Below, one piece after another: positions 1 to 42,405 of a DNA stretch of 42,405 bases. The notes below the pieces were generated by a model. That model ran no database searches and had not been told where the DNA came from. It saw only the letters and a program-made list of their open reading frames with translations. Positions within the stretch are counted from its first letter, which is position 1. Each line of letters begins with the position of its first letter. Origin of the DNA: Cytophagales bacterium (GTDB lineage: Bacteria > Bacteroidota > Bacteroidia > Cytophagales > Amoebophilaceae); the NCBI GenBank assembly GCA_020629455.1, contig JAHDDH010000005.1:1-42405 (forward strand), read 5' to 3'. The position numbers were made by a program, and so were the translations under genes.

Positions 1-144
1 AGGATTATTTTCAAAGGAGGGGTTATAGTATAGTGAAAAGGTTTGATGAGATGGTGAAACAATAAAAAAGGGAGGTGTAGAAAAAAGTTTAGAAGGTGTT
101 TTAAAATTTCTAGGATTTTTTATTTCTCGGTTGAGATATACTGA

Positions 145-714
145 CTATATTATACTGAATTTAAACCAAAAATATTTATTTAACCATTCATTATATAATT
201 TTTCTTTGAAATACAACGGTATGCCCTCCTGTTGTATGTTTTTTTTATAATTTTTACCTTGATATACTATTTTCCTTATCTTCATCTTCTGATATTTTTT
301 TATATGTAAAGCTATTATCTGCTATATTATTATCTAAATTTTATTGCTTCTCTTTCTGCTTTTCCATTTTTTGTTCCCATTTTTTTCGATTTCTTTTCAA
401 ATTTTTCATCTGTCTCATTGAAGTTTTTTGCTATTATTTCGTCTAAAAAATTTTTTTCTTCTGTATTGAGTGTCGTGTTACATACAACTCCTGAATTACG
501 TAAAAAAATATTTTTTGCCAGAATAATCATTTCCTCTTGTAGAAACATCTTTTTTTTTACACTTTCCATACTTGTTTTGGTTTTTAGAGGAAGTTACTTT
601 TTTGTATGTTTTTTGTGTTGTCATTTCTATTATTTTATCTATTCTATTATTTTTTAATTTATTAACTTTTTTTATCAAAGGTGTTGAAATTTTTTTTTGC
701 TTCTTTGATAACCT
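145..714 (-). pseudogene. Frameshifted 3' continuation of the repeat lipoprotein gene
   Basis: Reading on past the TAG at 715-717 in the same frame gives a further open stretch to about 570 (includes IKKVNKLKNNRIDKIIEMTT). A change of frame near 570 then opens a 79-residue stretch (569-330, includes FLQEEMIILAKNIFLRNSG), and further frame changes open short coding-like pieces down to a TAG at 145-147. A third frame at 745-665 also looks coding (includes RIEVIKEAKKNFNTFDKK). The pieces are Lys/Glu/Asn-rich like the intact ORF. The simplest reading is that the lipoprotein once continued for 150-250 residues and its 3' half has collected indels, mostly in poly-A runs of the coding strand. After the stop at 145 the same frame stays open to base 1 but with less protein-like content; nothing else is seen in 1-144. 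Confidence 0.45.
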
Positions 715-1434
715 CTATTCTGGTATATTGAACAAAGTTACTGAGTTTTTTTTTTTGGTTTTTTGACAATCTTCTAATGTTAGTTCGAATTTTTTTTTTT
801 TGGACTGATAATTATATGCTTGTGTATGGTCTTTTTGTTGTTGTTTCATTTTTTGTAAATCTTCTAAATTTTTGTTTTTGAGCTGATTATATTTTTTGGA
901 CTGATAATTATATGCTTGTGTATGGTCTTTTTGTTGTTGTTTCATTTTTTGTAAATCTTTTAAATTTTTGTTTAGCAAGAAACTTATTTTTTCGAGCTGA
1001 TCATATGCTTGTGTATGGTCTTTTTGTTGTTGTTTCATTTTTTGTAAATCTTTTAAATTTTTGTTTAGCAAGAAACTTATTTTTTCGAGCTGATCATATG
1101 CTTGTGTATGGTCTTTTTTTTGTTTTTGTTTTTGTTTTTGTTTTTGTTGTTGTTGTTTTTGTTTCATGTTTTGTAAATCTTCTAAATTTTTGTTTAGCAA
1201 GAAACTTATTTCTTCGAGCTGATCATATGCTTGTGTATGGTCTTTTTTTTGTTTTTGTTGTTGTTGTTTCATTGTTTGAAGTAAATCCTCTATTTCTTTT
1301 TTTCTTTTTTCCTCTTTATTTTCTTGGATTTGTTGCTCTTCATATTTTTGTTTTTTATTTTTTTTGTTACAGCAAATACAACAAAAAAAAGATATGCCGG
1401 TGAAAAAAAAATAAACAATGCAAGATTTTTTCAT
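715..1434 (-). CDS. Repeat-rich putative surface lipoprotein (C-terminally truncated?)
   Basis: 239 residues. Residues 1-22 form a hydrophobic signal segment with a Cys-rich end (FFCCICC), a plausible lipobox followed directly by a Lys-rich stretch, as in outer-membrane-sorted Bacteroidota lipoproteins. Residues 23-64 are a charged Glu/Lys/Gln helix. From residue 65 a unit of about 31 residues starting DHTQAY recurs five times (residues 65, 108, 139, 170, 202); the first is lengthened by a KQ tract (about 92-107), and the last two carry NYQSKK in place of DQLEKIS. The composition predicts a long alpha-helical or coiled-coil rod. The downstream DNA looks like lost coding sequence, so the product is probably shortened. 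No catalytic motif is seen; adhesion or host contact is only a guess. The ATG at 1432-1434 precedes the signal peptide and is the natural start. Confidence 0.65.
   Translation of the reverse strand: MKKSCIVYFFFTGISFFCCICCNKKNKKQKYEEQQIQENKEEKRKKEIEDLLQTMKQQQQKQKKDHTQAYDQLEEISFLLNKNLEDLQNMKQKQQQQKQKQKQKQKKDHTQAYDQLEKISFLLNKNLKDLQKMKQQQKDHTQAYDQLEKISFLLNKNLKDLQKMKQQQKDHTQAYNYQSKKYNQLKNKNLEDLQKMKQQQKDHTQAYNYQSKKKKFELTLEDCQKTKKKNSVTLFNIPE
760..1242 (-). repeat. 93-bp in-frame tandem repeats (about 31 residues, five copies)
   Basis: On the coding strand, copies begin at 1242, 1113, 1020, 927 and 831. The two central copies (1113 and 1020) are almost identical in DNA, which suggests recent expansion or gene conversion. 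The spacing from the first to the second copy is 129 bp because a Gln/Lys codon tract has expanded there; the copy at 927 is 96 bp. Period and identity were read by eye. Confidence 0.85.
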
Positions 1435-1880
1435 AAGTTCAATATTTACAGATTCAGTTACAAATTCAGTTAAATACTTTAGAAATTTTTTATATAATTT
1501 TTTTGTGTTTTATTTAGTGTTGATTTATATCTAAGTCTAATTCTTCTTTTTCTTATATCCCAAGACATAGGACTTTTATTTTTTTTCAGACTTTCTATTT
1601 TTTGTATAGTTTTTCTAGCTCCTCTATTTGATATGTGAATATTTTCGATTATTATTTTTTATTTCTGCCTCCAATTTAGCTATTTTTGATTTAGAGCTTC
1701 TTGCAATTTTTATGTCATTATTTTTGTTTGCTTTAAATTTTATAAACTATCAGCCATTGGTATTCTAAGATGTAATTATTTTTTTGAACCAAAATTTATA
1801 GATTAAAAAAACTCTTAAAAAACCACCATACAAACAAATTTTATTTTTGTTTCGTTTTGAGCAATTCATGAGTTCAATAT
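1431..1880. repeat. 15-bp imperfect direct repeat at two minus-strand start regions
   Basis: TCATAAGTTCAATAT at 1431-1445 and TCATGAGTTCAATAT at 1866-1880 differ at one base. Each contains the reverse complement of an ATG: the lipoprotein start at 1434 and the start of the broken minus-strand gene at 1870. The repeat looks like a shared leader sequence of two related or duplicated minus-strand genes. A chance match or a rearrangement junction cannot be excluded. Confidence 0.45.
1479..1870 (-). pseudogene. Broken hypothetical gene upstream of the repeat lipoprotein
   Basis: There is no long single-frame ORF here, but three consecutive open stretches in different frames look coding. The first starts at an ATG at 1868-1870 ([16 protein letters not shown]..., to a stop near 1769). 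The second lies at about 1745-1640 (includes KIARSSKSKIAKLEAEIK). The third lies at about 1645-1479 (includes KSPMSWDIRKRRIRLRYK, stop at 1479-1481). Joined, they would give roughly 125-130 residues rich in Lys and Arg. The last part has the feel of a DNA-binding or transposase-like helix, but no family is recognised. Its leader matches that of the neighbouring lipoprotein gene. The region 1435-1478 and 1881-1899 holds nothing else that can be supported. Confidence 0.35.
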
Positions 1881-1899
1881 CTTTAATCGCAAAAAAATT

Positions 1900-2694
1900 A
1901 TGCAACAATACCTTCAGCTACTGCAAAAAGTAGTAGATCATGGCGTTAGTAAAGAAGATCGTACAGGCACAGGCACTTGGAGCCTTTTTGGTGATCAAAT
2001 GCGATTTGATCTTTCCCAAGGTTTTCCGTTGCTCACTACAAAAAAAATACATTTAAAATCTGTAATCCATGAATTATTATGGTTTTTACAAGGCGCTACC
2101 AATATTGCTTATCTCAAACAACATCAAGTCAAGATTTGGGATGATTGGGCCAATGCACAAGGCGATCTAGGGCCTATTTATGGTTATCAATGGAGAAGTT
2201 GGCCAACAGCTGACGGAAAAAAAATAGATCAGATTAAAAATGTGATTGAAAATATCCAAAAAAATCCGCACTCTCGGCGTCTTATTGTCAATGCTTGGAA
2301 CGTTGGCTCCTTGGAAAAAATGGCCCTGCCGCCTTGCCATGTACTTTTTCAGTTTTATGTATCAGCAAACACATTATCTTGCCAGCTTTATCAACGAAGC
2401 GCCGATATTTTCCTGGGGGTTCCTTTTAACATTGCGTCTTATGCATTGCTTACCATGATGATAGCACAAGTTTGTCAGTTGAAAGTAGGTACGTTTATTC
2501 ATACGTTGGGCGATGTGCATTTGTATAAAAATCATCTTGCACAAGCAAAGACACAACTCCAAAGAACGCCTAAAGTGCTTCCACGGATGATTTTGAATCC
2601 ATCCAGAAAAAATATTTTTGATTTTGTGTATGAAGATTTCCAAATACAGCACTATCATCCAGCGCCTGGCATTAAAGCGCCTATTGCTGTTTAA
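1900..2694 (+). CDS. thyA: Thymidylate synthase
   Basis: 264 residues, exactly the classic ThyA length. It methylates dUMP to dTMP with methylene-tetrahydrofolate in the cytosol. The nucleophile is Cys146 in [12 protein letters not shown]; Arg21 in the EDRTGTGT loop and Arg126/Arg127 in HSRRLIV bind the dUMP phosphate, and the segment [18 protein letters not shown] is intact. The protein ends APIAV, the usual C-terminal tail that closes over the cofactor. The start ATG at 1900 gives the standard N-terminus [14 protein letters not shown] gene is not in the window; folP at 18920 could feed the same folate pool. The next gene starts 46 bp downstream on the same strand, so the two may be co-transcribed. 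Confidence 0.97.
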
Positions 2695-2740
2695 AGTTGT
2701 TGTATGCTGTTGTTTTTGATGATTATCTAAAAAATATAGA

Positions 2741-3634
2741 ATGGATATTGTTATTGAAAATGTTTGCAAGTTTTTTCCAAAAAAAAAAGCAGTGGATAAT
2801 TTGTCTTGTAACATACGTCAAGGATATATCACTGGCCTTTTAGGACAGAATGGTGCAGGGAAATCTACGTTAATGCAAATGATTGTAGGAAAAATAAAAC
2901 CTACAAAAGGCAATATTATTATTGGAAAGTATTCACAAAGAACACACACAAAGCTGCTCAGCAAAAAAATAGGGTATCTTTCTGAGGAAAATCCTTTGTA
3001 TGAGGGTATGTATGTCAGAGAATTTTTGAATTTCATGGGAAAAATTTATGGTTTGCAAAAAAAAGAAAGACAGCGAAGAATAGATTGGCTTATAGATCAC
3101 TGTTCATTAGAAGAAATTATTTGTCAAACCATTACAACACTCTCTAAAGGACAAAGACAACGGGTAGGTATTGCTAAAGCATTGATTCATGATCCGTCGG
3201 TGTTAGTTTTGGATGAACCTACTACCGGATTGGACTCTCAGCAGTTGCAGAAAATACGGACACTATTCAAAAATATTGCCCCTCAGAAAACGATTATATT
3301 TTCCACACATATTATGGAAGAAGTGAGGATGCTATGTCAACGAGTAATTTTTTTGCAGCAAGGGAAGATTCAAAAGGCAGCACAGGAAAATTTTTTAAAA
3401 GACCATACTACAGTACTATATGTCCGTTTTGCAGAAGGCAATGTATCGGCTCTTCAACTATCCAAAATACCAGGGGTACAGCGTGTAGCAAGAGAAGAAA
3501 ATGATTGGATTTTTTTTTCTCATCATCCACACATGGCGTCTGCTATTTTTCATTGGGCTTGTGCACAAAAACTAACGCTTACGATGATGTATGAAAAAAA
3601 TGTACCTGTTAGCATGCAAAGGATTAAGCCATGA
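2741..3634 (+). CDS. gldA: GldA-like ABC transporter ATP-binding protein
   Basis: 297-residue ABC ATPase. Walker A GQNGAGKST at residues 35-43, an SEENPLY segment at the Q-loop (81-87), signature LSKGQ at 134-138, Walker B VLVLDEP at 154-160 with D-loop TGLD, and switch His190. The last 90 or so residues form the extra C-terminal domain typical of GldA/NatA-type ATPases. GldA in gliding Bacteroidota pairs with the membrane proteins GldF and GldG, which are not in this window. Non-gliding relatives often keep GldA-like ATPases for other export work, so the symbol is a family-level call. The stop overlaps a following ATG (ATGA at 3631-3634), where a short downstream reading frame begins. Confidence 0.85.
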   Translation: MDIVIENVCKFFPKKKAVDNLSCNIRQGYITGLLGQNGAGKSTLMQMIVGKIKPTKGNIIIGKYSQRTHTKLLSKKIGYLSEENPLYEGMYVREFLNFMGKIYGLQKKERQRRIDWLIDHCSLEEIICQTITTLSKGQRQRVGIAKALIHDPSVLVLDEPTTGLDSQQLQKIRTLFKNIAPQKTIIFSTHIMEEVRMLCQRVIFLQQGKIQKAAQENFLKDHTTVLYVRFAEGNVSALQLSKIPGVQRVAREENDWIFFSHHPHMASAIFHWACAQKLTLTMMYEKNVPVSMQRIKP

Positions 3635-3798
3635 AAATTTTTTGTAGACTGGTTGTATGTCTATCTATTGTTAAATTTTTTAAAAATATCATAACCGCCT
3701 CATGTAATCATTGGATGATTGTAATTTTTAATATAAAATTTATCCAAAATGTATCAGATACACCCTGCATAACTTATTATTTTTATAAATATTTTTAG
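3631..3798 (+). CDS. Possible small ORF overlapping the gldA stop (55 aa)
   Basis: An ATGA overlap with the stop of the ABC ATPase opens a 55-codon frame (starts MKIFCRLVVCLSIVKFF) ending in TAG at 3796-3798. The first 20 or so residues are hydrophobic, resembling a signal or membrane segment. The overlap is what translational coupling would look like, but the protein matches no family I know. It may be the stump of a lost partner gene, or chance in AT-rich DNA. Confidence 0.25.
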   Translation: MKIFCRLVVCLSIVKFFKNIITASCNHWMIVIFNIKFIQNVSDTPCITYYFYKYF

Positions 3799-3806
3799 TC
3801 ATTTTT

Positions 3807-3842
3807 GATACATTTGAGTGTATACTAAAAATAGTATCTTTC
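3807..3842 (+). promoter_or_regulatory. Candidate promoter with dyad for the OmpA/TPR lipoprotein gene
   Basis: TTTG at 3813-3816 is followed 18 bases later by TATCTTTC at 3835-3842, one mismatch from the Bacteroidota -7 box TAnnTTTG. A dyad ATACA (3808-3812) / TGTAT (3819-3823) straddles the -33 element. A stricter 13-base palindrome of the same core, TGTATC-A-GATACA, lies upstream at 3750-3762. Two copies of GATACA in this arrangement could be an operator; the bound regulator is unknown. Confidence 0.3.
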
Positions 3843-3871
3843 TTTTTTAAATATTTTTAAACTTTATCACA

Positions 3872-5629
3872 ATGATGTTTGCTACTATGCATAAAAAATT
3901 TTTTTATTTTTTTTCTTTACTACTATTTTTTGCTTGCAAAAGCATGTCTTTTCAAGCGCATATACCACAGCGTATACAGGCTACAACACTGCAGCTTTTG
4001 GGTGATCATATACAGTATACCCTGCAAATAGATATTCCAGCATCAGTCATTAAAAAAAATTATGTCTATACTTTTGAACCTATTTTTTGCTATGGAAAAA
4101 ATGAAGTAGTGACTTTAGACACTATTGATATCTCTATCAAGGATTCTTCAAAAGACTATCATACTGAAAAAGCATATCATTTTCCCTATAAAACTGGCAT
4201 GCGTGAGGGAATACTCAAAGTAAAATGGTGTGTAAAAAATAAAAAAGGGAAAACTATACAAGAAGATATTGTTTTTTTACAAAAAGGAGTGATGACTACT
4301 GCACAATTGGTAAAAGTGCCTCAAACCGTGATTTTTCACAACATAGAGGTCAATGAAACTGCTACACAGACTTTGCATACCCGTTTTTTTTTTGATAAAG
4401 GACAAAGTAGCATACGTGCCGTGGATATGAAAAATTTTAAGAAAGATTTACAAAGCATCCAAAAGCATACAATCAAACAAATTTGTATACAGGGCAGCCA
4501 TTCTCCAGAAGGACCTTCTGTATTGAATGAAACGTTAGTCAATCATCGAATTGTAAATACAAAACAATGGCTGGAAAAATATTTTCAGAAAAAAAATATT
4601 GATTACAAAACCACTGTTTTGTATAATGATTGGACATTGATGCAAAAACAATTAAAGCTTTGTAAAAATATGTCAACAGTAGATCAGGAAAGTCTGGCTG
4701 CTATAATAGCAAATTCAAACATGTCCTTCGAGGGAAAACAAAAAAAAATACAAAGTCTTCCTTTTTATGAAACAATTCAAAATACTGTATATCCTACTTT
4801 AAGAAATACAGATATTGTGATACAGTATATTCCAGTTTCCAAAACAGATGCGATGATTGAAGACATAGCAAAAAAATATTTACAAGAAGAAAAAAAATCT
4901 ATATCTCTGACAGTAGAAGAATGGCAAAAAGCAGGATTTTTGGCAAAAGACGATCTTTTGTTGAAGGAAAAATGTTTCGAAAAAGTAGCCTCTTTACAGG
5001 GAGATGATATGAGCTACTGTAATCTTGGGAATGTTTATTTAGAAATGATTTTTAAACAACAGCATACAGCCAAAGATTTGACTTGGTTATATACAAAAGC
5101 CAAAGACTGCTTTGTATTAGCGTTAGAAAAAAATACTGATAATGCATGGGCTTACCTACAGCTGGCGGTTATAGATCATATGCAAAAGGATTTTTCAGCA
5201 ATGAAAGCACATCTCAATCAATTGGCTGCTCTTACACAAGGATCTTTAGAAGAGTTGCCTATAGTACATGTATGTATACCTCTTTGTATACAAATAGGGG
5301 CTATAGCAATTGCTAAGGACTTTTTGGCAAAAGCAGCAGTTAATGCACATACAAGCTATCACAGCGCATTGGTCAATATTTTGCAAAACAACTACACACA
5401 GGCAAAAGAAGATCTTCAAAAATGCAGCACCTTAGCAGATGATGATCATACTACTCATTATCTCAAAGCTATGGTTGCAGCACATACAAATGATATTGAG
5501 CAGTTAACATTGCATTTACAGGCGGTAGCACAAAGTACAGTCAAAGACTCTAATCCATTTTTTGATATTACAAAAGATCAAGCATTCAAAAATTATCCAG
5601 AAATTATCATGCACGTCAATCAAAAGTAA
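3872..5629 (+). CDS. OmpA-like and TPR-containing putative lipoprotein
   Basis: 585 residues. A signal segment (YFFSLLLFFAC) ends in a lipobox with Cys22. The likeliest start is the third Met, at 3887 (MHKKFF), which gives a normal 17-residue lipoprotein signal. Residues of about 30-160 are probably beta-rich. Residues of about 168-262 resemble an OmpA-like peptidoglycan-binding domain: RFFFDKGQSSI, then QGSHSPEG and an N-x2-L-x3-R pattern (Asn219, Leu222, Arg226), although the usual Asp of GHTD is replaced. From about residue 390 to the end there are helical pairs of TPR type (AKDCFVLALEKNTDNAWAYL). The layout matches envelope-anchoring lipoproteins common in Bacteroidota. The promoter candidate at 3807-3842 lies just upstream. 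The exact partner is unknown. Confidence 0.7.
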   Translation: MMFATMHKKFFYFFSLLLFFACKSMSFQAHIPQRIQATTLQLLGDHIQYTLQIDIPASVIKKNYVYTFEPIFCYGKNEVVTLDTIDISIKDSSKDYHTEKAYHFPYKTGMREGILKVKWCVKNKKGKTIQEDIVFLQKGVMTTAQLVKVPQTVIFHNIEVNETATQTLHTRFFFDKGQSSIRAVDMKNFKKDLQSIQKHTIKQICIQGSHSPEGPSVLNETLVNHRIVNTKQWLEKYFQKKNIDYKTTVLYNDWTLMQKQLKLCKNMSTVDQESLAAIIANSNMSFEGKQKKIQSLPFYETIQNTVYPTLRNTDIVIQYIPVSKTDAMIEDIAKKYLQEEKKSISLTVEEWQKAGFLAKDDLLLKEKCFEKVASLQGDDMSYCNLGNVYLEMIFKQQHTAKDLTWLYTKAKDCFVLALEKNTDNAWAYLQLAVIDHMQKDFSAMKAHLNQLAALTQGSLEELPIVHVCIPLCIQIGAIAIAKDFLAKAAVNAHTSYHSALVNILQNNYTQAKEDLQKCSTLADDDHTTHYLKAMVAAHTNDIEQLTLHLQAVAQSTVKDSNPFFDITKDQAFKNYPEIIMHVNQK

Positions 5630-5676
5630 AGCAATAGGTCAAAGGCTAATCAGTCCTTAAATATCTTTTGGTATTT

Positions 5677-5874
5677 ATGCTTACATCAAAAAAACTTCCT
5701 TATATTTTGAGGCAGTTTTTTAATTAGATTATTTTTATTCTCCTATCTTTTTCCGCTATAGTACAAGTTTTAAATGTTTGTATTTTTGGTGAGTCTTTTA
5801 AAAATATATTTACCAAAAATATTCAAGGATGGCCAAATATTGCGCCAAATTTACTAGATCCCTCCAAAAAATAA
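5677..5874 (+). pseudogene. Small membrane protein gene interrupted by an amber codon, upstream of gltX
   Basis: From the ATG at 5677-5679 one frame runs 65 codons to TAA at 5872-5874 with a single internal TAG at 5725-5727 (codon 17). Before it stands MLTSKKLPYILRQFFN; after it comes a hydrophobic helix (IIFILLSFSAIVQVLNV) and a soluble tail ending GWPNIAPNLLDPSKK. The tail has real-protein character and its stop lies 3 bp before the gltX ATG, as in an operon. No ATG, GTG or TTG follows the amber codon before the helix, so the distal part could not be restarted. It is best read as a recently killed small inner-membrane protein gene. Family not recognised. A TATTTTTG match at 5781-5788 lies inside it and is therefore not called a promoter. 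Confidence 0.4.
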
Positions 5875-5877
5875 ACC

Positions 5878-7425
5878 ATGAAAGCATTATCAAAAAAAAT
5901 AAAACCAGTGGTCCGATTTGCGCCAAGCCCCACAGGTCCTTTGCATATAGGAGGCGTAAGAACAGCACTTTTCAATTATTTATTTGCTCAAAAGTATCAA
6001 GGAACTTTTATCCTTCGTATAGAAGATACAGACCAAGTGCGATATATAGCAGAAGCAGAAGATTATATTTTAAATACTTTAAAATGGTTAAATATTTCAG
6101 CAGATGAAGATCCTATCAAAAAAGGACCTCGTGGTCCTTACAGACAGTCGGAAAGAAAAAGTATTTACAAGAAATATATTCAACAACTCATAGCACAAGG
6201 ACAAGCATATTATGCTTTTGATACACCAGCAGCATTGGAAAAATTACGCCAAAACTTACAGGATGCTAAAAGTAATACACCGCCTTATCATGCTGTGCAC
6301 CGAACGCTTATGGAAAATTCTTTAAGCTTACCTGCTGACGAAGTTCAAAAACGTCTCAAAGATCAAGTGCCTTACGTTGTTCGTTTAAAGATGCCTATCA
6401 AAGAAGAAATTAGATTTTATGATGAAATTAGAGGATGGGTAAAGGTGCATACACATACACTGGAAGATAAAATTTTACTCAAATCAGATGGTATGCCTAC
6501 ATATCATTTGGCTAATGTAGTAGATGATGCTTTGATGCAAGTGACGCATGTGATTCGAGGAGAAGAATGGTTGCCTTCTACGCCTTTGCATGTTTTATTG
6601 TATCAATATTTAGGTTTTGCTATGCCAAAATTTGTACATCTGCCGTTGCTTTTAAAGCCTAAAGGTAAAGGAAAATTGAGCAAAAGGGATGCTATTGATC
6701 ATCATTATCCTGTGTTTCCTTTGCCATGGTCTGATCATATCAATACACTTGACTTTAAAACTTTGGGATATTTTCCCGAAGCATTGGTCAATTTTTTAGC
6801 ACTTTTAGGATGGAGTGATGGACAACAAAGAGAAATATTGAGTAAGGAGGCATTGATAGAAGCTTTTTCTATAGAACGGATTGGCAGTGCTGGCGCTAAA
6901 TTTGATATACAAAAAGCAAAATGGATCAATCAGCATTACCTTCAACAAAAAAAGGATGTGACATTGATTCAATATTTAAATACATCATTAGCAAAAGTAG
7001 CATGCAAAAACTTGAATATATCTCCCAAAGAGATTCTTCCTTTGATCAAAGAACGGGCCTATTTTTTAGAAGATCTTTGGCAAGAGAGTAAGCAGTTTAT
7101 TTTTTCTCCCTCTACATATGATGAGGTTACACTAAAAAAAAAATGGCAGCCTTTATATCATACATATTTTAAAGCATACATACAGAGGATACAAAATACT
7201 ACGGTATTTGATCTAAAGAGCATTAAAGATACAATACAAACATTGGCTTATGAAAAAAAAATTAAGCTAGGACAAATTATGCCGATGATTAGGATTGCTA
7301 TCACAGGTGTATCCCAAGGGCCTGATTTAACACAAATAATGGATTGTATAGGTAAAGAAGCAGTTCTTTGTCGGTTAAAAAATTTTGACTGTTTAATGAG
7401 TCAACCACGTTTTCTTAATCAGTAA
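5878..7425 (+). CDS. gltX: Glutamyl-tRNA synthetase
   Basis: 515-residue class Ic synthetase that charges tRNA-Glu with glutamate using ATP. The HIGH motif appears as HIGG at residues 23-26 within APSPTGPLHIGGVRTALF, and the KMSKS loop as KLSKR at 266-270. The catalytic core motifs GEEWLPSTP and NFLALLGWS are present, followed by an alpha-helical anticodon-binding domain to the C-terminus. The HIGG form is usual for bacterial GluRS. The length is normal for Bacteroidota. The ATG at 5878 lies 3 bp beyond the stop of the broken small membrane gene. If GatCAB is used in this organism the enzyme may be non-discriminating, but the sequence by itself does not show this. Confidence 0.97.
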   Translation: MKALSKKIKPVVRFAPSPTGPLHIGGVRTALFNYLFAQKYQGTFILRIEDTDQVRYIAEAEDYILNTLKWLNISADEDPIKKGPRGPYRQSERKSIYKKYIQQLIAQGQAYYAFDTPAALEKLRQNLQDAKSNTPPYHAVHRTLMENSLSLPADEVQKRLKDQVPYVVRLKMPIKEEIRFYDEIRGWVKVHTHTLEDKILLKSDGMPTYHLANVVDDALMQVTHVIRGEEWLPSTPLHVLLYQYLGFAMPKFVHLPLLLKPKGKGKLSKRDAIDHHYPVFPLPWSDHINTLDFKTLGYFPEALVNFLALLGWSDGQQREILSKEALIEAFSIERIGSAGAKFDIQKAKWINQHYLQQKKDVTLIQYLNTSLAKVACKNLNISPKEILPLIKERAYFLEDLWQESKQFIFSPSTYDEVTLKKKWQPLYHTYFKAYIQRIQNTTVFDLKSIKDTIQTLAYEKKIKLGQIMPMIRIAITGVSQGPDLTQIMDCIGKEAVLCRLKNFDCLMSQPRFLNQ

Positions 7426-7435
7426 GGAAAATAGA

Positions 7436-7969
7436 ATTGTTATTTTTTTATTGTCTATAATCTATTTTTTAAGCATCCAGAAATATTAGAGCCTAAAAAT
7501 GATGTCGTCTGTAGACATTCTATAGAAACTACAATATAGGGATCAAATTATAGTATGAGATATAAGTTTTTTAAAAAACATGTCAAAATTTTGTTGAAAA
7601 ACACATTTTCATTAAAAATGATCTAAAAGAATTTTTTCACCTTCATTAAATTAAATTAAATAAATTTTTCAAGCGTTTTTTGATTCTCAAGAAAAAAGAT
7701 GGGTATAGCAAAAGGTTTAAAACAAGGTATGAAAAGGAAAATTAGAGAGAAAAAGAATACAATTTTTTATGATAACAAAAAATTTATTAAACTATTCTTT
7801 TTATTTTTCCCTGGAGCAGATAGCTCAAATGACGGGGTTTAGTGGAAGTGAAAAATTTATAAAAGCATTAAAATTTAATCATTATGTTATTGATTGGAAA
7901 AAAAGCGCCAGAGTTTTTGGTAAATGTTGTCTTCAATGGCAATACTATACAACAAAATTGTTCACTTAA
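7436..7969 (+). pseudogene. Decayed AraC-family transcriptional regulator
   Basis: Three frames must be joined. The clearest part is at about 7745-7940: KLERKRIQFFMITKNLL followed by SLEQIAQMTGFSGSEKF, which fits the second helix-turn-helix of AraC proteins (R-I-x2-A-x2-LL then S-x-E-x-IA-x3-GF). In another frame just upstream (about 7698-7735) the text GYSKRFKTRYEKEN fits the first helix-turn-helix, and its distance to SLEQIA (about 31 codons) matches the family. Further upstream (7436-7620), coding-like pieces with one TAG (includes HPEILEPKNDVVCRHSIE) may be the N-terminal domain. The last open piece runs 86 bp into the peroxiredoxin gene out of frame. It is inactive as it stands unless several frameshifts are bypassed. 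Confidence 0.42.
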
Positions 7970-8510
7970 AGATTTGCGGGAAGGTCAGGCAGCTATTTTA
8001 TTTTTTTACCCTAAAAATTTTACTTTTGTTTGCCCTACAGAGTTGTGGCAGTTGCAAGAGAACTTAACTAAGTTTCAAAAAAAATGTGTAAAAGTGATTG
8101 CATGTTCTACAGATACTGAAGAGACTCATTTGGCTTGGTTAAGAACACCTCAAAATAAAGGAGGTATTCAAGGGATTACTTATCCTTTAATTGCAGATGT
8201 ATCCAAAACCATTGCTCATAACTATGGTGTACTGGCAGGAACATGGGATACTATAAATAGTAATAGCCAATTATTATTTCATGGGCATCCGATTGCTTAT
8301 AGAGGTACTTTTTTTATAGATGAAAATGGAATTGTCAGGTATCAAGCAGTGAATGATTTTCCTCTAGGAAGAAATATTGATGAATTGTTGCGTATGGTAG
8401 ACATGTGGCAATATCATCAAAAACATGGAGATGTTTGTCCTGCCAACTGGAAAGTAGGTCAGCAAGCTATGCAGCCTACACAAGCAGGTGTAGAAGCATA
8501 TTTTAATTAA
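7884..8510 (+). CDS. 2-Cys peroxiredoxin (AhpC/Prx1 type)
   Basis: 208 residues. The peroxidatic Cys50 sits in FYPKNFTFVCPTEL and the resolving Cys185 in DVCPANW, so this is a typical 2-Cys enzyme reducing H2O2 and organic peroxides in the cytosol. Residues GTFFIDENGIVRYQAVNDFPLGRN carry the conserved substrate-pocket region, and the C-terminal tail ends EAYFN, resembling the YF motif of overoxidation-sensitive Prx1 proteins. The ATG at 7884 gives MLLIGKKAPEF, the usual opening. No AhpF or thioredoxin reductase gene lies nearby. The only upstream regulator is an AraC-like wreck overlapping the start, so any former control is probably lost. Confidence 0.95.
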   Translation: MLLIGKKAPEFLVNVVFNGNTIQQNCSLKDLREGQAAILFFYPKNFTFVCPTELWQLQENLTKFQKKCVKVIACSTDTEETHLAWLRTPQNKGGIQGITYPLIADVSKTIAHNYGVLAGTWDTINSNSQLLFHGHPIAYRGTFFIDENGIVRYQAVNDFPLGRNIDELLRMVDMWQYHQKHGDVCPANWKVGQQAMQPTQAGVEAYFN

Positions 8511-8536
8511 AAAATAGATCAACCTACAATATATTA

Positions 8537-8560
8537 GCCATATCATTTTTGTGATATGGC
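8537..8560. terminator. Bidirectional hairpin terminator between peroxiredoxin and ccmE
   Basis: A perfect 9-bp stem, GCCATATCA (8537-8545) / TGATATGGC (8552-8560), encloses a 6-base loop. It lies in the 51-bp gap between convergent genes, so it can end transcription from both sides. A long U tract is lacking on the plus side. Confidence 0.7.
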
Positions 8561-8561
8561 A

Positions 8562-8957
8562 TTATGCTGGTGCTGGTATGGTAGTGGGATTGTATTTTGA
8601 AGGGCATTTGAGTAAGATTTGATCTGCAAAAAAGCATTGTGTTTGATAATGGCCAATGACAACAATTTGGTCTGCAAATTGTAAATCTTTGGGTAAAGGT
8701 GCATTATAATGTACTTTTTCTATTGTCTCTTCTTGATCTTTCATTAAAAATTCAGTATATAATATAGTATCAGCTTCACTTTTGGTATTGATATCAAAAG
8801 ATGCCTGGTGTAGCTTTCCAATGATGTGTAATTTTTTAGGTTGCATTTTTTTAGCTTCTTTGAAGGTGACATATGTGCTGGCATTTTTACCAGTGATGAT
8901 CATACATAGAGCAGTAAAAAAAATAATAACTAAACTAATGATGTGTTTTTTTTTCAT
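8562..8957 (-). CDS. ccmE: Cytochrome c maturation haem chaperone CcmE (Cys-type)
   Basis: 131 residues: a membrane anchor at about 5-23, then a small beta-barrel with VHYNAPLPKDLQFADQIVV, typical of CcmE. The periplasmic protein binds haem covalently and hands it to the cytochrome c ligation complex. The classical haem-binding His is replaced by Cys118 in LLKCPSKYNP, with Tyr122 kept; this C-x3-Y variant is known in some bacteria, including Bacteroidota. The gene is last in the minus-strand ccm set, overlaps ccmD by 23 bp, and is followed by the terminator at 8537-8560. ccmF, which often follows in Bacteroidota, is not here. Confidence 0.85.
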   Translation of the reverse strand: MKKKHIISLVIIFFTALCMIITGKNASTYVTFKEAKKMQPKKLHIIGKLHQASFDINTKSEADTILYTEFLMKDQEETIEKVHYNAPLPKDLQFADQIVVIGHYQTQCFFADQILLKCPSKYNPTTIPAPA

Positions 8958-9189
8958 ACGATTGTTGAATTTTTTTTTCTAATTGACGTATTTTTTTATC
9001 TAAAAAAAACATAAAAATTAGACATCCCAATAAAATGATTACCAACATGGTAATGACTACATATATTTTACCCGATTGATAGAAAAAATCATCCACTACA
9101 CTGGTGTGGTTGTTCATCGAAGATACGTTTGTGGTATGCAATAGAAGTAGGGAGTACAAAAAAAAGTATATGTATTTATTAATTTTCAT
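8935..9189 (-). CDS. ccmD: CcmD-like small haem exporter subunit
   Basis: 84 residues: a hydrophobic signal-like N-terminus (about 5-22), a polar stretch, then one membrane helix (KIYVVITMLVIILLGCLIF, about 41-59) and a charged coiled tail (DKKIRQLEKKIQQ). That order fits the CcmD family of Bacteroidota, which helps release holo-CcmE from the CcmABC complex. The sequence alone is weak evidence; the call rests mainly on its place between ccmC (11-bp overlap) and ccmE (23-bp overlap). Confidence 0.65.
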   Translation of the reverse strand: MKINKYIYFFLYSLLLLHTTNVSSMNNHTSVVDDFFYQSGKIYVVITMLVIILLGCLIFMFFLDKKIRQLEKKIQQSYEKKTHH

Positions 9190-9859
9190 AAGTGTATAGT
9201 AATTGATGTTTTAAGTTGAGGTAACGATGGATCATATTTGCCATAATAATACCCCACCATATCCATCCGATAATTGCTGGATAAAATATCCAGCGTAGGC
9301 TTCCGTCTAAGTCATATACATTAAAACCTGGATTTCCTCCATTACCAGGATGTAGTGAATCAGTGAGTCGTGGTAAAATAAAAAGCAAAAGTATAGACAT
9401 AAAAAAAGCTAAAATACTATACACACTATTCATTTTTGCTTGTAGCTGTATATGTGAAGTAAAAGAAAATCGAAGTAAAAAATAAGCCGAATAAATGAGT
9501 AAGCATACAGCGGCACTATTTTGTTTAGGATCTCCACTCCAATATTTTCCCCAAGTAAATTTAGCCCATAACATTCCAGTCAATAAACCAAGTATACCAT
9601 AGAGCATTCCTACTTGTGCAAAGGCATATGCTTTTCGATCCCAAAAAGTTTTTTTTGTTCGAAGAAAAAAAATAGCGTAAAGGAAAGAAAAAAAAAATAA
9701 TGTCACCATGCCAAACCACATGGGTACATGAAAATATAATCCGCGGATGGTTTGGCCTAAGATAGGCAACTGAGGTACTTCTCCTAATAATCCAAAAATA
9801 AAAGTATACCCTAGGAGTAAAAATAACATACCATAGTGCCATTTTTTTACTGTTGCCAT
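9179..9859 (-). CDS. ccmC: Haem exporter / haem-handling protein CcmC
   Basis: 226-residue, six-helix membrane protein of the CcmC/CcsA family. It presents haem to CcmE in the periplasm. The tryptophan-rich periplasmic signature is at about 103-113 (WGKYWSGDPKQ), and the two haem-ligand histidines are His44 (LYFHVPMW) and His170 (SLHPGNGG). The ATG at 9857-9859 lies inside the 3' end of ccmB, a 13-bp overlap that implies translational coupling. Length is normal for the Bacteroidota form. Confidence 0.93.
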   Translation of the reverse strand: MATVKKWHYGMLFLLLGYTFIFGLLGEVPQLPILGQTIRGLYFHVPMWFGMVTLFFFSFLYAIFFLRTKKTFWDRKAYAFAQVGMLYGILGLLTGMLWAKFTWGKYWSGDPKQNSAAVCLLIYSAYFLLRFSFTSHIQLQAKMNSVYSILAFFMSILLLFILPRLTDSLHPGNGGNPGFNVYDLDGSLRWIFYPAIIGWIWWGIIMANMIHRYLNLKHQLLYTYEN

Positions 9860-10515
9860 AGATAAGGAAAAAGAAGCAAAGACAAGAAAAAAATAATTAC
9901 ATTACTGCCCATGAGTAAACCAATAAGCTGCGGATGAATAATGCCATGCATAAGATATAATGTTGTTTTAAACAATAAAGCCACTACAGGTAATACAAGA
10001 GGAATTCCCAAAACAGCTGTCATTAGATAGCCATGGCGTGAACGAAAAGCGAGAAAAGATGTTAGGCCAAAAGTAAGAACAAAAAAAAAAATACCTCCCA
10101 AAAGAACTACAAAAAAATAAGGAAGATGAAAAAAATTGAAAGGAAAAAAAAATAAAATACCAAAGATCAGGAAAGTCAAAAAAGAAATCAGCAGCAGGAT
10201 AAACGTGGTATATAATACTTTTGCTATCCAAAAAATTTCAGGCATAACAAGAGAAAAATAGTATAAAGGACGTTTTTTACAGCTAAAATAAAAATATTTA
10301 GGAATGATAAAAATGCTTATCAACACCATGCACAGCCAAAACTGTACATTCCAATAGCCTGTGTTAGAAGACATTTCAGCAATTTCAATTCCTAAATAGT
10401 GGATGAAAACAATACAAAATAAATATAGCAAACTACTGCTCAAAGCAGTAAAGTGTTTGATTTCTAATGATAAATCTTTGAGAAAAAGCTTTTTGACTTG
10501 CTGAAAGTAATGCAA
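9847..10515 (-). CDS. ccmB: Haem exporter membrane subunit CcmB (TTG start)
   Basis: 222-residue protein with six predicted membrane helices and the usual CcmB opening (KKLFLKDLSLEIKHF), forming with CcmA and CcmC the ABC-type complex of cytochrome c maturation. No ATG precedes the conserved N-terminus; the start is apparently TTG at 10513-10515, giving a good family fit. The ATPase CcmA is not encoded in the window; the ABC ATPase at 2741 looks like GldA rather than CcmA. The gene lies 55 bp downstream of rpmE2 on the same strand, so they may share a transcript. Confidence 0.85.
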   Translation of the reverse strand: MHYFQQVKKLFLKDLSLEIKHFTALSSSLLYLFCIVFIHYLGIEIAEMSSNTGYWNVQFWLCMVLISIFIIPKYFYFSCKKRPLYYFSLVMPEIFWIAKVLYTTFILLLISFLTFLIFGILFFFPFNFFHLPYFFVVLLGGIFFFVLTFGLTSFLAFRSRHGYLMTAVLGIPLVLPVVALLFKTTLYLMHGIIHPQLIGLLMGSNVIIFFLSLLLFPYLWQQ

Positions 10516-10570
10516 AAGAAAATAAAGCGTAAAGGAAGGGGTGGGTATTGTCTATATTATTATTGTACGG

Positions 10571-10813
10571 TTATTGTTTGTATTTTTTGTTGAATTTTTC
10601 TATACGTCCTGCGGTGTCTACAAACATTTTTTTTCCAGTGTAGAAAGGGTGAGAGGCAGAACTAACCTCTATTTTGATTAGTGGATACGTTTTTCCATCT
10701 TCATGTTTGATCGTTTCGGAAGACTGTAAAGTAGATTTTGTTAAGAACTGTTTGTTGCTAGAAGTATCTAAAAATACAACAGAATGATAGACAGGATGTA
10801 TATTTTTTTTCAT
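10571..10813 (-). CDS. rpmE2: 50S ribosomal protein L31 type B (zinc-free)
   Basis: 80 residues, the normal length of type B L31. It starts [17 protein letters not shown] and contains [24 protein letters not shown], the family core. There is no Cys at all, so this is the zinc-independent form; Bacteroidota commonly use it as the main L31. It lies divergent from the tRNA-fMet gene and upstream of ccmB. Confidence 0.97.
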
Positions 10814-10902
10814 GATGTTTGATTTTTTTCAATGCAATCGTATGGTTTTTTATAAAAAAATAGTTCGTAAATATATCATTTTTTTTTTGCTAGCTAAAAT
10901 GC

Positions 10903-10910
10903 TATATTTG
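10903..10910 (+). promoter_or_regulatory. Bacteroidota -7 box for tRNA-fMet
   Basis: TATATTTG is an exact match to TAnnTTTG and ends 7 bases before the first base of the tRNA, so transcription would start almost at the mature 5' end. A TTTG upstream (10886-10889) is nearer (13 bases) than the usual spacing of about 19-21, so the -33 box is uncertain. Confidence 0.6.
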
Positions 10911-10917
10911 TATACAT

Positions 10918-10991
<74 letters not shown>

Positions 10992-11057
10992 CAATCTAAA
11001 AAATATTCCCAAAGAGGTCGGTATAACATTTAAAATTCAAAAATTGTTTAGCCTTCA

Positions 11058-12521
11058 ATGTCTAAATTTCATCGACCGCTCACCTGGTTTTCTTCTTTAC
11101 TTCCCATTTCCACACTTTGTTTATTAATTTTTTTAAACATTTTTTTATTAGGTCATGAAATATCCATGCAAGGACCTAATCAAATAGCCTTGATAGTGGC
11201 CAGTTTTGTAGCCATCGGTGTAGCATTTTATCATAGAATTTCTTGGAAAATTATCGAGCAAGGCATTGTACAAAGCATAGGAGAGGCAGTACCTGCACTG
11301 TTAGTTTTATTAATGATTGGTGTTATTGCTGGTTGTTGGCTGATAGGAGGTATTATACCTGCAATGATTTATTATGGTACTAAAATTTTGCACCCTTCAT
11401 TATTTTATTTTTTTGCTTGTTTGTTTTGTATAATTGTGTCTTTAGCAGTGGGCAGCTCTTGGTCTACTATTGCAACGATTGGTCTTGTATTGGTAGGCAT
11501 TGGTAAATCTTTTGGCTTGTCTAGCAGTATTGTGACAGGTGCTGTAATTTCGGGTGCTTATTTTGGTAATAAAATTTCGCCTCTCTCTGATACAGTGCTT
11601 TTAGCATCTAACATTACAGGTGTTGCTACTCATCAGCATATACGGTTTAGCCTTATCACCAATATTCCAGCCATTGTGCTGGCATTGATTTTATATTTGA
11701 TGTTGGGTATTTTTTATCCACCAGTTGTTATTACCTGTCAACAAGATATCCAAACACTTCAATCAACACTCCAACAATATTTTTATATACATCCTTTTCT
11801 TTTTTTAGTGCCTTGTATTGTGATTTATCTTTCGATTCGTCGTATGCCTGCTTTTTTGGTGTTGGGCATTGGTGCTTTTTTAGGATGCTTTTTGAGTATT
11901 GTTTTTCAGTCTAAGGTTTTATGTTTGATTGCTAATAGTCTTGTGTTAGATTTTCCGGCGATTTATAGTAGTATCCTACAGGCTTTGTACGGAGAGGTAC
12001 ATATTGTCACACATCATACATTGTTAGATGCTTTACTTGTTTCTTTTGGTATGTCGGGTATGTTGCCTACTATTTGGTTGGTCTTAGGTGCTATGGTCTT
12101 TGGAGGAGTTTTGCACACTACGGGTATGCTTCGTTTCATCATAGAAAAAAGTATGTATTCCATACAAACAAAGCATTCGCTCGTATTTATGACTATACTG
12201 AGTGGTCTTTTTCTCAATATGACCACTGCCGAACAATACTTGGCTATTTTAATGCCTGGCAATCTTTACAAACCATTTTTTAAAAAAAATAATATTCCCT
12301 TAGTTCACCTAAGCCGTGCTTTGGGAGATGGTGCTACTGTCACTTCCCCATTGATTCCTTGGAATGCCTGTGGAGCGATTCAATCCAGTATTTTAAATGT
12401 TAGCACATTGAGTTATCTGCCTTTTGCCTTTTTTAATATCTTCAACCCTATCATCACTTTATATTTCACCTATTATCCACCCAAGCGATGGATCAGAAAA
12501 TTATGTAATTATCAAAAATGA
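11058..12521 (+). CDS. nhaC: Na+/H+ antiporter, NhaC family
   Basis: 487-residue polytopic membrane protein with 11-13 hydrophobic helices. Family signatures include the conserved region VGSSWSTIATIGLVLVGIG, GAVISGAYFGNKISPLSDT (ion path) and, late in the protein, RALGDGATVTSPLIPWNACG. It would extrude Na+ for H+ across the inner membrane. It starts 66 bp after the tRNA-fMet gene and may use the tRNA promoter. The following PBP gene begins 27 bp downstream. Confidence 0.92.
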   Translation: MSKFHRPLTWFSSLLPISTLCLLIFLNIFLLGHEISMQGPNQIALIVASFVAIGVAFYHRISWKIIEQGIVQSIGEAVPALLVLLMIGVIAGCWLIGGIIPAMIYYGTKILHPSLFYFFACLFCIIVSLAVGSSWSTIATIGLVLVGIGKSFGLSSSIVTGAVISGAYFGNKISPLSDTVLLASNITGVATHQHIRFSLITNIPAIVLALILYLMLGIFYPPVVITCQQDIQTLQSTLQQYFYIHPFLFLVPCIVIYLSIRRMPAFLVLGIGAFLGCFLSIVFQSKVLCLIANSLVLDFPAIYSSILQALYGEVHIVTHHTLLDALLVSFGMSGMLPTIWLVLGAMVFGGVLHTTGMLRFIIEKSMYSIQTKHSLVFMTILSGLFLNMTTAEQYLAILMPGNLYKPFFKKNNIPLVHLSRALGDGATVTSPLIPWNACGAIQSSILNVSTLSYLPFAFFNIFNPIITLYFTYYPPKRWIRKLCNYQK

Positions 12522-12548
12522 TTTTCTAAACATGCTAGTTACTATTCC

Positions 12549-14714
12549 ATGAAAAAAAATATGGTTCAATGGATGATTCGATTCATCTGGCTGAGTACTT
12601 TTGCTGCGTTGACCTCTATTTTTTTATTTTTTTTTGCTGTAAAATGTAATTTAGGACAGCTTTTTGGCAAGCTGCCGTCATATGCTTTGCTCGAAAATCC
12701 TACAACTGCCCTTGCCTCTGAGCTCTATAGCGCCGACGGCGTGCTTTTGGGAAAATATTTTCGTGATAATAGAACTAATGTTACTTATCAGGAAATTTCT
12801 CCTAATGTGATTAATTGTTTGATTGCTACTGAAGATTACCGATTTGAAAAGCATGTAGGCATTGATTTGAGTGGATTGGTGCGTGTGTTGATTTATTCTA
12901 TTCTTTTAAGAAGAAATGCTGGTGGTGGCAGTACACTATCTCAACAGTTGGCCAAAAATCTTTTTAAAACAAGGACACAAAAGTATGCAGGTCATTTGAG
13001 TCATGTACCTTTTTTACAAACATTGATTGTGAAAGTCAAAGAATGGATTGTAGCCATACAGTTAGAAAGTGCCTATACCAAAAAAGAAATCATTACCATG
13101 TACTTGAATACGGTAGATTTTGGCAGTAATGCTTTTGGGATTCAAGTAGCTGCAAAAACGTATTTCAATAAAACAGCTGCTGTATTGACAATAGAAGAAG
13201 CTGCCCTGCTTGTGGGTATGCTTAAAGGTCCTACACGTTATAGTCCTATCCTGAATCCTAAATATGCTTTGCAGAGGCGTAATATTGTACTGTATCAATT
13301 GAAAAAATATCAATACATCTCATCTAAAAAATATAAGCAATTATATCAAAAGCCTATCCAGCTTTCCTACAAAGTAGACAATCAAAACCAAGGGATAGCT
13401 ACTTATTTTAGAGCAGTGATTCGTTCGTTTTTGCTTACATGGGCCAAAAAAAATCATTTCGACTTATTCGAAGATGGGCTAAAAATTTATACGACTATTG
13501 ATAGTCGTATGCAACAACATGCCGAAACAGCAGTACAAACGCATATGCAACAGCTACAGTATAAATTTTTTAAGCACTGGCAAGGTAAAAACCCTTGGAT
13601 TGACGAACAGGAACGTGAAATTCCCTATTTCATACAAACATCTATAAAAAAAACTGATTGGTACCAAGCACTTGCACAGCAGTATGCATATGATCCAGAC
13701 GCTTTAAAAAAATATCTTCACACACCACAAAAAAAAATGTTGTTTGATTGGCAAGCGCCTTTTGAAGCGATACAAACGCCTGTAGAAGCTTACCAACATC
13801 ATAAAAAATTTTTGCATACAGGATTTATGGCAATGGATGTAAAAACGGGGCATATCAAAGCATGGGTAGGCGGTATTAATTTTAAATATTTTCAATACGA
13901 TCATGTCATACAAGGCAAAAGGCAACCAGGATCTGTTTTCAAGCCTATTGTATATGCCGCTGCTATTGATAATGGCTACGAACCGTACTACAAAGCTGTA
14001 GATGCTCCAGTGACGTTTCACTTACAAGATCATTTACCTCCATGGACGCCCAAAAATGCCAATGGAAAATATTCTGGTAAAAGGATGACTTTAAGACAAG
14101 CCATGTCTCGGTCTGTCAATTCCATCACCGCTTATCTTATCCAACAGATTGGTGCCCATACAGTGGCTGATTATGCCAAGAGGTTAGGTATCACTAGCCC
14201 GATAGATCCTGTGCCTGCTTTATGCTTAGGGGCTAGTGATGTTTCAGTATACGATATGGTGAGTGTATACAATACATTTGTCAATCAAGGAGTATGGACA
14301 AAGCCTTTATACATCACTAAAATAGAAGACAAATATGGTAACACACTTGAAGAGTTTACACCTGTATGCAAAGAAGTTATTAGTTCATCTACCGCAAAAA
14401 AAATGATTTATATGCTCAAAGGAACTACCGAAGAAATAGGTGGGACTGCCCGGGGAATCAATAAAAAATTGAAAGAAGACAATGATATTGGCGGAAAAAC
14501 AGGCACTAGCTCTAATCAATCAGATGGTTGGTTTATTGGTATTACCAAAAACTTAACAGCAGGTGTATGGGTAGGAGGAGAAGATCGCTGTATACGTTTT
14601 AAAACATTGGCAGAGGGGCAAGGAGCTGTGATGGCAAGGCCTATATGGGAAAAGTTTATGCTAAAGATTTACGAAGACGAAAGCATACCTTATCATAAAG
14701 AAAGATTTGATTGA
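12549..14714 (+). CDS. mrcA: Class A penicillin-binding protein (PBP1A type)
   Basis: 721 residues. One N-terminal membrane helix (about 10-31), then a family GT51 glycosyltransferase domain with catalytic Glu95 in ATEDYRFEKHVG and GGGSTLSQQLAKNLF at 125-139. The transpeptidase domain follows: Ser462 in the SVFK motif (462-465), SVN at 522-524, and KTGTS at 650-654. All catalytic residues of both activities are intact, so it can polymerise and cross-link peptidoglycan in the periplasm. A functional bifunctional PBP indicates that this organism builds a cell wall. It is 27 bp after nhaC and 14 bp before sufS. Confidence 0.95.
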   Translation: MKKNMVQWMIRFIWLSTFAALTSIFLFFFAVKCNLGQLFGKLPSYALLENPTTALASELYSADGVLLGKYFRDNRTNVTYQEISPNVINCLIATEDYRFEKHVGIDLSGLVRVLIYSILLRRNAGGGSTLSQQLAKNLFKTRTQKYAGHLSHVPFLQTLIVKVKEWIVAIQLESAYTKKEIITMYLNTVDFGSNAFGIQVAAKTYFNKTAAVLTIEEAALLVGMLKGPTRYSPILNPKYALQRRNIVLYQLKKYQYISSKKYKQLYQKPIQLSYKVDNQNQGIATYFRAVIRSFLLTWAKKNHFDLFEDGLKIYTTIDSRMQQHAETAVQTHMQQLQYKFFKHWQGKNPWIDEQEREIPYFIQTSIKKTDWYQALAQQYAYDPDALKKYLHTPQKKMLFDWQAPFEAIQTPVEAYQHHKKFLHTGFMAMDVKTGHIKAWVGGINFKYFQYDHVIQGKRQPGSVFKPIVYAAAIDNGYEPYYKAVDAPVTFHLQDHLPPWTPKNANGKYSGKRMTLRQAMSRSVNSITAYLIQQIGAHTVADYAKRLGITSPIDPVPALCLGASDVSVYDMVSVYNTFVNQGVWTKPLYITKIEDKYGNTLEEFTPVCKEVISSSTAKKMIYMLKGTTEEIGGTARGINKKLKEDNDIGGKTGTSSNQSDGWFIGITKNLTAGVWVGGEDRCIRFKTLAEGQGAVMARPIWEKFMLKIYEDESIPYHKERFD

Positions 14715-14728
14715 TCTAATTTTACGCA

Positions 14729-15979
14729 ATGCCAACACCATCATCACAAGATTCCTTTTTAGATACAAACCTTGCAGCTGCCTTTCCAATTTTACAGCAA
14801 AAAATATATCAAAAATCATTGATCTATTTAGACAATGCAGCTACTACACAAAAGCCTATCCAAGTCATACAAGCTTTACAGCAGTATTACGAACAATACA
14901 ACGCCAATATTCACCGAGCAGCCCATACTTTAAGCAGTATTGCTACCCGAAACGTAGAAGACACGCGTGCTATGATTCAACAGTGGATCAATGCAGCTAC
15001 TACAGAAGAAATTATTTTTACCCAAGGCACTACAGCAGCCATCAATCTTGTGGCGCAAACCTATGCCAAACAACAGTTAAACGCTGGAGATGAAATTCTA
15101 ATCTCTTTACTCGAGCATCATGCCAATATTGTACCTTGGCAAATGCTTGCCCAAGAAAAAGGGGTTGTTCTTAAAGTGATCCCAGTTAAAACCGATGGCA
15201 CATTAGACATGGATGCCTTTGATCAGTTGTTAACAGCAAAAACTAAAATGGTAGCCCTTGTGCATATTTCTTCTACACTGGGCATTATCAATCCTATTGA
15301 ACAAATAATCCAAAAAGCACACGCCCGTCACGCAGTAGTTTTGATTGATGGCGCACAATCTATAGCACATATGCCGATTGATGTACAACAATGGGATGTT
15401 GATTTTTTTGTTTTTTCGGCACATAAAGCTTATGGTCCCACAGGTTTGGGCATACTGTATGGAAAAAAACAATATTTAGAAATGATGCCGCCTTATCAAG
15501 GCGGCGGTGGCATGGTAGCCCATGTGACAACACATCAATCCAAATATCAGCCTTTGCCTTACAAGTTAGAAGCAGGTACACCGCCTATTGCCAGCATTTG
15601 TGCATTTCAAGAAGCCATTCGTTTTATACAAACAATAGGCTACACCAAAATTCAAAAAATAGAACATGCACTCTTGGTCTATGCACAAGAACTTTTACAA
15701 AAAATACCTGCTATCACCTTGTATGGCACTACCGATGTCAAAAAAAAAATAGGCATTATTGCTTTGAATGTTCAAGGGATGCATCATTTAGATGTAGGTC
15801 TACTGCTCGATGCGCGTGGGATTGCTGTACGTACAGGGTTATTATGTACACAGCCCCTCATAGACTACTGGCAAGTAGATGGTATGGTTAGAATTTCTTT
15901 GGCTGTGTACAATACATTTCAGGATATTGCCATCACGGTGCAAGCTTTAAAAAATATTATACAAAAACATGGCACATGA
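14729..15979 (+). CDS. sufS: Cysteine desulfurase SufS (class II)
   Basis: 416-residue PLP enzyme that takes sulfur from cysteine for Fe-S assembly. PLP lysine is Lys233 in SAHKAYGPTG; the persulfide Cys373 lies in RTGLLCTQPL, the short-loop class II arrangement that relies on SufE. The N-terminal extension and YLDNAATTQKP are typical. sufE overlaps the last 11 bp, while sufBCD are not adjacent. Being attached to a PBP gene rather than to sufBCD is an unusual but possible operon layout. Confidence 0.95.
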   Translation: MPTPSSQDSFLDTNLAAAFPILQQKIYQKSLIYLDNAATTQKPIQVIQALQQYYEQYNANIHRAAHTLSSIATRNVEDTRAMIQQWINAATTEEIIFTQGTTAAINLVAQTYAKQQLNAGDEILISLLEHHANIVPWQMLAQEKGVVLKVIPVKTDGTLDMDAFDQLLTAKTKMVALVHISSTLGIINPIEQIIQKAHARHAVVLIDGAQSIAHMPIDVQQWDVDFFVFSAHKAYGPTGLGILYGKKQYLEMMPPYQGGGGMVAHVTTHQSKYQPLPYKLEAGTPPIASICAFQEAIRFIQTIGYTKIQKIEHALLVYAQELLQKIPAITLYGTTDVKKKIGIIALNVQGMHHLDVGLLLDARGIAVRTGLLCTQPLIDYWQVDGMVRISLAVYNTFQDIAITVQALKNIIQKHGT

Positions 15980-16415
15980 TATTGCATTGACGGATATTTT
16001 ACAAAGACGCCAAAAAATAATGGATGCTTTTCAATTTTTGGGAGAAGATCAACAGGCAAAGTTGGAGTATTTGATGGATCTTGGAGAGGCTCTACCATCT
16101 TTAACAGCAGCGCAGCGTTCCGAAGAAAATAAGATATCAGGATGCATGTCGAAAGTATGGTTGGTGCATCGTGAAGAGAAAGGTGTGTTGATTTTGGCAG
16201 GAGATAGCAACACAGTGATCACCAAAGGTTTACTGAGCCTTTTGATTCAACTTTACACTCATCAAAAACCAAAAATTATTATAGACCATGATTTTTCTTG
16301 GCTGCAAACCATTGGTTTATACCAAATCATTGGCGCTCAGCGGGCCAACGGATTTGCACATATGATTAATCGATGTAAGATGGTTGCGTTGCGTTATTAT
16401 AAGCAAAAAGTATAG
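15969..16415 (+). CDS. sufE: Sulfur acceptor protein SufE
   Basis: 148 residues, normal length. Cys59 in KISGCMSKVWL receives the persulfide from SufS Cys373 and carries it to SufB. The family core SEENKISGC and the C-terminal GFAHMI region are intact. The ATG at 15969 is inside the sufS 3' end, so translation is probably coupled and the two proteins are made in step. Confidence 0.95.
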   Translation: MAHDIALTDILQRRQKIMDAFQFLGEDQQAKLEYLMDLGEALPSLTAAQRSEENKISGCMSKVWLVHREEKGVLILAGDSNTVITKGLLSLLIQLYTHQKPKIIIDHDFSWLQTIGLYQIIGAQRANGFAHMINRCKMVALRYYKQKV

Positions 16416-16423
16416 GTGTTTTT

Positions 16424-17131
16424 ATGATTATTATCAAAGGTTTTTTAATTGGTTTTTCTATCGCAGCTCCTGTAGGGCCTATTTGTATTTTATGCATCAG
16501 GCAAACTATTGCTTATGGATCGGTAGGCGGATTGGTAACAGGCGCCAGTGCTGCTATTGCTGATAGTGTGTATACTTTAATAGCAGCTTATGGTGCTATG
16601 GCTTTGCAGTGTTGGATGGCTTCGTATCAGGCATGGTTTTATTTTGGAGGGGGTATTTTTTTGCTATACCTGGCACATCAAATTTTTCATACAAAGCTAG
16701 CGGCTATTATTGACCAACAGCATAAAAAGTATTCTTTATTTTCTGGGTTTTGCTATACATTTATTATGGTATTTATGTCTCCTTTTACAACGGTACTTTT
16801 CCTTTCTCTTTTTCAGGCTCATGGTATTTTTACTCAAAATTTTACTTATGTCTCAATGTTTGTGTTGGCTTTGGGGGTGCTGTTTGGGGCTATGTTTTGG
16901 TGGGTTGTGCTTGTTTTTTTTGTGTCTAAGCTATACAAAAAAAAACCTGTTTTTAGCTTTCAGGCTATTTTAAAAAACCGATGGTTGCATTGGACTATGT
17001 ATGGGTTTCGGTTGCTTTGGCCTGAACTTCGTTATCATTCTCAAGTGCATTTGTTGATGATTATCAATCGGTTGTCGGCCTTGGCAATTGCTATTTATGG
17101 CTTGTGTACATTGTGTCAATTTTGGTTATGA
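16424..17131 (+). CDS. LysE/RhtB-family exporter
   Basis: 235 residues, about six membrane helices. The N-terminal signature GFSIAAPVGPICILCIRQT, followed by GGLVTGASAAIADSVYTLIAAYG, is characteristic of the LysE superfamily, which exports amino acids or similar small molecules by H+ exchange. The substrate cannot be told from sequence. It begins 8 bp after sufE. Its TGA overlaps the ATG of a decayed paralogue (ATGA at 17128-17131). Confidence 0.88.
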   Translation: MIIIKGFLIGFSIAAPVGPICILCIRQTIAYGSVGGLVTGASAAIADSVYTLIAAYGAMALQCWMASYQAWFYFGGGIFLLYLAHQIFHTKLAAIIDQQHKKYSLFSGFCYTFIMVFMSPFTTVLFLSLFQAHGIFTQNFTYVSMFVLALGVLFGAMFWWVVLVFFVSKLYKKKPVFSFQAILKNRWLHWTMYGFRLLWPELRYHSQVHLLMIINRLSALAIAIYGLCTLCQFWL

Positions 17132-17499
17132 TTTTTTTCACAGGTTTTTGGATAGGTGTTTTATTGTAGTGCCTGTAGGAGTTGTTTGTATTTTATAGAT
17201 ATCTGATGACGGGTTGGGTGGATGAATGATGGTGTGCTGGCTCTTTCTTTGCCAATGGTGTATACACACGGTAGGGTTATGGTTGATATTTAATTATTCG
17301 AAACAGTTGTTTGTTCAACACAATAGATGGAGGGATGTCTCTTTATTATGAGTTTTTGTTTTATATCAATATTATGATTGATTGGTTGATGATACATATC
17401 ACACAAGATTTATGTTTATTGTTTCTTAAGTGTTATGCTAGGGTGGTGGGTGCTTTTGAAGTATTGGTGATAAAAATATACTCACATATTTTTTTATGA
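17128..17499 (+). pseudogene. Decayed tandem paralogue of the LysE-type exporter
   Basis: The ATG at 17128 overlaps the stop of the intact exporter and opens MIFFTGFWIGVLL, ending in TAG. In the next frame VPVGVVCIL follows. Together this mirrors the intact GFLIGFSIAAPVGPICIL, with clear DNA similarity as well. Further on, AGSFFANGVYT aligns with GASAAIADSVYT of the intact copy, and near 17440 MLGWWVLL recalls its MFWWVVLVF. Several stops and shifts separate the pieces, so it is non-functional. A 62-codon open stretch at 17311-17499 falls inside and is not called a gene. Bases 17500-17625 hold nothing that can be supported. Confidence 0.6.
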
Positions 17500-17625
17500 A
17501 AGATTAAAAATAAAGGATATTATACTTTTTACGAAAATTTTGGCTTGTCTTTTTAAAAGTCGACACCAGTTTTATGGTTTGTTTTAATCAACTGTTTGTC
17601 AGTTGTAGCCATAGTATTTTTTTAT

Positions 17626-18168
17626 TTATGTGTGCTTTATTTTTTGTGCTAAAAAAAAAGTGTAGTTGATGATGTCTTGATAGCCTGCTTTAGGTGCTTC
17701 TGTGATTTCAGAATGACCTTGATTATCCTCTATTTTTTTGATTCTATAGAGTTTCATGAGGATGATATCGATGATGGAGGATATACGCATTTCTTGCCAA
17801 GCATCTGCATAATACTGATTTTTTTTTTTGAGGAGGGCTTGTGTATTTTTAAGAATAGTTTGGTATTGTGTTTGTATAGTGTCGTTTTGAGAAAGAGTCT
17901 TTTCTTTTTGATTCTCTTTTGCTTCTATTTTGATAATTGCTAGGATACAGTAGTTGATGATACCAGCCATTTCCTCTTGAAGACGATGTCTTGGAAGTTC
18001 CTTATCAGTAGCTAAGTTGCGAAGAAGTTTGGCTTTGATAAAGATTTGATCTGTGATAGAAGACAAGCGTAAGATACGCCATGATGTTCCGTAATCTATA
18101 TTTTTCTGAAGGAATATTTGCTCACTATAGGCTAGGAGCTCAGAAGAGGCGATAGGTTTTTGTGGCAT
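17626..18168 (-). CDS. DUF1599 protein (nucleotide modification associated domain 1)
   Basis: 180 residues with two tandem copies of the DUF1599 helical motif: DYGTSWRILRLSSITDQI at 25-42 and YADAWQEMRISSIIDIIL at 120-137. This double-domain form is widespread in Bacteroidota as a core gene of unknown biochemistry; related single domains occur in phages with modified bases, which gave the family its name. The protein is cytosolic (no signal or membrane helix). It lies downstream of the TEAK lipoprotein and near folP, which is divergent from both. A strong terminator stands between the lipoprotein and this gene, so it probably has its own promoter. Confidence 0.85.
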   Translation of the reverse strand: MPQKPIASSELLAYSEQIFLQKNIDYGTSWRILRLSSITDQIFIKAKLLRNLATDKELPRHRLQEEMAGIINYCILAIIKIEAKENQKEKTLSQNDTIQTQYQTILKNTQALLKKKNQYYADAWQEMRISSIIDIILMKLYRIKKIEDNQGHSEITEAPKAGYQDIINYTFFLAQKIKHT

Positions 18169-18201
18169 TATTTGAATTTACAGCGACAAAAATAAAGAAA
18201 A

Positions 18202-18239
18202 GCCTATAAAATATTATAGGCCATGTATAATGGCCTATA
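18202..18239 (-). terminator. Terminator of the TEAK lipoprotein gene, two alternative hairpins
   Basis: Two stems share bases. Stem 1 is GCCTATAA (18202-18209) / TTATAGGC (18214-18221), loop 4. Stem 2 is TATAGGCCAT (18215-18224) / ATGGCCTATA (18230-18239), loop 5. They cannot form together. On the minus strand stem 1 is followed by a T-rich tail (about 18200-18187), giving an intrinsic terminator after the lipoprotein gene and before DUF1599. Confidence 0.75.
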
Positions 18240-18262
18240 GTATTAAGTGTTATAAAAAAGAA

Positions 18263-18781
18263 TTATGCTGTTAGTGTAATGTCTGCTGATATACCTTTTG
18301 CTATTACTTTACTATCTTCTTCTATGCTTGTTTGTACAAGGATTACATCATTAGCTGCTAAAGCTGAAGTACCTTTTGTTAGATCAATCGTGACATTTTT
18401 TCCGTTTTTTAACTCAAGACCTGTTGCTTCAACTGTTTGGTCAATAAGATTTGTCATCACATTGGTAGTAGCACCAGTATTTGTTTTTAAAATAACATTG
18501 TAAACTATATTATACTTTTTTGTCTCTTCAAGATGATCTGTTGTGCTTAATGTTACAGAAAATGTCGCATCAACTTTTGTTACATTTTGAGCTACTTTTA
18601 TTGTTTTATAAGCTACATATACTTCTTTTGCTTCAGTTTTTGCTTCAGTTTTTGCTTCAGTTTTTGCTTCAGTTTTTGCTTCAGTTTTTGCTTCAGTTTT
18701 CTTCTTTTTTTTGCAAGCAGTAGTAGAGATAATAGTACCTGTGAGTAGTAGGCTAGCGAATAATTTGGTTAGGTTATTCAT
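18263..18781 (-). CDS. Lipoprotein with TEAK tandem repeats
   Basis: 172 residues. The signal peptide ends in a lipobox (STTAC, Cys23), then KKKKK and six perfect TEAK tetrapeptides (29-52), forming a charged flexible or helical linker. Residues 53-172 look like a compact beta domain (for example VDATFSVTLSTTDHLEETKK and GLELKNGKNVTIDLTKG) of unknown family, with no Cys. The arrangement is a lipid anchor, variable stalk and displayed domain, which suggests an outer-membrane surface protein. It is monocistronic: the terminator follows at once, and the upstream gene folP is divergent. Confidence 0.7.
   Translation of the reverse strand: MNNLTKLFASLLLTGTIISTTACKKKKKTEAKTEAKTEAKTEAKTEAKTEAKEVYVAYKTIKVAQNVTKVDATFSVTLSTTDHLEETKKYNIVYNVILKTNTGATTNVMTNLIDQTVEATGLELKNGKNVTIDLTKGTSALAANDVILVQTSIEEDSKVIAKGISADITLTA
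18626..18697 (-). repeat. 12-bp microsatellite-like repeat, six copies, in frame (TEAK)
   Basis: Six copies of GCTTCAGTTTTT (plus strand), 72 bp, appear identical by eye. The unit is a multiple of three, so copy-number changes alter the stalk length without breaking the frame. This makes it a candidate for strain-to-strain length variation. Confidence 0.92.
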
Positions 18782-18919
18782 AGTGAGTTATTTTTTGTTT
18801 TTTTAATTTTTAAAGCAACAATTTTAAAAAAAAAAATTGAATAAAAAAAATTGTATTAATCTATTATTCTTGAATTTTTAGATTACAACTTTACACATCA
18901 TCACATAAGATATATTTAC

Positions 18920-19765
18920 ATGAAAAAATACAAAAAAAATACTGTTCATTCTTTATCATTTCCAGATGATTGGGGGCCTATCATGGGTATTTTGAATATC
19001 ACGTCTGATTCTTTTTATGACGGTGGAAAATATTTAAAAGAAAAAGCCATTGAAAAGCATGTACAAGCCATGCTTGCAGCAGGTGCTTCTATCATTGACG
19101 TTGGTGCTTGCTCTACACGTCCAGGAGCTTTGGTAGTAGATGAAGCGATGGAGCTCAAAAATGTGTTGATGGGTATTCGTATCATCCAAAATATGCAAAA
19201 AAAATGCATCATTTCAGTGGATACTTTTCGTGCCAATATAGCTGCTAGAAGCATTCAGGCAGGTGCTCATATGATCAATGACATTAGTGCCGGTAGCTTA
19301 GACTCTCAAATGCTTGATTGCATCCGAGATTTGCAAGTGCCCTATGTGCTTATGCATATGCGTGGTACACCTCAAACGATGCCTTTTCTGACAGATTATG
19401 GCCATCATTTTATGGATAGGATCTTTTCTTTTTTTGAAAAAAAAATTAATACACTATCGCAAAAGCATATAAAAAATATCATCCTAGACCCTGGTTTTGG
19501 ATTTGCCAAAACCGTAGAACAAAATTTTTTATTGCTACAAAACTTAGATCAGTTTGCACAGTTTCAATTTCCTTTAATGGTAGGATTATCTCGAAAATCT
19601 ATGATCTACAAAACACTTCAAACCACTCCTTTGCATGCCGGCAATGGCACTACTGTATTACATACCCTAGCACTCACCAAAGGAGCTCATATTTTACGCG
19701 TACACGATGTAAAAGAAGCCTATGAAGCTATTACTCTCTACAAAAAAGTAAAAACAGCATGCTGA
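18920..19765 (+). CDS. folP: Dihydropteroate synthase
   Basis: 281-residue TIM-barrel enzyme joining p-aminobenzoate to dihydropterin pyrophosphate in folate synthesis; the target of sulfonamides. Motifs: MGILNITSDSFYDGG at 22-36, IDVGACSTRPGA at 59-70, MINDISAG at 118-125, ILDPGFGFAKT, and GLSRKSMI. The final HILRVHDVKEA helix-strand region is also intact. No other folate gene is in the window. Its last 7 bp overlap cdaA, a pairing seen in many Bacteroidota. Confidence 0.95.
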   Translation: MKKYKKNTVHSLSFPDDWGPIMGILNITSDSFYDGGKYLKEKAIEKHVQAMLAAGASIIDVGACSTRPGALVVDEAMELKNVLMGIRIIQNMQKKCIISVDTFRANIAARSIQAGAHMINDISAGSLDSQMLDCIRDLQVPYVLMHMRGTPQTMPFLTDYGHHFMDRIFSFFEKKINTLSQKHIKNIILDPGFGFAKTVEQNFLLLQNLDQFAQFQFPLMVGLSRKSMIYKTLQTTPLHAGNGTTVLHTLALTKGAHILRVHDVKEAYEAITLYKKVKTAC

Positions 19766-20535
19766 TCAATTTTTTATTTCCAGTGATAAAATATGTTGTC
19801 ATTTTTTTTGACATTATAGCTATTGTATTGCTATTTTATTGGTTATATGCTTGGCTTAAAGGCACGATTGGCCTACGTATTTTTTTAGGTTTTGTGATGA
19901 TTTATGGGGTATTTTGGCTGTTGAAAGTATTAGGATTTCAGCTCATCACTGCTTTGCTGGGTCAGTTGATGGAGTTTAGTGCATTGGCAGTTATTATTCT
20001 TTTTCAGCAAGAAATTCGGGCTTTATTGTTTCGTCTAGGTCGTACGTACTCTATCCGTCAGCTTTTGCTCCGATGGCGTTTGCTAGGAAAAAAACCTGTA
20101 AAAAATATACATGTATCCACCATTTTGAAAGCCATTCCTAGACTACAAAAAATGCAGCTTGGGGCTATTATTGTTTTGTCTCAATATGATCATCTCAAAC
20201 ATATAGAGAGTACAGGAGAGTCATTGGAGGCTACTATTTCTGTACGTTTGCTTTTGTCTATATTTTGTAAACAAAGTCCTTTGCATGATGGTGCTGTGCT
20301 GGTATATGGTAATCGTATCAAAGCAGCAGGGTGTATTTTGCCTGTAGCAGACGTGCGTTCTACTTTAGGCTTAAGGCACCGTTCGGCTATGGGTATTGCA
20401 AGGATAGCAGAGGTATTGGTAGTCATTGTTTCCGAGGAAACAGGTGAGGTAGCAATCGCACAAGGAGAGAAAATTTTTGAAAAGCTTACTCTAGAGGAAG
20501 TGTGTCATATGATGCATCAATACTTACAACGTTGA
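19759..20535 (+). CDS. cdaA: Diadenylate cyclase CdaA (c-di-AMP synthase)
   Basis: 258 residues. Three N-terminal membrane helices (about 5-85), then the DisA_N catalytic domain with DGA at 177-179 and RHR at 206-208 (LGLRHRSAMG), the ATP-binding and catalytic motifs. It makes cyclic di-AMP from two ATP at the inner membrane; c-di-AMP often governs K+ and osmolyte transport and wall integrity. No CdaR-type partner gene follows, in keeping with its usual absence outside Firmicutes. Start ATG at 19759 lies inside folP. Confidence 0.95.
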   Translation: MLINFLFPVIKYVVIFFDIIAIVLLFYWLYAWLKGTIGLRIFLGFVMIYGVFWLLKVLGFQLITALLGQLMEFSALAVIILFQQEIRALLFRLGRTYSIRQLLLRWRLLGKKPVKNIHVSTILKAIPRLQKMQLGAIIVLSQYDHLKHIESTGESLEATISVRLLLSIFCKQSPLHDGAVLVYGNRIKAAGCILPVADVRSTLGLRHRSAMGIARIAEVLVVIVSEETGEVAIAQGEKIFEKLTLEEVCHMMHQYLQR

Positions 20536-20539
20536 GCCC

Positions 20540-21025
20540 TTATGTTTTGATGGGTGTATAGTCTATAGGTTGGGTGATTTTTACCAAATGTCCTTGGTGG
20601 TTATAAATCAGAATAATGAAGGTGTGTTTTTGTGTGCGTTTTTTTGATACATAAATTTTTATTGTTCTATTTTTTTCCAAGTCAGTGGTGATACCAACAC
20701 GATTAATAGAAGATCTTATGCCACCGTTGATCGATATTAGATGCACATTTGCTTGTTTCCATGTTTTGTCATTTTTTATCGTGATAAAAAATTCTCTACT
20801 TCTATTATTCCGATTATCTATTTTTTCTACGACTTCTTCCTGTGCACAAGGTATTAAATATACGGGGGAGGTAGTTGTATCTTGTGTGGCTTTTTTGTGT
20901 GGCTGATGTACGATCTCTGTGGTATGATCTGCTTTTTTTTTATGATTACATTGGCACTGTGTCCAAAGTATGCCTTGTATACTCATGAGTAGTGGGATGG
21001 TGTATTTTTTGTGTGGGAGATACAT
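20540..21025 (-). CDS. Hypothetical lipoprotein
   Basis: 161 residues. A short hydrophobic N-terminal segment (about 9-22) ends in WTQCQC, so Cys24 or Cys26 may be lipidated. Residues of about 27-55 are polar and His/Lys/Thr-rich (a linker), and 70-161 look like one beta-sandwich-like domain (FITIKNDKTWKQANVHLIS and RTIKIYVSKKR). No family is recognised. It lies 114 bp downstream of oppF on the same strand and ends 4 bp from the convergent cdaA, with no room for a separate terminator. Confidence 0.55.
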   Translation of the reverse strand: MYLPHKKYTIPLLMSIQGILWTQCQCNHKKKADHTTEIVHQPHKKATQDTTTSPVYLIPCAQEEVVEKIDNRNNRSREFFITIKNDKTWKQANVHLISINGGIRSSINRVGITTDLEKNRTIKIYVSKKRTQKHTFIILIYNHQGHLVKITQPIDYTPIKT

Positions 21026-21139
21026 GTAAGGATAGAATTTTATGTTAAAGTTTTGAGAAAAAAAATAAACTAAAGTATAAGCCCTGATGAAGGATGCTCA
21101 TGCGTTTTGTCTAAAATATTTTTGTACTCATTTCAAAAA

Positions 21140-22138
21140 TTATTTGTCTGCTTGCAAAGGATGATGACATGTATACGCATTGTTGGGGTTATGTATATCA
21201 TGTGTCATAGAAGGATATTGTGTTTTACAAAGCGCTGTGGCCTTCCAGCACCTTGGATGAAAATAACAACCAGTGGGTAAATGAATAGGACTAGGGACGT
21301 CTCCTTGCAGCAGTATTCTATTTTTTTTTTGTTGAGGGTTTGGAGTAGGGATAGCTGAAAGCAGTGCTTGGGTGTAAGGATGTTGTGGGTTTTGATACAA
21401 CGATTGCGTAGTGCCCGTTTCTACTATTTTTCCCAAATACATTACTGCTACGCGATGTGCAATAAATTCTACTACTTTTAGATCATGTGAAATAAATAAA
21501 TAAGTAAGACCTAGTTCTTTTTGTAAGTCCATCAATAGGTTGATCACTTGTGCCTGTATAGAAACATCCAGTGCAGCAACTGATTCATCACAAATCATGA
21601 GTTTTGGCTCTACAGCCAAAGCCCGGGCTATTGAAATACGCTGTCTTTGTCCTCCGGAGAACTCATGAGGATATTTATATAATGCTTCTTTTGGCAGTTG
21701 TACATAATCAAGTAATGTATATATCCTTTGTTTTCTAGAGTTGCGGTCTTGGCCAATTTTGTGAATTTTTAATGGTTCTTCCAAAATGGTATAAACATCC
21801 ATTCGGGCATTGAGCGAGGCATAAGGATCTTGGAAGATGATTTGTATGGATTTACACAGTTTTTTTTTTTGTGCATTATCCATGGTTGTAATGTCTTGTC
21901 CGTCAAAGATAATTTTTCCTGCGCTAGGACGTATAAGCTGTATGAGTGTTCTTCCTAAGGTTGTTTTTCCACAACCAGATTCTCCTACCAACCCTAACGT
22001 TTCTCCTGGGTGAATAAAAAAACTGACATCATTAACAGCATATAGTTTTTTAGTGGTACGTTGCAAAAAGCCTTGTTTGATAGGAAAGGCAGTAGATAAA
22101 TTTTTTACTTGTAGCAGAGGTTTTGAAGTTTTTTCCAT
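21140..22138 (-). CDS. oppF: Oligopeptide ABC transporter ATP-binding protein OppF
   Basis: 332 residues from the ATG at 22136-22138; an upstream TTG at 22163-22165 in frame is less likely because the family begins near [12 protein letters not shown]. Walker A GESGCGKT at 52-59, signature LSGGQ form [14 protein letters not shown], Walker [12 protein letters not shown], and the C-terminal Opp domain with a Cys-containing segment ([15 protein letters not shown]). Here the Walker B ESV replaces EPT, frequent in OppF. Last gene of oppBCDF; powers peptide import with OppD. Confidence 0.93.
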
Positions 22139-22180
22139 AGGAGATATGATCGTGAAGATGCCCAAAAAGGCGTTAAAGGT

Positions 22181-23173
22181 TTAATCTTGATGCGTTTTTG
22201 GATGTAAAGGATAAAAACAAGCAGCCCAGTGTGCTTGTGCAGCTAATGCAAGAGGAGGAGTTCCTTGAAGGCCTTTACAGGCTTCTTGGGCATATTGGCA
22301 TCTGTTTTGAAAGCTACACCCTGAAGGAATTTCATGAAAAGGCGGCAATGTGCCAGGGATGGTTGACAGGCGTTGTTCATGGGATTTTTCAGGATGAAAT
22401 GTAGGAATAGATTTGATCAAGCCTTGGGTATAAGGATGTTGTGGCTGTGCAAATATTTGATGTATGGGTGCTTTTTCAATAATTTTTCCACAATACATCA
22501 CAGCAACATCATCACAAAATTCGGCTACTACACCTAAGTCATGAGTAATCATGATGATACTCATTGCTAATTCTTTTTGTAGGTTTTTGAGCAGGTCTAA
22601 AATTTGTGCTTGGATGGTAACATCCAATGCAGTGGTAGGCTCATCGGCAATCAAAATATCTGGTTTGCAAGCCAAAGCAATAGCTATCATTACACGTTGT
22701 CGCATGCCACCGGAAAGATGATGGGGGTAGTCTTTGATTCTTTTTTCAGGTGAAGGGATGCCCACCATTTGTAATAGTTCAATGGCTTTTTTTTGGGCTT
22801 GTTGAAGGCTGAGTTGTTGGTGTAAGATGAGTGTTTCTTGAATTTGGTTGCCTACCGTAAACACAGGGTTTAAAGAGGTCATGGGTTCTTGGAAAATCAT
22901 AGAAATTTTATTCCCACGCATGCCACGCATACCAGATTCTGTCAGAGTAGTAATGTTTTGACCATTGAAAATGATGTCTCCTTGCAAAATTTTGCCAGTA
23001 TCTTTTGGAATCAGCCGCATGATCGATAACGCAGTGACTGATTTTCCTGAGCCAGATTCTCCTACAATGCCTAGAGTACTTCCTTTGGGTAAGTCAAAAG
23101 AAATATTATCTACAGCTTTGATACTGCCTTGCCTTGTTTGAAATGTGGTAACTAAATTTTTTACAGATAGCAT
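22181..23173 (-). CDS. oppD: Oligopeptide ABC transporter ATP-binding protein OppD
   Basis: 330 residues from the ATG at 23171-23173, 7 bp after oppC; a TTG two codons upstream is also open. Walker A GESGSGKS at 38-45, signature [15 protein letters not shown], Walker [10 protein letters not shown], and the C-terminal domain with four Cys in [15 protein letters not shown] and AACFYP, the conserved metal or Fe-S-type site of the family. Partner of OppF. Confidence 0.94.
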
Positions 23174-23180
23174 AGGCAAG

Positions 23181-24041
23181 TTATTTTTTTTTTAGTTTTG
23201 GATCTAGCGTATCGCGTAGTGTATCACTCAATAAATTAAAAGCAAGTACTATTAAAAACATGGCCAGTGTAGCAAAAGTAAAAGGCCACCAAATACCTCT
23301 GATCAGTTCTGTTTTTGCTTCATCAATCATTGTGCCCCAACTAGGGGAGTTTTGAATGCCTAGGCCTAGATATGACAACATAACTTCAGATTTGATGGCA
23401 ACTTGAAAAATTAAAGCAAATTGTATGATGATAATATGCCATATGTTGGGTAAGAGGTGATACCATAATTTTCTAAAGTGGCTAGCACCAATGGCTGATG
23501 CTGCTAAAATGTATTCTCTATTTTTGTGCTTGATTACTTCCCCTCTAATTAATCGGCATATTCCTACCCACATAGTAACGCCTAGAGAAATATAGATAGC
23601 AACGATTCCTTTGCCTAAGATAAAGGTCAGGGAAAGCAAAAGCATGATGTTGGGAATAGAAGTGATTGTGCTATATAACCAAACAACACATGTATCCACT
23701 ATACCACCAAAATAACCTGCCAATACCCCAAGTACGACTCCTATGATGATTGATAAAGTAGCCACAAAAAATCCTGTGCTCATGGCTACTTCTGTACCCT
23801 TGATGAGTTTGTCTAAAACGCTTCTGCCTAAAATATCTGTTCCACAGATATGTTGTAGACTGGGTGGTGTATGAGAGTCGCTTATTGATACATCCCATTG
23901 GTTGGCGAGTATACCTGTAGCAGCACATAAAGCAATTAAGCAACTGATACATACAATGCTCAAGGCAAAAATGTTGATTTTGCTTGTGAGAATATTACGT
24001 AAAAATATTTTCCAAAGGGGTGTTTTATAAGGATGTTGCAT
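23181..24041 (-). CDS. oppC: Oligopeptide ABC transporter permease OppC
   Basis: 286 residues with an OppC_N helix (about 17-42), a periplasmic loop containing CGTDILGRSVLDKLIKG, typical of OppC, and five further helices. The EAA loop that contacts the ATPases is AASAIGASHFRKLWYHLLPN. Forms the channel with OppB. Start ATG at 24039-24041, 37 bp after oppB. Confidence 0.94.
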   Translation of the reverse strand: MQHPYKTPLWKIFLRNILTSKINIFALSIVCISCLIALCAATGILANQWDVSISDSHTPPSLQHICGTDILGRSVLDKLIKGTEVAMSTGFFVATLSIIIGVVLGVLAGYFGGIVDTCVVWLYSTITSIPNIMLLLSLTFILGKGIVAIYISLGVTMWVGICRLIRGEVIKHKNREYILAASAIGASHFRKLWYHLLPNIWHIIIIQFALIFQVAIKSEVMLSYLGLGIQNSPSWGTMIDEAKTELIRGIWWPFTFATLAMFLIVLAFNLLSDTLRDTLDPKLKKK

Positions 24042-24078
24042 GTTTTTGAATGTAGATATTTAAGATCATATACAATGA

Positions 24079-25017
24079 TCATAATTTTACACGTGGGTCT
24101 AAAATAGTGTAGATAATGTCTGTGAGTAGATTGAATAAGACAAATACAATAGCTGAAAGAATGGTCACAGCTTTAATCACAGGAAAATCAGAGGTATTGA
24201 TGGCAGTGACTATAAAGTTTCCTAAGCCAGGAATTGCAAAGAAATTTTCGATGAGTAAACTTCCTAAGAATAAAAAAGGTAATTGGGTAATCAGATTGGT
24301 AACAATGGGTATCATGGCATTTTTTAATACATGTTTGAAAAGAACTGATACCTCAGATAATCCTTTTGCACGGGCTGTGCGTATATAGTCTTGGTTAATT
24401 TCGTCTAGTAAAATAGTTCTATACAGACGTATATCAGAACCAATACTGAGAAAAATGATGATGATTCCAGGCAAAAGAATGTATGAAATAAAATTAGGAA
24501 ATCCTTTATCATAACCTGCAATTTCAAACCAGTCTAGTTTGAAAGCAAAAAACCACTGGAATAAAAGAATATAAGAAAGTATAGAAATACTCATTAGGAT
24601 AATAGAAATCAATACCAAAGTTTTATCTAAAAATTGACCGCGATAAAAAGCAGATACCATGGCAATGATAATCGATAGCGCACAAGATATAATGAAAGGA
24701 GGAAAGCTAAGTGTAAAGGAAATCCAACCGCTTTCTTTCAAAGAAGTTATAATATTTTGTTTGGTATGCCAAGATTTACCAAAATCAAACGTAAAAATAG
24801 ATTTGAGTAAATCAATATATTGGAGAAATAGTGATTTATCTAGACCCATTTCATGTCTTAAAGAGGCAATTTGTTTGGCTTTGGCATATTTTCCCAGCAA
24901 TGTGAGAGCAGGATCACCGCCTACTATATTAAAGATAAAAAATATCAATGTTGCAATTCCGATTATAATGGGAATTGTATGGAGGAGTCTTCTAAGAATA
25001 TAGGTTTTGAGATCCAT
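24079..25017 (-). CDS. oppB: Oligopeptide ABC transporter permease OppB
   Basis: 312 residues, starting with the typical YILRRLLHTIPIIIGIATL helix; GGDPALTLLGKYA is the usual periplasmic opening and ARAKGLSEVSVLFKHVLKNA the EAA loop. First gene of oppBCDF. No substrate-binding protein (OppA) is encoded beside it or elsewhere in the window, so it must be made from another locus or the importer works with an unlinked or atypical binder. It lies 81 bp downstream of gapA on the same strand. Confidence 0.94.
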   Translation of the reverse strand: MDLKTYILRRLLHTIPIIIGIATLIFFIFNIVGGDPALTLLGKYAKAKQIASLRHEMGLDKSLFLQYIDLLKSIFTFDFGKSWHTKQNIITSLKESGWISFTLSFPPFIISCALSIIIAMVSAFYRGQFLDKTLVLISIILMSISILSYILLFQWFFAFKLDWFEIAGYDKGFPNFISYILLPGIIIIFLSIGSDIRLYRTILLDEINQDYIRTARAKGLSEVSVLFKHVLKNAMIPIVTNLITQLPFLFLGSLLIENFFAIPGLGNFIVTAINTSDFPVIKAVTILSAIVFVLFNLLTDIIYTILDPRVKL

Positions 25018-25098
25018 AAAAAGGTTGTTTATTTTGTTGGGTGAAGGAAGATTTTACTTAAAAAAGAACCGTTATTCAGGGAAGCTACTAAGTATGGG

Positions 25099-26085
25099 CT
25101 ATATTTTCGCTATTAAATCTGCTATGCGTTGTGCATAAGCACTTTCATTATCATACCACCCAATGATGCGGATGAGGTTGTTATAGCAGGCGGTTAAGCT
25201 AGCATCAAAAATACAAGAATGTGTATTGCCGATAATGTCAGCAGACACAATAGGGGCTGTAGTATAGGCTAAAATATTTTTCAATGTATATTTTGAAGCT
25301 TGTAACATGGTAGCATTGATGTTATCGGTAGTGGCTGGCTGTTTGATATGTAAAGTACAATCTACAATAGAACCATTGCCTACGGGCACTCTCATAGCCA
25401 TGCCTTGGAGTTTTCCTTCTAAGGAAGGTATTACTAGACCAATTGCTTGTGCTGCGCCTGTAGCTGTGGGTATAATGGATTGAAAAGCAGCCCTTGCTCT
25501 TCTGAAGTCTTTGTGAGGAGCATCTTGTATGTTTTGGTCTGCTGTATAAGCATGTATAGTATTCATATACCCTTTTTCAATACCAAAATTTTCTTCAATC
25601 ACCTTCACCATAGGGGCAAGGCAATTGGTTGTACAAGAGGCATTGGAAATTATTTTTTCATCGCCTTTTAAAATATGATCATTGACTCCTAAAACAATGG
25701 TAGGCACATTGCCTTTGGCTGGTGCGGAGATAATTACCTTTTGAGCACCTGCCTGGATATGCATGTATGCTTGTGTATCTTGTATAAATAATCCAGTAGA
25801 TTCCAAAACAGTGTTGATGGCTAATGATTGCCATGGTAAGTTTTGAGGATTTTTTTCTGCTGATACTGCAATAGTTTGGCCATTGATAATGAGCGCTTTT
25901 TCGGTGACTTGTATAGTGCCTTGGAATTGGCCATGATGTGTGTCATATTGCAGCAAATGTGCTAGTAAATCAGGTGTAGCCAAATCATTGATTGCTACTA
26001 TTGCGCAATTTTTTTTTTTAAGCAAGGCACGAAAGCTCATACGACCTATACGTCCAAAGCCATTGATAGCAATTTTTTTTTTCAT
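25099..26085 (-). CDS. gapA: Glyceraldehyde-3-phosphate dehydrogenase
   Basis: 328 residues from the ATG at 26083-26085 (MKKKIAINGFGRIGR); nine extra in-frame codons upstream do not belong to the family. The nucleotide fold GFGRIGR is followed by the acidic Asp in INDLAT, which points to NAD use. The catalytic Cys (residue 151) lies in SNASCTTNCLAP, and the C-terminal YDNESAYAQRIADL is complete. Glycolytic enzyme, and the only one in the window. Confidence 0.96.
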   Translation of the reverse strand: MKKKIAINGFGRIGRMSFRALLKKKNCAIVAINDLATPDLLAHLLQYDTHHGQFQGTIQVTEKALIINGQTIAVSAEKNPQNLPWQSLAINTVLESTGLFIQDTQAYMHIQAGAQKVIISAPAKGNVPTIVLGVNDHILKGDEKIISNASCTTNCLAPMVKVIEENFGIEKGYMNTIHAYTADQNIQDAPHKDFRRARAAFQSIIPTATGAAQAIGLVIPSLEGKLQGMAMRVPVGNGSIVDCTLHIKQPATTDNINATMLQASKYTLKNILAYTTAPIVSADIIGNTHSCIFDASLTACYNNLIRIIGWYDNESAYAQRIADLIAKI

Positions 26086-26221
26086 ATTTCGAAAATCGAA
26101 AATTTCAAACAAATAATTTCCTAATATAGAATATTTTAGGCATTACAATAAAAATTACTGTTGAAAAATAATGTTCAAATATTAGATGTTCATGGTATCT
26201 GATATATATTGAAAAGTATCA

Positions 26222-26254
26222 TTTTGGCATTAAACTTTGTATTTTATACTTTTG
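26222..26254 (+). promoter_or_regulatory. Promoter of the nusA-infB operon
   Basis: TTTTG (26222-26226), 20 bases, then TACTTTTG (26247-26254): an exact TAnnTTTG -7 box with a normal Bacteroidota spacing to the -33 TTTG. It predicts a leader of about 90 bases before the nusA ATG at 26352. The rest of 26086-26351 shows no further gene. Confidence 0.55.
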
Positions 26255-26351
26255 TAGCGTTTCAACGGGGAGTTCTAAATTTAAATAAAATATATACATA
26301 ATACGTTCGTATTTTTTGTAAAACATCCTATCATTAAGCTAAATTTTGCGC

Positions 26352-27581
26352 ATGAATAATGACCATCTTAAAGAGTTATTTACTTCCTTTTCAAAGTTAT
26401 ACCATATCGATCATCCTACCCTCATCAAAATTTTAGAAGATGTATTTAAGGCCATGATCTTAAAAAAATATGGCAGTAGTGATAATTTTGACATCATCAT
26501 TAACATTGAAAAAGGTGATTTGCAAATTTGGCATTTCCAGACCATTGTAGAAGATCATGTAGATCTTACACCCCATACAATCAATATTTCAATGGCAAAA
26601 AAAGTAGAAAAAGATTTTGAAATAGGGGAAGAATTAGCCAAAGAAGTACCACTAGCTTCTTTTGGAAGAACCTCTATCAGCTTTGCGAAAAATCTTATCA
26701 TAAAAAAAATTAAACAATTCAAAATCAATCGCAACTACCAAAAGTATAGCCAACTGATAGGGGAGATTATTACAGGAGAAGTTTTACAAACACTAAAATA
26801 TGAGATCATTATTATAGACAATGAACAGCAAGAATTGATTTTACCAAAGTCAGAACAAATTGATAAAGATCGTTATAAAAAAGGGCAAGACATCAAAGTC
26901 ATTGTCAAAAGTGTTGAATGTCGTAATCATTACCTGAAGATTATTGCATCGCGTACTTCTCCTCAATTGCTGATACAGCTCTTTAAGCAAGAAATACCCG
27001 AAATAGCCGATGGCATTATCCAAATCAAAAAAGCCGTGAGGCAGCCAGGGCAAAGAGCTAAGGTGGTAGTCACTTCACAAGACGATTTGATTGACCCTGT
27101 AGGTGCTTGTATTGGTATGAAAGGTGCACGTATCCATAGTGTTGTACGAGAGCTGCGTAATGAAAGTATAGACGTTATTCATGATACCAATAATCAAGAT
27201 CTCTTTCTTGCTAGGACACTTAGCCCTGCAAAGATTAATAAAACACAGTTGCTAGAAAATGGACGTATAGCCGTTTATCTCTTACCCGACCAAGTTTCAT
27301 TAGCTGTAGGAAAAAATGGACAAAACATAAAATTAGCCAGTGAATTGATTGGCAAGCCTATTGATGTATACAAAGAGCTTAGTGACCATGAACAAGACAT
27401 TCATTTAGATGATTTTTTGCCGGAAATAGATGCTTGGGTGATACAAGAGCTTAAAAATGCTGGTTTTTACACAGCAAAAAGTATACTTGCGCTATCAAAA
27501 AAAGACCTCGAGGAAAAATTAGATCTTGAACACCAAACAATAGAAGATTTATACCAAGTCTTGAGTAAAGAGTTTTCTTAA
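26352..27581 (+). CDS. nusA: Transcription termination/antitermination factor NusA
   Basis: 409 residues from the ATG at 26352; a TTG two codons upstream is also open. Order: N-terminal RNA polymerase-binding domain (1-125), S1 domain (GEIITGEVLQTLKYEIIII onwards), KH1 (VDP-like DPVGACIGMKGARI) and KH2 (LAVGKNGQNIKLAS), and a short helix-hairpin tail. It acts on elongating RNA polymerase in pausing and antitermination. rimP, which normally heads this operon, is missing: the gene to the left is gapA on the other strand. Confidence 0.95.
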   Translation: MNNDHLKELFTSFSKLYHIDHPTLIKILEDVFKAMILKKYGSSDNFDIIINIEKGDLQIWHFQTIVEDHVDLTPHTINISMAKKVEKDFEIGEELAKEVPLASFGRTSISFAKNLIIKKIKQFKINRNYQKYSQLIGEIITGEVLQTLKYEIIIIDNEQQELILPKSEQIDKDRYKKGQDIKVIVKSVECRNHYLKIIASRTSPQLLIQLFKQEIPEIADGIIQIKKAVRQPGQRAKVVVTSQDDLIDPVGACIGMKGARIHSVVRELRNESIDVIHDTNNQDLFLARTLSPAKINKTQLLENGRIAVYLLPDQVSLAVGKNGQNIKLASELIGKPIDVYKELSDHEQDIHLDDFLPEIDAWVIQELKNAGFYTAKSILALSKKDLEEKLDLEHQTIEDLYQVLSKEFS

Positions 27582-27654
27582 AGACAGATTTGAAACAAAA
27601 AAGCTGTTAACATTAGCATTATACCATCTCCTTTTTAAAATCATACAATATTCC

Positions 27655-30150
27655 ATGGCTGAAAAAATTCCCCAAAATATGCGATTAGGCCAAGTAGCAA
27701 GAACACTCAATGTAGGCACGCAAACAATTGTAGACCATTTGATTAAAAATGGCTTTATCATTGATCATAAAGTCAATACTAAAATTACAGCCCAACAGTA
27801 TCACTGCCTAACAAAAGCATTTGCCAAATCCATACAAGAAAAAAAGCAAGCAGCAAACATTACTATTGAAAAAGAAAGTAATTCCCCCAAAACAAAAGCA
27901 CCTGAAACATCTCAAAAGCCTATAATCAACAACAATAAAATACAATTGATGCCCCAGTTTCAAGCATTGAAATGTTTGGGAAAAATTGATATTGATAATA
28001 TCCATAAAAAACCTCCTGTAGTTGATAAAAATAAAATTGATCTACAATCACAAGTGCCTACTACTGGCCTTAAAATTGTAGGAAAAATGGAGATACCAGC
28101 CAAAAAGTCCATACAAAAGTTTAAACAAGTGACAGCCTCGGATGTGGTGAACAAAAAAGCGAAATACCCTACAGAAAAAAGAATTAAAAGTAAAAATAGA
28201 AATACAGCACCTAAAGTTTCTAAAAAGAAACCAGCAATAGAAATATCTCAAAAAGAAATACAAGCAAAAATCAAAAATACACTACAGCAGATTGCCAAAG
28301 ACAAACAAGTAGAAAAAAATGTAGTAAAATATAGAAAAGAAAAAAGAGAAATTTTTGCACAAAACAGAAAAGAAGCACAAATCAAAGCAGCAGAGGAAAA
28401 GAAAATATTAAAAATTACTACATCCGTCTCGGTCAATGATCTTGCTATACTCATGGAAATACCTGTGAATCAATTGCTCACAGCTTGTCTTTCATTGGGA
28501 GTGATTACCTCTATTAACCAAAGATTAGACCAAGAGACCATTGGCATTTTGGCAGAAGAATTTGGTTATACAATACAATTTACCACACTTGAAGAGCAAA
28601 TCGAAGACCCTTCAACAATATCAGAAGAAGAAGAAGCATTGTATGAAGAGCGTGCACCTATTGTTACCATTATGGGGCATGTAGATCATGGAAAAACATC
28701 TTTATTAGATTATATTCGCCATACACAAGTCACCAAACAAGAAGCCGGTAGCATCACACAGCACATAGGGGCTTATGATGTACAAACCAAAGACAACAAA
28801 AAAATTGTTTTTTTAGATACCCCAGGGCATGAAGCCTTTACAGCCATGCGCGCCCGTGGTGCTAAAATTACAGACATTGTAGTTATTCTTGTAGCTGCCG
28901 ATGACAACGTGATGCCACAAACCAAAGAAGCTATTAGTCATGCTAAAGCAGCTGGTGTGCCCATCATTATTGCTATCAACAAAATCGATAAGCCCCAAGC
29001 CAATGTGGACAAAATAAAAGAAGCGCTTTCTAAAGTAGATGTTTTGGTAGAAAGTTGGGGTGGAAAAATACAAAGCCAAGATATATCAGCAAAGACAGGT
29101 GCAGGTGTTGATGAATTATTAGAAAAAATACTCTTAGAAGCTGAATTACTCTCTTTAAAAGCTAATCCTTATACAAAAGCCCAAGGAACAGTATTAGAAG
29201 CTTCTCTAGATAAAGGTAGAGGCTATATAGCCACGATTATTAATCAAAAAGGCACTTTACAAATAGGAGATGTGATTCTTACAGGTATGAAATATGGAAA
29301 AATAAAAGCCATGTTCAATCATCAAGGACAAAAACTTAAGTCCTTGCCACCTTCTACACCGGCACAAATTTTAGGACTTAATGGCGCACCACAGGCAGGT
29401 GATACTTTTTTGATTATGAAATCTGAAAAAGAAGCCAGAGAAATAGCTCTTAACAGAGAAAAAGTACACAGAGAGCAAAATATACAAACCAAGAAAAATA
29501 TTACACTCAATGAAATCAGTCAAAAACTAGCCAATGATCATTCTCAAGAGCTCAATATACTCATTAAAGGAGATGTAGATGGTTCTATACAAGCATTAGC
29601 CGATGCGTTATACAAGCTATCTACAGATGAATTAAAAATTCATATTATCCACCAAGGGATAGGCCAAATATCAGAGTCAGATGTATTGCTAGCTACGTCT
29701 TCCAATGCTATTATTATAGGATTTCAAGTGCGTCCTACACCACAAGCAAGAAAAGTTGCTGCCAAAGAAGGCATAGAAATTAATTTATACAACATTATCT
29801 ACGAAGCGATAGAAGCAATAGAGAAAGCATTGAAAGGAAGAATGGTGCCAAAAGAAGAAGAAAAAATTACAGGGTATGCCCTTGTAAAAGCTTTGTTTAA
29901 AATTAAAAAAGTAGGTATGATTGCAGGTGCTATGATGAATGAAGGAGTGCTTCATAAGCAGAATCCTGTAAGGTTGATACGTGATGGAGCTGTGATATAT
30001 ACAGGTACTATTCATCAACTCAAACATTTCCAAGAAGAGATCAAAACTATCAAAAAAGGACAAGAATGTGGTATCAGTATCAAAAATTTTAATGATATAA
30101 AAATAGGAGACCAAATCGAAGGGTTTGAAAAAATTACTATAGCGCCTTAA
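27655..30150 (+). CDS. infB: Translation initiation factor IF-2
   Basis: 831 residues. N-terminal IF2_N motif ([13 protein letters not shown]), a Lys-rich linker of about 250 residues (60-250), then the GTPase domain: G1 GHVDHGKTS at 341-349, G3 DTPGHE from 388, and G4 NKID from 442. Domains II-IV follow to the end. It brings fMet-tRNA (its gene is at 10918) to the 30S subunit. The linker is rich in AAA codons, normal for the family. It lies 73 bp after nusA. Confidence 0.97.
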
Positions 30151-30168
30151 TTATCAATTAGATATTTT

Positions 30169-31470
30169 ATGTTTTTTTTAGAGACGCTGACTGTGTTAGC
30201 AGCGTTATTGATTGGCGCACGTTTAAAAGGGATCGGTTTAGGTCTTATGGGAGGGATCGGTTTAGGCATATTGGTGTTTTTTTTTCGTTTACAACCAGCA
30301 CATCCGCCTATAGATGTTTTGCTTATCATCACTACAGTAGTGACAGCAGCCAGTGTATTTGAAGCGTCTGGTGGATTACAATATTTAGTACACCTTGCTG
30401 AAAAAATTATTCGTAAACATCCTTCAAAAATTACTTACCTAGCGCCTATTGTTACATATCTTTTTACTTTTTTGACAGGCACTTCTCATATTTGCTATGC
30501 TATTTTGCCTGTAATCGCCGACGTAGCCCAAGAGGTTGGTATTGTATCCCGAAAGCCTTTATCTACAGCGGTTACTGCTTCACAGCAGGCTATTACAGCA
30601 AGTCCTATTTCTGCAGCTACAGTCATTTTAGTCAGTTTATTGATCCCTTACCATATTTCTCTGTTTGATATTTTAAAAGTTTGTGTTCCAGCTACGTTTT
30701 TGGGGAGTATGATTGCTGCTTTTGTAGTGAGTCAACAAAAAGATCAGCAGCTCCAACACCTTTCAAAAAATATATCTTCGTCGACAAAAAATCAAAATAC
30801 CATTCTTACACCTTATGCATCTAAAACTAAAATAGCATTGATGATTTTTTTGCTTGGTATTTTATGGATTGTTTTTTTAGGCGCTTTTCAGTCTTACCGT
30901 CCTACATGGGGGGCTGGTGATCAAAAGACAGTGTTATCGATGGCTCCGATTATTGAAATTTTGATGTTGACTACTGCGGGCTTGATTGTGTTATTGTGTC
31001 AAGTAAAAATTCATACAATTGCCAAAGGAAAAGTATTTACAGCCGGTATGCAAGCCATTATTGCTATTTTTGGTATTTCTTGGTTGGGCAATACTTTTTT
31101 TAAAGCTAATGAAACAATGATTATTGCTGCAGTGCAAGAAAACATTATAGCATATCCCTGGCAGTTTAGCTGTTATTTATTTTTACTGTCTGTGATCATG
31201 CTCAGTCAAGGGGCTGCTACTTGTACTTTAATGCCTTTGGGTATTGGCATAGGTTTGCCAGTACCTTTACTTATTGCCATGTTTCCGGCAACTAACGGAT
31301 TATTTTTTATCCCCAACCATCCGGCAATTTTAGCTGCCATCAACTTTGATTCTACAGGATCTACCCGTGTAGGGAAATATATTATCAACCATAGTTTTAT
31401 GTTACCAGGCATTACGGCTACAGTAACGGCTGTAGCTATTGGGTATGGGTTGATTCAAATATTTTTTTAA
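30169..31470 (+). CDS. Anaerobic C4-dicarboxylate transporter, DcuA/DcuB family
   Basis: 433 residues, about 10-12 membrane helices. Family segments: FEASGGLQYLVHLAEKIIRKHP, APIVTYLFTFLTGTSHICYA, VTASQQAITASPISAATV, and near the end FDSTGSTRVGKYIINHSF. Dcu proteins exchange or import fumarate, malate, aspartate and succinate under low oxygen. In this context it may import host C4-acids (inference). It starts 18 bp after infB and so is likely on the same transcript, an odd place for a transporter. Confidence 0.92.
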   Translation: MFFLETLTVLAALLIGARLKGIGLGLMGGIGLGILVFFFRLQPAHPPIDVLLIITTVVTAASVFEASGGLQYLVHLAEKIIRKHPSKITYLAPIVTYLFTFLTGTSHICYAILPVIADVAQEVGIVSRKPLSTAVTASQQAITASPISAATVILVSLLIPYHISLFDILKVCVPATFLGSMIAAFVVSQQKDQQLQHLSKNISSSTKNQNTILTPYASKTKIALMIFLLGILWIVFLGAFQSYRPTWGAGDQKTVLSMAPIIEILMLTTAGLIVLLCQVKIHTIAKGKVFTAGMQAIIAIFGISWLGNTFFKANETMIIAAVQENIIAYPWQFSCYLFLLSVIMLSQGAATCTLMPLGIGIGLPVPLLIAMFPATNGLFFIPNHPAILAAINFDSTGSTRVGKYIINHSFMLPGITATVTAVAIGYGLIQIFF

Positions 31471-31493
31471 GTCTTTTCTTATTTAGTTTTTTT

Positions 31494-31652
31494 ATGAGTC
31501 GACAAACGAAATTATTACTCAAAATCATGGCTATTTTTCTATTTATCTTGACTATGGGTATGCATTTTGGATTTATTATTATCCCAATATTGCATAGTTG
31601 GAAGTTTTGGTTATTGGTTTTGGGTTTTTTGTTGTTGCTCGTTAGTCAGTAA
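31494..31652 (+). CDS. Small membrane protein (52 aa)
   Basis: An ORF from ATG 31494 to TAA 31650-31652: start MSRQTKLLLK, then two hydrophobic helices (about 11-30, IMAIFLFILTMGMHFGFIII, and 38-50) with a short PILHSWKF turn between them, a helical hairpin. It lies 23 bp after the Dcu gene and 46 bp before greA on the same strand, so it sits inside a continuous operon. The protein-like composition and tight packing support a real gene. Family not recognised. Confidence 0.6.
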   Translation: MSRQTKLLLKIMAIFLFILTMGMHFGFIIIPILHSWKFWLLVLGFLLLLVSQ

Positions 31653-31698
31653 GGGGATGGTTTTGCTGATAGTCTATTTTTTTAATATATAATTTTAT

Positions 31699-32169
31699 AT
31701 GTCTAACATATCGTACTATACTCCTGAAGGGTTTTCTAAATTGAAAGAAGAATTAGATTATCTCATCATAAAGGGAAGAAAAAGTATAGCAAAGCAAATA
31801 GCTGAAGCAAGAGCAAAAGGAGATCTTAGCGAAAATGCAGAATATGACGCTGCTAAGCATGCACAAGGGCTTTTAGAGCTTAAGATTACGAAGTTGGAAA
31901 AAATTATGCAACATGCCCGTGTTTTAGCAAAAGATCAAGTAGATACTACACAAGTTTCACTCTTTACAACTGTAACAATTAAAAATAAACAACAAGGTCG
32001 TACATTATCTTATACCATAGTTTCAACAGCAGAAGCGGACCTACGCAAAGGAAAAATATCTATACAATCACCCATTGCTCAAGGAATTTTAGGCAAAAGT
32101 ATAGGCGAAATGGCGACTATTCAAACTCCTGCTGGTTCAATGGATGTTGAAATTATAGCCATTGATTAA
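31699..32169 (+). CDS. greA: Transcription elongation factor GreA
   Basis: 156 residues, normal length. The coiled-coil tip GDLSENAEYDAAK carries the catalytic acidic residues Asp42 and Glu45 that stimulate RNA polymerase to cleave backtracked RNA. The C-terminal FKBP-like domain begins near residue 83 and holds SPIAQGILGKSIGE. It shares the operon with nusA, another polymerase-binding factor. Confidence 0.96.
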   Translation: MSNISYYTPEGFSKLKEELDYLIIKGRKSIAKQIAEARAKGDLSENAEYDAAKHAQGLLELKITKLEKIMQHARVLAKDQVDTTQVSLFTTVTIKNKQQGRTLSYTIVSTAEADLRKGKISIQSPIAQGILGKSIGEMATIQTPAGSMDVEIIAID

Positions 32170-32206
32170 GGTAATCCATCCATTTAAACATTATGTGATT
32201 GCCATC

Positions 32207-33115
32207 ATGATAGCAGCCAAAAAATATTTTATTCTTTTTTTAAAAGGCCTATCCATTGGAATAGCCGATTTGATTCCTGGTGTTTCTGGGGGCACTGTAG
32301 CATTTATGCTAGGTATTTATGGATCCTTAATGCAGTCCCTTACACAGATTGACAAAAAGATGTTCTCTTTATTATGGAAAAAAGAGTATCGTCTATGTTG
32401 GCAACATATACAGGGTAATTTTTTATTAGCTGTTTTTGTTGGTTTGTTGATAGGTATTTTTTTTTTTTCTCCATTCATTTTATGGGTATTGACTCATTTT
32501 TCGTTTGTGCTTTTTGGTTTTTTATTTGGTTTAATCTTGACTTCTGGTATTTTTTTTTTTCAAGATATCTCTAAAAAAACATGGCAGCATTATAGCAGCT
32601 GTTTTTTTTCCTGTGCCACTACGTATCTGCTGATGGAGATGGGTATTTTGGCTACACCTCATACTTATATTTGGTGGTTGATTGCTGGTATGTTGGCTAT
32701 AGTTGCTATGGTTTTGCCCGGTATATCTGGCAGCATGGTTCTTTTATTACTCGATAAATATACACTGCTTTTGCAGGCTTTGCAGAATTTTCAATGGGAT
32801 GTTTTGTTGTTTTTTTCCTTAGGATGTGTGTTGGGCTTGCTTTTTTTTGCTCGATGGATTCAATGGCTTTTATTATATCATCAAAAAATGTTGATGTCGG
32901 TTTTAGTAGGTTGTATGTTGGGGGCTTTATATAAAGTATGGCCATGGCAAGCTACTTTGACTGGAATTAATTATCATCTATTGCCGTGGCATTTTACACA
33001 TATGACAGGCCATCCTTCACGTATTTTTCTTGTGCTTTTTTGTATGTTTTTTGGGGGATTTTTTTTTATTTATATGCAAAAAAATATCCCAAAGTCCATC
33101 AAAGATTCATCTTAG
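32207..33115 (+). CDS. DUF368 membrane protein (polyprenyl-phosphate translocase family)
   Basis: 302 residues from the ATG at 32207; an open TTG at 32162 overlapping greA is less likely. About eight helices with the inverted-repeat signatures IADLIPGVSGGTVAFMLGIYG near the N-terminus and VLPGISGSMVLLLLDKY in the middle. DUF368 proteins were recently shown to return undecaprenyl phosphate across the inner membrane for reuse in wall and LPS synthesis (PopT). This fits the PBP1A and LpxK genes of this window. It follows greA by 37 bp. Confidence 0.88.
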   Translation: MIAAKKYFILFLKGLSIGIADLIPGVSGGTVAFMLGIYGSLMQSLTQIDKKMFSLLWKKEYRLCWQHIQGNFLLAVFVGLLIGIFFFSPFILWVLTHFSFVLFGFLFGLILTSGIFFFQDISKKTWQHYSSCFFSCATTYLLMEMGILATPHTYIWWLIAGMLAIVAMVLPGISGSMVLLLLDKYTLLLQALQNFQWDVLLFFSLGCVLGLLFFARWIQWLLLYHQKMLMSVLVGCMLGALYKVWPWQATLTGINYHLLPWHFTHMTGHPSRIFLVLFCMFFGGFFFIYMQKNIPKSIKDSS

Positions 33116-33264
33116 TGTTTGTTTATTCAGTATCATTTAACATCATTTTAGCTATTGATTATTTTTCTGTGCATGGCTTTTGAGTATGTTTTTTTAAAAA
33201 AAGTGTACTTATGACAACATAGTATGATTTGAGGTCAAAAATTGATACACGATTACGAAACTCC

Positions 33265-35364
33265 ATGTCTTACTTTTCTGGTTTTCCTTTTGTACGCATT
33301 GTTTTTTTTTTTACCATAGGGATCTACAGTTATACTGTTGTACCAATGCATCGATGGATGATCTTTATTGGTTGTTTGGGGCTGATATGTTGGTTAGTTG
33401 TCTGTTTATTAAAAAAAAACTCTATACAGAAAGGCATTTTTTCTTTGGTTCTGTTGGTTTTTTTGGGCTATGCACAAACGTATCTTCAAGACCCTACAAA
33501 AAATCCTTATCATTTGATTCATTGTGATTTATCTGTTATCACAGCTTATGAAGCACGGGTGATTAGTGACATTACACCAAAATCTAAGAGTCAAAGTATG
33601 ATTGTAGAAGTTCAAGGAGTAAGAACAGGACAACAATGGCGTAAGGCTGTGGGAAAGATGATTTTGTATTTTCCTATCACGATGAATTTGTCTTTACAAT
33701 ATGAGGATCGAATTTGTATAGTAGGTGCTCCTCAGTTGATTCCTACTTCTCAAAACCCTCAAACATTTGATTATAAACATTTTTTAAGCTTACAGCGTAT
33801 ACATCATCAGCATTTTATACAATCGTATCATTTTCAAAAAATTGGTAGTAGCTCATGGTGTCTTGCCGGTTATATGTTGAAGATCAAAAAATATTTTTCT
33901 GCTGTACTCACAAAATATATTACACATCCACAGGCATATGGTATTGTGTTGGCTTTGGTTTTGGGCAATAAAGAGGCTTTGACATTTGATTTGAAAACAG
34001 CCTATGCAGGCACTGGCGCTATGCACATTTTGGCAGTTTCAGGATTGCATGTAGGTATTTTATTTTGGATGATGAGCAATGTATTGCAAATGATCCCATT
34101 TTTTCGGCGTTCTCGAGGGATATATACAGGTATTATTTTGTCTTTTTTGTGGTGGTATGCTGTATTGACAGGGCTATCACCTTCGGTGATGCGGGCTACT
34201 ACCATGTTTTCTTTTATCATTTTGGCAAAACTATGGAGTCGGCATACTAATATTTACAACACGCTTGCACTTTCAGCTTTCTTTTTGCTTTTTTGGGATC
34301 CTTATTTTCTTTTTTCTGTAGGATTTCAGCTTTCTTATTTGGCTGTTTTGGGTATTGTTTATCTACAACCAAAAATTGAACGCTTATATATAGCCAAAAA
34401 TTTTTTGATGAAAAAATGGTGGTTATTGTCTACTGTTTCGATAGCAGCACAGATGGCTACGATGCCTATTAGTTTATATTATTTCCATCAATTGCCTACC
34501 TATTTTTTATTGGCCAATTGGGTGGTAGTGCCTGCCGCTTTTTGGATGATGATTGGTAGTTTTTTGGTTTTATGTTGTAGTTTTCATAGTTTTTTGCATG
34601 TAGCTAGTGCTTTTGGCTTGGAGCATTTGATTTTGGGGGTCAATCATTTTATATTTTGGCTGAGCACTTGGCCTTATAGTCAAATAAAAGGCATTTTTTT
34701 GAGTAAAGAAGCAGTTTTTTTGATTTATGGAGGATTAATTTTTGTTTTGTCTGGTTTTGCTCGGCGTTGTTTACAAGATTTTTTGAAAGCGGGGGTTATA
34801 TTTTTAGGGCTTATTTTTTTGTGGGGAGCTAATATTTTTTTACAAAAACGTTCTACAGCTGTTGTTATTTATAGTATTCCTAAACATCAAGCAGTTGCTT
34901 TTTATCGAAAAAATAAAAGTATTGTATGGACTGATGCTGATTTGAAAAAAAATTCACAAAAAATAAATTATTATATCATGCCTCATCAAAAGGCAATGGG
35001 TATTATGCATACTCATTTTTATGCTTTGGATACTGTAAAGTGTACGCAAAATATGGAAATACAGAAGTTTCAAGGAATGTTCTTAACAGTTTTTCAAGGG
35101 AAGATGATGGTAATCATTCCTCAAAAAATAGGTCCTTTGCCTGTATTACAGCAAAAAATAGTGGTTGATTTTTTATTTTTAGACCATGCTTTTCCTGCTT
35201 CTTTGATGACGTATGGTGAGTGTTTTCAAATCAAACAGGTGATTATAGGGCATCGTGTTCAACGAAAGGCCTGGAAAAAAATATTGAAAGAAGCAGAAAA
35301 ATTGAAAATTGTTTGTCATGATTTACGTACTGCTGGTGCTTGGCAATATGCAGGAAAATTTTAA
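33265..35364 (+). CDS. comEC: ComEC/Rec2-family DNA-uptake channel protein without nuclease domain
   Basis: 699 residues from the ATG at 33265; a TTG at 33229 is an alternative. N-terminal helices and DUF4131 region (about 1-200), then the Competence domain of 8-10 helices with GALHI-like signature GAMHILAVSGLHVGILFW and TGLSPSVMRATTMF. The last 190 residues hold no HxHxDH motif, so the metallo-beta-lactamase (nuclease) domain of Bacillus-type ComEC is absent or has lost its metal site. It could still act in DNA uptake, but other competence genes are not in the window. T-rich codon use reflects the hydrophobic content. Confidence 0.88.
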   Translation: MSYFSGFPFVRIVFFFTIGIYSYTVVPMHRWMIFIGCLGLICWLVVCLLKKNSIQKGIFSLVLLVFLGYAQTYLQDPTKNPYHLIHCDLSVITAYEARVISDITPKSKSQSMIVEVQGVRTGQQWRKAVGKMILYFPITMNLSLQYEDRICIVGAPQLIPTSQNPQTFDYKHFLSLQRIHHQHFIQSYHFQKIGSSSWCLAGYMLKIKKYFSAVLTKYITHPQAYGIVLALVLGNKEALTFDLKTAYAGTGAMHILAVSGLHVGILFWMMSNVLQMIPFFRRSRGIYTGIILSFLWWYAVLTGLSPSVMRATTMFSFIILAKLWSRHTNIYNTLALSAFFLLFWDPYFLFSVGFQLSYLAVLGIVYLQPKIERLYIAKNFLMKKWWLLSTVSIAAQMATMPISLYYFHQLPTYFLLANWVVVPAAFWMMIGSFLVLCCSFHSFLHVASAFGLEHLILGVNHFIFWLSTWPYSQIKGIFLSKEAVFLIYGGLIFVLSGFARRCLQDFLKAGVIFLGLIFLWGANIFLQKRSTAVVIYSIPKHQAVAFYRKNKSIVWTDADLKKNSQKINYYIMPHQKAMGIMHTHFYALDTVKCTQNMEIQKFQGMFLTVFQGKMMVIIPQKIGPLPVLQQKIVVDFLFLDHAFPASLMTYGECFQIKQVIIGHRVQRKAWKKILKEAEKLKIVCHDLRTAGAWQYAGKF

Positions 35365-35463
35365 AATGAAGAAAGGCATAAAGTGCCATATCATTTTTTA
35401 GCGGTAAAGAAAGCGATGGGCGTTTTTCAATTATTTATTTCAAAAAAATAAAAATTATATACT

Positions 35464-36066
35464 ATGCAAAAATTATCATTTACCAAACTGATCAGCTATT
35501 TCATTAAAGGCATACTGCTGATTTCTCCTTTTGCACTCACGCTTTATATTATTTCTACTTTGATTACTTGGGTGGATGGGCTTTTGGGTGTTGCAATACC
35601 GGGTATAGGAATTTTAATCATTTTGGTTTCTATCACTGTTTTGGGTTATTTTGGTTCTACTCTTTTTTTTAAATCTTTTGTACAGTATATCGAGTATTTT
35701 TTTTTACAGATTCCTTTTATCAACATGATTTATACTTCTATGAAAGAGGTCATCACTACTTTTGTAGGAGATAAGAAAAAGTTTAACAAACCTGTGATGA
35801 TTTTGGTCAATAAGGATACCAATATCCGTAAAGTGGGCTTTATCACACAAGAAGATCTTCAACAGTGGAAACTACAGGATTATGTAGCGGTGTATGTACC
35901 TTTTTCTTATGCTTTTTCTGGTGAATTTTTACTGATTTCTAAAGAGCGTATACAATTCCTTAACATCTCTAGTACCGATGCTATGAGGATTGTGATCTCT
36001 GGAGGTATTACAGGTTTTAGCCAAAAAAATACCAGCAAAATGTCATCAAAAGCAGTGAAAATTTAA
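35464..36066 (+). CDS. DUF502 membrane protein
   Basis: 200 residues. Two membrane hairpins: FIKGILLISPFALTLYIIS (about 13-31) and GIGILIILVSITVLGYFGS (47-65), then IPFINMIYTSMKEV and PVMILVN, and a soluble beta domain ending GGITGF, all DUF502 hallmarks. The function in bacteria is unknown; plants have a homologue linked to membrane organisation. Nothing in the neighbourhood (comEC before, htpG 33 bp after) fixes a role. Confidence 0.88.
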   Translation: MQKLSFTKLISYFIKGILLISPFALTLYIISTLITWVDGLLGVAIPGIGILIILVSITVLGYFGSTLFFKSFVQYIEYFFLQIPFINMIYTSMKEVITTFVGDKKKFNKPVMILVNKDTNIRKVGFITQEDLQQWKLQDYVAVYVPFSYAFSGEFLLISKERIQFLNISSTDAMRIVISGGITGFSQKNTSKMSSKAVKI

Positions 36067-36099
36067 TTTTTTTATTATTTCTTTAATTATCCAATCATT

Positions 36100-37917
36100 A
36101 TGAAAACACAAGGCAATATTGCTATTCACACGGAAAATATTTTTCCTATCATCAAAAAATTTTTGTATTCCGATCAAGAAGTATTTTTACGAGAGTTGGT
36201 AGCCAATGCAGTAGATGCTACACAAAAATTACACCAGCTAGCTGCCATGGGCAAATATGAAGAGGCATTAGGTAAAGGAGAAATTCATATTACTTTGGAC
36301 GAAAAAAAAAAAACTATCACTATCAGTGATCAAGGGATTGGTATGACCAGTGATGAGGTGAAAAAATATATCAACCAAATTGCTTTTTCAGGTGCTGCTG
36401 AGTTTGTAGAAAAATATGAGAAAGATCATTTGATTGGTTCTTTTGGTTTAGGATTTTATGCTGCCTTTATGGTAGCCTCTAAAGTAGAAATTTTTACACG
36501 TTCTTACCAAAAAGAGGCTGAGCCTATGCATTGGCAGTGTGCAGGAGATACTAAATTTTCGTTAGAAAAAACAATCAAAAAAACAGTGGGCACAGATGTT
36601 GTTTTACACATCAGTGATGAAGCCAAAGAATATTTAAACAAACAAAAAATTCAGTCAATTTTAAAAAAATACGGCAGATTTCTTCCTTTTCCTATTTTAT
36701 TTGAAGGAAAACAAATCAATGACACTGCGCCTCTTTGGACCAAAACACCTAGTACCCTTACGGATAAAGATTACAAAGATTTTTATAGCCAACTTTATCC
36801 CTATCAATGGAAAGAGCCTTTGTTTTGGATTCATCTCAATGTAGATTATCCTTTCAAATTGACAGGGGTTTTGTATTTTGCTCAACCCAATGAAAAGGGA
36901 AACTTTAAAGATGGGAAAATTCAATTATATGCCAAACAAGTTTTTATTACCGATGAATTAGCCCAAATTGTACCTGATTTTTTGAAGCTTATGCATGGAG
37001 CTATCGATTCTCCTGATATTCCTTTGAATGTATCACGTAGTGCACTGCAATCCGATGGTAATGTCAAAAAAATAAATACTTATATCACCAAAAAAGTAGC
37101 CGAAAAATTAATCTATTTATTCAAAAATGAAAGAAAAGCATATGAAGAAAAATGGGATAGTATGAGTTTAGTAATTAAATACGGCTGTTTGACAGATGAT
37201 AATTTTTATGATAAAATACAACCAGCACTTTTGTATAAAAATACCGAAGGTGAATACTTTACTCATGAAGCATATGTTGAAAAAATAAAAGATCATCAAA
37301 CAGATAAAGATCAAAACTCAGTAATTATTTATACAACAGATCCTATTACACAAGATATCCATATACAACAGTGTCAGCAAAAAAAATATGATGTAATTGT
37401 AGTTGATTCAGTAATTGATCCACCTTATATTCAGTTGATAGAAAACAAGCAAACAAAAGTGAAATTTAGACATGTTAATACCGAAACAGCTGATCAAATT
37501 ATTGAAAAAGATTGTAAGGAACTATCAGTTTCTTTGTTAAAAACCGTTGAAGAAAAAAAGATTAAAGAAATGATTTCGAATGTGATTGACAACAAACTAT
37601 ATTCATACAAAGTAGAAGCACGAAAAAATACAAACTTTCCATTGATGATGTATCTTACAGAAGAGACACAAAGATTACAGAAAGTAAACATCAATGCAAG
37701 CACAAATGAAGATTCTATAGCAGCCTTGCCTTATACTGTAATTATCAATACCAGCCATCCAGTATACCCTGCGATCTTGTCTGAAAAAGACCCAGCACAA
37801 CAAAAAAAGTATCTCCAGCATCTTTATGACCTGGCACTACTTACACAAAATGCGCTGGAAGGCAATCATTTGACAGCTTTTATACAAAGAAGCATTCAAT
37901 GGATGGAAAAAAAATAA
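36100..37917 (+). CDS. htpG: Chaperone HtpG (bacterial Hsp90)
   Basis: 605 residues, slightly shorter than E. coli HtpG. The N-terminal GHKL ATPase has ELVANAVDA (catalytic Glu32, Asn36), DQGIGMT and GSFGLGFYAAFMVA. The middle domain includes NVSRSALQSD with the ATP-contacting Arg. A dimerisation domain closes the protein. No MEEVD tail, as expected for bacteria. A strong terminator follows at 37941-37967. Confidence 0.97.
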   Translation: MKTQGNIAIHTENIFPIIKKFLYSDQEVFLRELVANAVDATQKLHQLAAMGKYEEALGKGEIHITLDEKKKTITISDQGIGMTSDEVKKYINQIAFSGAAEFVEKYEKDHLIGSFGLGFYAAFMVASKVEIFTRSYQKEAEPMHWQCAGDTKFSLEKTIKKTVGTDVVLHISDEAKEYLNKQKIQSILKKYGRFLPFPILFEGKQINDTAPLWTKTPSTLTDKDYKDFYSQLYPYQWKEPLFWIHLNVDYPFKLTGVLYFAQPNEKGNFKDGKIQLYAKQVFITDELAQIVPDFLKLMHGAIDSPDIPLNVSRSALQSDGNVKKINTYITKKVAEKLIYLFKNERKAYEEKWDSMSLVIKYGCLTDDNFYDKIQPALLYKNTEGEYFTHEAYVEKIKDHQTDKDQNSVIIYTTDPITQDIHIQQCQQKKYDVIVVDSVIDPPYIQLIENKQTKVKFRHVNTETADQIIEKDCKELSVSLLKTVEEKKIKEMISNVIDNKLYSYKVEARKNTNFPLMMYLTEETQRLQKVNINASTNEDSIAALPYTVIINTSHPVYPAILSEKDPAQQKKYLQHLYDLALLTQNALEGNHLTAFIQRSIQWMEKK

Positions 37918-37940
37918 AAATATTTTTTTGATTTAAATTA

Positions 37941-37967
37941 AAAGCATGGCTATTAAGGCCATGCTTT
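37941..37967. terminator. Bidirectional intrinsic terminator after htpG
   Basis: AAAGCATGGC (37941-37950) / GCCATGCTTT (37958-37967): a perfect 10-bp stem with a 7-base loop and T runs on both outer sides. It lies between convergent htpG and the porin-like gene and can serve both. Bases 37968-38085 hold no gene. Confidence 0.9.
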
Positions 37968-38085
37968 TTGTTGTGTAGTATTGCTAAAATATGTTGAATT
38001 TTAGCATATGGGTATTTTTTATAAAGATAATGATATCAAAAAAAGAAAAATAGACTGTGTTAAAAAATTTAGATACAACCAAATA

Positions 38086-40065
38086 TTAATCAAAAAAAGA
38101 CCAACAAATCCCTATATCAAACAGAATGCGTTGTCCAGGATAGTCGGGTGTTATAAAATATCCTGGATTGATCCATCCTTGATTCAAATGACCTACTTTT
38201 AACGACATTTTGAAATTATTAATTTTGAAGTTAAGAAATGCATTCATCAAAATATATTCATATATACGAAAATCTTTTTGTTTGAAAAATTGTTGTATCC
38301 GTGGATCATAACGATCGGCATCATATGAAGATTTGAAATGCCATTCAACACCTCCTTCTAATCTTAACCGATTTTCCCACAAGTTTCTATGCGCATAATA
38401 CCATTTGCCATACAAATGATAAACAGGGATATCATACACAGCTTTGGCAGCACCTACTACCTGTGTATACACCAAATGATGATCTAAGTGCAAGTATCGA
38501 AAAAATTGAAAATTCCATTGACATCCTGGCGATATGATTTGTGTATGACCTTTCGCTTGTGTGGGCTGTTGATTATTTGAAAAATAAATAGGATGCTTGA
38601 TTTCCATCCAACATATGTATGGATATATAGTTGAAAAATTCCCAGGCATTGACCATTGAGTTCCTGCTTTAATTTGTTTGACAATTGGTTTTAAAAAATT
38701 ATGTTCCCAATCAAAATAACTTCCCTTGTAAGATTGTACAAAAAGAGAAGGATGGTGCCTTTGCTGTTGTAAAGACACATAGGCTTTATGATATTGGTAT
38801 TTTGTTTTGGCCTCATAAGCGCCTTGTGGTAAATACGATATATGTTGTTGGAAAAAGTGTTTTTTTTTATCATCCAAATGATAACGGATACAACCTTTAT
38901 AATAATTTTCAAAAATTTTTTTTTTTTCTCCATACTGCTTGCTATAAAATGCCTGTATACTTTTGCCTTGATAGCCCAGTAAATAAAACCATGGCCCTAC
39001 ATCTCCTTTGATGCCTGTTTCAACAAAATATGTTCTTAAAAAATTTTGTTCATGAATTTTTTTTTCTTTTCTGCCGTTGATGATGATAGATTCATAACGC
39101 GATGGTGTATTCAAATACGCTTCCTCTGAAGCAGATAAAGGCTCTACACAAAAAATAAACCGTTGATTGGTACAATTGAATATTTGATAGAATTGATATT
39201 GCTTGTCAAAAGCATATTGATAATATATATGGTAATGATGTTGTAATATTTTTTGCATGGTATTGTCAAGATGAGCAACTACATGTTCTGAAAAACAGTC
39301 CTTCAATGTTTTTTGTGTGGTATTTTGAATGCCTCCCAATTCTCTGACATGATGCCTTGTTCTAAAAAAGCTACTCAATACATGATGTTTTTTGTTTTTG
39401 CTTTGAAAGTTGCTATGGAGATGAAAGGTATAATGCACAATGTTTCTATCTCCTGGAGAAAATTTTAAGCCAAACTGTTTGTCCGTTAAAATTGTTTTAA
39501 AGCCAGCCCCTACATTCCAACGATCAAAAATATTGACCGTAAAAGGAATATATAAGCTATTTCTACCATTTTCACCCTTGAGCCATTCCAGCGCAGCATA
39601 AGGTGATTTGGTATTGTAATAACACATTTTTTTCATGTTTGGCATATACCAATCAAAAACATGAAATCCTGATGTTTTGCCTATAGTCTTGGGTTTTTGA
39701 GGCCATATATTTTTGGCTGCAGTACCCTGGTTTCCTAAGTCTTGTATAGTATACCGGCTTTTTTCTACAATGCTAAAATAATGATGCAAATTAGTGATCG
39801 AAGGGCTGATAGGCCGATAATTTCCGAGATGATATTGTAGGTCTTTTTGGCGTAGCCATAAAACAGTGTCAAAATGATATACCTGTTTGGTTTCTTCATC
39901 TAGCTGCAAAAATTTTTTTTCTTGTTGATCACCATCCATTTTTTTTTGTTCCTCTTCCTCTTCATTATCTTCTATGATATTAGTTGTTTGAGACTGTGCC
40001 AACAAGTGAAGCGGCTTTGAAAAAAAACACAAAAAAAATAAGAGGCGAAGAAAATATCGTATCAT
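38086..40065 (-). CDS. Putative outer membrane porin (Porin_10-like)
   Basis: 659 residues. Signal peptide (FLRLLFFLCFFSKPLHLLAQ, cleavage near 23), then an acidic Glu-rich stretch (about 31-45). The part DLGNQGTAAKNIWPQKPKTIG and the following GFHVFDWYM match the N-terminal hallmark LGNLGSAARP and GFD of the Bacteroidota putative porin family. The remainder is made of alternating aromatic beta strands with many Tyr, His and Trp, and the last residues CWSFFD end in aromatics, as in outer membrane barrels. The DNA shows many poly-A/T runs. It follows lpxK by 15 bp on the same strand. Confidence 0.75.
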   Translation of the reverse strand: MIRYFLRLLFFLCFFSKPLHLLAQSQTTNIIEDNEEEEEQKKMDGDQQEKKFLQLDEETKQVYHFDTVLWLRQKDLQYHLGNYRPISPSITNLHHYFSIVEKSRYTIQDLGNQGTAAKNIWPQKPKTIGKTSGFHVFDWYMPNMKKMCYYNTKSPYAALEWLKGENGRNSLYIPFTVNIFDRWNVGAGFKTILTDKQFGLKFSPGDRNIVHYTFHLHSNFQSKNKKHHVLSSFFRTRHHVRELGGIQNTTQKTLKDCFSEHVVAHLDNTMQKILQHHYHIYYQYAFDKQYQFYQIFNCTNQRFIFCVEPLSASEEAYLNTPSRYESIIINGRKEKKIHEQNFLRTYFVETGIKGDVGPWFYLLGYQGKSIQAFYSKQYGEKKKIFENYYKGCIRYHLDDKKKHFFQQHISYLPQGAYEAKTKYQYHKAYVSLQQQRHHPSLFVQSYKGSYFDWEHNFLKPIVKQIKAGTQWSMPGNFSTIYPYICWMEIKHPIYFSNNQQPTQAKGHTQIISPGCQWNFQFFRYLHLDHHLVYTQVVGAAKAVYDIPVYHLYGKWYYAHRNLWENRLRLEGGVEWHFKSSYDADRYDPRIQQFFKQKDFRIYEYILMNAFLNFKINNFKMSLKVGHLNQGWINPGYFITPDYPGQRILFDIGICWSFFD

Positions 40066-40080
40066 TTTAAAGGCAAAAGA

Positions 40081-41142
40081 TTATTGATGGGTCATCTGCT
40101 GTATTGTATGATCAAAAAGTGCTTGTTCAAAAAGCAATGTCATTTTGATAGGCAGAAAAAAAATTGGAAGATGTCCTAACATGGACTGAAATAGTGGATG
40201 ATGTAATATCCTTACACTATCTTTTTCAGTGGTTAATATACATTTTTTTGCACAACGATTTTTTAAAAAATGCTGTTGTATTTCAATAAAATCTCGTTTT
40301 GAAAACCAATGATGATCCGCAAAGGCAAGATGACCCAACAAAGTAAAATTTTTTTTGCAGTACATCACCAAAGGGTCAGGTTGAGCAATGCCTGTGATGA
40401 GCAATACATTTTTTCTCCAAACGGCATGAGGTGTTAATGTTTGGGGTTTTTGATAATTTATTTTAGCAAAAAAAATAGGAGGAAAAGGCTTTTTACAATA
40501 TGCTGAAATTTTTTTTTGAATTTTTTCTGCTACATGTAAAGGCATATCTTCAGGGCATTTGGTCACTAATATCATCTGTGCTCTGTGGGCTCCTTTGCGT
40601 GGTTCTCTCAGTCTGCCATAAGGCAGCATAAAGTCTTTCGTAAAAAGACGGGCATAATCAGTGAGTAAAATATGGTGCTGTATAGCAATGCGTCGGTGTT
40701 GATAAACATCATCCAAAAGGATCAGTTTTTTTTTTTGTGGAGGTGCTTCACAAGCTATTTTTTGTAATGCTTGGGCTCTGTCATGATGGATGATCCAATG
40801 AATATTATGATGAGAGAATTTTTTATAGAGCATATAAGGTTCGTCTCCTATCAAGGTTGGAGTTACATGGGTATTTTTATCACACCAAATCATGCCGATG
40901 GATTGCCGTTTATAGCCTCTGCTCACTACATACAAGTGGTGTTCTCTGGCTAATTTTTCAATCAAGTATGCCACCAAAGGTGTTTTTCCTGTGCCGCCTA
41001 CTGTCAAATTTCCAATGCCGATGGAGGGGATACAGGTATGATAGATTGAATATATTTTTTTATCATACAGCAGATTGCGAAATCGCATACAAAGGCCATA
41101 TAGCCAGGCAAAAGGCCAAAGAAAAAGACGAAAATATGACAT
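40081..41142 (-). CDS. lpxK: Tetraacyldisaccharide 4'-kinase
   Basis: 353 residues from the ATG at 41140-41142; a TTG at 41149-41151 is open but less likely. One N-terminal membrane-associated helix, a P-loop GNLTVGGTGKTP (Lys53), SRGYKR, and LLDDVYQHRRI with the catalytic Asp region. It phosphorylates the lipid A precursor on the inner membrane, so this organism appears to make lipid A. It is divergent from the cysteine desulfurase gene and co-directional with the porin gene 15 bp downstream. Confidence 0.93.
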   Translation of the reverse strand: MSYFRLFLWPFAWLYGLCMRFRNLLYDKKIYSIYHTCIPSIGIGNLTVGGTGKTPLVAYLIEKLAREHHLYVVSRGYKRQSIGMIWCDKNTHVTPTLIGDEPYMLYKKFSHHNIHWIIHHDRAQALQKIACEAPPQKKKLILLDDVYQHRRIAIQHHILLTDYARLFTKDFMLPYGRLREPRKGAHRAQMILVTKCPEDMPLHVAEKIQKKISAYCKKPFPPIFFAKINYQKPQTLTPHAVWRKNVLLITGIAQPDPLVMYCKKNFTLLGHLAFADHHWFSKRDFIEIQQHFLKNRCAKKCILTTEKDSVRILHHPLFQSMLGHLPIFFLPIKMTLLFEQALFDHTIQQMTHQ

Positions 41143-41201
41143 TTTAGTCAAAAATTATTTTAATCTAGCCTATGAATCAAGACTATTCTACAGATTCTAA
41201 G

Positions 41202-42353
41202 ATGCGTATTTATTTTGATAATGCAGCTACTACACCGTTAGATACAGCTGTGCTGGAGGTGATGTTGCCTTATTTGCAGGGAAATTTTGGCAATGCTTCT
41301 GCTACTCATTATTTTGGCAGTATCGCTAAGAATGCGATAGAAAATAGCAGAAGGAGAGTAGCCAATTGTTGGAATGTGCGTCCTAGTGAAATTTTTTTTA
41401 CTGCTAGCGGCACAGAAGCTAATAATTGGGCCATTTTTGGGAGTGTACAAGGACTGAATATACAACATGCTATTACTTCGCCTATAGAGCATGTGGCGCT
41501 TCTCAAACCTTTGCGTGTGTTGGCACAGCAAAAAATGATTCAATTGCATTATGTGTTGGTGGATCGTCAGGGAGGGCTATGTTTGACAAGTTTAAGACAA
41601 TTATTAAAAAAATATCCAGGGGCTTTGGTTTGTTTTACGCATGCCAACAGCGAACTGGGTAATTTGAATGATATATATCAAATAGCAGATATATGTCAGC
41701 AGTTTCAAGGGTATTGTTTGATTGATGCTGTACAAACGGCGGGTTATTATCCTTTGTGTTTGAGTCAATTGCCGATTCATTGCTTGACAGCATCGGCACA
41801 TAAACTGCACGGGCCTAAGGGGGTAGGGTGTTTGTATATTGCCGAAAATTTTTTGACGTGTGTACGGCCTTGGTTGTATGGAGGGGCACAGGAGCAAAAT
41901 ATGCGGGCAGGGACTGAGTCGGTGGCGCATATTGTAGGGATGGCTGAGGCGTTGTCTAGGGCTGTTGAGGCACAAGGTGCTATTCGTAAGCATTTGCAAA
42001 TGTTGAAAAATCGGATGATGGTTGGTTTAAAGTCTAATGTGCCTGGGGTTTTGTTTAATGGGCAGAGTGGTGATTTTGATTGTAGCATTGATAAAATTTT
42101 ACACATTGCTATACCGGGGGTAGCAGATCAGCATATGTTGCTTTTTTATTTGGATATTCAAGGAGTGGCGGTATCGGCAGGCAGTGCTTGTGCGAGTGGT
42201 ACTACGCAGTTGTCGCATGTGTGGTCTTATGTAGATATACCCAAAGGATATGGCGTGTTGCGTATTTCTTTTGGCAAGCAGAATACGCTTGCAGAGGTGG
42301 ATGCTATGCTGAAGATTTTGTATGAAAAGGCAGGAAATACTTTGATTGTATAA
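41202..42353 (+). CDS. Cysteine desulfurase, IscS/NifS type (class I)
   Basis: 383 residues from the ATG at 41202, which gives the family start MRIYFDNAATTP; the ATG at 41172 would add ten residues. The PLP Lys (residue 201 here) is in SAHKLHGPKG, and the active Cys (330) is in SAGSACASG, the longer mobile class I loop. GGAQEQNMRAGTES is conserved. It can supply sulfur for tRNA thiolation or Fe-S clusters, besides SufS at 14729. No iscU is next to it. Codons end in G and T much more than in sufS on the same strand. Confidence 0.92.
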   Translation: MRIYFDNAATTPLDTAVLEVMLPYLQGNFGNASATHYFGSIAKNAIENSRRRVANCWNVRPSEIFFTASGTEANNWAIFGSVQGLNIQHAITSPIEHVALLKPLRVLAQQKMIQLHYVLVDRQGGLCLTSLRQLLKKYPGALVCFTHANSELGNLNDIYQIADICQQFQGYCLIDAVQTAGYYPLCLSQLPIHCLTASAHKLHGPKGVGCLYIAENFLTCVRPWLYGGAQEQNMRAGTESVAHIVGMAEALSRAVEAQGAIRKHLQMLKNRMMVGLKSNVPGVLFNGQSGDFDCSIDKILHIAIPGVADQHMLLFYLDIQGVAVSAGSACASGTTQLSHVWSYVDIPKGYGVLRISFGKQNTLAEVDAMLKILYEKAGNTLIV

Positions 42354-42386
42354 AATTATTTTTATATTTCCGTAGACAAAAAGATC

Positions 42387-42404
42387 AAAAAGTACAAACT
42401 TTTT
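42387..42404. terminator. Weak AT hairpin at the window end
   Basis: AAAAAGT (42387-42393) / ACTTTTT (42398-42404), loop ACAA, 34 bp after the desulfurase stop. The stem is nearly all A-T but ends in a T run, so it may be a weak terminator; the window edge hides its context. Confidence 0.3.
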
Positions 42405-42405
42405 A

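Follow-up and report, generated by a model that had tools for sequence, protein, structure and literature searches.

A repeat-containing orphan gene of an Amoebophilaceae bacterium that has probably eroded from its 3′ part

At the beginning of the window (a 42,405-nucleotide stretch that starts contig C3 of the source genome), an open reading frame of 239 codons is followed on the same strand by several shorter open stretches in changing frames. Are these separate small genes, chance openings in A-rich DNA, or the pieces of one longer gene? The initial annotation, made from the letters alone, proposed that a repeat lipoprotein gene had decayed. The source genome comprises 800,097 bases in 11 contigs, with a completeness of 83.7.

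The locus lies in a spacer, as shown by the genes on either side: the 3′ end of a kinase-like gene (1–65, plus strand) and thyA (1900–2694, plus strand). Bases 1–55 of the window repeat, in reversed orientation, the 55 bases with which contig C6 begins, and this exact overlap indicates that C3 and C6 are adjacent and that the kinase-like gene is completed across the join. Its body is on C6, in frame through the overlap; judged by eye from its sequence it is probably of the GHMP type, and it converges with the stretch under study. The thymidylate synthase gene is an intact, divergent neighbor (Pfam PF00303, E = 2.3e-125), with Candidatus Amoebophilus among its named matches at 71% identity. In the two named Amoebophilus/Amoebophilaceae loci among the 80 thyA loci listed (L023 and L027), the neighbors of thyA differ from those seen here.

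The 239-codon frame (1434–715, minus strand) begins with ATG, extends 264 codons when counted from the previous stop, and closes at TAG 715–717; its length and stop agree with the initial annotation. It encodes a hydrophobic N-terminus with a cluster of cysteines, followed by a Lys/Gln-rich repeat region. Five tandem units, each beginning KDHTQAY, occupy 1245–718 of the minus strand, with starts at 1245, 1116, 1023, 930, and 834; these are spaced by 43, 31, 31, and 32 codons and are hence in frame. Differences between units are almost all amino-acid-changing (in one example, 22 positions were the same, 1 differed silently, and 8 were changed), so the intact half bears no sign of strong purifying selection. 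Two long A-runs of the minus strand fall near its end: an A12 run (790–801) inside the last, diverged unit, and an A11 run (746–756) near the point where the repeat likeness stops. The final ten codons of the frame start where the A11 run stops. The residue directly before the modified cysteine of a lipobox (position −1) is normally small. Read by eye, the residues directly before the cysteines at 18, 19, 21, and 22 are F, C, I, and C, respectively, which do not fit this pattern; the lipoprotein label given by the initial annotation is thus not established for the predicted product. Just upstream of the start of the frame, a 12-base tandem repeat, TTACAAATTCAG (plus strand), occupies 1446–1472.

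Directly after the TAG, the same frame reopens on the minus strand for 72 codons (714–499, to a TAA at 496–498). Such a reopening had been described in the initial annotation, which underestimated its length at about 50 codons. Four further open stretches follow or overlap on the minus strand. The first, in frame +2, runs across the stop (811–665), and the best path through the frames takes it over 757–700, where it is favored by 3.9 log units. The next, in frame +1 (593–333, 87 codons), is Lys/Glu-rich and has its own ATG at 569, giving an ORF at 569–330. A stretch of 28 codons in frame +2 (340–257) leads on to a second opening of the original frame (58 codons, 321–148), which ends with TAG 147–145. 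Coding-like text in other frames therefore does continue down to 145, as had been claimed. This last TAG is probably the old 3′ end of the gene, and 79 bases separate it from the point where the converging kinase-like gene ends. The TAG at 715–717 may be read only owing to a frame change or may be a plain stop mutation. Composition is alike on the two sides of that stop, with a GC content of 24.8% in both 1–714 and 718–1434, and an A fraction of 0.525 in 145–714 versus 0.547 in the 239-codon frame. Further A-runs of nine bases lie at 690–698 and 550–558.

Chance was assessed with a statistic that requires no codon model, namely the fewest frame switches with which a stretch can be crossed without meeting a stop, compared with dinucleotide shuffles. 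The minus strand of 714–148, a stretch whose end points were picked after its stops had been seen, requires a minimum of 3 switches, against 10.32 ± 2.05 in shuffles; only 5 of 20,000 shuffles needed 3 or fewer. An opening of 72 codons straight after the TAG was matched by 28 of 20,000 shuffles of the same stretch. Among control gaps of the source genome (16 strand-rows from 8 gaps, 300 shuffles each), which left out 11 gaps where a likelihood hidden Markov model (HMM) had found coding segments, the lowest p value was 0.013.

We also scored the region with a three-periodic codon model that allows frame switches, for which 172 intact genes (198 kb) served as the training set. The 714–145 region reached z = 4.15 on the minus strand (equaled by 0 of 300 shuffles) and z = 2.40 on the plus strand (1 of 300), and the 239-codon frame itself z = 7.6. 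As a positive control, gene fragments given five random indels each returned z values of 3.9–8.0 in 40 of 40 cases (60 shuffles each). Across strand-gaps of at least 300 bases (60 shuffles each), 35 of 44 stayed at z ≤ 2.6; the other 9 scored 3.0–9.0, and these fall in gaps that contain an open coding segment according to the likelihood HMM. The value of 4.15 hence falls within the range of simulated frame-shifted fragments and above 35 of the 44 strand-gaps. When allowed a non-coding state, however, the likelihood HMM labels 714–145 non-coding, perhaps because the training genes contain 35% A versus 52% in this stretch. The region thus carries a coding signature broken by stops and frame changes, with which the model disagrees in absolute terms.

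A weaker trace lies upstream of the 239-codon frame, on the same strand at 1764–1482 (open over 1746–1627 and 1658–1482). It can be crossed with 2 switches versus 5.28 expected, a value as low being reached by 109 of 5,000 shuffles, and the codon model returned a z of just 1.4–1.8 for 1899–1435. This stretch is possibly a second remnant, in which case erosion may reach upstream of the frame, beyond the coordinates considered in the initial annotation.

It had also been suggested that some of the shifts lie close to A-runs of the coding strand. The A11 run named for this is present, and two of the three windows in which a switch is required hold an A-run of at least seven bases, but the third (333–340) has none of even five. 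Since such runs are very dense here, finding them near two switches is unsurprising, and the link between A-runs and frame shifts is weak.

Homology searches returned no credible relative. Across 390 genomes of the order, the 239-codon frame matched nothing but its own locus (0 of the 389 others); it also had no Pfam or NCBIfam family above cut-off and no hit in a PDB sequence search up to E = 0.01. Plasmids gave no match for this frame or for piece 330–593; among viral contigs, searched with the 239-codon frame, 20 stretches fitted a pattern and none codes for a relative. An Rfam search of 1–2000 produced a single match at E = 0.82, far under the gathering score. Piece 330–593 matched 2 of 389 other genomes, at per-genome E values of 3e-5 (30% identity, 3 internal stops) and 0.0055 (32%). 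One match falls in part on the beginning of a 262-aa ORF and on an 81-aa ORF, and the other on a 113-aa minus-strand ORF; neither was accepted as a relative, given such weak E values across 389 genomes and the three stops in the first. For piece 145–312, nothing besides itself scored better than E = 0.096 in 21 genomes of the family, and piece 496–678 had no Pfam family above the curated cut-off. Pieces 499–714 and 257–340 were covered by a DNA search of 1–1900 against the 21 family genomes, in which the best match listed besides contig C6 was to genome G189 (E = 3.4e-7, 70% over ~145 bases).

Stretch L009 of that genome (G189:C7:47144–48907) has a Lys/Glu-rich frame on its minus strand that is open through all 587 codons of the stretch. 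Compared by tblastn with this G189 frame, the 239-codon frame gave ~23% identity at E = 1e-14 without composition adjustment and no match up to E = 1 with it. Because the similarity was lost on adjustment, it was attributed to shared composition and rejected. Other candidates were set aside: a DNA match in L013 (E = 5.5e-5) that overlaps no ORF of at least 60 aa; hits of the 239-codon frame to Thg1 (17.5 bits, cut-off 29.2) and MscL (19.8 bits, cut-off 146), as well as hits of the pieces to CJH_07325 and Cas8b1 (below cut-off), all of which are probable composition effects; and, for the upstream piece 1482–1625 in the 390 genomes, one non-self match at E = 0.004 opposite a 618-aa ORF, taken as chance. 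Similarity to an intact longer relative was thus not found in the genomes searched. With no credible relative for the intact half or the searched pieces, homology cannot confirm an ancestral gene; this absence is neither support for decay nor a point against it.

We consider it fairly probable, at roughly 0.6, that the 239-codon frame and the pieces at 714–145 belong to a single, once longer orphan gene that is undergoing erosion from the 3′ side, an event of a known kind. The small number of switches, the 72-codon continuation past the TAG, the codon-model z score, the like composition, and the single direction of the pieces all favor this reading. So do the start of the last ten codons at the A11 run, near the end of the repeat likeness, and the setting in a small genome (800 kb) whose intact genes, where sampled, carry A-runs at high density. 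Judging from the span 1434–145, the ancestral gene would have had roughly 420 codons. Its 5′ part, with the hydrophobic N-terminus and the five in-frame units, would still be open, whereas three or more frame changes would have accumulated in its 3′ part, together with a stop or, in place of the stop, another pair of frame changes. With that many lesions, a full-length product would be impossible by ordinary translation. On this reading the pieces would once have been one gene, by now non-functional; slippage during replication, together with drift, would have caused its loss in a genome that is small and probably that of an intracellular bacterium. Decay, as proposed by the initial annotation, therefore accounts best for the pattern of frames, ahead of separate small ORFs or chance, while the ancestral gene itself is not demonstrated.

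Three systems invite comparison, each cited here for the cases that the sources set out. The decaying pseudogenes described for Buchnera lie in intergenic spacers of reduced symbiont genomes (PMC3164680), and the present locus resembles them as a multiply inactivated remnant between intact genes of a small AT-rich genome. The Buchnera examples given there were, however, recognized by homology to known genes, whereas no relative was found here. In Rickettsia, orphan short ORFs are reported to be fragments of ancestral genes (PMC2447293; PMC2374718); overlapping short orphan frames are likewise best read here as pieces of one lost longer gene. The ancestor in the reported Rickettsia examples came from comparison of related species, unlike the present case, where a single genome is known to carry the sequence. 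Blochmannia offers frameshifted genes with poly-A tracts that, in the cases described, are rescued by transcriptional slippage (PMC3017870; reviewed in PMC5009743). Both genomes are reduced and hold A-runs of at least nine bases inside coding sequence, but where the Blochmannia examples have a single indel in an open gene, this locus is broken in several places, and at one of these no A-run of at least five bases occurs.

Alternative explanations differ in how much of this evidence they can accommodate. The 239-codon frame could be a complete short orphan gene, with 714–145 the remnant of a different neighboring gene. The 87-codon stretch with its own ATG would fit such an arrangement, as would the weaker trace at 1764–1482, which suggests more than one eroding gene in the spacer, and no protein-family match joins the two halves. 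We nevertheless regard it as unlikely, since the frame carries on for 72 codons beyond the TAG and composition and strand are alike on either side. It is improbable that nothing has decayed and that 714–145 is an A-rich spacer whose long open stretches arose by chance. The absolute verdict of the codon model and the choice of end points after inspection would agree with a spacer; the counts of 5 and 28 in 20,000 shuffles argue against it, as does the failure of any control gap to fall below p = 0.013 on the switch statistic.

Slippage of RNA polymerase or ribosome on the A12, A11, and A9 runs might rejoin the frames at expression and yield some full-length protein, or the runs might toggle the gene on and off. 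Long A-runs do stand at or near the first break, 206 runs of at least nine bases are tolerated in sampled intact genes, and a rescue of this type is known from the Buchnera and Blochmannia cases in the cited accounts (PMC5009743; PMC3017870). Yet at least three switches would be needed, one of them confined to 333–340, and each Blochmannia case described involves one homopolymer indel in a gene that is in frame elsewhere (PMC3017870); the present locus does not have that form, and we give slippage little credence. Least probable, and in our view very unlikely, is that an intact gene was broken by homopolymer error in sequencing or assembly. The position at a contig end and the wealth of A-runs would be compatible with error. 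The exact overlap of C3 and C6 is, we infer, typical of short-read de Bruijn assembly, and the 206 A-runs of sampled genes sit in open frames, both of which argue against it. A frame-switch HMM, which would miss remnants as degraded as 714–145, picked out 57 same-strand junctions across the window plus ten stretches of the source genome, and 27 more in stretches of relatives. A start/stop check passed 43 of the 57 as gene boundaries, a further point against error, and 14 failed. On inspection by eye, four regions that hold 2 of the 14 failing junctions looked like ordinary neighboring genes, and no frame-shifted gene was recognized there. Decay of one longer gene remains the reading that we prefer.

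The density of A-runs in intact genes is an observation of wider scope. We sampled 198 kb of coding sequence from the source genome, comprising the window from 1901 onward and stretches L018 and L104–L112. This sample contains 206 A-runs of at least nine bases (1.04 per kb), compared with 179 ± 6 after synonymous shuffling. Samples of 82, 87, and 92 kb from three relatives held 0, 8, and 18 such runs, respectively, and the relative with 18 is the more AT-rich (29% GC versus 34%). Lys-Lys-Lys occurs 170 times versus 57 in within-protein shuffles, a 3.0-fold excess, against ratios of 0.38, 0.95, and 1.26 in the relatives. A-runs are sparser in spacers than in genes, at 0.31 per kb and strand. 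Loss of mismatch repair was rejected as their cause, because MutS_I lies within a 911-aa open frame (C1:35458–35790) and MutL_C within one of 632 aa (C7:7866–8279). MutL_C had no match in 3 of 21 family genomes (G189, G174, and G053), and G189 has fewer A-runs.

For comparison, 153 tracts of this kind are reported in protein-coding regions of Blochmannia vafer, in the account cited above (PMC3017870). Among the papers listed by a literature search, no title or abstract opening describes an A-run excess in this family; one of those listed (PMC2831843) deals in general terms with homopolymer tracts in the genes of prokaryotes. A bolder proposal, which we hold to be improbable, is that the lineage has undergone genome-wide in-frame growth of poly-A, and thus of poly-lysine, despite unbroken mutS and mutL, tolerated through slippage-tolerant expression. 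The present locus would then be either a failure of that tolerance or a gene expressed partly by slippage.

Taken by itself, the locus is unremarkable, another case of an orphan gene under erosion; broken genes are common in bacteria that live inside cells and whose genomes are shrinking. To annotate the locus as a set of small proteins would probably be a mistake. The excess of A-runs in intact genes deserves a study of its own, and such dense runs may offer a way to test, in symbionts of the Bacteroidota, how homopolymer growth is linked to gene loss.
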